The notes under the pieces are model-generated. The model was not told the origin of the DNA. It saw only the letters and a list, made by a program, of their open reading frames with translations, and searched no databases. Source: Actinophytocola xinjiangensis (GTDB lineage Bacteria; Actinomycetota; Actinomycetes; Mycobacteriales; Pseudonocardiaceae). From it: a stretch of DNA of 64,000 nucleotides. The stretch is taken from assembly GCF_001921215.1 (NCBI RefSeq), contig NZ_MSIF01000005.1, forward strand, positions 124,001 through 188,000, read 5' to 3'. The stretch's first letter is position 1; each line of letters opens with the position of its first letter. Both the position numbers and the translations under genes were made by a program. Positions 1 through 64,000 of the stretch are shown here, piece by piece.

Positions 1-1
1 G

Positions 2-97
2 TCGGGTGAGGTCGCCAACGGCACCTGGAACCTGCGTGTTCGCGACGCGGCGTACCTGGACACCGGCTACATCAACAGCTGGACGCTCGACCTCTGA
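2..97 (+). CDS. C-terminal end of a secreted protein with a P/Homo B-type domain (partial)
   Basis: Only the last 31 codons lie in the window, ending in TGA. The frame reads NGTWNLRVRDAAYLDTG and ends INSWTLDL. This is the usual last beta-strand pair of the P (Homo B) domain found at the C-terminus of subtilisin-like proteases and other secreted actinobacterial enzymes. The catalytic part lies upstream and cannot be identified. The gene converges on truA. Confidence 0.7.
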   Translation, partial: SGEVANGTWNLRVRDAAYLDTGYINSWTLDL

Positions 98-131
98 GCA
101 GCCTCCTGTACGGTCTGACTGGATGAAGTGA

Positions 132-173
132 CCGAGCGGCGCGTTCCCCCGGAGCGCGTCGCTCGGCTCTTTC
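132..173 (+). terminator. Hairpin terminator after the P-domain gene
   Basis: Arms 132-143 and 155-166 pair nearly perfectly, apart from one bulged base, around a C-rich loop. On the plus strand they are followed by CTCTTTCTC. This is a credible intrinsic terminator 35 bases past the stop codon, between two convergent genes. Confidence 0.7.
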
Positions 174-297
174 TCACCACGTTTTGCCTGGTCAAGCCGT
201 GGGGATCCCCCCGTTTTCCAGTCTAGCGACGAGCACCGACAGTTCTCGTCGACGACCGGGGCGCCTGGGGACAACCACCGGTGGTGGGACGGCGGAG

Positions 298-1140
298 CTA
301 GCTCAGGGTTCGGACGTTGCGGGTGATCGCGGCGCGGGCGGCGAGGGCCTCGTCGGGTGGGTAGTCGACGGCGGCGAGGGTCAGGCCGTGGGCGGGGGCG
401 ACGGTGACCTCGCTGGAGCGGGCGGCGGCGGTCAGGAGTGTGGCCGGCCAGTCGGGTGGGCGGCGGCCTTCGCCCACCGACAGGAGGGCGCCGACGAGGC
501 TGCGGACCATCGAGTGGCAGAACGCGTCGGCCGACACCCTCGCCTCCAGGACGCCGGCGGCGTCCCGGGTCCACTCCAGACGCTGGAGTTCGCGGATCGT
601 GGTGGCGCCGTCGCGGCGTTTGCAGAACGCGACGAAGTCGTGCTCCCCCAACAGTGTCGCCGACGCGTCGGTGAGGGCCGCCAGGTCCAGGCGACGCGGC
701 CAGTTCACGGTGTCGTTGCGGCGCAACGGGTTCGCCGCCCACGGGTGGTCGCAGACGCGGTAGACGTAGTGCCTGCGCAGCGCCGAGAAGCGGGCGTCGA
801 ACGCGGCGGGGGCCGGGACGGCCGAGTGCACTCGGACGTCGCCGGGCAGCGCGCGGGCGAGGCGTTCGACCAGTGTCGGCGGCGCGTCGGCGAGGTCGCA
901 GTGGGCGACCTGGCCGGTGGCGTGCACCCCGGCGTCGGTGCGGCCGGCGACGGTGAGGCGCACGTCCTGGCGCAGGACCATCGACAGGGTGTCCTCGATG
1001 ACCCCGCACACCGTGCGCCGTTCGGGTTGGCGGGCCCAGCCGGAGAAGTCGGTGCCGTCGTAGGCGATGCCCAGCCGGAACCGGACGAGCCCGTCACCCC
1101 TGGGGGCAACGGGCTCGTCGGGTGTCGAACCGGAAATCAG
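298..1140 (-). CDS. truA: tRNA pseudouridine(38-40) synthase TruA
   Basis: Isomerises uridines 38-40 in the tRNA anticodon arm. The family core begins [14 protein letters not shown] and the catalytic aspartate lies in GRTDAGVH (D69 in this model). [11 protein letters not shown] and [15 protein letters not shown] are also typical. The first ATG, GTG or TTG in frame is the GTG at 1011, but that would remove the conserved N-terminal strand. The frame stays open upstream to a CTG at 1138-1140, which overlaps the rplQ TGA by three bases. GGAGGA lies six bases before it. A CTG start giving 280 residues is therefore preferred. It is the last gene of the infA-rplQ operon, as in other actinobacteria. 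Confidence 0.85.
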
Positions 1141-1865
1141 GACTCGTCCTCCGAAGCGGACTCCTGCGACGGCGGCTTGCTGAAGCCGGCCGCCTCCGCG
1201 TCCTCCTCGGTCCGGAACCAGACCTCGGCGACCGTGCGGTCGTAGAAGGCACTGCCGGGGGTGTGGAACAGCATCGAGTCGGCGTTGCCCTTGATCGGGA
1301 AGCCCTCCGGCTCGGAGCCGTCCTCCAGCGCGGCACGGCTGCCGGCGCCGTAGGGGTGCTCGTCGTCGGACTCGCTCTCCTCGACCACCACGTCGGCGGC
1401 CGGCTCGGCGACGTCAGCCGAAGCCGACGCGGCGGCGGCCGGCTCGGCCGGGGTCTCGTCCTTGGCGAAGCGGGTCTTGCGCGCGGCCTCGGCCTCGGCG
1501 GTGACCGTCTTCTCCTGGATGAGTTCGATGATCGCCATCGGAGCGTTGTCGCCCTTGCGCGGCAACGTCTTCAGGATCCGCGTGTACCCACCGTTGCGGT
1601 CGGAGTAGAACGGGCCGATCTCGGTGCAGAGGCGGTGCACGACCTCCTTGTCCCGGATCACCTTCATGATCATCCGGCGGTTGTGGAGGTCACCCACCTT
1701 CGCCTTGGTGATCAGGCGCTCGGCGTAGGGCCGCAGCTTCTTCGCCTTGGCCTGGGTGGTGGTGATCCGGCCGTGCGCGAACAGCGACGTGGCGAGGTTC
1801 GCCAGCATCAGCCGCTCGTGCGCCGGAGAGCCGCCCAGGCGGGCGCCCTTGGTTGGCGTGGGCAT
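1137..1865 (-). CDS. rplQ: 50S ribosomal protein L17 (bL17) with an extra C-terminal domain
   Basis: Residues 1-125 are the normal L17 fold (starts [20 protein letters not shown]), which sits near the exit of the peptide tunnel. A linker rich in Ala, Pro and Glu (126-170) leads to a separate domain at 171-234. Its core reads [24 protein letters not shown], then AGF and PPSQ. This matches the pattern called the sunset domain in actinobacterial annotation, and a close copy ends L4 in this window. The total of 242 residues is about twice the E. coli length. ATG overlaps the rpoA stop as TAATG. Confidence 0.95.
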
Positions 1866-2920
1866 TACAACTGCTCCGTCTCCGCGTAGTCCTGGCCATC
1901 GTCGTTGCCGGCATCGCCGCTCACCGAGTCGGACCAACCCTCGCTCGCGTAGTCGGTCGCGGCGGTGGTGGGGTCGAACCCGGGGGGGCTGTCCTTCAGC
2001 GCGAGACCGAGGCCGACGAGCTTCATCTTGACCTCGTCGATCGACTTGGCACCGAAGTTCCGGATGTCCAGCAGGTCGGCCTCGCTGCGCGAGACGAGCT
2101 CACCCACGGTGTGGATGCCCTCGCGCTTGAGGCAGTTGTACGAACGCACGGTGAGGTCGAGGTCCTCGATCGGCATCGCGTAGGCGGCGATGGTGTCCGC
2201 CTCCTGCGGCGACGGACCGATCTCGATCCCCTCGGCGTCCACGTTGAGCTCGCGGGCCAGGCCGAACAGCTCGACCAGCGTCTTGCCGGCCGACGCGACC
2301 GCGTCCCGCGGGGTGATCGACGGCTTGGTCTCGACGTCGAGGATCAGCCGGTCGAAGTCGGTGCGCTGCTCGACACGCGTCGCCTCGACCTTGTAGGTGA
2401 CCCGCAGCACCGGCGAGTAGATCGAGTCGACCGGGATCCGGCCGATCTCGGCGCCGGCCTGCTTGTTCTGCACGGCCGGCACGTAGCCCCGGCCACGCTC
2501 GACGACCAGCTCGATCTCCAGCTTGCCCTTGCCGTTCAGGCTGGCAATGTGCAGGTCCGGGTTGTGCACGGTGACACCGGCCGGCGGCACGATGTCGCCG
2601 GCGGTGACCTCACCCGGGCCCTGCTTGCGCAGGTACATGGTCACCGGCTCGTCCTCCTCGGAGGAGACAACGAGCTCCTTGAGGTTGAGGATGATGTCGG
2701 TGACGTCCTCCTTGACGCCCGGCACGGTGGTGAACTCGTGCAGCACACCGTCGATGCGGATGCTGGTCACCGAGGCGCCAGGGATGGAGGACAGCAACGT
2801 ACGACGCAGCGAGTTGCCGAGCGTGTAGCCGAAGCCGGGCTCGAGCGGCTCGATCATGAACCGGGAGCGCGTCTCGTTGACCGGCTCCTCGCTGAGCGAG
2901 GGCCGCTGAGAAATCAGCAC
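1865..2920 (-). CDS. rpoA: DNA-directed RNA polymerase subunit alpha
   Basis: Scaffold subunit of RNA polymerase. The N-terminal domain (about 1-235) dimerises and includes [20 protein letters not shown]. The C-terminal DNA- and activator-binding domain (about 255-325) includes [16 protein letters not shown] and [13 protein letters not shown]. After it comes an acidic, low-complexity tail of about 25 residues. At 351 residues it is slightly longer than usual for actinobacteria. The start is GTG at 2920 with a GGAAA-type ribosome site. It follows a structured spacer after rpsD. Confidence 0.97.
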
Positions 2921-2970
2921 TTTCTGTTTCCTTTCCTTGGGCGCCCGCTATTTGACGCCACTGGAACTGA

Positions 2971-3106
2971 CCCGGGAGACGGTCCGAAAAGGACCGCCTC
3001 CCGGGGGTGATCGGGAGAGAACAGTTCGAACGTCGGCCGACCTACGTCCACAAGCACGTCACCTTCGCGACGTGCGGACCGTCGGCCTAGCCCGAACTGT
3101 TCTCTC
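2971..3106 (-). promoter_or_regulatory. Two large inverted repeats in the rpsD-rpoA spacer
   Basis: Arms 3015-3028 and 3093-3106 are perfect 14-base complements, and the inner arm runs into the rpsD stop codon. Nested inside them, 3035-3041 pairs with 3081-3087 and 3054-3060 with 3069-3075. A second, separate hairpin pairs 2971-2985 with 2991-3005 (15 bp, one mismatch, five-base loop). Neither is followed by a T run on the minus strand. They could form an RNA processing site, an attenuator that lowers rpoA expression, or a protein-binding leader. Confidence 0.7.
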
Positions 3107-3710
3107 ACTTCGAGTAGAACTCGACGATCAGCTGCTCCTGCACGGGCACGTCGATCTGCGCGCGCTCGGGCAGCTGGTGGACGAGGATGCGCAGGTTGCT
3201 GGGAACGACCTGCAGCCAGCCGGGGATCGGCCGGTCGCCGAAGGACTCCTTGGCGACCACGAACGGCAGCGTGTTGAACGACTTCGGCTTCACGTCGATG
3301 ATGTCGAACTTCGACACCTGGAAGCTCGGGACGTTGACCCGCTTGCCGTTCACCACGAAGTGGCCGTGGCTGACCAGCTGACGGGCCTGCCGGCGGGTGC
3401 GGGCCAGGCCGGCGCGGTAGACCACGTTGTCCAGCCGGGACTCCAGCAGCTGCAGCAGCGCCTCACCGGTCTTGCCCTTGGTGCGGGCGGCCTGCGCGTA
3501 GTAACGGCGGAACTGCTTCTCCAGCACGCCGTAGGTGTAGCGGGCCTTCTGCTTCTCCTGCAGCTGGAGCAGGTACTCGCTCTCCTTGACCCGGCCGCGG
3601 CCGTGCTGGCCGGGCGGGTAGGGGCGGCGCTCGAAGGCGCGGTCGCCGCCGACGAGGTCAACCTTGAGACGACGCGACTTACGGGTCGCGGGGCCGGTGT
3701 AACGAGCCAT
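3105..3710 (-). CDS. rpsD: 30S ribosomal protein S4 (uS4)
   Basis: Primary 16S rRNA-binding protein that nucleates assembly of the 30S body. It begins [19 protein letters not shown] and has the S4 RNA-binding module ([28 protein letters not shown]) in the middle. There are no cysteines, so this is the zinc-free form. The 201 residues are normal. It lies between rpsK and rpoA in the alpha operon. In E. coli S4 represses this operon; whether it does here is unknown. Confidence 0.97.
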
Positions 3711-3732
3711 TTCTGTCTACTCCTCCCTGCCC

Positions 3733-4140
3733 CTAGACCCGACGCCGCTTCGGCGGCCGGCAGCCGTTGTGCGGCTGCGGGGTGACGTCCTGGATGGTTC
3801 CGACCTCGAGCCCGGCCGCCTGCAGCGAACGGATCGCGGTCTCCCGGCCGGAGCCGGGGCCCTTGACGAACACGTCGACCTTGCGCATGCCGTGCTCGGC
3901 CGCCTTGCGGGCGGCGTTCTCGGCGGCCATCTGCGCGGCGAACGGCGTGGACTTGCGGGAGCCCTTGAAGCCGACGTGGCCGCTGGACGCCCAGCTGATC
4001 ACGTTGCCGCTCGGGTCGGTGATGGAGACGATGGTGTTGTTGAACGTGCTCTTGATGTGCGCGTGGCCATGAGAGACGTTCTTCTTTTCCTTGCGCCGGA
4101 CCTTCTTGACCCCGGCGCCCTGACGGGACTTGGGTGGCAT
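3733..4140 (-). CDS. rpsK: 30S ribosomal protein S11 (uS11)
   Basis: Platform protein beside the anti-Shine-Dalgarno end of 16S rRNA. The 135 residues have the basic start [20 protein letters not shown], then [20 protein letters not shown] and the C-terminal [16 protein letters not shown]. The ATG at 4140 follows AGGAGC. A 230-base interval separates it from rpsM, unusually wide for this operon and filled by an open frame (4159-4374). Confidence 0.97.
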
Positions 4141-4158
4141 TGCTTCGGCTTGCTCCTG

Positions 4159-4374
4159 TTAGCGGGAAGTCTGGGAAGACTGGGTGGTCTGCTCCGGCAC
4201 GTCGTCGCCGTGTGAGTCACTGGGCGAGTCGGTGTGGGAGTCGACGCGGCGGATCGTGCCGGCATCGCGGTAGAGGTCGCGAAGCGCGCGCGGCCGGGTC
4301 CGTGGCGCCACCTGAAGGGCCACGAACTGGCGGTTACGTCGCCGCTGGGCGACGACCGAGCCGACCGAGCTCAC
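4159..4374 (-). CDS. Possible small protein between rpsM and rpsK
   Basis: A 71-codon frame starts at a GTG that overlaps the rpsM stop as GTGA, and it ends 18 bases before the rpsK ATG. About 85% of its third codon positions are G or C, in line with real genes here. The product is basic in its first half ([20 protein letters not shown]) and hydrophilic, rich in Ser, Thr and Asp, in the second. I recognise no family. Translational coupling to rpsM is possible, but the frame could also be a non-coding spacer, because high GC keeps frames open. Confidence 0.35.
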
Positions 4375-4751
4375 TTCTTACCAGCCTTCTTCTTGCCGGC
4401 GACGGTCTTCTTCGGACCCTTGCGGGTGCGGGCGTTGGTCTTGGTGCGCTGACCGCGCACGGGCAGACCGCGACGCCACCGCAGGCCCTCGTAGCAACCG
4501 ATCTCGATCTTCCGCCGGATGTCGGCGTTGACCTCACGGCGCAGGTCACCCTCGACGCGGTAGTTGCCTTCGATGTAGTCACGCAGCTTGGTGACGTCCT
4601 CGTCGGTCAGGTCCTTCGCGCGCAGGTCCGGGTTGATCCCGGTCGCCGCCAGCAGTTCCCTGGAGCGGGTACGGCCGATGCCGTAGATGTACGTCAGCGC
4701 GATCTCCATCCGCTTCTCGCGGGGGAGGTCGACGCCAGAAACGCGTGCCAT
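4371..4751 (-). CDS. rpsM: 30S ribosomal protein S13 (uS13)
   Basis: Head protein that contacts S19 and the P-site tRNA. It starts [21 protein letters not shown], followed by the helix-turn-helix region [10 protein letters not shown] and the [19 protein letters not shown] motif. A lysine-rich tail reaches toward tRNA. The 126 residues are normal. About 157 bases separate it from rpmJ; I see no gene there. Confidence 0.97.
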
Positions 4752-4908
4752 ATCTCCTCGTTCATGTCTTCCAGGTCTGCTCCCCCACCGTCCCGACGGC
4801 TCTCGGGCCCCGGCCTGGTCCGGGGGTGAACCGGGCCCGTGTGGCCCGGCAGGTGTGGGGAGGGCATCTTCTGTTGTGCGTCCCGGCGACGTGCTCGGTG
4901 CGCGGTGA

Positions 4909-5022
4909 TCAGCCCTGGCGCTGCTTGTGGCGCAGGTTCTCGCAGATCACCATGACCCGGCCGTGACGGCGGATCACCTTGCACTTGTCGCAGATCTTCT
5001 TGACGCTCGGCTGGACCTTCAC
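4909..5022 (-). CDS. rpmJ: 50S ribosomal protein L36 (bL36), zinc form
   Basis: A 37-residue protein starting at GTG 5022 ([20 protein letters not shown]). The zinc ligands C11, C14, C27 and the final His are present, so this is the zinc-binding (C+) type. AGGAG lies upstream of the start. It sits between infA and rpsM, as in nearly all actinobacteria. Confidence 0.95.
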
Positions 5023-5041
5023 GTCCCTGTTTCTCCTGGCC

Positions 5042-5263
5042 CTACTTGTAGCGGTAGACGATTCGGCCGCGGGACAGGTCGTAGGGCGACAGCTCCACGA
5101 CCACTCGGTCCTCTGGCAGGATGCGGATGTAGTGCTGACGCATCTTGCCGCTGATGTGTGCGAGGACCTTGTGTCCGTTCTCCAACTCGACACGGAACAT
5201 CGCGTTGGGGAGCGGCTCCACCACACGGCCTTCGACCTCGATGGCCCCGTCCTTCTTGCCCAT
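5042..5263 (-). CDS. infA: Translation initiation factor IF-1
   Basis: A single OB-fold protein that binds the A site of the 30S subunit during initiation. The 73 residues begin [20 protein letters not shown], nearly identical to other actinobacterial IF-1 proteins. The ATG at 5263 was chosen by family length. An in-frame ATG at 5290 would add nine residues. GGAGG lies only two bases before the chosen ATG, which is close. It is the first gene of the alpha operon. Confidence 0.96.
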
Positions 5264-5349
5264 GTCCTCCGCGTTTCGCTTGCTGGTCATACACATACCG
5301 CCGCGCATGTCCCTGAACTGGCGATACGCATGACGGAAGGGGCGCAAAG

Positions 5350-5730
5350 TCAATGCGCCACCGACCTAGTGTACGCGCCCCTCCAGCGCCGTCGAATCGG
5401 GGCCGACAAACCCCCGCCACGCTCCGTAGCCAAACGCCAACGTCGGCCCCTCGACGAACTTCGAGTCACGTACAGCGACGACCTCAGCCGCCATCGCCAC
5501 CTCGACGCAGTCGCCGTCAGGAGCGGAACCGAAAGGTGCTCTTCCGCCAGTTCAATGGGGGCATCGGAGTCCTCCAGCCGGTCGTACTCGTTCGCGATGA
5601 CCGTGAGCATCGCCCTCGATTTGCTGGGTGACCAACCCAGCCGGGATGCCAGCACGTGCGCCGGAACCTTCATCGCCTCGCGGTAGAACCACAGCTCCTC
5701 GGCCACTTCTCGGGCCTGCGCGGGCCCCAT
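5350..5730 (-). CDS. Small helix-turn-helix protein, C-terminus altered by a frameshift
   Basis: Residues 1-66 look like real coding sequence with a helix-turn-helix-like segment ([20 protein letters not shown]), resembling the XRE partners of DUF397 proteins. After residue 66 the composition changes to an Arg/Ser/Trp-rich run that simply reads the DUF397 gene in the wrong frame and ends inside the infA promoter. Removing the extra T at 5532-5534 makes this gene stop after about 70 residues (EEHLRFRS), overlapping the DUF397 start. The annotated length is therefore probably an artefact of that insertion. Confidence 0.5.
5366..5564 (-). pseudogene. Frameshifted DUF397-family gene
   Basis: From the ATG at 5564 the frame reads [11 protein letters not shown], the typical DUF397 start. 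The body of the same family then continues one base out of frame: [41 protein letters not shown], ending at TAG 5366-5368. Removing one T from the TTT at 5532-5534 restores a continuous 65-residue DUF397 protein. DUF397 genes usually follow a small helix-turn-helix gene in WhiJ-like pairs, as here. This may be a real mutation or a base-calling error. Confidence 0.75.
5368..5396 (-). promoter_or_regulatory. Candidate promoter of the infA-truA operon
   Basis: TTCGAC (5391-5396) and TACACT (5368-5373) are separated by 17 bases on the minus strand, a good match to the primary-sigma consensus. They lie about 100 bases before infA, overlapping the stop of the DUF397 remnant. An expected start near 5360 gives a leader of about 95 bases. 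Confidence 0.5.
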
Positions 5731-5790
5731 CTGTATCCGCCCAGGACGTTATCCCGCAGAGTTCCGCAGCCAAAGCTGGTGAGAGAAGAC

Positions 5791-5832
5791 CCCCGGATCG
5801 GGGTAAGGAGGCGGGCTCGTTTCACCGCCCGC
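5791..5832 (-). terminator. Possible weak terminator after map
   Basis: Just past the map stop, GCGGGC (5811-5816) pairs with GCCCGC (5827-5832) around a ten-base loop. A shorter CCCC/GGGG stem follows at 5791-5803. There is no T run. It may end the secY-adk-map transcript. Confidence 0.35.
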
Positions 5833-5841
5833 AAGAAAGGG

Positions 5842-6609
5842 TCAGGGGGCGGTGAGGACCCAGGGGCCGTCGGCGGTGATCGCCACGGTGTGTTCCCAGT
5901 GGGCGGCGCGGGAGCCGTCGACCGTCACGACCGTCCAGCCGTCGGACAGCTCCTCGGTCTCCTCGCCGCCGAGAGTCAGCATCGGCTCGATGGCGATCGC
6001 CATGCCGACCTTCAACCGAGGGCCCTTGCCTGGCCGGCCGAAGTTCGGCAGGAACGGCTCCATGTGCATGGCCGTGCCGATGCCGTGGCCGCCGTACTCG
6101 CGGATGATCCCGTACCGCCGCCCGTCCGCCTTCTCGGCCGCGTGCACGGCCGTCTCCACCGCGTGGGAGATGTCGGTGAGGCGACCGTCCGGGCTGACCG
6201 CCTTGATACCGGCCTCCATCGCGGCCTTCGTCGCCGCCGACAGGGCCGCGTCGACCGCGCTGGGCTCGCCGACCGACAGGGTCACGGCCGAGTCGCCGTG
6301 CCAGCCGTCGAGAATGGCGCCGCAGTCGACCGAGATCAGGTCGCCCTCGGCGAGGACCTGCGTCGCGCTGGGGATGCCGTGCACGATCTGCTCGTTGACC
6401 GACGCGCAGATGCTCGCCGGGAAACCCCGGTAGCCCTTGAAGCTCGGGATCGCACCGGCGTCACGAATGACCTGCTCGGCGATCTCGTCCAGCTCCGCGG
6501 TGCTCACCCCGGCCCGTAACGCCCTGGTGACCTCACCGAGCGCGCTGGCGACGACCTTGCCGGCCGCGCGCATCGCCTCGAACTCGGCCGGCGACTTCAG
6601 CTCGATCAT
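5842..6609 (-). CDS. map: Type I methionine aminopeptidase
   Basis: Removes the initiator methionine from new proteins. The dinuclear metal ligands are in VDCGAILDGWHGDSAVT, HGIGTAMHMEPFLPNF, AIEPMLT and the final WEHTVAIT. The ATG at 6609 gives 255 residues, the normal bacterial length (MIELKSPAEFEAMRAAG). A GTG at 6669 overlaps the adk stop as GTGA and would add 20 residues, so a coupled longer form is possible. Downstream of secY and adk. Confidence 0.93.
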   Translation of the reverse strand: MIELKSPAEFEAMRAAGKVVASALGEVTRALRAGVSTAELDEIAEQVIRDAGAIPSFKGYRGFPASICASVNEQIVHGIPSATQVLAEGDLISVDCGAILDGWHGDSAVTLSVGEPSAVDAALSAATKAAMEAGIKAVSPDGRLTDISHAVETAVHAAEKADGRRYGIIREYGGHGIGTAMHMEPFLPNFGRPGKGPRLKVGMAIAIEPMLTLGGEETEELSDGWTVVTVDGSRAAHWEHTVAITADGPWVLTAP

Positions 6610-6665
6610 GCGACCGCGCCACGACTGGAGGGACAGCCGCAGGCTGTCCAGCAGCCCACCTCGCG

Positions 6666-7220
6666 TCACGTCCGATCGCGCAGCGCGTTCAGGACTCGTT
6701 CGGTGATCTCGCCGACCTCGCCGACCCCGTCCACCGAGACCAGGATGTCGCGGTAGTAGTCGAGCAGCGGCGCCGTCTCCGACCGGTAGACACCCTGCCG
6801 GTGGCGAATGACGTCCTCGTTGTCGTCGGCGCGGCCACGGGAGAGCAGCCGGCCGACCACCACGTCCTCGTCGACCTTCAGCTGAACCACCGCGTCGAGC
6901 TTCTTGTCGACCTCGGCCAGGTACTTGCCGAGCACGTCGGCCTGGCCGACGTTGCGGGGGAAGCCGTCGAGCAGGAAGCCGGCGTTGGTGTCCGATTCCC
7001 CCAAACGCTCGACGACCAGCTGGTTGGTCACCTCGTCCGGCACCAGCTGGCCGGAGTCGAGGTACTGCTTCACGCTGCGACCGAGCTCGGTCGCGTCGTT
7101 GATGTGCGCCCGGAACAGCTCCCCCGTGGAGATGTGCGGGATCGAGAGCTTCTCGCTCAGCACGGCCGCCTGGGTGCCCTTGCCCGCACCCGGCGGACCA
7201 ACGAGGAGAAGTCGTGTCAC
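6666..7220 (-). CDS. adk: Adenylate kinase
   Basis: Converts AMP and ATP to two ADP. The P-loop GPPGAGKGT covers residues 8-16, and the AMP-site motif is FLLDGFPRN. The lid is the short form without the zinc-finger insertion, so the 184 residues match other short actinobacterial enzymes. The GTG start overlaps the secY stop by four bases. Adk and map follow secY, a common bacterial order. Confidence 0.96.
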   Translation of the reverse strand: MTRLLLVGPPGAGKGTQAAVLSEKLSIPHISTGELFRAHINDATELGRSVKQYLDSGQLVPDEVTNQLVVERLGESDTNAGFLLDGFPRNVGQADVLGKYLAEVDKKLDAVVQLKVDEDVVVGRLLSRGRADDNEDVIRHRQGVYRSETAPLLDYYRDILVSVDGVGEVGEITERVLNALRDRT

Positions 7221-8518
7221 TTGAGGAACCCTTCGTAGTTGCGCTGCATCAGCTGGCTCTCGATCTGCTTGACGGTGTCAAGACCGACGCCAACCATGAT
7301 CAGTACGGCGGTTCCACCGAAGGGGAAGTTCTGGTTCTGACCATCTCCGGTGATGTCCAGGAAGAAGTTCGGCAGCACCGCGATGATGCCCAGGTAGATC
7401 GACCCGGGGAGGGTGATCCGGCTCAGCACGAAGCTGAGGTACTCGGCAGTCGGGCGGCCCGGGCGGATACCCGGGATGAAGCCACCGTACTTCTTCATGT
7501 CATCAGCACGTTCGGTCGGGTTGAACTGGATGCTGATGTAGAAGTACGTGAAGAAGATGATCAGGGCGAAGTAGGTCAGGATGTGGACCCAGTCGCTCTG
7601 GCTCGTCAGATGGTCGGCGACGAAGCGCGCCCACCAGCTGTTGGAGTCGCCGGCCAGCTTGGTGATCAGGTCCGGCAGGTACAGCAGCGAGGACGCGAAG
7701 ATGATCGGGATGACGCCGGCCTGGTTGACCTTCATCGGCAGGTAGGTCGAGGTGCCGCCGTACATCCGGCGACCGACCATGCGCTTGGCGTACTGCACCG
7801 GGATGCGGCGCTGACCCTGCTCCAGGAACACGACACCGACGATGATCATCAGGCCGAAGATGCAGACGATCGTGAAGACCAGGCCGCCGGAGTTGCTGAG
7901 GATGTTGCCGCCCTCGGCCGGGATGCGGGCCGCGATGTTGACGAACATCAGCAGCGACATGCCGTTGCCGATACCGCGCTCGGTGATCAGCTCACCGAAC
8001 CACATGATCAGCGCCGTGCCGGCGGTCATCGTGATGACGATCATGACCAGGTCCCAGGTGGTGCCACCGGGGATGATCGGGTCCGGGCACTCACCGAAGA
8101 GCTGGCCACGGTCGGCCATCGCGACGATGCCCGTCGCCTGCAGCACCGCGAGACCGATGGTCAGGTAGCGGGTGTACTGCGTGAGCTTGCCCTGGCCGGA
8201 CTGGCCTTCCTTGTGCAGCTGCTCGAAGCGCGGAATGACCACACGCAGCAGCTGGATGATGATGCTCGCGGTGATGTAGGGCATGATCCCCAGCGCGAAC
8301 ACAGACAGTTGCAGCAGCGCACCGCCGCTGAACAGGTTCAGCAGCTGGTAGATGCTCTGGTCGTCAACCCCGTCGATGCACTTCTGGATGTTGGGGTACG
8401 ACACGCCCGGGGAGGGCAGCATCGCCCCGACCCGGTAGACCGCGACGATTCCGAGGGTGAAAAGGATCTTGCGGCGCAGGTCCGGCGTCGCGAGAGCCGA
8501 GCGGAAGGCGCTGAGCAC
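7217..8518 (-). CDS. secY: Preprotein translocase subunit SecY
   Basis: Pore-forming subunit of the SecYEG channel, with ten predicted membrane helices over 433 residues. It starts MLSAFRSALATPDLRRKILF. The plug and lateral-gate region follows, with IPVQYAKRM and the C-terminal GRPTAEYLSFVLSRITLPGS. The GTG at 8518 has GGAGG seven bases upstream. It usually follows rplO directly. Here a dehydrogenase gene and a strong terminator intervene, so it probably has its own promoter in the 274-base upstream interval, where I see no convincing -35/-10 pair. Confidence 0.97.
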   Translation of the reverse strand: MLSAFRSALATPDLRRKILFTLGIVAVYRVGAMLPSPGVSYPNIQKCIDGVDDQSIYQLLNLFSGGALLQLSVFALGIMPYITASIIIQLLRVVIPRFEQLHKEGQSGQGKLTQYTRYLTIGLAVLQATGIVAMADRGQLFGECPDPIIPGGTTWDLVMIVITMTAGTALIMWFGELITERGIGNGMSLLMFVNIAARIPAEGGNILSNSGGLVFTIVCIFGLMIIVGVVFLEQGQRRIPVQYAKRMVGRRMYGGTSTYLPMKVNQAGVIPIIFASSLLYLPDLITKLAGDSNSWWARFVADHLTSQSDWVHILTYFALIIFFTYFYISIQFNPTERADDMKKYGGFIPGIRPGRPTAEYLSFVLSRITLPGSIYLGIIAVLPNFFLDITGDGQNQNFPFGGTAVLIMVGVGLDTVKQIESQLMQRNYEGFLK

Positions 8519-8792
8519 GCAGGAACCTCCTCGGCGTCACCGGCGCTCGTGCCGGTGATCGGCTTTGCCGGTTGTTACCCCGGCCGGAACAAAGGTCTGA
8601 CCGCCATGGTGCCGGCAAGCCAGAACCGCTCCGAGAGGTACTCCACTCGAAGCGTGGGACCGACTTTAACAGCATGACGTGGCCGCCTTGCACCCCCTGG
8701 GCATTGCCGGACTTTCCCAATCCGCTGGTAGGCCGTTTGGTCCAGTCGTTTCCTGGGGCTTTACCCGAGGATGTGAGCCGCGGTCTCGGTCG

Positions 8793-9668
8793 TTACCGGT
8801 TGGGTTCGGCTGGTGGTGTTCCGTGGTGATGGCCCCTGGTCACCGGCTCGGGGTCCACCGTCGCCCGGGTGGGGTTGTCCAGCACGAGATGCCGGTCGAA
8901 CGCCTCGGCGATCTCGGCGAGGTCCCCGCCGACGGCCAGAACCGGATCCATCGCGCCGATCTGACGAACGATATGGATCTTGCTCCCCGTGTAGCGGATC
9001 AACTGGGCCGTCACGGCACGGGACAGATCACTGAGCAGGTAGGTCACCACCGGCGCCACCTCACCAGGCGTCTGCCGCACCCCGGAACCGGCCCCCGACA
9101 TGCGGGTCTGGGCCAGCGGGAACAGGCCGTTCACCCGCACACCGTGATCACGCAGGTCCCACGCCCAGGCAACGGTCATCGAGTACACCGCGCCCTTGGA
9201 CGCGGCATAGGTCGCGGCACCGGGCTGGCCGACCATCGCCAGCGACGCCATGTTCACGATCGAGCCCGAGCCCTGGTCACGCATGGCCCTGGCCGCCGCC
9301 GCCCCGCAGTACAACGAGCCCAGGACGTTGATCTCGATCAGCTGGCGCGCCCGATCGGGCGGGTCCTCCCACACCGGGGCCTCGTACCGCACACCGGCGT
9401 TGTTGACCAGGCCGTCGATCCGGCCGAACTCGGTCAGACACCGGGCCACGGCCGCGTGGGCCTGGTCGGGGTCGGCCACCGACCCCACGCTGGGCACCGC
9501 CCGGCCACCGGCCTCCCTGATCGCCGAGACGACCTCGTCGGCCGGCCCGTCGTCGACGTCGTTCACAACCACCGCGGCGCCGTGGGCGGCGGCGTGCAAC
9601 GCCGACGCCCTGCCCAGGCCACGGCCCGCACCGGTGATGACCACGGCCCTGCCGTCAAGAACGCTCAT
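8793..9668 (-). CDS. Short-chain dehydrogenase/reductase inserted between rplO and secY
   Basis: NAD(P)-dependent oxidoreductase of the classical SDR family, 291 residues. The cofactor motif TGAGRGLG is at 12-19, NNAG at 89-92, and the catalytic residues are S142, Y154 and K158 (YAASK). D37 in NDVDDGPADE suggests a preference for NAD. The C-terminal 60 residues resemble those of SDRs annotated near steroid or acyl-CoA metabolism, but the substrate cannot be told. It lies between a 17-bp terminator and secY on the same strand, so it interrupts the usual rplO-secY junction. Confidence 0.88.
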   Translation of the reverse strand: MSVLDGRAVVITGAGRGLGRASALHAAAHGAAVVVNDVDDGPADEVVSAIREAGGRAVPSVGSVADPDQAHAAVARCLTEFGRIDGLVNNAGVRYEAPVWEDPPDRARQLIEINVLGSLYCGAAAARAMRDQGSGSIVNMASLAMVGQPGAATYAASKGAVYSMTVAWAWDLRDHGVRVNGLFPLAQTRMSGAGSGVRQTPGEVAPVVTYLLSDLSRAVTAQLIRYTGSKIHIVRQIGAMDPVLAVGGDLAEIAEAFDRHLVLDNPTRATVDPEPVTRGHHHGTPPAEPNR

Positions 9669-9693
9669 GGGCGCCAGTCTGCTACCCCAACAA

Positions 9694-9731
9694 GCAACGG
9701 CCGGTGGGGAGGGATCCCCACCGGCCGTTGC
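9694..9731 (-). terminator. Strong terminator after rplO
   Basis: Arms 9694-9710 and 9715-9731 are perfect 17-base complements with a four-base GGGA loop, 12 bases past the rplO stop. On the minus strand TTGTTGG follows. It should end the S10-spc transcript before the dehydrogenase gene. Confidence 0.85.
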
Positions 9732-9742
9732 TCACGAACCAA

Positions 9743-10189
9743 CTACAGCGTGGTGGCCGAACCACCAGCGGCAGACAACTTCTCCGACGCCGACTTCGAG
9801 AACGCGTGGGCGGTCACGTCCAGTTTCACGCCCTCCACCTCCCCGTTGCCGAGCACCTTCACCAGCTCGTTCTTCCGAACCAGACCGTGCGCCACCAGCT
9901 GGTCGACGTCCACGGCGCCACCCTCGGGGAACACCCGGGCGATGTCACCGACGTTGACCGGCTGGTACTCGGTACGGAACCGGTTCTTGAAGCCGCGCAG
10001 CTTCGGCAGCCGCATGTGGATCGGCATCTGGCCGCCCTCGAAGCGGGCCGGCACGTTCTTGCGTGCCTTCGTGCCCTTCGTGCCTCGACCGGCGGTCTTG
10101 CCCTTGCCCGAACCCTCGCCTCGACCGACGCGGGTCTTCTCGGTCTTGGCGCCCGGCGCGGGGCGCAGGTGATGGATCTTGATCGCCAT
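9743..10189 (-). CDS. rplO: 50S ribosomal protein L15 (uL15)
   Basis: Late-assembly 50S protein. The glycine- and lysine-rich N-terminal arm ([19 protein letters not shown]) penetrates 23S rRNA, and the globular part begins near residue 70. The 148 residues are normal. The ATG shares one base with the rpmD stop (TGATG). It is the last gene before the strong terminator. Confidence 0.97.
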
Positions 10190-10374
10190 CAGCCGTTCAC
10201 CTCCTCGACGGTCACCAGGTGGCGGACCGTGTGGATCAGGCCGCGAACCTCCGGGGTGTCCTCCCGGACGGTGGACTGGCGGATCTTCCGCAGGCCCAGG
10301 GTCCGCAGCGACTCACGGTGGTTGCGCTTGGTCCCGATGGTGCTGCGGACCTGCGTCACCTTGAGCTGAGCCAT
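10189..10374 (-). CDS. rpmD: 50S ribosomal protein L30 (uL30)
   Basis: Short bacterial L30 of 61 residues ([19 protein letters not shown], then [15 protein letters not shown]). The ATG at 10374 was chosen because upstream residues are not family-like. It lies four bases after rpsE and overlaps rplO by one base, indicating tight coupling. Confidence 0.96.
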
Positions 10375-10378
10375 GGCC

Positions 10379-11026
10379 TCACACCCCCTGACCAGCGACC
10401 CGCGCCCGCAGCATGCCCGCCGGGGCAACGTCCTCCAGCGGCAGGCCGCGACGAGCCGCGACCTCCTCCGGACGCTGCAGACCCTTCAGGGCCGCCACGG
10501 TCGCGTGGACGATGTTGATCGCGTTGTCGCTGCCGAGCGACTTGGACAGCACGTCGTGCACGCCCGCGCACTCCAGCACGGCACGCACCGGGCCACCGGC
10601 GATGACGCCGGTACCGGCACTGGCCGGGCGCAGCAGCACGACACCGGCGGCCCGCTCACCCTGGATCGGGTGCGGGATGGTGCCGGCGATCCTCGGGACC
10701 TTGAAGAAGTTCTTCTTCGCCTCCTCAACACCCTTGGCGATCGCGGCCGGCACCTCCTTCGCCTTGCCGTAGCCGACACCGACCATGCCGTCGCCGTCGC
10801 CCACCACGACCAGCGCGGTGAAGCTGAACCGGCGACCACCCTTCACGACCTTGGCGACCCGGTTGATGGCCACCACGCGCTCGAGGTGCGGGGTCTTGTC
10901 CTGGGCCGCCCCGCCACGGCCACCGTCGCGACGGTCCCTGCGGTCCCGGCGATCACCGCGGTTGTCGCCGCGGTTGTCGCCCTGGCCGCCCTGACCGCCG
11001 CCGAATTGCCGCGTACGTCCCGGCAT
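10379..11026 (-). CDS. rpsE: 30S ribosomal protein S5 (uS5) with an Arg/Asp/Gly-rich N-terminal arm
   Basis: S5 sits at the mRNA entry side and affects decoding fidelity. Residues 1-45 form a low-complexity arm with [17 protein letters not shown] repeats, longer than in E. coli. The double-stranded RNA-binding domain follows ([20 protein letters not shown]) and then the C-terminal domain with [15 protein letters not shown]. The 215 residues exceed the usual 166 because of the arm. The ATG at 11026 starts [10 protein letters not shown]. Confidence 0.96.
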
Positions 11027-11060
11027 CAGGCGATCCTTCCCGTGATGTGCATGTTCATGT

Positions 11061-11462
11061 CTAGAACTCCAGCCCGGCTTCCCGGGCCGCGTCGGCGAGC
11101 GCCGCGATGCGGCCGTGGTAGTTGTTGCCACCACGGTCGAACACGACCTTCGTGACGCCGGCGGTCTTCGCCCGGTCGGCGACCAGCGAGCCGACCTTGG
11201 CCGCGCGCGCCTTCTTGTCGCCGTCCATCGCACGCACGTCGGCCTCCAGGCTCGACGCCGACGCGATGGTGTTGCCGGCCAGGTCGTCGACCAGCTGGAC
11301 GACGATGTGCCGCGACGACCTGGTCACGACCAGCCGGGGACGCTCCGGGGTGCCGCTGACCTTCTTGCGGACCCGGAAGTGCCGACGCTTCTTGGCGATC
11401 CGACGCCGGGTGGAAATGTCCCGACCGACAGGCTTGCGCTTGGTAGCAGTCGCTTCGCTCAT
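11061..11462 (-). CDS. rplR: 50S ribosomal protein L18 (uL18)
   Basis: Binds 5S rRNA in the central protuberance. The 133 residues start [19 protein letters not shown], with [20 protein letters not shown] and the final [20 protein letters not shown]. The ATG at 11462 is one base after the rplF stop. Typical spc-operon position. Confidence 0.97.
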
Positions 11463-11463
11463 G

Positions 11464-12003
11464 TCACTTACCCGTCTTTCCGACCTTGCGGCGGATCTTC
11501 TCGCCCGCGTAACGCACGCCCTTGCCCTTGTACGGGTCGGGCTTGCGCAGCTTGCGGATGTTGGCGGCGACCTCACCGACGCGCTGCTTGTCGATCCCCT
11601 TGACGGAGAACTTGGTCGGGCCCTCGACCTGGAAGGTGATGCCCTCCGGCGGGGAGACCTTCACCGGGTGGCTGAACCCGAGCGAGAACTCCAGGTCAGA
11701 ACCCTTGAGCAGGACGCGGTAGCCGACGCCGTGGATCTCAAGCTTCTTCTCGTAGCCGTCGGTGACCCCGACGACCAGGTTGTTCACCAGCGACCGCGTG
11801 AGGCCGTGCAGCGCACGGCTGCGGCGCTCGTCGTCCGGGCGCTGGACGGCCAGCGAGCCGTCCTCGGCGCGCTCGACGGTGATCGGCTCGGCGATCACGT
11901 GCGCCAGGGTGCCCTTGGGACCCTTCACGCTGATCTGCTGGCCCTCGATCGTCACGTCCACTCCGGACGGGACCGCGATCGGCAGCTTTCCGATGCGAGA
12001 CAT
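11464..12003 (-). CDS. rplF: 50S ribosomal protein L6 (uL6)
   Basis: Two-domain protein at the base of the L7/L12 stalk near the factor-binding site. The 179 residues start [20 protein letters not shown]. The C-terminal domain has the conserved [16 protein letters not shown]. Normal length and position. Confidence 0.97.
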
Positions 12004-12019
12004 GTGTCAGTAACCCCCG

Positions 12020-12418
12020 TCACCAGACGTAGGCGAGGACTTCCCCGCCCATCCGCTGCTTGCCGGCCTGGCGATCGGTGAGCAGGCCCGCGGACGTGGA
12101 GATGATCGCCACGCCGAGACCACCGAGCACCTTCGGCAGGCCGGTCGACTTCGCGTACACCCGGAGCCCGGGCTTGGACACCCGACGCAGGCCCGCGATG
12201 CTGCGCTCGCGGTTGGGGCCGTACTTCAGCTCGACGACCAGGTTCTGGCCCTTCTCGCCGTCCTCGGTCCGGTAGCCGGCGATGTAGCCCTCCCGCTGGA
12301 GGATCTCCGAGATGTTCGCCTTGAGCTTGGAGTGCGGCAGCACGACCTCGTCGTGGTACGCCGAGTTGGCGTTGCGCAGACGAGTCAGAAAGTCTGCGAT
12401 CGGGTCGGTCATCGTCAT
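12020..12418 (-). CDS. rpsH: 30S ribosomal protein S8 (uS8)
   Basis: Central-domain 16S rRNA-binding protein of 132 residues ([18 protein letters not shown], ending [10 protein letters not shown]). In E. coli S8 represses the spc operon by binding mRNA near rplE. I did not find a clear copy of that site here. Starting at the second methionine (12412) would remove two residues and is equally possible. Confidence 0.97.
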
Positions 12419-12488
12419 GGTGACCTGTCAACCTTTCTCGCCTGGTTCCCCGGAAGGCCTGTGGCGATTTTTCCTAGGTGTGGCTTCT

Positions 12489-12674
12489 CTACCAGCTGGA
12501 CTTGCTCACGCCGGGCAGCTCGCCGCGGTGGGCCATCTCGCGCAGGCACACCCGGCAGAGGCCGAACTTGCGGAACACCGCGCGGGGACGCCCGCACCGC
12601 TGGCACCGGGTGTAACCCCGGACCTTGAACTTGGGCTTCTGCGCGGCCTTGTGGACCAGAGCCTTCTTGGCCAT
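12489..12674 (-). CDS. rpsN: 30S ribosomal protein S14, zinc-binding type (uS14)
   Basis: The short, 61-residue form with a zinc knuckle, CQRC and CRVC (cysteines at 24, 27, 40 and 43). This is the primary S14 of actinobacteria. Zinc-free paralogues are normally encoded elsewhere under zinc control. It starts [20 protein letters not shown] and its ATG shares a base with the rplE stop. Confidence 0.97.
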
Positions 12675-13237
12675 CAGTTCTCCTTGAACGGGAAGCCCAG
12701 GCGCCGCAGCAGCGCCCGACCCTCCTCGTCGTTGATCGCGGTGGTGACGATCGTGATGTCCATGCCGCGCGGACGGTCGATCGAGTCCGGGTTGATCTCG
12801 TGGAACATCGACTGCTCGTTGAGACCGAACGTGTAGTTGCCGTTGCCGTCGAACTGCTTGGGCGACAGGCCACGGAAGTCACGGATACGCGGCAGGGCGA
12901 TCGTCAGCAGGCGGTCCAGGAACTCCCACATCCGGTCGCCGCGCAGGGTCACCTTCGCGCCGATCGGCATGCCCTCGCGCAGCTTGAACTGCGCGATCGA
13001 CTTGGTCGCCCGGCGGATCTGCGGCCGCTGACCGGTGATCAGCGACAGGTCACGGACGGCGCCCTCGATCAGCTTGCCGTCGCGGGCGGCGTCGCCGACA
13101 CCCATGTTGACCACGGCCTTGACCACGCGCGGGACCTGCATGGCGTTGTCGAAGGAGAAGTCCTCCTTCAGACCGGCCACGATCTCCTCGTGGTAGCGGG
13201 TCTTGAGCCGCGGCACGAGCTTCTCCGCTGTCGTCAT
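12674..13237 (-). CDS. rplE: 50S ribosomal protein L5 (uL5)
   Basis: 5S rRNA-binding protein that contacts the P-site tRNA and S13. The 187 residues contain [32 protein letters not shown] and [12 protein letters not shown], all typical. One-base overlaps on both sides (with rplX and rpsN) suggest coupling. Confidence 0.97.
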
Positions 13238-13551
13238 CAGATCTCCTTGCCCGTCCGGCGCGAAACCCGCACCTTCCGGCCCTCGTCGTCGAACGTGTAG
13301 CCGACGCGGGTCGGCTTGCCGTCCGAGTCGACCAGCATCACGTTGCTGACGTGGATCGACGCCTCCTGGGTGACGATCCCGCCGGTCTGCGCACCGCGCT
13401 GGGTCTGGCTGATCCGGGTGTGCTTCTTGATCCGGTTCACGCCCTCGACCAGGACCCGCTGGTTGTCCGGGTAGGCCTGGATGACCTTGCCCTTCGCACC
13501 CTTGTCCTTGCCGGCGATCACGAGAACCGTGTCACCCTTCTTGATCTTCAT
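13237..13551 (-). CDS. rplX: 50S ribosomal protein L24 (uL24)
   Basis: Assembly-initiating 50S protein near the tunnel exit. The 104 residues begin [20 protein letters not shown], which contains the KOW motif. The end ([14 protein letters not shown]) is standard. Three bases separate it from rplN. Confidence 0.97.
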
Positions 13552-13554
13552 GAG

Positions 13555-13923
13555 CTAGAGCACCTCCGGAGCCAGCGAGATGATCTTCATGAACTTCTTG
13601 TCGCGCAGCTCGCGACCGACCGGTCCGAAGATGCGGGTCCCGCGCGGCTCGTTGTCCGGCTTGATCAGCACGGCGGCGTTCTCGTCGAACCGGATGTACG
13701 AACCGTCCGGCCGACGGCGCTCCTTGGCGGTGCGAACGATGACCGCCTTGACGACGTCACCCTTCTTCACGCCGGCGCCGGGCATCGCGTCCTTGACCGT
13801 GGCGACGATGATGTCGCCGATTCCCGCGTAGCGACGCGCGGAGCCACCGAGCACCCGGATGCACAGGATCTCCTTGGCACCCGTGTTGTCGGCGACGCGC
13901 AGTCGCGACTCCTGCTGAATCAC
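13555..13923 (-). CDS. rplN: 50S ribosomal protein L14 (uL14)
   Basis: Interface protein of 122 residues ([20 protein letters not shown], with [19 protein letters not shown]). It starts four bases inside the rpsQ end (ATGA-type overlap). This is among the most conserved proteins here and nothing is unusual in it. Confidence 0.97.
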
Positions 13924-14201
13924 TTTGCCTTCTCCAAGATCTCCACCAGCCGCCAGCGCTTGGTGGCCGACAGTGGACGGGTCTCCATCAGCAGCACACG
14001 GTCCCCGACGCCGGCCGAGTTCTCCTCGTCGTGCGCCTTGACCTTGGTGGTGGACCGCAGCACCTTGCTGTAGCGCGGGTGCTTCTTGCGGTCCTCAAGC
14101 GAGACCACGATGGTCTTGTTCATCTTGTCGGACACGACCAGGCCCTCGCGGACCTTGCGACGGCCGCGCGTCTCCTGCGTCTGCTCAGTCGTCTCGCTCA
14201 T
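13920..14201 (-). CDS. rpsQ: 30S ribosomal protein S17 (uS17)
   Basis: OB-fold 16S rRNA-binding protein, 93 residues. The N-terminal 15 residues ([15 protein letters not shown]) are an actinobacterial extension before the core [19 protein letters not shown]. Four-base overlaps join it to rpmC and rplN. Confidence 0.97.
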
Positions 14202-14446
14202 GCGGCACCCTCATCACTGGAAACCTCGTCCGGGGACACCGAAAGACCCAGCTCACGCTCACGCATGACCGTGTAGATCCTGGCGATGTCGTGCCGGACC
14301 GTGCGGAGCCGGCGGTTGTTGTCCATCTGCCCGGTGGCCATCTGGAACCGAAGGTTGAACAGCTCCTCCTTCGACTCCCGCAGGCGCAGCACCAGCTCCT
14401 CGTCGTTGAGCTCGCGCAGCTCGGATGCCTGAGTTCCGGCGGCCAT
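14198..14446 (-). CDS. rpmC: 50S ribosomal protein L29 (uL29)
   Basis: Small helical-hairpin protein at the tunnel exit, part of the docking site for trigger factor and SRP. The 82 residues include [20 protein letters not shown] and the [11 protein letters not shown] end. A short acidic tail ([12 protein letters not shown]) follows the core. Confidence 0.96.
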
Positions 14447-14865
14447 CAGAAGTCACCACCTTCACGCGTGACGATGCGGCACTTCATCGGGAGCTTGTGG
14501 ATCGCGCGGGTCAGCGCCTCACGCGCCACGACCTCGTTCGGGAAGCTCAGCTCGAACATGACCCGACCGGGCTTCACGTTCGCGATCCAGTGCTCCGGCG
14601 AACCCTTGCCGGAACCCATGCGGGTCTCGGCGGGCTTCTTGGTCAACGGACGGTCCGGGAAGATGTTGATCCACACCTTGCCGCCACGACGGATGTGCCG
14701 GTTGATGGCGATACGAGCGGACTCGATCTGCCGGTTGGTCACGTAGGCCGACGTGAGCGCCTGGATACCGAACTCCCCGAAGGTGACCCTGGTACCGCCC
14801 TTGGCCGCACCACCACGCTTGGGGTGGTGCTGCTTGCGGTGCCTGACCTTGCGTGGGATGAGCAC
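14446..14865 (-). CDS. rplP: 50S ribosomal protein L16 (uL16)
   Basis: Contacts the A-site tRNA elbow and is required for peptidyl-transferase maturation. The 139 residues start [19 protein letters not shown], with [20 protein letters not shown] in the core. It overlaps rpmC by one base. Confidence 0.97.
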
Positions 14866-14868
14866 TGC

Positions 14869-15717
14869 TCAGCCCTCCCCGTTGGCGTTGGTGGCGTCAG
14901 CCCCGTTCACCGACGGGGTCTGCGGCGCCGACTCTGCGGGTTCCGCACTGGCCTCTGCCGCGGCGCGGCCGGCCTCGGTGCTGGTCGCCGTCGTCCCGGC
15001 CGAGCCGGAACGGCGGGCGCGCGTCGGGCGCTCGCGACGCGGCGCACGCTCCTGCGGAGCCTGCGAACGCGCCTCGATCTCCCGGCGGCCACCGACGACG
15101 TCACCCTTGTAGATCCAGACCTTCACGCCGATCCGGCCGAAGGTCGTCCTGGCCTCGAAGAAGCCGTAGTCGATGTCCGCGCGCAGCGTGTGCAGCGGCA
15201 CCCGGCCCTCGCGGTAGTGCTCGGAGCGGGACATCTCGGCACCGCCGAGACGGCCGCCGCACTGCACGCGGATGCCCTTGACCTGCGGGCTGCGCATGGC
15301 CGACTGGATGGCCTTGCGCATCGCGCGGCGGAAGGACACGCGGTTGGACAGCTGCTCGGCGGTCACCTGGGCGACCAGCTGGGCGTCGGCCTCGGGGTTC
15401 TTCACCTCGAGGATGTTGAGCTGCACCTGCTTGCCGGACAGCTTCTCCAGCTCGCCCCGGATACGGTCGGCCTCCGCGCCGCGACGGCCGATGACGATGC
15501 CCGGCCGGGCGGTGTGGATGTCGACGCGGACCCGGTCGCGGGTGCGCTCGATCTCCACCTTCGAGATCCCGGCGCGCTCCATGCCCTTCGAGAGCAGGCG
15601 ACGGATCTTGACGTCCTCGGCCACGTACTCCGCGTACTGCTTGTCGGCATACCAGCGGGACTTCCAGTCAGTGGTGATCCCGAGCCGGAAGCCGTGCGGG
15701 TTGATCTTCTGACCCAC
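14869..15717 (-). CDS. rpsC: 30S ribosomal protein S3 (uS3) with a long C-terminal tail
   Basis: Forms the mRNA entry channel with S4 and S5. The KH domain has [19 protein letters not shown] and the C-terminal domain has [20 protein letters not shown]. Residues beyond about 212 form a low-complexity tail rich in Arg, then Ala, Glu, Ser and Thr, so the total is 282 instead of about 233. Such tails occur in actinobacterial S3. The ATG is adjacent to the rplV stop. Confidence 0.97.
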
Positions 15718-16139
15718 TAGCTGGCACTCCTCTTCGCACTGGACTTACGGCTCTTGGCAGCCGCCTTCTTCGGCTCCGGCCGCGACTCCACCTCGACGGT
15801 GATGTGGCTGGTCCGCTTCCGGATCCGGTACGCCCGTCCCTGCGCCCTCGGCCGGAACCGCTTGAGCGTCGGGCCCTCGTCCACGTACGCGGCGCTGACC
15901 CAGAGGGTCTCCGGGTCGAGGTCGAGGTTGTTCTCGGCGTTGGCCATGGCGCTCGCGAGCACCTTCGCCACCGGCTCGCTGGCCGCCTGCGGTGCGTACC
16001 GCAGGACGTTGAGCGCCTCGCCGGCACTACGGCCCTTGATGAGCTCGACCACCCGGCGCACCTTCATCGGCGTGGCGCGGACGTAGCGAGCCCGAGCGAT
16101 CGCGCGCGGAAGCTCTTCCACGGCGGTCTCGTTACTCAT
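15717..16139 (-). CDS. rplV: 50S ribosomal protein L22 (uL22)
   Basis: Lines the peptide tunnel at the constriction with L4. The beta-hairpin loop region is [20 protein letters not shown]. The macrolide-relevant loop looks wild type. The 140 residues end in a Lys/Ser/Ala-rich tail. The start [20 protein letters not shown] adds about 12 residues before the usual core. Confidence 0.97.
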
Positions 16140-16155
16140 CGCTTACTCCTGTCCT

Positions 16156-16437
16156 CTAGCGCCTGCGCGCCTTGCGGTCGTCCTTCACGTGCCCCTTGAA
16201 GGTGCGGGTCGGGGCGAACTCGCCCAGCTTGTGCCCGACCATCGACTCCGAGATGAAGACGGGGACGTGCTTGCGGCCGTCGTGCACCGCGATCGTGTGG
16301 CCCAGCATGTCCGGGATGATCGTCGACCGGCGGGACCAGGTCTTGATCACGGTCTTCTTGCCGGACTCGTTGAGCGCGTCCACCTTCTTGAGCAGGTGGT
16401 CGTCGACGAACGGGCCCTTCTTCAAACTCCTAGGCAT
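16156..16437 (-). CDS. rpsS: 30S ribosomal protein S19 (uS19)
   Basis: Head protein forming a pair with S13. The 93 residues begin [20 protein letters not shown], with the conserved [16 protein letters not shown]. Normal length and position between rplB and rplV. Confidence 0.97.
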
Positions 16438-16456
16438 CTGTCACTCCCTCCTGCTC

Positions 16457-17293
16457 TTAGCGCTTCTTACCGGTCCGGCGACGACGGACGATCATCCGGT
16501 CGCTCGGCTTGCCCTTGTGGCGGGTACGGCCCTCCGGCTTGCCGGCCGGGTTGACCGGGTGACGGCCACCGGAGGTCTTGCCCTCACCACCACCGTGCGG
16601 GTGGTCCACCGGGTTCATCGCGACACCGCGCACGGTCGGGCGCTTGCCCTTCCACCGCATGCGGCCCGCCTTGCCCCAGTTGATGTTCGCGTGCTCGGAG
16701 TTGCCGACCTCGCCGACCGTGGCGCGGCAGCGCACGTCCACGTTGCGGATCTCGCCCGAGGGCATCCGCAGCTGGGCGAACCGGCCCTCCTTGGCGACCA
16801 GCTGGACGCGGGTGCCGGCGGAACGCGCGATCTTGGCCCCACCGCCCGGCCGCAGCTCGATCGCGTGGATCACGGTGCCGACCGGGATGTTGCGCATCGG
16901 CAGCGCGTTGCCCGGCTTGATGTCGGCCCCGGGACCGTTCTCGATCCGGTCGCCCTGACGCAGTTTGTCCGGCGCGATGATGTAGCGCTTCTCGCCGTCC
17001 GCGTAGTGCAGCAGCGCGATGCGCGCGGTGCGGTTGGGGTCGTACTCGATGTGCGCGACCTTGGCCGGCACGCCGTCCTTGTCGTGGCGCCGGAAGTCGA
17101 TCAGCCGGTACGCGCGCTTGTGGCCACCGCCCTTGTGCCGGGTGGTGATCTTGCCGTGCACGTTCCGGCCGCCCCGCCCGTGCAGCGGGCGGACCAGCGA
17201 CTTCTCCGGCTCCGAGCGGGTGATCTCGGCGAAGTCGGAGACGCTTGAGCCACGACGCCCCGGCGTCGTCGGCTTGTACTTGCGAATGCCCAT
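16457..17293 (-). CDS. rplB: 50S ribosomal protein L2 (uL2)
   Basis: Needed for subunit association and peptidyl-transferase assembly. The 278 residues contain [19 protein letters not shown] and the conserved histidine loop [17 protein letters not shown] near the C-terminus. The start reads [20 protein letters not shown]. Confidence 0.97.
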
Positions 17294-17328
17294 CTCTACG
17301 CAGTCCCTCTAGGTCTCTACTCGCCGGC

Positions 17329-17625
17329 TCAGGCCGGGCCGCCGAAGATCTCGATCGGCTTGCTCTCGGCCGAGAGCGTCACGATCGCTCGCTTGGTGTC
17401 CTTGCGCTTGCCGTAACCGGTGCGGGTGCGCTTGCGCTTGCCCTGCCGGTTCAGCGTGTTCACGCTCACCACCTGGACGCCGAACACCTTCTCGACCGCG
17501 ATCTTGATCTGGGTCTTGTTGGCATTGGGCGCAACGACGAACGTGTACTTGTTCTCCTCGAGCAGCCCGTAGGACTTCTCGGAGATCACCGGCGCGAGCA
17601 GTACGTCGCGGTGGTCGGGGATCAC
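17329..17625 (-). CDS. rplW: 50S ribosomal protein L23 (uL23)
   Basis: Tunnel-exit docking protein for trigger factor and SRP. The 98 residues begin at GTG 17625 ([20 protein letters not shown]), which overlaps the rplD stop as [23 protein letters not shown]-type residues form the rRNA-binding loop. Because rplD is extended, L23 is translated directly after the extra L4 domain. Confidence 0.96.
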
Positions 17626-18515
17626 TTGTCGTCCTCCTTACGCTGCGAGGGCGGCAGCTGGAAGCCGGCCTTCTCGGCGTCCTCGGCACTCGCGAACCAG
17701 ACCTCGGCCTCGGTGCGGTTGTAGAACGAGGTCCCCGGCAGGTGGTAGAGCTTGGAGCTCTGGTTGCCCTTGACCGGGAAGCCGTCGGGCTCCGAACCGT
17801 CGGCCAGCGCGGCGTGGCTGCCCTCGCCGTACGGCGCGTCGGCCTCGGCCACCTCGCCGGAGCGGGCGCTCGCCTTGGCACGACCCCGGGTGGGGCCCTC
17901 CAGGAAGGCGACCAGCGCGCTCTTGGTGAACACCACGTCGTCGTTGACGAGCACGTCGTAGGTGTTGAGCTGGTCGGGCCAGATCGTGTGCACGTTGGGC
18001 AGGTTGCGCACCGACTTCCAGCCGGTGTCCTCGCCCCTGGTCAGCACGACCAGCAGGCTGCGCGCCTCGCTGACCGTCCCCAGGAACGTGCGGGCGGCCT
18101 TGGTCGACGGGGTCTCCCCGTCCACCAGGTCGCTGACCACGTGCACCTGGCCGGCACGCGCCCGGTCGGAGAGGGCACCGCGCAGGGCTGCGGCCTTCAT
18201 CTTCTTGGGGGTGCGCTGGGTGTAGTCGCGGGGCTGCGGGCCGTGGACGATGCCACCGCCGGCGAACTGCGGCGCGCGGGTCGAGCCCTGGCGGGCACGA
18301 CCGGTGCCCTTCTGCCGGTAGGGCTTCTTGCCACCGCCGCGGACGTCACCGCGGGTCTTGGTCGAGTGCGTGCCCTGGCGAGCCGCGGCCAGCTGGGCCA
18401 CGACGACCTGGTGCATCAGCGCGATGTTGGCCTGCACGTCGAAGATCTCGGCGGGCAACTCGACGGTGCCGTCGGTCGCGCCGGCCGGGGTCCTGACCTC
18501 CACCGTCATGGTCAC
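17622..18515 (-). CDS. rplD: 50S ribosomal protein L4 (uL4) with an extra C-terminal domain
   Basis: L4 reaches the tunnel constriction through its extended loop ([36 protein letters not shown]). The core ends near residue 215. Residues 228-291 repeat the C-terminal domain of L17: [43 protein letters not shown] and PPSQ. Forty-four of 64 aligned positions are identical to L17. The 297 residues compare with about 201 in E. coli. It overlaps rplC and rplW by four bases each. Confidence 0.96.
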
Positions 18516-19165
18516 TGCTCTTCACCCTTCACGGCGGTCTTGAGGAACACCACGCCGCCCTTGGGGCCGGGGATGGCGCCCTTGACCAGGATCAGGCCAT
18601 CCTCGGCGTCCACCCGGTGGACCGTGAGGTTCTGGGTCGTGACCCGGACGTGGCCCATCCGGCCAGCCATGCGCAGGCCCTTGAACACGCGACCCGGGGT
18701 GGCGCAGCCACCGATCGAGCCGGGCGAGCGGTGCTTGCGCTGGGTGCCGTGGGAGGCGCTCAGGCCCTTGAAGCCGTGGCGCTTCATGACACCGGCGGTG
18801 CCCTTGCCCTTGCTGGTGCCGATCGCGTCGATCACGACGCCGGACTCGAAGACCTCGGCGGTGATCTCCTGGCCGAGTTCGTAGGAGTCGGCGTCGGTCG
18901 TACGCAGCTCGGCGAGGAAGCGCCTCGGCGTGACGCCGGCCTTCTCGAAGTGGCCGGTGCGCGGCTTGTTGACCTTGCGAGGGTCGATGGCGCCGAACGC
19001 CAGCTGCACGGCCGCGTACCCGTCGTTGTCCTGGGTGCGGATCTGGGTGACCACGTTGGGGCCGGCCTTGACGACGGTCACCGGGACAATCCGGTTGTTC
19101 TCGTCGAAGACCTGGGTCATCCCGAGCTTGGTACCCAGGATCCCTTTCATCTGCCGGTCAGACAT
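18512..19165 (-). CDS. rplC: 50S ribosomal protein L3 (uL3)
   Basis: Early-assembly protein near the peptidyl-transferase centre. The 217 residues begin [20 protein letters not shown]. The central loop includes [20 protein letters not shown] and [10 protein letters not shown], the glutamine region that is methylated in other bacteria. Pleuromutilin-relevant residues were not examined in detail. Confidence 0.97.
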
Positions 19166-19178
19166 TGGTGCTCAGGCC

Positions 19179-19484
19179 TCACTGAATGTTGACGTCGACG
19201 CTGGCCGGGAGATCGATGCGCATGAGCGCGTCCACGGTCTTCGGCGTGGGGTCGAGGATGTCGATCAGACGCTTGTGCGTACGCATCTCGAAGTGCTCGC
19301 GCGAGTCCTTGTACTTGTGCGGCGAGCGGATGACGCAGTAAACGTTCTTCTCGGTGGGCAGCGGCACCGGCCCGACGACCCGAGCGCCCGTGCGGGTAAC
19401 CGTCTCCACGATCTTGCGCGCGGACGCGTCGATCGCCTCGTGGTCGTAGGCCTTGAGCCGGATGCGGATCTTCTGTCCCGCCAT
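19179..19484 (-). CDS. rpsJ: 30S ribosomal protein S10 (uS10)
   Basis: First gene of the S10 operon. It forms part of the 30S head and, as NusE, of NusG/NusB transcription complexes. The 101 residues start [20 protein letters not shown] and contain [20 protein letters not shown]. The 262-base upstream interval should hold the operon promoter. Confidence 0.97.
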
Positions 19485-19665
19485 GGTGGCTTGCCGTCCT
19501 TGTCTTTATGACTCGTGCCGCTCCGGTCCACGCGGTCGGGTGTGTCGCGCCCTTCGCACAGACCGGCCCCTTGGACTTGAGTCCTACGGGAGTGGTCATG
19601 ATGGCTCGTCAGCGGCATACCACCGCGAGCCTGCGCCCGCGCGCGGCTGACCGCGACGAGCAACC

Positions 19666-19671
19666 TGTCAA
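19666..19671 (-). promoter_or_regulatory. Perfect -35-like hexamer upstream of rpsJ
   Basis: TTGACA occurs on the minus strand about 180 bases before rpsJ, between the tuf terminator and the gene. No good -10 hexamer stands 16-19 bases downstream, so the promoter is only suggested. The rest of 19485-19701 shows no gene. Confidence 0.3.
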
Positions 19672-19701
19672 GGATGCCACACGCTGATGCGGCACCCGAA
19701 A

Positions 19702-19738
19702 CCGGGGGCCCCCAGGTCCTTGACCCAGGGGCCCCCGG
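19702..19738 (-). terminator. Terminator after tuf
   Basis: CCGGGGGCCCC at 19702-19712 pairs with GGGGCCCCCGG at 19728-19738, eight bases after the tuf stop. On the minus strand TTTCGG follows the stem. It separates the rpsL-tuf unit from the S10 operon. Confidence 0.7.
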
Positions 19739-19746
19739 AAGGGTAG

Positions 19747-20940
<1,194 letters not shown>

Positions 20941-21057
20941 TTCTCTCGTCCTCCTGGACTTGTATCTCTCCGCCGCCCTGGTTTACGACGACAGCTCAAT
21001 GGGGTCAGTTGTGCGGAACCATAGAGGGCGCTACCCACGCAGCCCGCACCGGATTGT

Positions 21058-23157
<2,100 letters not shown>

Positions 23158-23218
23158 GGGTGTCTTCCCCTGTCTCAATAAGCGTTGGTGCGGCCCAAAC
23201 CTGTTTGGCCGCGCCGCA

Positions 23219-23689
23219 TCACCAGCGGTAGTGCGCGAAGGCCTTGTTGGACTCCGCCATCTTGTGTGTGTCCTCGCGGCGCTTGACGCTCGCCCCGAGG
23301 CCGTTGCTCGCGTCGAGCAGCTCGTTCATCAGCCGCTCGGTCATGGTCTTCTCCCGGCGCTGCCGCGAGAAGTTGACCAGCCAGCGCAGCGCCAGCGTGG
23401 TCGAGCGGCCCGGCTTGACCTCGATCGGCACCTGGTAGGTGGCGCCACCGACACGGCGGCTCTTCACCTCGATGGTCGGCTTCACGTTGTCCAGCGCACG
23501 CTTGAGCGTGACCACCGGGTCGGTGCCGGTCTTGTCGCGGGCGCCCTCGAGGGCCTGGTAGACGATCTTCTCGGCGACAGAGCGCTTTCCGTCCCGCAGC
23601 ACCTTGTTGACCAGCTGGGTGACCAGCGGGGAGCTGTAGACCGGGTCGGAGATCAGCGGCCGCTTCGCGGCTGGTCCCTTGCGGGGCAT
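23219..23689 (-). CDS. rpsG: 30S ribosomal protein S7 (uS7)
   Basis: 16S rRNA 3'-domain assembly protein. The 156 residues start [20 protein letters not shown] and contain [20 protein letters not shown]-type sequence. It starts two bases after the rpsL stop. Normal str-operon member. Confidence 0.97.
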
Positions 23690-23690
23690 C

Positions 23691-24065
23691 TCAGCTCTTC
23701 TCCTTCTTCGCGCCGTACCGGCTGCGAGCCTGCTTGCGGTTCTTCACGCCCTGCGTGTCCAACGAGCCGCGGATGATCTTGTAGCGGACGCCGGGCAGGT
23801 CCTTCACCCGGCCACCGCGGACCAGGACCATCGAGTGCTCCTGCAGGTTGTGGCCCTCACCCGGGATGTAGGCCGTGACCTCGATACCGCTGGTCAGCTT
23901 GACGCGCGCGACCTTGCGCAGCGCGGAGTTCGGCTTCTTCGGGGTGGTGGTGTACACGCGGGTGCACACGCCACGCCGCTGCGGGCTTCCCTTGAGGGCC
24001 GCAGTCTTCTGCTTGGCGACCTTGTCCTGGCGGCCCTTACGGACCAGCTGCTGGATCGTGGGCAT
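23691..24065 (-). CDS. rpsL: 30S ribosomal protein S12 (uS12)
   Basis: Decoding-centre protein of 124 residues ([20 protein letters not shown]). The two lysines altered in streptomycin resistance, in [12 protein letters not shown] and [12 protein letters not shown], are both wild type. The ATG at 24065 was set by family length. The frame is open further upstream but the residues there are not S12-like. Confidence 0.97.
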
Positions 24066-24399
24066 GGACCGGCTTTCTTCGACTGGTGTTGCTACTGCGT
24101 GTGGTCGGTGCTGCTCTTGTTCCACCCGATCCCGCCGTATCACGAGGTCGGGCGTGTCGCCCTTCCTCATAACGCTCGGGCAGGATTGAATCATCCCTAC
24201 GAGGCTCGGAAGGAACTCCGCGGTTACTGCCGGGTGTCCACCGGAGGTGGACCTCCGCGCACAGGCACGCGGATTGACCCGACCTAGGCCGGGCGCGAGT
24301 ACCCAAGATACCCGCCACCTCGGAGGCGGTCAAAACCGGGGTACCTCGACGTCGCGCGGGGAACCACCCCCAGGCTAGACGGTCGGCTCCCGGCCCCCG
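24066..24399 (-). other. Intergenic region upstream of rpsL
   Basis: These 334 bases should contain the promoter of the rpsL-rpsG-fusA-tuf operon. I see no protein-like frame. The only clear structure is a short palindrome, CGGAGGTGGACCTCCG, at 24242-24257. No convincing -35/-10 pair was found by eye. Confidence 0.4.
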
Positions 24400-24804
24400 T
24401 CAGGCCCCCGGCGCGACCACGCTGAACCCTGCCCCGGCCGCCGCCGAGGCAAGCCGCTTGTCGTAGGTCACGAACGCGCTGATGTGCTTGCCCGACGCGA
24501 CGAGGTTCTCGGCGGTCGCCAGGTGGATCGCGTCCAACGAACGGAGATGTGGATCCATGTAGGCCGCGGCGGTGGCCCGGACCGTCGCGTCGATCTCCAT
24601 CCGCGAGACCTGCCGCAGTTTGACCGCCATCCCGGAAATGGCCTCCGGCTGTTCACGCCACAACGCGCGAGTCGCCTCCACCTCCGCGAGCACGGACGAG
24701 ACGAACTCGCCATCGGGCTGGGTGCCCAACCACGTGACCAGCTGTGCGGTGCCCTTCTCCACGCGAACGAGCTTCACCACGGCGTTGGAATCGAGGTAGA
24801 TCAA
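24400..24804 (-). CDS. PIN-domain toxin, VapC-like
   Basis: A 134-residue PIN-domain RNase. The acidic catalytic set is visible: D5 in MIYLDSN, E41/E43 in LAEVEATRA, D91 in SLDAIHLA and D115 in TYDKRL. PIN toxins of this type usually cut specific tRNA or rRNA sites; the target is unknown. The TTG start overlaps the antitoxin stop as TTGA, so the two are coupled. The pair sits just upstream of the rpsL operon on the same strand. Confidence 0.9.
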   Translation of the reverse strand: MIYLDSNAVVKLVRVEKGTAQLVTWLGTQPDGEFVSSVLAEVEATRALWREQPEAISGMAVKLRQVSRMEIDATVRATAAAYMDPHLRSLDAIHLATAENLVASGKHISAFVTYDKRLASAAAGAGFSVVAPGA

Positions 24805-25076
24805 AACCTCTCCTCGTCCCGGAGCCTGCTGATCAGCTCACCCGCGTCCGCGCCCACCGGGGCCTTGAGCGTCGGCATGACGAAGGGGCCTCGGTGACTC
24901 GCCGGGATCATCCGACCGGCCGCGACAAGGTCGCTCACCTCGTCCGGCACACCGGCGGGCACGAGGCGAGCAATGGGCTTGCCCCGGTTGGTGATCTCCA
25001 GGGACTCGCCGGCTTCGACTCGCGCGAGGACTCCGGCAGTGTCCTGGTTCAGCTCGCGGATGGGGACCTGCTCCAT
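24801..25076 (-). CDS. Phd/YefM-type antitoxin, VapB-like
   Basis: A 91-residue partner of the PIN toxin. The N-terminal Phd/YefM dimer and DNA-binding fold is recognisable: MEQVPIRELNQDTAGVLARV, AGESLEITNRGKPIARLVP. The C-terminal 40 residues should wrap the toxin. A palindrome 12 bases upstream is the expected autoregulatory operator. Confidence 0.9.
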   Translation of the reverse strand: MEQVPIRELNQDTAGVLARVEAGESLEITNRGKPIARLVPAGVPDEVSDLVAAGRMIPASHRGPFVMPTLKAPVGADAGELISRLRDEERF

Positions 25077-25087
25077 GCCATCGATCT

Positions 25088-25103
25088 TACTACGGAAGTA
25101 GTA
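25088..25103 (-). promoter_or_regulatory. Palindromic operator of the toxin-antitoxin pair
   Basis: TACTAC-GGAA-GTAGTA is a perfect 6+6 inverted repeat. An overlapping AAGTA-G-TACTT palindrome lies at 25096-25106. Both are AT-rich against a GC-rich background and sit directly before the antitoxin start, the usual site for autoregulation by Phd-type antitoxins. Confidence 0.65.
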
Positions 25104-25175
25104 CTTACTTTGGGCGTCACACGGACGGGTGCCGGCGTCACGCCCCTGGCCAGTTTCGTGACCGACCGTCGCCAG

Positions 25176-25712
25176 CTACCGGGTCGTCGTCCGCTGGCCG
25201 GTGACGTCGTAGAGGTGGTGGATCGGGTCATGGATGAAGTAGCGGGCGAAGGTGTCGATGGTGAAGGTGGCGCCGTCGCCGCGCGAGCCCGTCCTGGTCC
25301 AGTCGTCGACCCGCTCGAAGGCCGCCGCGAGAACCTCCGCCGCCTCGGTCAGCTCGACGGCCACCGTCGCCGGGTCCTGCTCGGCGTAGCGGTCCTGCAC
25401 GGCGGTGACGTCCTGGTCCCAGTTCGGGTAGGCAGGGTCGTCCTCGGTACGCATGAGGTGCAGGCGCTCGGCGTACACCCGGCAGCAGTCCCGGACGTGG
25501 CAGGCGTACTCCAGCGGAGACCACTTGTCCGGTGCCGGCCGCCGGGCGGCGTCGGGCAGATGGTCACCGGTGAGCAGCGCCGGCCAGGCCGCCGCGGTAC
25601 GGCGCAGCAGGGCGGGAACCTCGTCGGGCGCAACCGCCGTGGCGTCGAACCCGCACTCCTGGCACGGCCGCCGCAGTACCCAGGTCCAGTCCTTCGTGTC
25701 CGGTGCGATCAT
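25176..25712 (-). CDS. DinB-family putative metalloprotein
   Basis: About 178 residues from the ATG at 25712 (MIAPDTKDWTWVLRRPCQEC). A four-helix DinB/mycothiol-dependent-type fold is likely. The metal-binding histidines fit H72 in YACHVRD and H161 and H165 in FIHDPIHHLYD. A CxxC (C17, C20) precedes the fold. The enzymatic role is unknown. It lies between the rpoC terminator and the toxin-antitoxin pair and is separated from both. Confidence 0.75.
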   Translation of the reverse strand: MIAPDTKDWTWVLRRPCQECGFDATAVAPDEVPALLRRTAAAWPALLTGDHLPDAARRPAPDKWSPLEYACHVRDCCRVYAERLHLMRTEDDPAYPNWDQDVTAVQDRYAEQDPATVAVELTEAAEVLAAAFERVDDWTRTGSRGDGATFTIDTFARYFIHDPIHHLYDVTGQRTTTR

Positions 25713-25741
25713 GCGACCAGCATCCAGCACCCCGAAAACGC

Positions 25742-25771
25742 GGGAGCCCCCGACTGGCGTCGGGGGCTCCC
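25742..25771 (-). terminator. Terminator after rpoC
   Basis: Arms 25742-25754 and 25759-25771 form a perfect 13-bp stem with a four-base loop, 16 bases past the rpoC stop. GCGTTTTCGG follows on the minus strand. Confidence 0.9.
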
Positions 25772-25787
25772 TGTCGTTGTCAGCTGA

Positions 25788-29687
<3,900 letters not shown>

Positions 29688-29732
29688 GACGGGTCTTCCC
29701 CTTTGTTCCTAGAAGCCGGAGGCGGGCCAAGG

Positions 29733-33224
<3,492 letters not shown>

Positions 33225-33309
33225 GATGCGTCCTTCCAGGACTATGTGCGGTCGAGCAGCCTTGTTAGCAACTGTAACTAAGCTGGTCAGGGGTGCGGTC
33301 GTGCCCAAC

Positions 33310-33399
33310 AGTCTAGGGCATGCGAAAGTGGGCAGCGCAAAGGGGCAGTCTAGCCATAAAGTCGGCGACTGTCTAGGCCCGCACTCAACCGTCCTCCAA
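33310..33399 (-). promoter_or_regulatory. Candidate rpoB promoter region with three CTAGAC repeats
   Basis: TTGGAG (33394-33399) and TAGACA (33370-33375) are 18 bases apart, a plausible primary-sigma promoter. CTAGACTG recurs at 33347-33353 and 33310-33316, each containing a TAnnnT hexamer. All three are on the minus strand within the 290 bases between the last mce-associated gene and rpoB. No protein-like frame is present in this interval. Confidence 0.45.
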
Positions 33400-33514
33400 G
33401 CCGAAGGCGCGCTTGGTGAATAGCGTGACCCCGGGGCGTCAGTGAGTCAAGATGCCGCGCCAGGATCGCACCGCGTTTCAGCCGCGCCGTCAGCGAACAT
33501 TCAGCTGGTCCGGC

Positions 33515-34141
33515 TCAACATTTCGGCTCCCCAACGCCACCGGACGGTGACTGTCCGAAGAAGTCGAGGCTGGTCAGAAGCCAGCTGTCGGCGCCGTCAC
33601 GTTCGGCCCGCGCCGCGAACTGGGAGGCACCGGTCGTGGCCGGCCCGTCACCGCGTGTCGAGGTCTGGTCGATGAACACGACCGCCTCGGCCCGCTCGCC
33701 GGTCAGCTCCACCAGCGCCACCTCGCGGACCGTCGTGCGCAACACGATCCGCTGCGTCACCGCCTGCTCCCGGACCTGGGCGAACAACTGGTCGTACTGG
33801 CAGCGGGCGTCGCCGGTCAGGTAGCGGTCGGCGGCCCGCTGCGCGGCGTCGAGGTCGGTGTGGTCGTAGCTGAACGCCGCCTCGACCGCGGTCCGCAACC
33901 AGTCGGTGACCTCGGCGGTCGCCGCCGTGTCGACCAGCGCCCGGTTGGGCGCCTGGGCGGCCTGCTCGGCGGCGCGCTCGGTGCGCCGGACCTGGTCGGT
34001 GACCCGGTCGGCGTCCCGCGCGGCCGAGCCGGCGGCGACGAACATCCACACCGACGCGCCGGCGAGCAGCACGGCCACCGCCACCAGCGCGAACACCGGG
34101 GCCCGGCCGGGGCGTGGGGGCGGCGGCTGCTGCGGGATCAC
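33515..34141 (-). CDS. Mce-associated membrane protein, type B (second copy)
   Basis: 208 residues from a GTG overlapping the previous stop as GTGA. After a Pro-rich cytoplasmic start comes one membrane helix (APVFALVAVAVLLAG) and an outside domain: AVEAAFSYDHTDLDAAQRA, DARCQYDQLFAQV. It matches the protein at 34752-35885 closely in this domain. Mce-associated proteins of this kind are thought to stabilise Mce transporters. It is the last gene of the mce operon before rpoB. Confidence 0.8.
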   Translation of the reverse strand: MIPQQPPPPRPGRAPVFALVAVAVLLAGASVWMFVAAGSAARDADRVTDQVRRTERAAEQAAQAPNRALVDTAATAEVTDWLRTAVEAAFSYDHTDLDAAQRAADRYLTGDARCQYDQLFAQVREQAVTQRIVLRTTVREVALVELTGERAEAVVFIDQTSTRGDGPATTGASQFAARAERDGADSWLLTSLDFFGQSPSGGVGEPKC

Positions 34142-34758
34142 CGGGGCTCCTCGTACGGGAGGCTGGACAGTGCGGACAGCTTCCACTCGTCGCCGGCCCT
34201 GGTCAGGGTGGCGACCATGCGCTGGTGGGCGGTGGTCGGACCGGCGCCGGCGGACTCCTTGACGACCTCGACGGCGGCCAGCACGGTCGCCGTGCCCGCC
34301 CGCTCGTCCAGGTCCCGGACCGCCAGGCGCACCACCCGGCCCTCGGTGACCGCCTCCATCTCGACGAGCTGGGCGCGCTGGTCCCCGGCGAGCGTGCTGA
34401 CCTGCTCGTGCAGCTCACCGGTGGTCACCTCGGCCCACGCCGCCAGGTCCCGGTCGACCGTGCGGTGGTCCAGGGTGTTGAGCACGGCGATCGCCCGCTG
34501 CGCGGCGACCGACACGTCGTCACGCACCGTGGCCACCGGTTGGACCTCGACGGCCGGTACCGTCGACAGCTCCCGCTCGGCGTCGGCCAGGTCGTCGTTG
34601 GCCACCACCAGCCGGACCAGCGCCCAGACCGCGACCCCGGCCGCCACCACCACCGCCACCACGGCGGCGACCAGCGGGGCCGCCTTCCGGCGGACCGGCT
34701 GGGGCGACGGCTGGGGCGATGACTGGGGCGACGGCGGGTACGGGGGCGCGTTCAGCAC
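34138..34758 (-). CDS. Mce-associated membrane protein, type A (second copy)
   Basis: 206 residues. A Pro/Ser/Gln-rich start precedes one membrane helix (LVAAVVAVVVAAGVAVWALV) and an outside domain with VLNTLDHRTVDRDLAAWAEV and TTGELHEQVSTLAG. This aligns with the protein at 35918-36604 (MNTLDYRELEDGLARWSAV). The GTG start lies seven bases inside the previous gene. No enzyme motif is visible. Confidence 0.8.
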   Translation of the reverse strand: MLNAPPYPPSPQSSPQPSPQPVRRKAAPLVAAVVAVVVAAGVAVWALVRLVVANDDLADAERELSTVPAVEVQPVATVRDDVSVAAQRAIAVLNTLDHRTVDRDLAAWAEVTTGELHEQVSTLAGDQRAQLVEMEAVTEGRVVRLAVRDLDERAGTATVLAAVEVVKESAGAGPTTAHQRMVATLTRAGDEWKLSALSSLPYEEPR

Positions 34759-35885
34759 TGTGGAACCGGTTCTCCGGTCACCAGCTCCTGGTCGAACATG
34801 TTGAACTCGATGATCTTCCAGGAGTCACCGTCGCGGCGGGCGCGGACGCCGAACACGGCCTCGCCGGGCACCGTCTTGTTGGTGTCGACACGGGTGGAGA
34901 CCAGGTCGATGAACACCAGTGCCTCGGCGCGGTCACCGTCCAGCCTGACCAGACCGATGTCACGCACCGTGGTCGCCAGGATGAGCTTCTGCTCCGGGGC
35001 CAGCTGCATCAGCTGCTTGAACAGCATGTCGTACTCGCAGCGCGCGGACTCGGTCAGCGACGCGTCGACGGCCTTCTTGGTCGACTCCAGGTCGGTGTAG
35101 TTGTAGCTCAGCGTCGTCTCGACGGCCGTGGTCAGCTGGCCAAGGACCTCGCTGGTGGTCGACGAGTCGGTCAGCGCGGTGTTCGTGTCTCGGCTCTCCA
35201 GCGCACTGGCCTCGCCCCGGAACCAGAACGCGCCCGCCCCGAGGAGCACCGCGACGACGGCCAGGACGGCGGCCACCGGGTACGGGTGGCGCACGCCGCG
35301 CCGGCGGGCCGCGCGGTGCGGGTTCGGGCGCGGCTGGGGGGCGGAGTCGGCGGCGGCCCGGGAGTCGGACTCGGCGGAGCTGAGGTCGGCCGGGCGGGTG
35401 ACGCCGGCGGCCCGGCGCTTGCCGGCCGGCCGCTGGGCCCGGTGCCGCGCCGACCGGGCCACCAGGGCTGTCGGTTCGGCTTCCGCTGCCTCCTCGGCCT
35501 CGGCGGTCTCGGACTCGGCGGCCTTGGCTGACTCGGGCTCGGGCGGCGCAGCCTCGTCGGCCTTGGCTTCCTCGGCCTTGGCTTTTTCAGCCTTGGCTTT
35601 TTCGGGCTCGGGTGCTTCGGGCTCGGGTGCTTCGGGCTCGGGGTCGGTGGTGCCGAGGTCGACGCCGGGCCGGTCGTCGTCCTTCGCCGGTGGCTCGGGC
35701 TCGGCGGCCGGTGACTGCGCGGCCTTCGCTTCCTGGGCGGTGTCCTCCGCGGTGGTGTCCGCGGTGGTGTCCTCCGGAGCGGGCGTGTCGGGGCCCGGGC
35801 GGTGACGCAGGCCGGCCACGCGGGGGCGGCGCACCGGGGGCTGCTGGCCCGGGTTCGGGGTGGGGCGGCGGCGTGACGGAGGCAC
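34752..35885 (-). CDS. Mce-associated membrane protein, type B, with a long low-complexity cytoplasmic region
   Basis: 377 residues from the GTG at 35885. Residues 1-200 are disordered and rich in Pro, Ala, Glu and Lys, with EAPEPEAPEPE and KAKAEKAKAE repeats encoded by short tandem DNA repeats (about 35560-35645). A membrane helix (201-222) leads to the type B domain (AVETTLSYNYTDLESTKKA, ARCEYDMLFKQLMQL). The start is uncertain because the N-terminal region is unconserved in nature. Confidence 0.75.
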   Translation of the reverse strand: MPPSRRRPTPNPGQQPPVRRPRVAGLRHRPGPDTPAPEDTTADTTAEDTAQEAKAAQSPAAEPEPPAKDDDRPGVDLGTTDPEPEAPEPEAPEPEKAKAEKAKAEEAKADEAAPPEPESAKAAESETAEAEEAAEAEPTALVARSARHRAQRPAGKRRAAGVTRPADLSSAESDSRAAADSAPQPRPNPHRAARRRGVRHPYPVAAVLAVVAVLLGAGAFWFRGEASALESRDTNTALTDSSTTSEVLGQLTTAVETTLSYNYTDLESTKKAVDASLTESARCEYDMLFKQLMQLAPEQKLILATTVRDIGLVRLDGDRAEALVFIDLVSTRVDTNKTVPGEAVFGVRARRDGDSWKIIEFNMFDQELVTGEPVPQC

Positions 35886-35917
35886 GGCTGCGCACGTCCT
35901 TTCGGTGAGGTCGCCGG

Positions 35918-36604
35918 TCAGCGGGAGGGCGGCGCGGCGGGCTCGGCTGGCTGCTCGGCCGGCGGCTGCTGCGCGGACTGCACGGGGGTCAGCACATCGA
36001 GCTTCCAGCCGTTCTCGGTGCGCAGCAGGGTGCCCTCGACGCGCTTGAAGTCGGTCTTGGGCTCGCCGCCGCCCAGCGACAGCGTCGTCTCGACGGCGGC
36101 GATCACGATCGCCTTGCCGCCCCGGTCGTCCAGCTCCCGCACGGCCAGCGAGCGGACCTTGGACCTGGTCACCCACTTGGCGTCGGTGAGGCTCTTCTTG
36201 TCCTCGTCGGTCAGCCGGGTGATCTCGGCGTTCAGCGTGCCGGTGGTGACCGCCGACCATCTCGCCAGGCCGTCCTCCAGCTCGCGGTAGTCCAGGGTGT
36301 TCATCGTCTCGACGGCGATCCGCGCCTGGCGGTCGACCTCGACGCGCATCGCCGAGTACTCCAGCCCGTCGTCGTTGGCGGCACGGAACCAGGCCACGCC
36401 GAACCAGCCGGCCACCCCGACCGCCGCGACCAGCAGCGCGACCGCCGCCGCCAGCACGATCGACGGCAGCTTCGTGCGGGAGTCCGACCCTGGGGCGGGT
36501 TCCGGCTCGGCGGTCTCCTCGACCTCGGGGACCTCGACGGAATCCGGGCTGTCGTCCGAGCCTTCGACGTCGTGGTTGACGTCACTGTCAGCCGGGGAAG
36601 TCAT
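35918..36604 (-). CDS. Mce-associated membrane protein, type A
   Basis: 228 residues. An acidic cytoplasmic start (residues 1-45), one membrane helix (IVLAAAVALLVAAVGVAG) and an outside domain of the type A pattern (METMNTLDYRELEDGL-like, TTGTLNAEITRLTDEDKK). A Pro/Ala-rich tail follows. It begins 22 bases after the mceF-like gene and is the first of four accessory genes. Confidence 0.8.
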   Translation of the reverse strand: MTSPADSDVNHDVEGSDDSPDSVEVPEVEETAEPEPAPGSDSRTKLPSIVLAAAVALLVAAVGVAGWFGVAWFRAANDDGLEYSAMRVEVDRQARIAVETMNTLDYRELEDGLARWSAVTTGTLNAEITRLTDEDKKSLTDAKWVTRSKVRSLAVRELDDRGGKAIVIAAVETTLSLGGGEPKTDFKRVEGTLLRTENGWKLDVLTPVQSAQQPPAEQPAEPAAPPSR

Positions 36605-36626
36605 AACTCTCCAGGGTAGAGCCGGG

Positions 36627-37886
36627 TCACCCGGGCAGTCCCAACAGGGCGGCCAGGGACGGCGGCACGGTGATGCCGGGGGCGGTCAGGGTGCCGGGCA
36701 CCCTGGTCGGGTTCACCCCGGGGGCACCCTCGACCGGAGCCTGCCGGGGCGGCGAGGCCACGGCCGGCTGGCCGCCGTAGGGGACGTTGGCCGAGCCGCG
36801 CACGTTGATCGGGCTGCCGGGCGGCTCGGCGCAGTAGGTGTTCGCGGGCACCGGGGTGCCGGTGCTGGAACCGTCGGTGCCGTCGTGGCGGTCGGTGCGC
36901 TCGTAGCCCCTGGTGCACGGCGGCGGGTTGAACAGGTTGAGCGCCAGGCCAAGGTGTGCCTGCCCGGGGTCGGCGGCCAGCAGGCCCTGGCCGGCGGCGC
37001 TGAGCAGCGGGTAGGCGACCAGGGTGTACTCGACGCCGTCCTGGCGCAGGGCCACGATGTCGGTGGCGGTCAGCAGGTTCGCGAACAGCGCCGACAGGCC
37101 GGGGCCGGACTCGCGGAGCAGATCACTGACGGCCGTGGCCGCCCGCGGCGCGGTGGTGATCAGCCGGCGCAGGTCGGGGTCGGAGGCACGCAGCTGCTCG
37201 GACAGCGCCGCCAGGTCGCCGGCGAAGTCCCTGATGTTGGTCGACTGGACGTTCTGGGTGTCCAGGACCGTGCCGCCGTCGTGGATCAGCGAGATGGTCT
37301 CTGGCAGGTGGGCCTTGGCGGTGCGGGTGAAGTCGCCGGTGGCGTCGAGCAGGACGCGCAGGTCGTCGCCGGTGCCGGCGAACGCGCGGTCCAGTTCGTC
37401 GACCACGGTCCGCAGCGACTCGGTGGGCACCGAGCTGGCGAGGCTGTCCAGGTCGCGGATCAGCACGTCGGTGCCGACCGGGGTGCTGGTGCGGTCGGCG
37501 GGGATCACCGAGCTGGCGTCGAGGTAGGGGCCGCTGTCGTGGCGGGGCCGCAGGTCGACGTACTGCTCGCCGACGGCCGACCGGTTGGCCACCACGGCGT
37601 CCAGGTCGGCCGGCACCGGCGGCATGTCGGGGTCGATGTCCAGGTCGACCCGCAGGCCCTGTTCGGTGAGCCGGATCTCGCCGACGCGGCCGATGTTGTA
37701 GCCGCGGTAGGTGACCTCGGCGTTGGTGAAGATGCCGCCGGACTCCTCCAGGTCAAGGCGCACGGTGTAGCCGTCGGCGCCGAAGGCCTTGCCGAGGTCG
37801 GTGAACCGGAACAGCGCGTAGACCACGGCGACCACCGAGATCACGAAGAACGCGGCGATCTGCAGCCGCACGCGTGTGGTCAGCAT
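36627..37886 (-). CDS. MCE-family protein, sixth in the operon (MceF-like)
   Basis: 419 residues. A membrane anchor at 8-26 (LQIAAFFVISVVAVVYALF) precedes the MCE domain (about 38-118; GYTVRLDLEESGGIFTNAEV, YRGYNIGRVGEI). A long helical region and a Pro-rich tail follow. In mycobacteria six MCE subunits form a tunnel that carries lipids across the envelope. The ATG shares a base with the start of the previous stop (TGATG). Confidence 0.9.
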   Translation of the reverse strand: MLTTRVRLQIAAFFVISVVAVVYALFRFTDLGKAFGADGYTVRLDLEESGGIFTNAEVTYRGYNIGRVGEIRLTEQGLRVDLDIDPDMPPVPADLDAVVANRSAVGEQYVDLRPRHDSGPYLDASSVIPADRTSTPVGTDVLIRDLDSLASSVPTESLRTVVDELDRAFAGTGDDLRVLLDATGDFTRTAKAHLPETISLIHDGGTVLDTQNVQSTNIRDFAGDLAALSEQLRASDPDLRRLITTAPRAATAVSDLLRESGPGLSALFANLLTATDIVALRQDGVEYTLVAYPLLSAAGQGLLAADPGQAHLGLALNLFNPPPCTRGYERTDRHDGTDGSSTGTPVPANTYCAEPPGSPINVRGSANVPYGGQPAVASPPRQAPVEGAPGVNPTRVPGTLTAPGITVPPSLAALLGLPG

Positions 37887-39058
37887 CAGCGCCCCCCGCC
37901 CAGGATTCCGCCGATCAGCCCGCCCAGTCCCCCGGAACCGCCGGGAGCGCCGGAACCGGAGCCGCCGCCGAGGATCGGGACGGGCAGCAGCGGGGTTCCC
38001 TCGCCGTCCTTGCCGCCGGTCAGGTCGCCGACGATCGGGATGTCCTGAAGTGGACTGCGGCGGCTGCGGGACAGGTTGTCGATGATCGTCTGCAGGTTCA
38101 GGTCGACCCGCAGGTAGAGGTTGAAGTAGTCGCCGTGCACGCCGTTGGCCGCCTCGTCGGAGAACGGGATGGTGAACAGCAGCTCCAGCGCCTTGGGCAG
38201 GTCCGAGCCGGCCTCGCCGAGCTTGCGCAGCGCGGGCGTGAGCGCGGTGAGGTCGGCGACCAGGTCCTCGTGGCTGGCGTCGACGGTCCGCACCGCCACG
38301 TCCGAGAGCGAGTCCAGCGACTGGAGCATGGTGACCAGCTGGGTGCGCTGGTCGGTCAGCACCTGAAGGCCGGGCCCGAGGGTCTCGATGGCGCCGGCGA
38401 GCCGGTCCTTGTCCTTGTTCAGGGTGTCGGCCAGCCGGTTGAGCCCGTCGATGGCGTGCGTGACGTCGTCCCGGCTTTCGTCCAACGTGGACACCAGGTC
38501 GTCGACGCCGTTCAGCGTGGCGCGGATGTCGGCCTCGTTGCCGGCCAACGCCGCGTTGAGCTCCTGGGCGATGTTCTGCAACTGCTCGATGCCACCGCCG
38601 TTGAGCAGCATCGACAGCGCGCCCAGGACCTCCTCGATGTCGGTGTTGCGGTTGGTGCGCTCCACCGGGATCAGCGCGCCGTCGGCCAGCCGGCCGGCCG
38701 CGCGGTCGGGCGGCGGCGGGGACAGCTCGACGTACTTCTCCCCCAGCAGGCTCGACTGGCGCAGCATCGCCAGCGCGTTGGCCGGCAGCGTCACGTCGCC
38801 GTTGACCCGCATGGTCACCTCGGCGGTCCAGCCGTCCGGGGCGAGCTGGATGTCCTCGACCCGCCCGACGGCCACCTCGTTGACCTTCACCCCCGACTGC
38901 GGCACCAGGTCCAGCACGTCGGCGAAGCGCGCCTTCACCGTGTACGGGTGGTCGCCGAGGTCGGCGCCACCGGGCAGCGGCACGTCGTAGATGCCGGTGA
39001 ACTCCGAGCAGCCCGACAGCGTGAGCGCGGCGACCGCGACCAGGGCGAGGCGGCGCAT
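37886..39058 (-). CDS. MCE-family lipoprotein, fifth in the operon (MceE-like)
   Basis: 390 residues. The signal peptide ends in a lipobox (LTLSGC), as in the lipoprotein subunit at position five of mce operons. The MCE domain follows (YTVKARFADVLDLVPQSGVK). The glycine-rich tail (GGSGSGAPGGSGGLGG) is unusual in composition. GTG at 39061 is adjacent to the chosen ATG at 39058, so either start is possible. Confidence 0.9.
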   Translation of the reverse strand: MRRLALVAVAALTLSGCSEFTGIYDVPLPGGADLGDHPYTVKARFADVLDLVPQSGVKVNEVAVGRVEDIQLAPDGWTAEVTMRVNGDVTLPANALAMLRQSSLLGEKYVELSPPPPDRAAGRLADGALIPVERTNRNTDIEEVLGALSMLLNGGGIEQLQNIAQELNAALAGNEADIRATLNGVDDLVSTLDESRDDVTHAIDGLNRLADTLNKDKDRLAGAIETLGPGLQVLTDQRTQLVTMLQSLDSLSDVAVRTVDASHEDLVADLTALTPALRKLGEAGSDLPKALELLFTIPFSDEAANGVHGDYFNLYLRVDLNLQTIIDNLSRSRRSPLQDIPIVGDLTGGKDGEGTPLLPVPILGGGSGSGAPGGSGGLGGLIGGILGGGR

Positions 39059-40248
39059 CACCGGGCACCGCCCAGCCCGTAGACCCTGGCCAGCGGCAGG
39101 GGCAGCGGCGGAAGCTCGCCGGACTGCAACGCGGTCAGCACCTCGGACACCGGCGGGATCGGCACGGCGCCGTCGACGACCGAGGCCAGCCCCTCGCAGG
39201 TTTCGCCCAGCGCCGGCGGGATGTCGGCCGGGGACCCGGTGCGCAGCAGCCGGCAGATCATCACGATCGGCGGGTCGGTCAGCTCGTTGAGGTTGGAGCG
39301 GGCGTCGAGCGTGCCGGCGGAACCGTTGTAGCTGTTGATGATGTTGGACAGGGCGACCGGGGCGATGTCGAGCACCTCGGCCAGCGCCGCCCGCTCGTCG
39401 ACCAGGACCCTGGTCACCGAGGCCAGCTTGTCCACGTTGGACCGGATGCGACCCCGGTTCTCGTCGATGAACTGCTGCACCGAGCCCAGCGCCACCCCCA
39501 GCTGCCGCACCGCCTCGGCCAGGTCGCCGCGCTCGTCGGCCAGGAACGCGCTCACCTGCGCGGCCTGCTCGCCGAAGCGGTTGACCTGCTCGTCGGACTC
39601 GGCCAGCGCCGAGGTGAACCGGGCCAGGTTGTCGACCGTGGCGAACAGGTCCTGGTCGCTGCCGGAGAGCGTGTCGGCCATCTTGGACAGCTGCACGATC
39701 GTCTGGTTCATCGCCTCGCCGTTGCCGTCGAGGTTGGCGGCGGCGGTGTCCAGCAGGTCGGCCAGCGCGCCGTTGGCGTTGGCGCCGTTGGGTCCCAACG
39801 TGCGGCTGACCCGGTTGAGGCTCGCGTACAGCTCGTCGACCTCCAGCGGGGTGGCCGTGCGCTCCAGCGGCAGCACGGTCCCCTCGGCCATCACCGACCC
39901 GCCGGTGTAGGCCGGGGTGAACTGCACGTACCGGTCGCTGACCAGCGACGGCGAGACGATCACCGCGTCCGCGCCGGCCGGGATCGGCACGTCCCGGTCG
40001 ACCAGCATCTCCACCCGCACCAGGTCACCGCGCGGCTCGACGACGTCGACCTCGCCGACCTTCACGCCCAGCACCCGCACGTCGTTGTCCTCGTAGAGGC
40101 CGATCACGCCGTCGAACAGGGCCACGTAGCGGCGCTGGTTGGCGTCGAGGAGCACCCACCACAGGGCGCCGGCGACCACCAGGGCCAGCACGACCGCGAC
40201 GGCCACGCCGCGGACCAGGTCGCGGCCCCGGCGGGTGGCGGCGGTCAT
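39058..40248 (-). CDS. MCE-family protein, fourth in the operon (MceD-like)
   Basis: 396 residues starting MTAATRRGRDLVRGVAVAVV with an N-terminal membrane anchor. The MCE domain lies at about 40-120 (YVALFDGVIGLYEDNDVRVL). The coiled-coil-prone middle part is typical. ATGA overlap with the previous gene. Confidence 0.9.
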   Translation of the reverse strand: MTAATRRGRDLVRGVAVAVVLALVVAGALWWVLLDANQRRYVALFDGVIGLYEDNDVRVLGVKVGEVDVVEPRGDLVRVEMLVDRDVPIPAGADAVIVSPSLVSDRYVQFTPAYTGGSVMAEGTVLPLERTATPLEVDELYASLNRVSRTLGPNGANANGALADLLDTAAANLDGNGEAMNQTIVQLSKMADTLSGSDQDLFATVDNLARFTSALAESDEQVNRFGEQAAQVSAFLADERGDLAEAVRQLGVALGSVQQFIDENRGRIRSNVDKLASVTRVLVDERAALAEVLDIAPVALSNIINSYNGSAGTLDARSNLNELTDPPIVMICRLLRTGSPADIPPALGETCEGLASVVDGAVPIPPVSEVLTALQSGELPPLPLPLARVYGLGGAR

Positions 40249-41228
40249 GCGAGACACCCCTTCGGGTTGAGGCCGCCCGTGGTGGGCGGCACCAGGCCGC
40301 AGATGTAGTTGTCGAACCAGCGCCCGGAGCCGACGGCGTTGTTGAACAGCCGCACGAACGGCGCCAGGTTGCGCAGGCCGGCGGCCAGCTCCTCCTGGTT
40401 GCGGGCCAGCATGTCGGTCAGCCGGTCGAGGCTGGCCAGCACCGGCGCCAGCTGCTCGTTGTTGTCGTCGACCAGGCCTTTGAGCTCGGTGGCCAGCGCC
40501 TGGGTGCCCGACAGCAGGGTGCTGATCGCCTCGCGGCGCTTGGTCACCTCGGCCAGCAGCAGGTTGCCGTCCTCCAGCAGCTTCACGACCTCGGCGTCGC
40601 GTTCGGCCAGGGTCTTGCTGATCTTCCTGGTGTTGGTCAGCAGCTGGGCGAGCTGCCCGTCGCGGGAGGAGATCGTCTTCGACAGCGACTGGAGTCCGGT
40701 GAGCGCGGCGCGCACGTCGCGCGGGGTGTCGGCGAAGGTCTGCGAGATCACCTCGAAGCTCTGTGCGAGCTGCACGGTGTCGATCTCGTTGGTGGTCTCG
40801 GCCAGGCCCTGGAAGGCCTCCAGCACGTCGTAGGGCGCGGCGGTGCGTTCGCGCGGGATGCGGTCGGCCGGGTCGAGGACCTCGCGGCCGGCCGGGTCCA
40901 GCGCCAGGTACTTCTGCCCGAGCACGGTCTTGATCTTGATGGCGGCCGAGGTGCGGTCGCCGACCCAGGCGTCCTTGACCTTGAACGTCACCACCACCCG
41001 GTCGCCCTCCAGGTCCAGGTCGGAGACCTCACCGACCTTCACCCCGGCGATGCGCACCTCGTCGTCCGGGCCCAGGCCGGCGGTCTCGGAGAACTCCGCG
41101 CTGTAGCTGGTGCCGCCGCCGATGATCGGCAGGTCGTCGGCGAACATCGCCACGGTGAACGCCAGCCCCAGCACGACGATGCCGGAGATCCCGATCGGGA
41201 TCGGGTTGCGGGAGCCGAAGGACCTCAT
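40245..41228 (-). CDS. MCE-family protein, third in the operon (MceC-like)
   Basis: 327 residues. Anchor in IPIGISGIVVLGLAFTVAMF, then the MCE domain (YSAEFSETAGLGPDDEVRIA, GVKVGEV). The C-terminal part is predicted helical and the last 20 residues contain two cysteines. ATGA overlaps on both sides. Confidence 0.9.
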   Translation of the reverse strand: MRSFGSRNPIPIGISGIVVLGLAFTVAMFADDLPIIGGGTSYSAEFSETAGLGPDDEVRIAGVKVGEVSDLDLEGDRVVVTFKVKDAWVGDRTSAAIKIKTVLGQKYLALDPAGREVLDPADRIPRERTAAPYDVLEAFQGLAETTNEIDTVQLAQSFEVISQTFADTPRDVRAALTGLQSLSKTISSRDGQLAQLLTNTRKISKTLAERDAEVVKLLEDGNLLLAEVTKRREAISTLLSGTQALATELKGLVDDNNEQLAPVLASLDRLTDMLARNQEELAAGLRNLAPFVRLFNNAVGSGRWFDNYICGLVPPTTGGLNPKGCLA

Positions 41229-42259
41229 CGCGTGCACCTCCCGGCGGACGCGGCCGAGAGCGGCACGTTGACCGGCTGCTGGATGACGCCCGGGATGCCC
41301 ACCGAGCCCTCCATCGAGCACAGGTAGAAGTTGAACCAGGAGCCGTAGCTGACGGTGCGGGTGAGCTTCGCGGTCTTCTCCGGCAGGAACTGGATGAAGT
41401 GCTCCACCAACTGCTCGCTGTCGTTGAGGTTGTCGGTGAGCGCGCCGAGCGCGGCGATGTCCTGCTTGAGCGGCTCGCGGGCGTCGTCGAGCAGGCTGGA
41501 GGTGGTCTGGGCCAGGCCGCCGAGCGCCTCGATCGCGTCGCCGATCGGCTCGCGGTCGGCCGCCAGCCCCGAGACCAGCTGCTGGACCTGCACCACCAGC
41601 GTCGACAGCTCGTCGCCGCGCGCGTTGATGGTGTCCAGGGCGCTGTTGAGGTTGGTGATGACCTCGCCGATCACCTGGTCCTTGTCGGCGATCGCGGAGG
41701 TCAGCGTCGCGGTGTGCGCCAGCAGCGACTCGACCGTGCCGCCCTCGCCCTGCAGGACCTGGATGATCTCGTAGGACAGCTGGTTGACGTCCCCCGGCGA
41801 CAGCGCCTGGAACAGCGGCTTGAACCCGTTGAACAGCTCGGTGAGGTCCAGCGCCGGGCGGGTCCGTTCGATCGGGATGGTGTCGCCCGGCTCCAGCGTG
41901 TCGTAGGGGCGGTCGCCAGTTCCCTGGGTCAGGGACACGTACCGCTGGCCGACCAGGTTGCGGAACTTGATCTGGGCGACCACCGACGCCGGCAGCGTGC
42001 GGTGCGCCTCGACGGTGAAACTCACCTCGGCCTGGCGGCGGTCCACGATCCGCACGTCCTCGACCTGGCCGACCCGCACGCCGGCGATCCGCACGTCGTC
42101 GCCGGGCAGCACCATCGTCGCGTCGGTGAACCTGGCCGTGTAGCTGGAGGTGCTGCTCAGGTCCAGGTTGGCGATGCTGATCGCCAGCACGGCCGTGGCG
42201 CTCACCGTCACCACGGTGAACACGATCAGCTTGATCAGCGGCGCGACGAGGCCCCTCAT
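41225..42259 (-). CDS. MCE-family protein, second in the operon (MceB-like)
   Basis: 344 residues beginning MRGLVAPLIKLIVFTVVTVS, a membrane anchor. The MCE domain follows (YTARFTDATMVLPGDDVRIA, GVRVGQVEDV). The C-terminal WFNFYLCSMEG motif is common in this subunit type. Overlaps its neighbours by ATGA. Confidence 0.9.
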   Translation of the reverse strand: MRGLVAPLIKLIVFTVVTVSATAVLAISIANLDLSSTSSYTARFTDATMVLPGDDVRIAGVRVGQVEDVRIVDRRQAEVSFTVEAHRTLPASVVAQIKFRNLVGQRYVSLTQGTGDRPYDTLEPGDTIPIERTRPALDLTELFNGFKPLFQALSPGDVNQLSYEIIQVLQGEGGTVESLLAHTATLTSAIADKDQVIGEVITNLNSALDTINARGDELSTLVVQVQQLVSGLAADREPIGDAIEALGGLAQTTSSLLDDAREPLKQDIAALGALTDNLNDSEQLVEHFIQFLPEKTAKLTRTVSYGSWFNFYLCSMEGSVGIPGVIQQPVNVPLSAASAGRCTR

Positions 42260-43575
42260 TCGAACCTCACCTCCGCGCCCCGGTACAGCGGGCCCACCAG
42301 CAGGCTCGCCCACGCCGGCACCTGCTCGGGCTCCACCCCCAGGCTCGGCGCCAGCAGCTGGGCCAGGAACTCCCGCTCGGCGCGCGAGTTCGCCAGGCCA
42401 CCGGCGGCCGGCGCGCTGCTCGGACTCGTGTTGGCCGGCGGCAGGATCCCGTCCTGGACCGTCCGGTTCGCCGGGCCCTGCGACGTGCCGTCCCGCAGCG
42501 AGCCGTCCGGCGGCTGGTCGGGGAACGGGTTGCCCATCTGCGACGGGTCGTAGCAGCGCGGGCCCCGGTGCTCGTCGAACTCGACCTCGTCCTTGCCCGG
42601 CTCGTACGGACCCTTGTTGACCACGATCTCCAACGTCGCGTGCAGGCCCGGTTTGTCCGTGCCGCCGCCGAACACCGGCTTGGCCGCGTCCACCAGGTCA
42701 CCCATCTGGGACAGGAAACACGGGTAGGCCGGCGAGTACTTCGCCAACAGCTCCAGGGTGGGCCGCGAACTGTCGGCCAGCCGGATCAGGTTGTCGGAGT
42801 TGGCCTCCAGGAACGACTCCAGGTCGCGGCTGGCGGTGGTCACGTCACCGAACAGGGTCCGCAGGTTCGCGCGCTGCTCGGCGACGGTCCGCGAGGTGAC
42901 CGACAGGTCCTCCAGCGCGTCCACGAAGTCCGGGATCGCCTCGGTGTAGGTGTCGCTGACCTCGACCAGCGCCCGCAGGTCATGGGTCAGCTGCGGCACG
43001 TGCGGGTTGATCTCCTCGACCAGTTCGCCCAGCTCGACGAGGGTCTCGCCGAGTTCCTCGCCCCGGCCGTCGAGCGCGGTGGAGATCGCCGTCAGGGTCG
43101 TGGACAGCTTCTGCGGCTGCACCGCCTGCAACACCGGCAGCAGGTTGTCCAGCGCCTGGGACAGCTCCACGGCCGGCTCCGAGCGGTCCTGCTCGATCCG
43201 GTCGCCCTCGCCCAGCGACACCGGGTCGGCGTCGTCGGGGATCTGCAGGGCGACGTACCGGTCGCCGAAGAGGGTCTTGGGGATGAACCGGGCGGAGACG
43301 TTGCGCGGGATGACGTCGACCTTGTCCGGGTCCAGCGCCAGCTCCAGCTCCGAGCCGCGCTCGGTCGGCGTGATCCGGCGGATCTCCCCCACGATCAGCC
43401 CGCGGATCTTCACGTCGCCGCGCACCTGGAGCTGGTTGCCCAGCTTGTCGGTGACCAGCTCCACCCGCACCACCGGCGTGAACGCCTTGTTGTACATGGC
43501 GATCGACAGGCTCACCAGCGCCGCGATCACCACGATGAACCCGACGCCCAGCAGCCGGCGGCGGACGGTGGCCAT
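42256..43575 (-). CDS. MCE-family protein, first in the operon (MceA-like)
   Basis: 439 residues. Anchor LLGVGFIVVIAALVSLSIAM, MCE domain at about 38-118 (VVRVELVTDKLGNQLQVRGD, VKIRGLIVGEI). The C-terminal region contains CYDPSQMGNPFPD, a segment seen in actinobacterial MceA proteins. A GTG 15 bases upstream (43590) is an alternative start. Confidence 0.9.
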   Translation of the reverse strand: MATVRRRLLGVGFIVVIAALVSLSIAMYNKAFTPVVRVELVTDKLGNQLQVRGDVKIRGLIVGEIRRITPTERGSELELALDPDKVDVIPRNVSARFIPKTLFGDRYVALQIPDDADPVSLGEGDRIEQDRSEPAVELSQALDNLLPVLQAVQPQKLSTTLTAISTALDGRGEELGETLVELGELVEEINPHVPQLTHDLRALVEVSDTYTEAIPDFVDALEDLSVTSRTVAEQRANLRTLFGDVTTASRDLESFLEANSDNLIRLADSSRPTLELLAKYSPAYPCFLSQMGDLVDAAKPVFGGGTDKPGLHATLEIVVNKGPYEPGKDEVEFDEHRGPRCYDPSQMGNPFPDQPPDGSLRDGTSQGPANRTVQDGILPPANTSPSSAPAAGGLANSRAEREFLAQLLAPSLGVEPEQVPAWASLLVGPLYRGAEVRFE

Positions 43576-43594
43576 ACGCGCGGACCTCACCCGA

Positions 43595-44434
43595 TCACCC
43601 ACCGATCCGGACGGTGACGGTCGTGCCCCAGACCGCGAAGCCGATGAAGAAGTTGAGCAGCGCCGCCGTGACGATCGTGGTCCGCACCGAACGGCCGACG
43701 GCCACGCCGACACCGGCCGGGCCGCCGGTGGCGCGGTAGCCGTAGTAGCAGTGCACCAGGATGATCACCACGGCGAAGATCAGCACCTTGCCGAAGGACC
43801 AGAACACGTCCTCCGGCGGTAGGAACAGGTTGAAGTAGTGGTCGTAGGTGCCGGCCGACTGCCCGTAGAAGTAGACGGTGATCGTCCGCGACGCGAGGTA
43901 GGAGCTGAGCAGGCCGATGATGTAGAGCGGGATGACCGCGATGAACCCGGCGATGATCCGGGTGGTCACCAGGAACGGCAGGCTCGGCACACCCATCACC
44001 TCCAGGGCGTCGATCTCCTCGGAGATGCGCATCGCGCCCAGCTGCGCGGTGAACCCGGCGCCCACGGTCGCCGACAGCGCCAGCCCAGCGACCAGCGGCG
44101 CCACCTCGCGGGTGTTGATGTAGGCCGAGGCGAACCCGGAGAACGCGGCCGTGCCGATCTGGTCCAGCGCCGCGTAGCCCTGCAGGCCGACGACCGTGCC
44201 GGTGAACACGGTCATGCCGATCATCACGCCGATGGTGCCGCCGATGACCGCCAGCGCCCCCGAGCCGAAGCTGACCTCGGCCAGGATCCGCATCGTCTCC
44301 CGCAGGTAGCGGCGCAGCGTCCGGGGGATCCAGGCGAGCGCGCGCAGGAAGAACGACAGCTGGTCACCGAGGGTGTCCAGCCAGGTCAGCGGGGCGTTGG
44401 CCACCCGCTTCGCGGTGTCCCCGATGGAGGCCAT
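43595..44434 (-). CDS. YrbE/MlaE-family permease, second subunit
   Basis: 279 residues and about six membrane helices. The conserved MlaE region reads VAPLVAGLALSATVGAGFTAQLGAMRISEEIDALEVMG-like sequence across about residues 110-150. It pairs with the preceding permease to form the membrane part of the ABC transporter that drives the MCE tunnel. It starts two bases after the previous stop. Confidence 0.93.
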   Translation of the reverse strand: MASIGDTAKRVANAPLTWLDTLGDQLSFFLRALAWIPRTLRRYLRETMRILAEVSFGSGALAVIGGTIGVMIGMTVFTGTVVGLQGYAALDQIGTAAFSGFASAYINTREVAPLVAGLALSATVGAGFTAQLGAMRISEEIDALEVMGVPSLPFLVTTRIIAGFIAVIPLYIIGLLSSYLASRTITVYFYGQSAGTYDHYFNLFLPPEDVFWSFGKVLIFAVVIILVHCYYGYRATGGPAGVGVAVGRSVRTTIVTAALLNFFIGFAVWGTTVTVRIGG

Positions 44435-44436
44435 GA

Positions 44437-45228
44437 TCAGCTCCCCTTCTGCGGGACGATCGAGAGGTAGACGGCGGTGAGCACGAAGTTCACGAAGAAC
44501 AGCAACAGGAACGTGATCACCACGGACTGGTTGACCGCGTCCCCGACACCCTTGGGACCGCCCCGGGGGTTGAGGCCCCGGTAGGCGGCGACGACCCCGG
44601 CGATGAACCCGAAGATCAGCGCCTTGATCTCGCTGATCCACAGGTCCGGCAGCTGCGCCAGCGCCGAGAAGCTCGCCAGGTACGCGCCCGGCGTGCCGTC
44701 CTGGAGCACCACGTTGAAGACGTAGCTGCCCAGCACGCCGACGACCGACACCAGGCCGTTGAGCAGCACCGCGATCACCATCGCGGCCAGCACCCTGGGC
44801 ACCACCAGCCGCTGGATCGGGTTGACGCCCAGCACCTTCATGGCGTCGATCTCCTCGCGGATGGTCCGCGCGCCCAGGTCGGCGCAGATCGCCGACCCGC
44901 CGGCCCCGGCGACCATCAGCGCGGTCACCAGCGGCGCGGCCTGCTGGATGATCGCCAGCACGGCGGCCGCGCCGGTGAACGACTGCGCGCCCAACTGCAC
45001 GATCAGGTTCCCCAGCTGCAACGCGACGACCGCGCCGAACGGGATCGCGACCAACGCCGTGGGCAGGATCGTGACGCTGGCGATGAACCAGCACTGCTGG
45101 ATGAACTCCCGGACCTGGAACGGCCGCCGGAAGGTCTGCACGATGACGTCCAGGGCCAACGCGAACAGCCGGCCGGTCTCGCGCAACGCCCCCGACCCGG
45201 GGAAGGGTCGTACCGTCCCCGTGGTCAT
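44437..45228 (-). CDS. YrbE/MlaE-family permease, first subunit
   Basis: 263 residues from the ATG at 45228, which overlaps the ATPase stop as ATGA. The MlaE signature is AAPLVTALMVAGAGGSAICA followed by REEIDAMKVLGVNPIQ. Six or so membrane helices. Direct overlap with the ATPase gene is informative, because most mycobacterial mce operons have no ATPase gene. Confidence 0.93.
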   Translation of the reverse strand: MTTGTVRPFPGSGALRETGRLFALALDVIVQTFRRPFQVREFIQQCWFIASVTILPTALVAIPFGAVVALQLGNLIVQLGAQSFTGAAAVLAIIQQAAPLVTALMVAGAGGSAICADLGARTIREEIDAMKVLGVNPIQRLVVPRVLAAMVIAVLLNGLVSVVGVLGSYVFNVVLQDGTPGAYLASFSALAQLPDLWISEIKALIFGFIAGVVAAYRGLNPRGGPKGVGDAVNQSVVITFLLLFFVNFVLTAVYLSIVPQKGS

Positions 45229-46343
45229 GCCCCGGATCCCGGCGGCCCGGTCTGCCAGCTCGACCCGGGCAGCTTCGCGATCTCCTCGGCGAGGCTGCCG
45301 TGCCTGGCCGGTCTCGGATACGGGCTGGGCCGCCCGCCGGTGTCGACGCCGTAGTCGGCGCGCTCGGCCGGGGTGAGCGAGTCGACGATGGCCCGCTGGG
45401 CGCCGGCGGGCAGCGTGTGCAGGATCCGCATGACGCGGTCCTTGCGGCGGCGCACCGCCTGGCGCTGCGGCAGGCCGGGCGTGGGTTCGGCCTGCGGGCC
45501 GATGCCGCGCACCTCCTCGGTGCCGCCGTCGTGGTGGCCGGCGTCGACGTGCGCCTGCTCGGCGGCCATCGTCGCCTCGTCCTTCTCCTCGCTCATCCCG
45601 ATCGGCCCGATGCGACTGCCGTTGAGGAACTGCTTGACCGCCGGCTCCTCGCTGGTCAGCAGCACCTCGCGGGGACCGAACATGACCAGCTCGCGGCGGA
45701 ACAGCATGCCGATGTTGTCCGGGATGGTGCGCGCGACGTGGATGTTGTGCGTGACGATCAGGACCGTCGCGTCGATCTGCGCGTTGAGGTCGATCAGTAG
45801 CTGGGAGATGTAGGAGGTGCGGACGGGGTCCAGACCGGAGTCCGGCTCGTCGCACAGGATGATCTCCGGGTCGAGCATCAGCGCGCGGGCCAGGCCGGCG
45901 CGTTTGCGCATGCCGCCGGAGATCTCGCCGGGCAGCTTGCCCTCCGCGCCGGACAGCCCGGTCATGTCGAGCTTCTCCAGCACCAGCCGGCGGATCTCGG
46001 ACTCGGACTTGCGGGTGTGCTCCCGCAGCGGGAAGGCGACGTTGTCGTAGAGGCTCATCGAGCCGAACAGGGCGCCGTCCTGGAACAGCACGCCGAACAT
46101 CTTGCGGATCTCGTAGAGCTTGCGCTCCGAGCAGGTGACGATGTCGACGCCGTTGATCTCGCAGCGGCCCCGGTCGGGTTTGAGCAGGCCGATCATCGAC
46201 TTGAGGAAGACCGACTTGCCGGTGCCCGACGGTCCGAGCAGCACGCTGACCTCACCCGGCGGCAGCGTCAGCGTGACGTCCCGCCAGATCGTCTGCCGGC
46301 CGAAGGACTTCGTCAGGCCCTCGACGACGACCTCGGCGCCCAT
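45225..46343 (-). CDS. mkl: ABC transporter ATP-binding protein of the mce system (Mkl/MceG-like)
   Basis: 372 residues. Walker A GPSGTGKS at 37-44, signature ISGGMRKRAGLARAL, Walker B LCDEPDSGLDP and the switch histidine in VTHNI. About 110 residues follow the ATPase core, more than in MlaF but similar to mycobacterial MceG, whose tail is needed for stability. In mycobacteria mkl (mceG) also lies between rplL and rpoB but without mce genes beside it. The gene begins 79 bases after the rplL terminator. Confidence 0.92.
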   Translation of the reverse strand: MGAEVVVEGLTKSFGRQTIWRDVTLTLPPGEVSVLLGPSGTGKSVFLKSMIGLLKPDRGRCEINGVDIVTCSERKLYEIRKMFGVLFQDGALFGSMSLYDNVAFPLREHTRKSESEIRRLVLEKLDMTGLSGAEGKLPGEISGGMRKRAGLARALMLDPEIILCDEPDSGLDPVRTSYISQLLIDLNAQIDATVLIVTHNIHVARTIPDNIGMLFRRELVMFGPREVLLTSEEPAVKQFLNGSRIGPIGMSEEKDEATMAAEQAHVDAGHHDGGTEEVRGIGPQAEPTPGLPQRQAVRRRKDRVMRILHTLPAGAQRAIVDSLTPAERADYGVDTGGRPSPYPRPARHGSLAEEIAKLPGSSWQTGPPGSGA

Positions 46344-46422
46344 CGAACCTCCCGCGTTCTCACCCGGTTTTCATCCAGGTGCAACGAGCGGGCCGCGCGG
46401 AGGTTACTGCCCAGTTGGAAAC

Positions 46423-46461
46423 GCTCAGGGCCGGCACCCCGAAGGGGTACCGGCCCTGAGC
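46423..46461 (-). terminator. Terminator after rplL
   Basis: Arms 46423-46440 and 46444-46461 pair over 18 positions with one mismatch and a GAA loop, 18 bases past the rplL stop. GTTTCC follows on the minus strand. The mce operon therefore needs its own promoter, or partial read-through. Confidence 0.85.
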
Positions 46462-46479
46462 AGCCCGTTTAGGGAAGGG

Positions 46480-46872
46480 TCACTTGAGGTTGACGGTCGC
46501 GCCCGCGCCCTCGAGCTTCTCCTTGGCGGCCTCGGCGGCCTCCTTGGTGACCTTCTCCAGGACGGCCTTGGGAGCGGACTCGACCAGCTCCTTGGCCTCC
46601 TTGAGGCCCAGGCCGGACACGACCTCGCGCACGACCTTGATGACCTGGATCTTCTTGTCACCGGCCGACTCCAGGACGACGTCGAACTCGTCCTGCTCCT
46701 CGGCGGCGCCGCCACCACCGTCACCGGTGGCGACCGGGCCGACGGCCATGGCCACCGGAGCGGCGGCGGTGACGTCGAAGGTCTCCTCGAACTCCTTGAG
46801 GAAGCCCGACAGCTCCAGGAGGGTCATCTCCTTGAACACGTCGAGCAGCTCGTCGTTGCTCAGCTTCGCCAT
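46480..46872 (-). CDS. rplL: 50S ribosomal protein L7/L12 (bL12)
   Basis: Stalk protein that recruits translation factors. N-terminal dimerisation part [20 protein letters not shown], an Ala/Gly-rich hinge, and the C-terminal factor-binding domain ([20 protein letters not shown]). 130 residues, normal. Confidence 0.97.
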
Positions 46873-46907
46873 AGCGGCATGTCCTTTCTCGAAAGTGGTG
46901 GGGGTGT

Positions 46908-47450
46908 TCAGCTCTCGGCGGGGGCCGCTTGCTCGGCTGACGCCTTCTTGTCCTGCAGAGCCGCGACCAGGCGAGCGGCCTTCGTGGTCGGCGCGGCGAA
47001 CAGGCCGGCCGCCTTCGACAGGTTGCCCTTCATGGCGCCCGCCAGCTTGGCGAGCAGCACCTCGCGGGAGTCGAGGTCGGCGATCTTGTCGACCTCGTCG
47101 ACCGTGAGCGGGCGGCCATCCATGTAGCCGCCCTTGATGACCAGGCCCTTGTGCTCCTTGGCGAACTCGCGAAGCGCCTTCGCGGCGTCCACCGGCTCAC
47201 CCTCGACGAACGCGATCGCGGTCGGCCCGAGGAACAGGTCGTCAAGACCCTCCACCTCTGCCTTTTCCGCGGCCCGCTTGACCAGGGTGTTCTTCGCGAC
47301 CCGGTAGGTCGTGCCCGTGCCGAGAGCGCGACGCAGGGTGGTCAGCTGGGACACGGTGAGACCGCTGTACTCGGTGACAACGGCAGCCGAGCTGTTGCGG
47401 AACCGGTCCGCGATCTCAGCGACGGCCTCAACCTTGTCTGCCTTCGCCAT
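46908..47450 (-). CDS. rplJ: 50S ribosomal protein L10 (uL10)
   Basis: Base of the L7/L12 stalk. 180 residues from the ATG at 47450 ([20 protein letters not shown]), preceded by GGAGGCGACC. The C-terminal helix that binds L12 dimers is Ala-rich ([17 protein letters not shown]). A leader with two hairpins lies upstream. Confidence 0.96.
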
Positions 47451-47512
47451 GGTCGCCTCCTCTCTTGGCTTTGGTACCGCCAGCCTGGGAGAAGACCCTG
47501 GAAAACGACGAA

Positions 47513-47572
47513 CGCCCCGGCGCAGGGCACGGGGCGTGAACGAGCGCTCGCGCGCTCGGTAACCTCGTTCAC
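47513..47572 (-). promoter_or_regulatory. Candidate L10-binding leader of rplJ-rplL
   Basis: Two hairpins stand in the rplJ leader: CGCCCCG (47513-47519) with CGGGGCG (47530-47536), and GTGAACGAG (47536-47544) with CTCGTTCAC (47564-47572). L10-L12 represses its own mRNA through a structured leader in many bacteria. The position and paired stems fit, but I did not match the known consensus base by base. Confidence 0.45.
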
Positions 47573-47747
47573 CTGCGCGGGCCGCCCGGACGAGCCAGGA
47601 CCTTCGTCCGCTCCCGGTTGCCCGGACGCGGAGACCAGCGGTCTTCGGTAGAACCGTCGACAACAGTACGCCCCCGCGGTAACCGTTCTGGCATCGCCTC
47701 CCCCCTTGTACCGTCCGTGGCCGGCGCGGCACGGCATGATGGGGGCC

Positions 47748-48623
47748 GTGGCAGACAACGAGCACGAGGTCCCGGGCCAGCCCGGCCCACCGCCGGCTGC
47801 CCAGGACCCCGGCGACGCGCCGACCCCGCCCCGCGGCGAGCTGATCATGCCGCCGACCCCACCGTCGGACCCTGCGCCACCGCCGGCTCCCCGCGAGCCG
47901 ACGGTGATCGACCCCGAGCAGGTGCGCGAGTTCCAGCAGTTCCAGCAGTTCCAGGAGCTGATGCGCCAGCAGCGCGACCGCGGCTTCCCGCAGGGCGAAC
48001 CGCCGCCGCCGGGGTTCCTGCAACCGTGGGGGCCACAGCAGCCACGGCGCGGACCGATCCGCCGGGCGCTGGGCGCGGCCGTCAGCAAGATCGTCACGGC
48101 GGTCGTCGTGGTGCTGCTGCTGATCGGCGCCGGCTGGTTCGCCATCGACTACTTCTTCGGCGGCCCACCCTCCCAGGCCCCGGCCTCCCAGATCGGCGGC
48201 AACAAGACCAAGGACCGCCTGCTGTTCGAGAAGAACCCGCGCAGCGCCGTACGCCGGGTCTACGAGAACATCGCGATGGGCGACCAGCGCGGCACCTGCG
48301 ACCGTTTCACCCCGCAGGCTCGCACCCAGTTCACCAACGCCTTCGGCGGCGACTCCTGCGAGACCGTCGTCGACACGTTGAAGGCGCAGGTCACCGAGGG
48401 CATGAAGGACGAGTACGCCAACCCGTGGATCCCGGCGTCCGCCGCCACCCCCACCGGCCAGACGGCCACGGTCAGCTCGTGCGACCTGGACGTCGAGGGC
48501 GGTCCCCGACTCGGCCGGTTCACCCTCGGCGTGATCGAGGAGTCGCTCGACGGGCAGTGGATCGTCACCGCCTACGAGCAGGAAACCTGCTCCGGCGAAC
48601 CGGCCAGTCCGCCGACGTCGTGA
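47748..48623 (+). CDS. Membrane-anchored protein of unknown function
   Basis: 291 residues from the GTG at 47748. In-frame ATGs at 47736 and 47739 are alternatives. Residues 1-105 are cytoplasmic, Pro-rich and include a Gln/Phe-rich stretch ([20 protein letters not shown]). One membrane helix covers about 113-136 ([18 protein letters not shown]). The outside domain (150-291) has four cysteines, probably two disulfides, and a secreted-domain look. It is divergent from rplJ. I do not recognise the family. Confidence 0.8.
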
Positions 48624-48649
48624 ACCGCCGCCGCGTTCTCCCCGTATTG

Positions 48650-48676
48650 GGAATCGGACACAGTTCGCCCGATTCC
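48650..48676. repeat. Inverted repeat between two plus-strand genes
   Basis: GGAATCGG (48650-48657) and CCGATTCC (48669-48676) are complementary around an 11-base loop, just before the protease ribosome site. It may be an operator or a weak terminator of the preceding gene. Confidence 0.4.
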
Positions 48677-48696
48677 ACTACCGAGGAGGTCGCGAA

Positions 48697-49620
48697 TTGG
48701 GAGCCAAACACCGGCCGGCCACCAGAAAAGCCCTGATAGCGGGGGCTGGTGCACTGGCCGCGGCCAGCGTCGTCGCCGTTCTGCTACCGCAGGCGCAGGC
48801 CGAGAGAGCCGACCCTGACCGCACGCCGGAGACCGCGATGGACCGGCTCACCCAGCTGCGGCAGGCGCACATCCCCGGCACGGCCTGGGCGATGGACCCG
48901 CGCACCGACACGATGGTCGTCACGGCCGACGAGACCGTCACCGGCAGAACCTGGGACCGCCTGGAGTCCACGGTCGACGATGTGGGCACCGACGTGGCGA
49001 CGCTGCGGCGCACCACCGGTGAGATCAGCCTGTTCGCCGAGGGCGGCGACGCGATCTTCGCCGGCGGTGGCCGCTGCTCGCTGGGCTTCAACGTGGTCAC
49101 CGCCGACGGCGCCCCCGCCTTCCTGACCGCCGGGCACTGCGGCGTGATCGCCGAGCAGTGGTCCGAACAGGCCGGCGGCGAGCCGATCGCCACCGTCACC
49201 GAGGCGGTGTTCCCCGGCGAGGGCGACTTCGCGCTGCTCACCTACGACGACCCGGCCGCCGACGCGCCGAGCGCGGTCGACGTCGGCGACGGCCAGCTGT
49301 TCGAAATCGAGGGGCCGGCCGAGGCCGAGATCGGCCTGCCGGTGTTCCGCATGGGCAGCACGACCGGTCTGTTCGACGGCGAGGTCACCGGCCTGGAGGC
49401 CACGGTGAACTACCCGGAGGGCACGGTCACCGGGCTGATCCAGACCACGGTGTGCGCCGAGCCGGGCGACAGCGGCGGGCCGCTGTTCACCGAGCAGGGC
49501 ACGGCCGTTGGCCTGACCTCGGGCGGCAGCGGCGACTGCACCAACGGTGGCGTGACGTTCTTCCAGCCGGTGACCACCGCGCTGGCGGCGGTGAACGCCG
49601 AGATCGGAGGGGCCGAGTAA
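48697..49620 (+). CDS. Secreted S1-family serine protease (streptogrisin/alpha-lytic type)
   Basis: 307 residues. A signal peptide ends near AQAQA (residue 36). A propeptide region (about 37-115) precedes the chymotrypsin-like domain. The catalytic triad is H147 in LTAGHC, D177 in GEGDFALL and S259 in PGDSGGPL. Cysteine pairs 127/148 and 253/281 fit the disulfides of this family. The TTG start has GAGGAGG seven bases before it. The substrate is unknown; secretion follows from the signal peptide. Confidence 0.92.
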   Translation: MGAKHRPATRKALIAGAGALAAASVVAVLLPQAQAERADPDRTPETAMDRLTQLRQAHIPGTAWAMDPRTDTMVVTADETVTGRTWDRLESTVDDVGTDVATLRRTTGEISLFAEGGDAIFAGGGRCSLGFNVVTADGAPAFLTAGHCGVIAEQWSEQAGGEPIATVTEAVFPGEGDFALLTYDDPAADAPSAVDVGDGQLFEIEGPAEAEIGLPVFRMGSTTGLFDGEVTGLEATVNYPEGTVTGLIQTTVCAEPGDSGGPLFTEQGTAVGLTSGGSGDCTNGGVTFFQPVTTALAAVNAEIGGAE

Positions 49621-49639
49621 GTACTGGTGGGACAACGAA

Positions 49640-49669
49640 GAACGGCGCCCCCTCGCGGGGGCGCCGTTC
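49640..49669. terminator. Bidirectional terminator between the protease gene and rplA
   Basis: GAACGGCGCCCC (49640-49651) pairs perfectly with 49658-49669 around a six-base loop. It lies 19 bases after the protease stop and 15 bases after the convergent rplA stop, so it can serve both. Confidence 0.8.
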
Positions 49670-49684
49670 TCGTGTGTCGGTGTC

Positions 49685-50404
49685 TCAGACGGCCGGCTCG
49701 TCGGCGAGCATGTTGCGGGTGCGCGCCGGGTCGACCGGGATGCCGGGGCCCATGGTCGTGGAGAAGGTGACCTTCTTCAGGTACCGGCCCTTGGCGGCCG
49801 ACGGCTTGGCCCGCAGGACCTCGTCGAGCGCGGCGGCGTAGTTCTCCACCAGCTTGTCCTCGTCGAACGAGGCCTTGCCGATGACCAGGTGCAGGTTGGA
49901 CTGCTTGTCCACCCGGAAGTTGATCTTGCCGCCCTTGATGTCCGCGACGGCCTTGGTGACGTCCGGGGTCACCGTGCCGGTCTTCGGGTTGGGCATCAGG
50001 CCACGGGGGCCGAGGATGCGGGCGATGCGGCCGACCTTCGCCATCTGGTCGGGGGTCGCGATCGCGGCGTCGAAGTCGAGCCAGCCACCCTGGATGCGCT
50101 CGATCAGGTCCTCGGCGCCGACCTCGTCCGCACCGGCGGCGATGGCCTCGTTGGCCTTGTCACCCGTGGCGAACACGATGACCCGGGCGGTCTTGCCGGT
50201 GCCGTGCGGCAGGTTGACGGTGCCGCGCACCATCTGGTCCGCCTTGCGGGGGTCCACGCCCAGCCGGATGGCGACCTCGACGGTCGCGTCCAGCTTCACC
50301 TTGGTGGTCTCCTTGGCGAGCTTCGCGGCCTCCAGCGGCGAGTACAGCCGCTCCCGGTCGATCATCTCGGCGGCCTGGCGGTAGGCCTTACTGCGCTTAG
50401 CCAT
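49685..50404 (-). CDS. rplA: 50S ribosomal protein L1 (uL1)
   Basis: L1-stalk protein, also a translational repressor of the L11 operon in E. coli. 239 residues ([20 protein letters not shown], with [15 protein letters not shown]). The 145 bases before it contain a partial copy of the rplK end. Confidence 0.97.
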
Positions 50405-50467
50405 ACATCTTCCTCACGAAAGTCAGTGGTCACGAGCCGCGCTCGGCTCTCCCACGAAATCTGGTTA

Positions 50468-50619
50468 TTACTCGACCGTGATGCCCATGGACCTGGCGGT
50501 GCCAGCGATTGCCCTGATGGGCACTGCGCCGCCTGGTCGATGTCGTTGCTTACTCGACCGTGATGCCCATGGACCGGGCGGTGCCAGCGATGATCTTGGC
50601 CGCCTGGTCGATGTCGTTG
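50468..50619. repeat. Tandem partial duplication of the rplK 3' end
   Basis: Bases 50468-50548 repeat 50550-50619, the last 23 codons of rplK including its TAA. The first 43 or so bases match with few changes and the last 20 match exactly. The middle of the upstream-coordinate copy has about 11 extra bases and is rearranged. The extra copy lies after the real stop and is not translated as L11. Confidence 0.85.
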
Positions 50620-50981
50620 GCGTTGAGGTCGGCCTTCTTCGTCTCGGCGATCTCGCGCACCTGGTCCCAGGTCACCTTGGCGACCTTGAGGCGGTGCGGC
50701 TCGCCGCTGCCCTTGTCGACGCCCGCGGCCTTGAGCAGCAGCTTCGCCGCCGGCGGGGTCTTGAGCTTGAAGTCGAACGACCGGTCCTCGTACACGGAGA
50801 TCTCGACCGGCACCACGGTGCCCCGCTGCGCCTCGGTCGCTGCGTTGTACTGCTTGCAGAACTCCATGATGTTGACGCCGTGCTGGCCGAGCGCGGGACC
50901 CACCGGGGGCGCCGGGTTGGCCTGGCCCGCGGTGATCTGCAACTTGATGATCGCGGACAGCTTCTTCTTCTTGGGTGGCAT
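50550..50981 (-). CDS. rplK: 50S ribosomal protein L11 (uL11)
   Basis: Factor-binding-centre protein and thiopeptide target. 143 residues ([20 protein letters not shown], proline-rich [19 protein letters not shown]). The C-terminal RNA-binding domain is complete ([16 protein letters not shown]). A degenerate copy of its last 23 codons follows the stop. Confidence 0.97.
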
Positions 50982-51029
50982 TTCTTCCCTGCTTGTTTCT
51001 TGTCTCGGCTACCGCGTCCGGATCTGCGG

Positions 51030-52393
<1,364 letters not shown>

Positions 52394-52435
52394 GCCAGTT
52401 CCTCCGCTCGATGGATCCACACCTTGCGCCTGACG

Positions 52436-52508
<73 letters not shown>

Positions 52509-52693
52509 TCGCGAAACCGATCACTCGTTCCCGCGGTGTTCGGACGCATTGAACCTACCCCACTGTGCAACGTGGGGTTCGGTCGTCAACTTCCAAGTTC
52601 CAGAGTGTACGACAACGCCTGGCGAGCTCCGCAACCGCGCCCGTCAACCAGGGCAGCGGCCACCCCGAAGGGCCGGTCTGGGACGATGCCGGT

Positions 52694-53911
52694 ATGGCCG
52701 TAAACAGCACCGTCAGCAGGATCTCCGCCCGGATCGGCGGCATCGCCGAGTCCGCCACCCTGGCCGTGGACGCCAAGGCCAAGGCCCTCAAGGCGGCCGG
52801 CCGGCCGGTCATCGGCTTCGGCGCCGGCGAGCCGGACTTCCCGACGCCGCCGGCCATCGTCGAGGCCGCCATCGAGGCCGCGAAGGACCCGCGCAACCAC
52901 CGCTACACGCCCGCCGCCGGCCTGCCCGAGCTGCGTGAGGCCGTCGCCGCCAAGACCGCGCGGGACAGCGGCTACCAGGTCGGCGCCAACCAGGTCCTGA
53001 TCACCAACGGTGGCAAGCAGGCCGTCTACCAGGCCTTCGCCACCGTCCTCGACCCCGGCGACGAGGTCATCCTGCCCGCCCCGTTCTGGACCACCTACCC
53101 CGAGTCGATCGCGCTCGCCGGCGGTGTCCCGGTGCCGGTGGTGACCGACGAGTCCAGCGGCTACCTGGCCACCGTCGAGCAGCTGGAGGCGGCCCGCACG
53201 CCCCGGACCAAGGCGCTGCTCTACTGCAGCCCGTCCAACCCGACCGGCGCGGTCTACCCGCGCGAGCAGGTCGAGGCCATCGGCCGCTGGGCCGCCGAGC
53301 ACGGCATCTGGGTGATCGCCGACGAGATCTACGAGCACCTGACCTACGACGGCGTGACGGCGGAGTCCATGCCGGTCGTGGTCCCTGAGCTGGCCGACAC
53401 CTGCATCGTGGTCAACGGCGTGGCCAAGACCTACGCCATGACCGGCTGGCGGGTCGGCTGGATGATCAGCCCGGCGGACGTGACCAAGGCCGCCGCCAAC
53501 CTGCAGTCCCACCTGACGTCGAACGTGGCGAACGTGTCGCAGCGGGCGGCGCTGGCCGCGGTGTCCGGGCCGCTGGACGCCGTGCACGAGATGCGCGCGG
53601 CCTTCGACCGCCGCCGGCGCACGATCGTCACGCTGCTCGGCGAGATCCCCGGCGTCGAGGTGCCGACCCCGCAGGGCGCGTTCTACGCCTACCCGTCGGT
53701 CAAGGGCCTGCTCGGCAAGGAGATCCGGGGCACCCGCGCCAACACCAGCGTCGAGCTGGCGGCGCTGGTCCTTGAGCACGCCGAGGTGGCCGTCGTCCCC
53801 GGTGAGGCGTTCGGCACCCCCGGTTACTTCCGGCTCTCCTACGCCCTCGGCGACGACGACCTGGTCACCGGCGTCACCCGAATGGGTGAGCTGCTGCGCG
53901 AGGCGAAGTAG
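52694..53911 (+). CDS. Class I aminotransferase, probably aspartate aminotransferase
   Basis: 405 residues from the ATG at 52694. PLP-fold class I motifs: [13 protein letters not shown] at 181-185, D210-x-x-Y213 and the PLP lysine K245 in [22 protein letters not shown] near the end carries the carboxylate-binding arginine. This resembles actinobacterial aspartate transaminases near secE, and aspartate-oxoglutarate transfer is the likely reaction. It is on the strand opposite to the ribosomal genes and has its own terminator. Confidence 0.9.
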
Positions 53912-53918
53912 GCCGCCC

Positions 53919-53949
53919 ACCTGGACGGTGCACACGGCACCGTCCAGGT
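53919..53949 (+). terminator. Terminator after the aminotransferase gene
   Basis: Arms 53919-53931 and 53937-53949 form a perfect 13-bp stem with a five-base loop, eight bases past the stop. Confidence 0.8.
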
Positions 53950-54110
53950 CGGTCACCGGCGGGGTCCCGGCCGGGCTCTCCTGAGGCTGACAGCGGCGCC
54001 CCCGTCGAGGAAGCCCCGAGTTTTCAGATGGCGACAACGCGTGCGGTGGTGTGCGCTGGTCAGGTGACGCACAATGGCTCTGTCGGTGCTCACCTGTGGG
54101 GGCGGTGACC

Positions 54111-54857
54111 ATGCGCGACAACCGCGAGCCCGTGGACCGCATCCGGTCGGTGTCCAGGGCCCTGCGCGTGTTGGAGGAGGTCGGGGCGAGCCGGGCCCCG
54201 CTGACCGTCAAGGCGATCGCGCGGCGCTGTGAGCTGAACCTCTCCACGGCCTACCACCTGGTCCGCACGCTGACCTACGAGGGCTACCTGGCCAGGGACA
54301 CCGACGGCCGCTACGTGCTCGGCTCGTCGGTCGCCCGGCTCTACCAGGACCTGCTGGCCTCCTTCGCGCGCCGCCCGGGGGTGCACGCGGTCCTGCGGCA
54401 GCTGTCCGCGACCACCCGCCGCACGGCCTACCTCGGCCGGTTCGTGTCCGGCCGGATCGTGGTCACCGACGTGGTCGAGGGGCCGGAGTCGCCCTACCTG
54501 GAGGACCTGGAGGCCGGTCTGGAGGTCGCCGCGCACGCCACGGTCATCGGCAAGGTCCTGCTGGCGTCGCTGCCCCGCGCCCGCCGCGCCGCGTACCTGT
54601 CCGCGCAGGGAATGCGCCGGTTCACCGCCCGCACGCTGATCGACACCGAGGCGCTGGAGGTGGAGCTGGCCGGGGCGGCCGGCGGCCCGATCCTGGAGCA
54701 CGGCCAGTTCCGCGATGGCGTGTCCTGCGTCGGCGCACTGGTCAACCGCCCGGACGACCCGTGGGCGGTGGTGTCATCGACCCGCGCGGACGAGGTTCCG
54801 CCGGAGGTCGTCTGGCACACGCAGCGCGCGGCGCAGGACCTGGCGGTCGCGATCTGA
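54111..54857 (+). CDS. IclR-family transcriptional regulator
   Basis: 248 residues from the ATG at 54111. The winged helix-turn-helix (about 10-72) contains RIRSVSRALRVLEEVGASRA and LNLSTAYHLVRTLTYEGYLA. The ligand-binding domain follows. It ends three bases before the convergent hadB-like stop. The effector is unknown; aromatic or acyl compounds are common for this family. It could control the aminotransferase or the hadAB-like genes. Confidence 0.9.
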   Translation: MRDNREPVDRIRSVSRALRVLEEVGASRAPLTVKAIARRCELNLSTAYHLVRTLTYEGYLARDTDGRYVLGSSVARLYQDLLASFARRPGVHAVLRQLSATTRRTAYLGRFVSGRIVVTDVVEGPESPYLEDLEAGLEVAAHATVIGKVLLASLPRARRAAYLSAQGMRRFTARTLIDTEALEVELAGAAGGPILEHGQFRDGVSCVGALVNRPDDPWAVVSSTRADEVPPEVVWHTQRAAQDLAVAI

Positions 54858-54860
54858 GGT

Positions 54861-55283
54861 CTAGGAGGCCGGGACCCGGACGATGGCCACGGCCTTGCCG
54901 AGCACGGCCCGACCGTCGAACTTCGCGGTGATGTCGACCCGCGCGGTGCCGTCCTCGCGGACGTCCCGGACCTTGCCGGTCAGCTCGACCAGGGCGCCGT
55001 CCTCGTCGTTGGGCACCACGACCGGGCGGACGAAACGGGCGCCGTACTCGACCAGCGCGCCGGGGTCGCCGAGCCAGTCGGTGACGACCCGGCCGGCGAC
55101 GGCCATGGTCAGCATGCCGTGCGCCACGACGCCGGGCAGCCCGACGTCGGCGGCCACCCGCTCGTTCCAGTGGATCGGGTTGAAGTCCAGCGAGGCGCCC
55201 GCGTAGCGGACGAGGTCCGCGCGGGTGATCCGGATCGACGTCGGCGGCAGCTCGGTGCCGGCGGTGACGTCCGGGCCGATCAC
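54861..55283 (-). CDS. MaoC-like dehydratase, HadB-like
   Basis: 140 residues with a hotdog fold. The hydratase motif gives the catalytic pair D33 and H38 (LDFNPIHWNE), followed by GVVAHGM. In mycobacteria HadB is the catalytic subunit of the (3R)-hydroxyacyl-ACP dehydratase of fatty-acid and mycolate synthesis. The GTGA-type overlap with the hadA-like gene suggests a heterodimer. No hadC is present before secE. Confidence 0.88.
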   Translation of the reverse strand: MIGPDVTAGTELPPTSIRITRADLVRYAGASLDFNPIHWNERVAADVGLPGVVAHGMLTMAVAGRVVTDWLGDPGALVEYGARFVRPVVVPNDEDGALVELTGKVRDVREDGTARVDITAKFDGRAVLGKAVAIVRVPAS

Positions 55284-55726
55284 GGCTCGCCCCGCACGAC
55301 CAGCTGCGCCCCGGCGACCACGACCCGTTCGCCGTCGGCGGTGTCGACCTCGACGGACAGGTCGAGGAAGTCGTTGCCGGCGCGCGCCATGATCCGGTCG
55401 ATGCGGGTGACGACGGTCAACCGGTCACCGGCACGCACGGGACGTTCGTAGCGGAACGACATGTCGCCGTGGACCATCCGGTCGTAGTCGAGCCCGAGGC
55501 GTTCGTCCTCGACCAGTGAGTGCATCGAGTACCGGCCGAACAGGATCGTGGGAAACGTCGGCGGGGCGATCACATCGGGATGACCGAGTGCCTTGGCGGC
55601 CTCGACGTCACGGTAGGCCGGGTTCGGGTCGCCGATGGCGTCCGCGAACTCCTGGATCTTGGCCCTGCCCACCTCGTAGATCTCCGAGCGCGGATAAGCG
55701 TGCCCGGCGTGGGACGGGTCCAGCAC
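55280..55726 (-). CDS. MaoC-like dehydratase subunit, HadA-like
   Basis: 148 residues of the N-terminal MaoC type (AYPRSEIYEVGRAKIQEFAD, FGRYSMHSLVEDERLGLDYD). The catalytic Asp/His pair of HadB is replaced (IGDPNPAYRD), consistent with the substrate-binding partner. The GTG start lies one base after the rpmG stop. The rpmG-hadA-hadB order matches mycobacteria. Confidence 0.86.
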   Translation of the reverse strand: MLDPSHAGHAYPRSEIYEVGRAKIQEFADAIGDPNPAYRDVEAAKALGHPDVIAPPTFPTILFGRYSMHSLVEDERLGLDYDRMVHGDMSFRYERPVRAGDRLTVVTRIDRIMARAGNDFLDLSVEVDTADGERVVVAGAQLVVRGEP

Positions 55727-55727
55727 C

Positions 55728-55892
55728 CTAGCGGGTTTCCTTGTGCATCCGGTGCGTACCGCAGTTCGGGCAGAACTTCTTCATCTCCAAGCGGTCCGGG
55801 TCGTTGCGCCGGTTCTTCTTGGTGATGTAGTTGCGGTGCTTGCACTCCTCGCACGCCATCGTGATCTTCGGTCGCACGTCGCTGCCAGCCAC
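55728..55892 (-). CDS. rpmG: 50S ribosomal protein L33 (bL33), zinc form
   Basis: 54 residues from the GTG at 55892. Zinc ligands are CEEC and CPNC. The core [20 protein letters not shown] and [18 protein letters not shown] is typical. It follows tRNA-Met and begins the hadAB unit. Confidence 0.95.
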
Positions 55893-55918
55893 GGCCTTGC
55901 CTCTCTCTCCTCAACGCG

Positions 55919-55991
55919 TAGCGGTGGCCGGACTTGAACCGGCGACACAGCGATTATGAGCCGCTTGCTCTACCGACTGAGCTACACCGCC
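55919..55991 (-). tRNA. tRNA-Met (anticodon CAT), elongator type
   Basis: 73 bases. Acceptor GGCGGTG pairs with CACCGCT, ending in a G-T pair. The anticodon loop is CTCATAA. The D arm has TAGCTCAGTCGGTAGAGC. A1-U72-type initiator features are not seen, so it is probably elongator tRNA-Met. Confidence 0.95.
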
Positions 55992-56052
55992 CTACACCGG
56001 AACCCGGCGCAAACCCTGGGACCTGGACGATCTGCTCCCCAGGACAACTGCG

Positions 56053-56125
56053 AGCCCCAATACGGAATCGAACCGTAGACCTTCTCCTTACCATGGAGAC
56101 GCTCTGCCGACTGAGCTATTGGGGC
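56053..56125 (-). tRNA. tRNA-Thr (anticodon GGT)
   Basis: 73 bases. Acceptor GCCCCAA/TTGGGGC, anticodon stem TCTCC/GGAGA with loop ATGGTAA, T arm GGTTCGATTCC. It precedes tRNA-Met and rpmG, the same order as thrT-metT-rpmG in mycobacteria. Confidence 0.96.
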
Positions 56126-56198
56126 GTGCTCGGCCTTCTTGCTTGAGCCGTGACGACTGTACACCGGCCACAGGCGGGGTTGAAACGGGGATCCCCCT

Positions 56199-58847
56199 TT
56201 ACGACAGCAGGGTCAGGACCGTCTCGTCGCGCAGGCCGCGGACCTTGGTCGTGCGGGCCTGCAACCACGCCTCCAGCCGCTCCTCGGACAGCGGCCGGGA
56301 GATCAGGTAGCCCTGGGCGACGTCGCAGCCCATGGCCGCCAGCTGGTCACGGGCGGCGTCCTCCTCGACGCCCTCGGCCACCACGACCAGGCCCAGCGAG
56401 TGCCCCAGCTCGACGATCGAGCGCACGACCGCCAGGTCACCGAGGTCGCTGCCCATGCCGAACACGAAGCTCTTGTCGATCTTCACCTCGTCGACCGGCA
56501 ACTGCCGCAGGTAGGCCAGCGAGGAGTAGCCGGTGCCGAAGTCGTCGACGGCCAGCACGACGCCCAGGGTGTGCAGCCCGCGCAGCACCGGCAGCGCCCT
56601 GGCCGGGTCGGCCATCACCCCGGACTCGGTCAGCTCCAGCGTCAGCAGCTCCGGCGGCACCCCGTGGCGTTCCAGCGCGGCGGCGACCTGGTCGGGGAAG
56701 TCCTGGTTGGCGAGGCTGCGCACCGACAGGTTGACCGCGACGCCGATCCGCAGGCCGCGGTCGAGCCACGCCCGGATCTTGACCAGCGCCTTGTCCAGCA
56801 CGAAGTCGGTGAGCGCGTCGACCAGGCCGGCGGCCTCGACGGCCGGCACGAACTCGTCGGGGTCGAGCCGGCCGAACTCGGGGTGCACCCAGCGCACCAG
56901 CGCCTCCACGCCGAGCACCGCGCGGCTCGGCAGCGCGACCTTCGGCTGGTAGTGCACGCTGACCTGGTCGGACTCCAGCGCCTGACGGAACTGGGTGACG
57001 AGCTGGAAGCGGCGCAGGAACATCTGGCCCATGCTCGGCACGTAGGCCTTGTACTTCTCCCCGCTGCTGCGCGCGGCCCGCAGCGCGACGTCGGCGCGTT
57101 TGAGCAGTTCGTCGACGTCGGGCACGGAGCCGCCGCCCTCGCGCGGCACACCGGCGGCGTCGGTGAACAGCACGCCCTCGGACATCGTGGAGGAGGAGAA
57201 GCCGACGACCACGCCGGCCTCGACGGTCAGCCGGTCGACCGGGTAGGGCGCGGCGAGGCTGGCCAGCAGTTTCTCGGCGACCTCGCGCGCCAGGTCGAAG
57301 TCGGCGTCGACGAGCAGCGCGGCGAACGCGCCGCCTTCGAGCCTGGCCAGCGGGACGTCCGGGCCGAGGACGTCACGCAGCCGGCGCCCGGCGGCGATGG
57401 TGATCCGGTCGCTCCAGGCGTAGCCCAGGGCGTCGCTGATCGCCGGCTGGACCTCCAGGTCGACGCGCAGCATGACGGAGTCGGGCGAGCTGCCGAGCAG
57501 TTCGGAGGCGACCTGGCGGAAGCCGGGCCGGTTGTGCAGGCCGGTCAGCGGATCGTGGTAGGCGTCGTGGCGCAGGGTGGCGAGCAGGCGCCGGTTGTCC
57601 AGCGCGGTGGCCAGGTGGCTGGCGGTGGTGCCGATCATCCGCAGGTCGGCCTGGCCGAAGCCGCGCCAGCGGGAGAGCTTGTCGTGCGCCTCGACGACGC
57701 CGAGCAGGTGGCTGGCGCTGCGCAGCGGCACGACCAGCGCTTCCTGGGCGCCTCGGCGGACGAGCGACTCGCGGATCTCGGGCAGGGCGTCGGGCCGGCG
57801 GAAGTGCCGCACGTGGGAGCCGGGCAGCCGCAGCAGCCCGTCGGAGCGGCTGCCGGTGGCCTCCAGGTCGACCATGTCGTCGGGTAACGCGTCCCCGGCG
57901 ACGACGGTGTGCATCGGCGACTGCGGGTCGAACCGCAGCCGCAGCACGACCCGCGCCGCGCCGAGCTGGTCCTTGATCCGGTGGGCGACGCCTAGCCAGT
58001 CGTCGGAACGCACGGCGGCGGCGGTGTCCTGCCCCAGGGCCGGGCGGGCGGCCGCGCGCCGGCCCGAGCGGGCGACGATGAGGCTGACCTCGGAGAGGGC
58101 CTCGAGGTCGCGTTGTTCGCGCAGCAGCCCGGCGTAGGCGAAGTAGAGGGCCCACACGCCGACGAGCATGGCGGCCACCAGCAGCCACCCGTCGTGGGCG
58201 TTGGTGGCGACCTCGTAGCCGACGACGCCGACCGACGCGTTGACCAGCCCGAGGACGAGCGTGCGCGAGACGAGTTTGGTGGCCGCGGCGACCCGCATCC
58301 GCCGGCCGAGGATGTGCACGGCGACGAGGGCGAGCAGCGTGCTGGAGATCGGTGCGCTGACGGCTCCGGTGAGCGCGGCCAGCCACTCGGGCCCGGCGCC
58401 GCGCAGCAGGTCGCCGACGACGGTGAAGACGGTGAAGGCGGTGGTGATCTCGAGGATCTCGGCGCCGGTGTTGTAGAGGACGCGGTCCTGGACGCGCCGG
58501 GCGAGCAGCGTGCCGACCCCGGCGATCAGGTGCGCGGCGAGCACGACCTGGAAGGGGGCGACGAACAGCCCGATGGCCAGGGGGATCTCGGTGAACGAGA
58601 TCGTCCAGGAGACACCGCCCCGGACGTCGATGTTGACCGAGACCTGCTCGACCACCAGGAAGGCGAGGACGAGCAGCAGGCCGATCCCGATGAGGTCGGC
58701 CGATGGTTCGAGCGGGAGCCACCAGGAGACCAACGCGGCGGCGATGACCCCCGCGATCAGGACGAGCACGGAGAACACCCCGAACCGGCGGTCGGTCGTC
58801 GGGTCGGTGGGGAACTCGGTGGCGCGCTCGTGTGCCGTGTCGGGCAT
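56199..58847 (-). CDS. Membrane c-di-GMP phosphodiesterase (MASE-like, GAF-like, degenerate GGDEF, EAL)
   Basis: 882 residues. About eight membrane helices (25-245), then a GAF-like region (about 285-420), a GGDEF domain at 425-605 and EAL at 615-870. The GGDEF site is EGGAF at 504-508, so it should not make c-di-GMP. The EAL set is complete: E648, N706, DD at 768-769, K789, E825 and Q845. It should hydrolyse c-di-GMP to pGpG at the membrane in response to an unknown signal. AGGAG precedes the ATG. Confidence 0.93.
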   Translation of the reverse strand: MPDTAHERATEFPTDPTTDRRFGVFSVLVLIAGVIAAALVSWWLPLEPSADLIGIGLLLVLAFLVVEQVSVNIDVRGGVSWTISFTEIPLAIGLFVAPFQVVLAAHLIAGVGTLLARRVQDRVLYNTGAEILEITTAFTVFTVVGDLLRGAGPEWLAALTGAVSAPISSTLLALVAVHILGRRMRVAAATKLVSRTLVLGLVNASVGVVGYEVATNAHDGWLLVAAMLVGVWALYFAYAGLLREQRDLEALSEVSLIVARSGRRAAARPALGQDTAAAVRSDDWLGVAHRIKDQLGAARVVLRLRFDPQSPMHTVVAGDALPDDMVDLEATGSRSDGLLRLPGSHVRHFRRPDALPEIRESLVRRGAQEALVVPLRSASHLLGVVEAHDKLSRWRGFGQADLRMIGTTASHLATALDNRRLLATLRHDAYHDPLTGLHNRPGFRQVASELLGSSPDSVMLRVDLEVQPAISDALGYAWSDRITIAAGRRLRDVLGPDVPLARLEGGAFAALLVDADFDLAREVAEKLLASLAAPYPVDRLTVEAGVVVGFSSSTMSEGVLFTDAAGVPREGGGSVPDVDELLKRADVALRAARSSGEKYKAYVPSMGQMFLRRFQLVTQFRQALESDQVSVHYQPKVALPSRAVLGVEALVRWVHPEFGRLDPDEFVPAVEAAGLVDALTDFVLDKALVKIRAWLDRGLRIGVAVNLSVRSLANQDFPDQVAAALERHGVPPELLTLELTESGVMADPARALPVLRGLHTLGVVLAVDDFGTGYSSLAYLRQLPVDEVKIDKSFVFGMGSDLGDLAVVRSIVELGHSLGLVVVAEGVEEDAARDQLAAMGCDVAQGYLISRPLSEERLEAWLQARTTKVRGLRDETVLTLLS

Positions 58848-58996
58848 GCACTCTCCTCGGCCGTCCGGGTGACAACCAGGTCAGATAACCGCCGCACAGT
58901 GACGAGATGCTCGAACGAGCTACGTCACGGTCGCGTAACTGTACCCCGTCTGGGCGAAGATTCCGACTGTGCTAAGAGGATTCGGTAACCGGACTG

Positions 58997-60037
58997 TCAC
59001 CCAGCCGTGGTGGTCAGGGCAGTGTGTACGCCGAGGAATCGTCCGATGTCGGCCACCTCGTTACCGATCCCGCCGGGCGTTTCCCCGGTGACGTCGATGA
59101 GCAGCCCGTTCTTCGTGGAGACCGGCCGCCAGGTGCCCACGACCTGCCCGTCGACCAGGACGGTCGGCATGACGAATCCACCGCCGGTCTGCACCCGCCG
59201 GCGCAGTTCGGCCGGCACGGCGAGGTCCCGCCCCCGATATCCGAGCAGGTAGGCGTCGAAGTGCCCCAACAGTCGCACCCGGCTCGACCCGTCGTCCAGC
59301 GGGGTTCGATCGTCGCCCGTGGCGTAGACCCCGTCGGCGGTGCGCACCCCCACGGCGTCCAACCCCGGCCGCACACGGGTCACCGGAAGCCCCGACCACG
59401 CCGCGAGATCCTCGGCCGTCGCCGGCCCGTACGCCGCGAGATAGCGCCGCGCGAGGGTGACGAGCGAGTCGCGGACGTCGGGCCGAGGCCCCAACCACTC
59501 CCGCACCAACACGTAGGTCGGCTCGTCCCCCGGCCCCTCCGGCCCCCGACACACCAGCCCGACGTTGGCCGCCCAGGCCAACAGATGCGCCGGCGCCTGC
59601 CCGGTCGGGTCGATCGGCAGTTCGAGCCGCTCGACGAGTTCGGGCCGGGTCAACGGCTTCCGCAGTTCGACCTCCAGCCGCCCGGCTGCTCGCTCCAGCA
59701 GCGCGTCGTCCAGCCCCAACTGCCGCCGCCGCCCGGCCCCCCGCTGCGCGAAGTACGCCCCCAGGGCGTCGTTGACCCAGAAGTAGTCGGCCGCGTCGAC
59801 CATGTGCAACGTGCCGCGCATGGCCCACGTCCGCACCACGGCCCGTTCCCGAACAGCCACGTCGACGTCGGCCGAGGTCAACCCGACGGTCCGCACCCGC
59901 ACCGCGAGCCGACTGGCCCGCAGATCCTGCGCCTGCACCCCCACCACCCGCGCAACGGCATCCACCACCGACCCACCGGGTGAAGCAAGCCCTTGCCTGA
60001 CGACCCGCGCCCACCGCACCTGATCGTCTCCCACCAT
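58997..60037 (-). CDS. Winged-helix DNA-binding protein, AlkZ-like
   Basis: 346 residues from the ATG at 60037. An in-frame upstream start at 60070 would add 11. Q35-A36-Q37 in GVQAQDLRASRLA matches the QxQ motif of the AlkZ/HTH_42 family of DNA glycosylases. WAMRGTLHMV and the C-terminal GHFDAYLLGYRGRD are also family features. AlkZ repairs bulky or cross-linked DNA, often near antibiotic clusters. No such cluster is visible here, so the substrate is open. Confidence 0.85.
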   Translation of the reverse strand: MVGDDQVRWARVVRQGLASPGGSVVDAVARVVGVQAQDLRASRLAVRVRTVGLTSADVDVAVRERAVVRTWAMRGTLHMVDAADYFWVNDALGAYFAQRGAGRRRQLGLDDALLERAAGRLEVELRKPLTRPELVERLELPIDPTGQAPAHLLAWAANVGLVCRGPEGPGDEPTYVLVREWLGPRPDVRDSLVTLARRYLAAYGPATAEDLAAWSGLPVTRVRPGLDAVGVRTADGVYATGDDRTPLDDGSSRVRLLGHFDAYLLGYRGRDLAVPAELRRRVQTGGGFVMPTVLVDGQVVGTWRPVSTKNGLLIDVTGETPGGIGNEVADIGRFLGVHTALTTTAG

Positions 60038-60047
60038 GCCCGCGACC

Positions 60048-60677
60048 CTAACGAAACCGCCCGTCCCCAACCCCCGGCAACACGTCCCCCAACGCGAACC
60101 CGCACAGCAGGGCGTCGCGCAACTCCCCCACCCGCGCCGTGACCTCCCCGACCCGCTCGCGGGGCCGCCACAACGCGAGGTAGGCCGTCATCCCCGCCAC
60201 GATCGCCGCCCGACTCCGGCCGAGGTCGACCACCATCGGCCCAGCCCTCGCTCCCGCCAACAACGGCAGCCCCTCCAGCGGAAGCTGGTTGTGGCGCAGA
60301 CGCGCCAGCAGCACGCCGAGGATGGTCTCCCGATTGCCCAGCCGCTGCCACAGCCCGACCAGGTCGCCGTCGGTCAGCGCGTCCCGATATCGCCCGCCGA
60401 GCATCGTCTCGACCTGGTTGAGGTCCCGCAACTGAGCCTTGAGCAGGTACTCCAGGTCGCTGAGTTCACCGCCCGGCCCCTTCCCGGCGACCCACACAGG
60501 GTCGCGCGCCCGCCCCGCGATGCTCTCGACCTTCCCTACGACATCGCCCGCGACCATCAGACACCGGTTGACCGTCGCGTAGGCGACGACCAGGTCGTAC
60601 CCCAACCGCGCCGGCCGCTCCGCCACCGGGACAAGACGCCGCAGGGCGTCCACGAGTACCGCCAGAACGTCGATCAT
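60048..60677 (-). CDS. Protein of unknown function
   Basis: 209 residues from the ATG at 60677 (MIDVLAVLVDALRRLVPVAE). It appears largely helical, with no membrane segment or signal. It ends 10 bases before the AlkZ-like gene, so the two may be co-transcribed. I recognise no family. Codon use is like that of its neighbours, which supports a real gene. Confidence 0.65.
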   Translation of the reverse strand: MIDVLAVLVDALRRLVPVAERPARLGYDLVVAYATVNRCLMVAGDVVGKVESIAGRARDPVWVAGKGPGGELSDLEYLLKAQLRDLNQVETMLGGRYRDALTDGDLVGLWQRLGNRETILGVLLARLRHNQLPLEGLPLLAGARAGPMVVDLGRSRAAIVAGMTAYLALWRPRERVGEVTARVGELRDALLCGFALGDVLPGVGDGRFR

Positions 60678-60744
60678 GCCGCCCGATCCCAAAGCCAAGC
60701 CGACTGCTCAGCGTAGCCGCATTCCGGTAGCATTCCTCCCCGCT

Positions 60745-61023
60745 ATGGGGGAGAAATCCCGCAAGATCAGAAAAGCCCTGACCGACACCGTCCGGGACTT
60801 GATCGCCGGAATCGGCCTGGCCGGTTCACTCCTCGGCACGGTCGCGGTACTGGCCGAGGGCCTCCACCGAACCGCCCTCGGAATCGCCTGCCTGGCAATG
60901 GGTTTCGCGGGTTTCGTCTGCGCCTTGTTAAGTTTCCGCGGCAACGCCCGACGAAACTGGCTGCTCGCACTGTCCAGCGCGACCCTTACCGGGGCGATCT
61001 TTGTCGTCCAGTCGCTCACTTGA
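60745..61023 (+). CDS. Small membrane protein of unknown function
   Basis: 92 residues from the ATG at 60745 (MGEKSRKIRKALTDTVRDLI). Two to three hydrophobic segments cover the rest. TAGCAT lies 11 bases before the ATG and no ribosome site is seen, so it may be read from a near-leaderless mRNA. A longer frame begins at 60676, where it would overlap the divergent gene start. Confidence 0.5.
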   Translation: MGEKSRKIRKALTDTVRDLIAGIGLAGSLLGTVAVLAEGLHRTALGIACLAMGFAGFVCALLSFRGNARRNWLLALSSATLTGAIFVVQSLT

Positions 61024-61494
61024 CCGGTGGACCCCAACCCACACCCACCCGACAGGGACCCGCGCACACACCTCACCGTCTCGCCGACAGCCATCGCACC
61101 CCCCGATGCGATCGAACAAGCCCCGAACCAGACCGATCTCCTCCCCATTTCATGAACAGCGGTCGCCACGGCGACTCGACGAGCAGCACACGTCCTGCCG
61201 GATCGCGAATGATTACCCTCGGACAGGCACTTCCTCGACGAACTGGCGCCACACGCGACTACGGCGAAGCCGGTTTCAGCGACCTCCAGAATGACGGTTT
61301 TATCCTGAAGATCCGGAACAGTTGCGTGCCACGCGTTTCAATCCAACCGGTCCAACAATCCAAGAGGATACCTCTGCCATCGACAACCGCCGCCAACAAC
61401 CGCACAGCGCTGACACCAGTTTCCACGCTCGCGAACGCAACGAAACGTCGCCAGCCCTTGCATTCACGCACAACGTTGGGTCAAACTGTCCCAC
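61024..61494. other. Interval of 471 bases without a convincing gene
   Basis: Several short frames are open on both strands, but none has family-like residues or a ribosome site. GC content appears lower than in the core region. I see no repeats or RNA genes. Confidence 0.4.
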
Positions 61495-61782
61495 ATGACA
61501 CCGGAGAGAGCCCCCTGGCGATTCCGGTGGATTGCGGTCACATATCTGTTGCTGGTATTCGTCGTGGCCGCGACTACCTTCCTTTTGCTTCGCGGTCCTG
61601 TGATCGGCGCCAACCTTGGTGGAATTTGGCTGATCGTAGCGACCTTGCCAACATCACTTCTTCTGATGGAGATTGACCTCGGCGACACAGGACCGTCCGC
61701 CTACGCCCTGTTGTTGATCGCGGGCGTCGCGCAGGCTGCCCTACTGTACGCATTGCGCCTGTGGCTCGACAAAAGGCGCTAA
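61495..61782 (+). CDS. Small membrane protein, possibly SCO4225-like
   Basis: 95 residues with three hydrophobic segments (TYLLLVFVVAATTFLLL, GIWLIVATLPTSLLLM, YALLLIAGVAQAALLYAL). The middle segment resembles the GVWLxxxTxPTS pattern of SCO4225-type Streptomyces membrane proteins, from memory only. No ribosome site precedes the ATG. Confidence 0.6.
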   Translation: MTPERAPWRFRWIAVTYLLLVFVVAATTFLLLRGPVIGANLGGIWLIVATLPTSLLLMEIDLGDTGPSAYALLLIAGVAQAALLYALRLWLDKRR

Positions 61783-61812
61783 GCCTTTCAACTCGCGAAT
61801 CCAGATACTCTC

Positions 61813-61842
61813 TTGACACACGAACAGTCCTGTCGCGATATT
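61813..61842 (+). promoter_or_regulatory. Strong-looking plus-strand promoter
   Basis: TTGACA (61813-61818) and GATATT (61837-61842) are 18 bases apart. The predicted start falls near 61849, four bases before a short reading frame. This is the closest match to the consensus noticed in the window. Confidence 0.45.
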
Positions 61843-61852
61843 TCCTAGCAGG

Positions 61853-61939
61853 ATGAATGTGGTTCGCAACTCTCGAAGTCGTCAGCGTTCACCCAACCGA
61901 AGCGCACTCCTTCGCCAAATCAACGAACCGACCGGTTGA
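61853..61939 (+). CDS. Possible 28-residue basic peptide
   Basis: A short frame starts at the ATG 11 bases after the -10 element above and ends at TGA. The product is Arg-rich (NVVRNSRSRQRSPNRS). It would be nearly leaderless. Codon use is weakly informative at this length. The promoter may instead make an antisense RNA that converges on the XRE gene. Confidence 0.25.
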   Translation: MNVVRNSRSRQRSPNRSALLRQINEPTG

Positions 61940-61972
61940 GTTTCCCTGGCCATTCTCCGATCAGAACAGTTC

Positions 61973-62212
61973 TTATTTTTGACATAGTCCTTCCACGGAA
62001 ACTACGGTACATTCGTTCAGTGCTGAAGGGCTGATGTGCAGGGCGGCGGCCAATTTGCGCACCGTGGCAGGCCTCGTGGTCTGTCGTTCGGCGCGCTCGA
62101 TGCGGGCGACCGTGTCGACGGCGACCCCGGCGGCGGACAACTGCTCCTGTGACAAATTCCGCGCCTTGCGAAACCTGGCGAGGTTGTCGGGCAGCGACCA
62201 CGTGTCGGACAT
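61973..62212 (-). CDS. XRE-family regulator
   Basis: 79 residues. The helix-turn-helix covers about 10-62 (LARFRKARNLSQEQLSAAGV, DTVARIERAERQTTRPATV). The ATG overlaps the Nudix stop as TGATG, so it is coupled to that gene and probably regulates it. The tail TVVSVEGLCQK is short. It has no toxin partner. Confidence 0.85.
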   Translation of the reverse strand: MSDTWSLPDNLARFRKARNLSQEQLSAAGVAVDTVARIERAERQTTRPATVRKLAAALHISPSALNECTVVSVEGLCQK

Positions 62213-62739
62213 CAGCCGGTGGGTTTCCCGCGAACGCACAACGCGGTTCCGCCTGCGGCCAGAGCGTGGAGGGCGGCGGTGAGCCGGTCGGCGAGCACGG
62301 GCGCGACCTTCGCCCGCACCTCCGAGGGCTCGCACAGTGCGGCTGACACGATCTCGGCCCCGAAGGTGAGCCGGCCGACGTCGGCGGGGTCGATGGTGCC
62401 GGCGTCGAACAGGAACGCCATCCGCTCGGGCAGGCTGTCGCTCTCGGCCGGCACGTGGTCGACGACCAGCAGCCGACCGACGTCCCGGACGAGCCCGATC
62501 TCCTCCCGGGTCTCACGGACAGCGGTCACCCACGGCGCCTCGTCGTCCTCGACCACACCGCCGGGGATCTCCCACCCGGCCTTGTACGACGGCTCCACCA
62601 GCAACACCCGCCCGGAGGCATCGCGGATCACCACACCGGCGGACATGCGCTTCTGCGGCAACTGGCGCACGTACTCGTCGTGCGGCAGTAGCTCCAACTC
62701 GGCCACGTACAGCGCTCCTCTGCTGTCGAAACGTCCCAT
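62212..62739 (-). CDS. Nudix hydrolase
   Basis: 175 residues. The Nudix box G-x5-E-x7-REUxEExGU is exact at 61-83 (starting GVVEDDE and ending RETREEIGL). The layout resembles ADP-ribose pyrophosphatases, but the substrate cannot be fixed from sequence alone. It is the first gene of a two-gene unit with the XRE regulator. Confidence 0.92.
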   Translation of the reverse strand: MGRFDSRGALYVAELELLPHDEYVRQLPQKRMSAGVVIRDASGRVLLVEPSYKAGWEIPGGVVEDDEAPWVTAVRETREEIGLVRDVGRLLVVDHVPAESDSLPERMAFLFDAGTIDPADVGRLTFGAEIVSAALCEPSEVRAKVAPVLADRLTAALHALAAGGTALCVRGKPTG

Positions 62740-62750
62740 TGAGGCTACCT

Positions 62751-62762
62751 AGCGTCGACGCT
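62751..62762. promoter_or_regulatory. Palindrome upstream of the Nudix-XRE unit
   Basis: AGCGTCGACGCT is a perfect 12-base palindrome ending 12 bases before the Nudix start, a suitable operator for the XRE protein of the same unit. Confidence 0.4.
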
Positions 62763-63104
62763 GGCGCATCTGTGCTTCTCGGGCAGGGAACGGCCTCCGA
62801 TGCCACTCGACTGACTGGTATCAGGCGGTGTTTTCCCTGGTCGGCGTGGTCGATGCTGTGGTCATGATTGGCCAGACATCGACGCTCCTGCGCTGGCGTC
62901 GAACGTGGGACCGTCACCAGCACGCCTACATCTCCCTCGGGGAACTGGTCTCGAAGGCGTTGTGCATGCACGTCGGCCGAACATCGTCGTTTGTCAATAA
63001 TTCCGCCAAGGCCGACCAGGCCATGACCAGCTGAACTTGGGCACGTATTAGGCACAACCAGCCGTAGAACGCCGGTCATGGTCGGACGCAGCTGGACGCA
63101 AGCG
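62763..63104. other. Interval of 342 bases without a convincing gene
   Basis: A 68-codon plus-strand frame (62828-63034) is open but has no ribosome site and no recognisable motif. GC looks lower than in the core region. No repeats were noticed. Confidence 0.4.
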
Positions 63105-63144
63105 AACGGCCCGGTGACCTGTTCTTGCTGGTCACCGGGCCGTT
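63105..63144 (-). terminator. Terminator after tRNA-Tyr
   Basis: Arms 63105-63119 and 63130-63144 are perfect 15-base complements with a ten-base loop, ten bases downstream of the tRNA on the minus strand. Confidence 0.8.
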
Positions 63145-63154
63145 GGCGCTGGTG

Positions 63155-63235
63155 TGGCGGGTGAAGGGTTCGAACCTTCGTAGCTTTCGCGACAGATTTA
63201 CAGTCTGCTCCCTTTGACCGCTCGGGCAACCCGCC
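63155..63235 (-). tRNA. tRNA-Tyr (anticodon GTA)
   Basis: 81 bases with a long variable arm. Acceptor GGCGGGT pairs with ACCCGCC, the anticodon loop is CTGTAAA, and the T arm is GGTTCGAACC. CCA is not encoded. Confidence 0.96.
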
Positions 63236-63379
63236 GGGAGTGACCTGCCGTGGCCGGTCGAGGCGAAACCATACCCAACGCTTCTGGGCGTTGGCCAACC
63301 GGTACTCCTCTGGCGGTGGCGGGGCGGAGGTAGCATCCCGGCGGGGAGGCATGGGCTTCGACGTGGAGGTGCGAGTCAG

Positions 63380-63871
63380 GTGGCGGATCCGTCGTTCGAC
63401 GTGGTGAGCAAGGTTGACCGGCAGGAGGTCGACAACGCGCTCAACCAGGCGGCCAAGGAGCTGTCCACGCGGTTCGACTTCCGGGGGACCAACGCGTCGG
63501 TCAAGTGGGCCGGCGAGGAAGCCGTGACGGTCGAGGCCGAGACCGAGGAGCGGTGCCGGGCGGCCATCGACGTCTTCAAGGACAAGCTGGTCAAGCGGCA
63601 GATCTCGCTCAAGGCGTTCGACGTGGGCGACCCGGCCGCCTCCGGCAAGGTCTACAAGGTCACCGGGACGATCGTCCAGGGGATCTCCTCGGAGAAGGCC
63701 AAGGAGATCGCGAAGAAGATCCGGGACGAGGCACCCAAGGGCGTCCAGGCGCAGATCCAAGGGGACCAGCTGCGCGTCTCCGGCAAGAAGAAGGACCACC
63801 TGCAGGACGTGATCGCCCTGCTCAAGGGGTCCGACTTCGGGATCGCTCTGCAGTTCACGAACTATCGTTGA
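63380..63871 (+). CDS. YajQ-family nucleotide-binding protein
   Basis: 163 residues from the GTG at 63380 ([20 protein letters not shown]). Two ferredoxin-like halves with [13 protein letters not shown] and the final [10 protein letters not shown]. Some members bind c-di-GMP and act as signalling effectors; others bind nucleic acids or nucleotides. An EAL phosphodiesterase lies 5 kb away, which makes c-di-GMP binding worth testing but does not show it. Confidence 0.95.
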
Positions 63872-63940
63872 GCGCGTGCGGTTAGCGTGTGCGGGTCGTA
63901 ACCGTCTAGTAACGGCGTCCTGCGCCGGGTTGGAAGGCTG

Positions 63941-64000
63941 ATGAAAGGGATCATCCTCGCGGGCGGGAGCGGCACCCGGCTGCACCCGATCACCCAGGCC
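63941..64000 (+). CDS. rfbA: Glucose-1-phosphate thymidylyltransferase, N-terminus (partial)
   Basis: Twenty codons up to the window edge read MKGIILAGGSGTRLHPITQA. This is the sugar-nucleotide transferase signature, with the HPIT ending seen in RfbA/RmlA. GGAAGG precedes the ATG. Other NTP transferases share the motif, so the symbol is likely but not certain. Confidence 0.8.
   Translation, partial: MKGIILAGGSGTRLHPITQA

Follow-up and report, generated by a model that had tools for sequence, protein, structure and literature searches.

A sunset domain shared by the C-termini of ribosomal proteins L17 and L4 in Actinophytocola xinjiangensis and its tentative reading as a docking module

The ribosomal proteins L17 and L4 encoded in the window (the whole stretch of 64,000 nucleotides that was analysed) end in the same extra domain, the sunset domain, which we tentatively read as a tethered docking module by which a cytoplasmic partner would grip the ribosome, a reading that is quite possible though somewhat short of probable. 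The earlier note had claimed a gapless match between the two tails and this was borne out at exact coordinates, as residues 171-234 of L17 and 228-291 of L4 align without gaps and share 44 of 64 residues, with a BLOSUM62 local score of 247 against 52 for the best of 1000 shuffles. At the DNA level the two segments are identical at 143 of 192 positions. They lie ~16.3 kb apart, in agreement with the ~16 kb noted before, and their genes have distinct neighbours: truA (a call from a match of 128.7 bits, below its cut-off of 142.85), rpoA and rpsD for L17, and L3 and L23 on either side of L4, with S10, L2, L22 and S3 nearby. The features are as follows.

1137..1865, minus strand: rplQ, ribosomal protein L17 (bL17), sunset-domain variant; 242 aa from the ATG at 1865; PF01196, 135.7 bits
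1518..1865, minus strand: L17 core, residues 1-116; PF01196 spans residues 20-116
1356..1517, minus strand: low-complexity Ala/Glu/Asp linker of L17, residues 117-170, read from the sequence
1164..1355, minus strand: sunset domain of L17, residues 171-234; NF051437, 81.6 bits; 44/64 identical to the L4 tail
17622..18515, minus strand: rplD, ribosomal protein L4 (uL4), sunset-domain variant; PF00573, 217.1 bits
17835..17909, minus strand: low-complexity L4 linker, residues 203-227, ~25 aa; the PF00573 match stops at residue 202
17643..17834, minus strand: sunset domain of L4, residues 228-291; NF051437, 69.5 bits, and alignment to the L17 tail

L4 is 297 aa long when the GTG at 18515 is taken as the start, a reading that reproduces the earlier residue numbers, and the L17 linker measures 54-60 aa across the six genomes of the genus. 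Neither tail shows any Pfam-A domain. The name "sunset domain", given in the earlier note, proved to be that of a real NCBIfam model of 42 positions (NF051437), whose cut-off of 27 is passed by both tails. NCBIfam release 20 also holds the models 50S_L17_sunset (NF051448) and 50S_L4_sunset (NF051449), of which the window proteins are members over nearly their full length (346.2 bits over residues 1-231 of L17, cut-off 280; 430.9 bits over residues 18-285 of L4, cut-off 385), and the model names state no function. Since these variant models exist, the shared tail is already catalogued as a sequence fact and is not new. Further variants are listed by name for ArfC (NF051433), S2 of the 30S (NF051451) and L20 of the 50S (NF051450); they have the 42-position core in common with the window tails and differ in the host protein, and the variant models also match a segment upstream of this core. 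Our literature searches on the sunset domain or its ribosomal tails found no paper on the subject, and the available portion of PMC13392368 does not mention the tails. Elsewhere in the window, a 206-aa open frame (34141-34758, minus strand) gave no NCBIfam match at 1e-10.

The ribosome of Cutibacterium acnes carries such a tail. In the available portion of PMC10085706, the C-terminal extension of uL4 in the C. acnes 70S is reported to be exposed to solvent, to exceed its E. coli counterpart by 100 aa and to lack cryo-EM density, which the authors read as likely disorder. This extension (PDB 8crx, chain e) contains a sunset domain (E 1.6e-23), on the same ribosomal protein as in the window and with the tail unresolved in the map; unlike the window L17, the C. 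acnes L17 (8crx_m, 187 aa) is without one and matches residues 1-176 of the window L17 only. Because an extension that is described there as lacking density holds a sunset, the likely arrangement is a folded domain at the end of a flexible leash, the leash being suggested by the sequence together with the missing density. On such a leash the sunset of L17 or L4 would be accessible on the ribosome's solvent side, where a putative cytoplasmic partner may bind it. The same partner may also bind the sunsets that end membrane-protein tails, which might collect ribosomes or keep them at one place in the cell, for instance the membrane. The C-terminus used would need only to be exposed. This would account for the use of L17, L4 and S16 (S2 and L20 by name) in different lineages and for a single copy being enough. 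The question could be looked into on the C. acnes ribosome, which is already at hand as a system.

We looked at the distribution of the domain in genome samples that were species-level draws, some of the genomes being incomplete, with the family sample taken as Pseudonocardiaceae; hosts were assigned from motifs, hydropathy and inspection by eye unless a model score is given. At E up to 1e-3 the genome itself encodes four sunset domains, on L17, on L4 and on two adjoining genes just outside the window, and within the genus the domain ends L17 in 6/6 genomes and L4 in 3/6. Any sunset was detected in 135 of 150 family genomes. Among the matches listed, which go down to ~58 bits and so miss weaker ribosomal copies, and with positions compared by eye, it was on L17 in at least 23 and on L4 in at least 6 of these 150 genomes, 6 of which yielded no L4 at all. 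All six L4 carriers, three of them from one genus, are also L17 carriers (Fisher p 7e-6, among the matches listed). Of the 150 genomes in the order sample, 12 carried the domain on L17, three on L4 and two on S16. The earlier note had further proposed that the two copies, both close to the peptide tunnel, might act together. This idea was not supported, though the copies may have a partner in common: 17 of the 23 family L17 carriers are without the L4 copy (among the matches listed), only two of the 15 ribosomal carriers in the class sample of 246 genomes have both (seven have it on L4 only and six on L17 only, degenerate copies included), and in the solved ribosome of C. acnes L4 carries the domain but L17 does not. 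S16 and S2 are 30S proteins located away from the tunnel exit. As the domain sits on various hosts and most ribosomal carriers have a single copy, neither the tunnel position nor L17-L4 pairing looks essential.

Among the L17 loci of named genomes, the sunset was present in 41 of the best 80 of at least 591 matches to the window L17, which are therefore no random sample; carriers among these best 80 include Pseudonocardia, Gordonia, Tsukamurella, Nocardioides, Kribbella, Kocuria, Rothia, Microbacterium and Intrasporangiaceae. The match to the L17 core covers 375-381 bases rather than the usual ~291 in seven genomes (G396, G428, G452, G471, G487, G502 and G399), which suggests an insertion of ~28-30 residues in their L17. 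Five others (G408, G436, G456, G475 and G491), genomes in which no sunset of any kind was detected at E up to 0.001, have L17 open frames of 245-257 aa, possibly reflecting other tails or an upstream open frame.

The history of the tails was read from a quick tree of 122 domains and 65 columns with few strong branches, from which matches below 60 bits were excluded and which includes 30 selected non-ribosomal domains. Sunsets group on it by host protein (11 label changes, where shuffling gave 41.6 on average), and the L4 sunset of the window clusters with L4 sunsets of its genus and of G381 (96, starred), away from the L17 sunset of the window. This L4 sunset is identical at 57/61 and 54/61 positions to those of two genomes of the same genus and at 41/61 to the L17 sunset of the window, and recent copying from the window's L17 to its L4 is out, since its L4 sunset is closer to the L4 sunsets of the genus. 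As L4 tails sit on several separate branches, repeated gain of the L4 tail is likely and not forced, the tree having seven L4 label changes of which the starred branches force only one. A phage origin was likewise rejected, as the phage collection gave no match at E up to 0.01 and eight viral-contig loci have other architectures; in these, read by eye, the sunset ends a virion-like protein (L261), a multi-TM protein with a repeat linker (L262-L267) or an SNase-like protein (L268). Within the genus, pN was 0.06-0.25 for the L17 sunset against 0.03-0.09 for the L17 core. As pN was below pS in 14 of 15 genus pairs and above that of the core, the L17 sunset is, judged from these substitutions, under constraint that is weaker than on the core. 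Its faster protein change, together with degenerate copies (L172, L173, L176 and L177), means that the sunset can be lost.

A nearly neutral mobile tail, that is a compact and soluble C-terminal fusion which spread by recombination and is tolerated on exposed ends of ribosomal proteins without any specific role, is a possible but rather unlikely explanation. It is favoured by the patchy occurrence (L17 in at least 23 of 150 family genomes among the matches listed, a sunset on some ribosomal protein in 15 of the 246 genomes of the class sample), by the degenerate copies and by protein change faster than that of the core. However, the core residues are invariant across distant lineages, the L17 sunset is present in 6/6 genomes of the genus, and the L4 tail was likely gained several times, with the number of label changes and the single forced one as given above.

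The AF2 model of 65 residues of the L17 sunset (1161-1355) is compact, with pLDDT 89.8 and pTM 0.76. Its predicted fold is probably related, without the zinc, to that of the N-terminal domain of Ada (PF02805; PDB 1u8b, 1wpk), although the list of structural comparisons was short and another fold may apply. In the Pfam search neither L17 nor L4 matched PF02805 at E up to 1. Local alignment of the sunset profile with PF02805 gave E 1.9e-6 and Prob 89.6 over 45 columns, with reversed and shuffled controls negative, and dropped to Prob 22.4 and E 1.9e-4 when forced end to end. Ten residues (P16, K22, G23, S27, H31, T41, F47, A53, A56 and G57) are invariant in 44/44 sunset rows, and N24 and W46 are kept in 98% of them. 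When the columns are read off the profile alignment, the position of Ada Cys38, the methyl acceptor, is His in 44/44 rows, and the four presumed zinc-ligand columns show no Cys, with His at 31, Ser/Gly/Thr at 35, Ala/Pro/Val at 61 and various residues at 64. The methyl-acceptor column is Cys again in many membrane-type proteins of the family (L133, L145-L148, L150, L157-L161, L179 and L212-L223; 18 of 95 non-ribosomal sunsets without a Cys pair) and is mostly His in ribosomal sunsets. The probable link to Ada would supply a fold, a first structural guess and residues that can be tested, namely the invariant His, Lys-Gly-Asn and Trp-Phe.

The similarity in profile and predicted fold to N-Ada, which binds DNA, and the presence of some secreted-type relatives on nucleases would be in line with a sunset that contacts mRNA, rRNA or DNA as Ada does. 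We consider such nucleic-acid binding improbable, given that the zinc ligands and the methyl-accepting Cys are absent and that all 94 distinct ribosomal sunsets are acidic (net charge -11 to -1; means of -6.9 on L17, -3.4 on L4 and -4.0 on S16). Since the net charge on other hosts ranges from -9 to +9 besides, a conserved basic face is unlikely.

The domain also occurs on a range of other proteins. A bS16 ending in a sunset was identified in L136 (1833-2795; S16 model 209 bits, sunset 73 bits), with no S16-specific sunset model among its NCBIfam matches, and a second one, by sequence reading, in L140 (1725-2522) of the same genus; no S2 or L20 host was recognised among the classified matches, and these two are known by NCBIfam names alone. 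Many hosts are predicted single-pass membrane proteins, namely ArfC-like, LGFP-repeat and Ala-rich proteins, one of the last (L126) weakly resembling DUF5324. A further membrane type, seen in the family, combines a helix at the N-terminus with a long linker that is largely acidic. By a crude positive-inside count, which includes residues upstream of true starts and leaves membrane orientation uncertain, 46 of 69 membrane-type domains with fewer than two Cys appear inward, 19 outward and four tied; the DUF5324-like hosts L126, L138, L139 and L141 look C-out by charge. Two Cys were found in 13 of 108 distinct non-ribosomal sunsets and in none of the 94 ribosomal ones, which have no Cys at all. 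A hydrophobic segment precedes the domain in 11 of the 13 two-Cys hosts by hydropathy, and of the remaining two one is lipoprotein-like by eye and the other (L131) is a fragment. A Pfam scan of six of the 13 gave SNase in one, GmrSD_C in two and B_lectin in one, and in the other two nothing over the cut-off except SpaA_3 (26.1 bits) in L171. A clean rule that a Cys pair marks the outside is contradicted by L268 (SNase-like, exported-looking by eye) and L261, both without the pair. The nuclease-type and secreted relatives named in the earlier note thus stand with the SNase and GmrSD_C hosts, but the range of hosts is broader, extending to single-pass membrane proteins, bS16 and, by NCBIfam name, S2 and L20.

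Ribosomal sunsets might directly bind membrane-anchored sunsets and so tie ribosomes to the membrane, a bridge that we hold to be more improbable still than nucleic-acid binding. Of the 135 family genomes with a sunset of some kind, 112 have none on L17 (among the matches listed), and tandem copies occur (four in L186 and three in L187, both non-ribosomal; two on L17 in L224 and L068; two in L007), both of which would suit a bridge. Against it, six of the 12 order-sample carriers (G129, G115, G041, G004, G033 and G054) and 10 of the 15 class-sample carriers have a ribosomal sunset without any other at E up to 1e-3, and the tree separates 27 of the 30 non-ribosomal domains chosen, which all come from the family of this genome, from the ribosomal sunsets (98, starred). 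That the tails are proteolytically removed in mature ribosomes and act during assembly only, for example as solubility tags, is very improbable: the missing density of C. acnes uL4 fits loss and disorder alike, but the authors, in the available portion of PMC10085706, read it as likely disorder, and a flexibly tethered folded domain would account for it as well.

The docking reading, which we prefer, is favoured by the presence of one domain above its cut-off on both proteins, the confident compact model behind a low-complexity linker, the exposed uL4 tail of C. acnes, the bS16 and membrane hosts, the invariant residues and the acidic charge of the ribosomal sunsets. It is also compatible with the tandem copies, which on L17 and on non-ribosomal proteins fit a binding module, and as many carriers have the ribosomal sunset only, a membrane sunset protein would not be a required companion. 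It has evidence against it in these ribosomal-only carriers, in the faster protein change, in the degenerate copies, in the C-out DUF5324-like hosts and in the co-occurrence of the two kinds of host, a non-ribosomal sunset being present in 23/23 family L17 carriers and in 112/127 other genomes, which is not significant (Fisher p 0.13, among the matches listed). A wider proposal, that a zinc-free Ada-fold docking module has moved repeatedly onto exposed ribosomal ends (L17, L4 and S16; S2 and L20 by name) and onto cytoplasmic tails of membrane proteins and would form an undescribed system for placing or capturing ribosomes, is speculative and on balance doubtful. A swappable folded domain common to ribosomal and membrane proteins is unusual, ribosomal proteins being among the most conserved, and if docking is true the sunset would give a handle on how actinobacteria position their ribosomes.

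On the same contig, the two adjacent genes just outside the window that end in a sunset (L133 4935-5654 and 5753-7423) adjoin apparent 2-oxoacid:ferredoxin oxidoreductase genes, read by eye and from a KorB-like motif. An adjacent pair of sunset matches is present in 6/6 genomes of the genus, and the KorB-like motif was seen in 16 of the 31 family loci checked, which differ in flank length.
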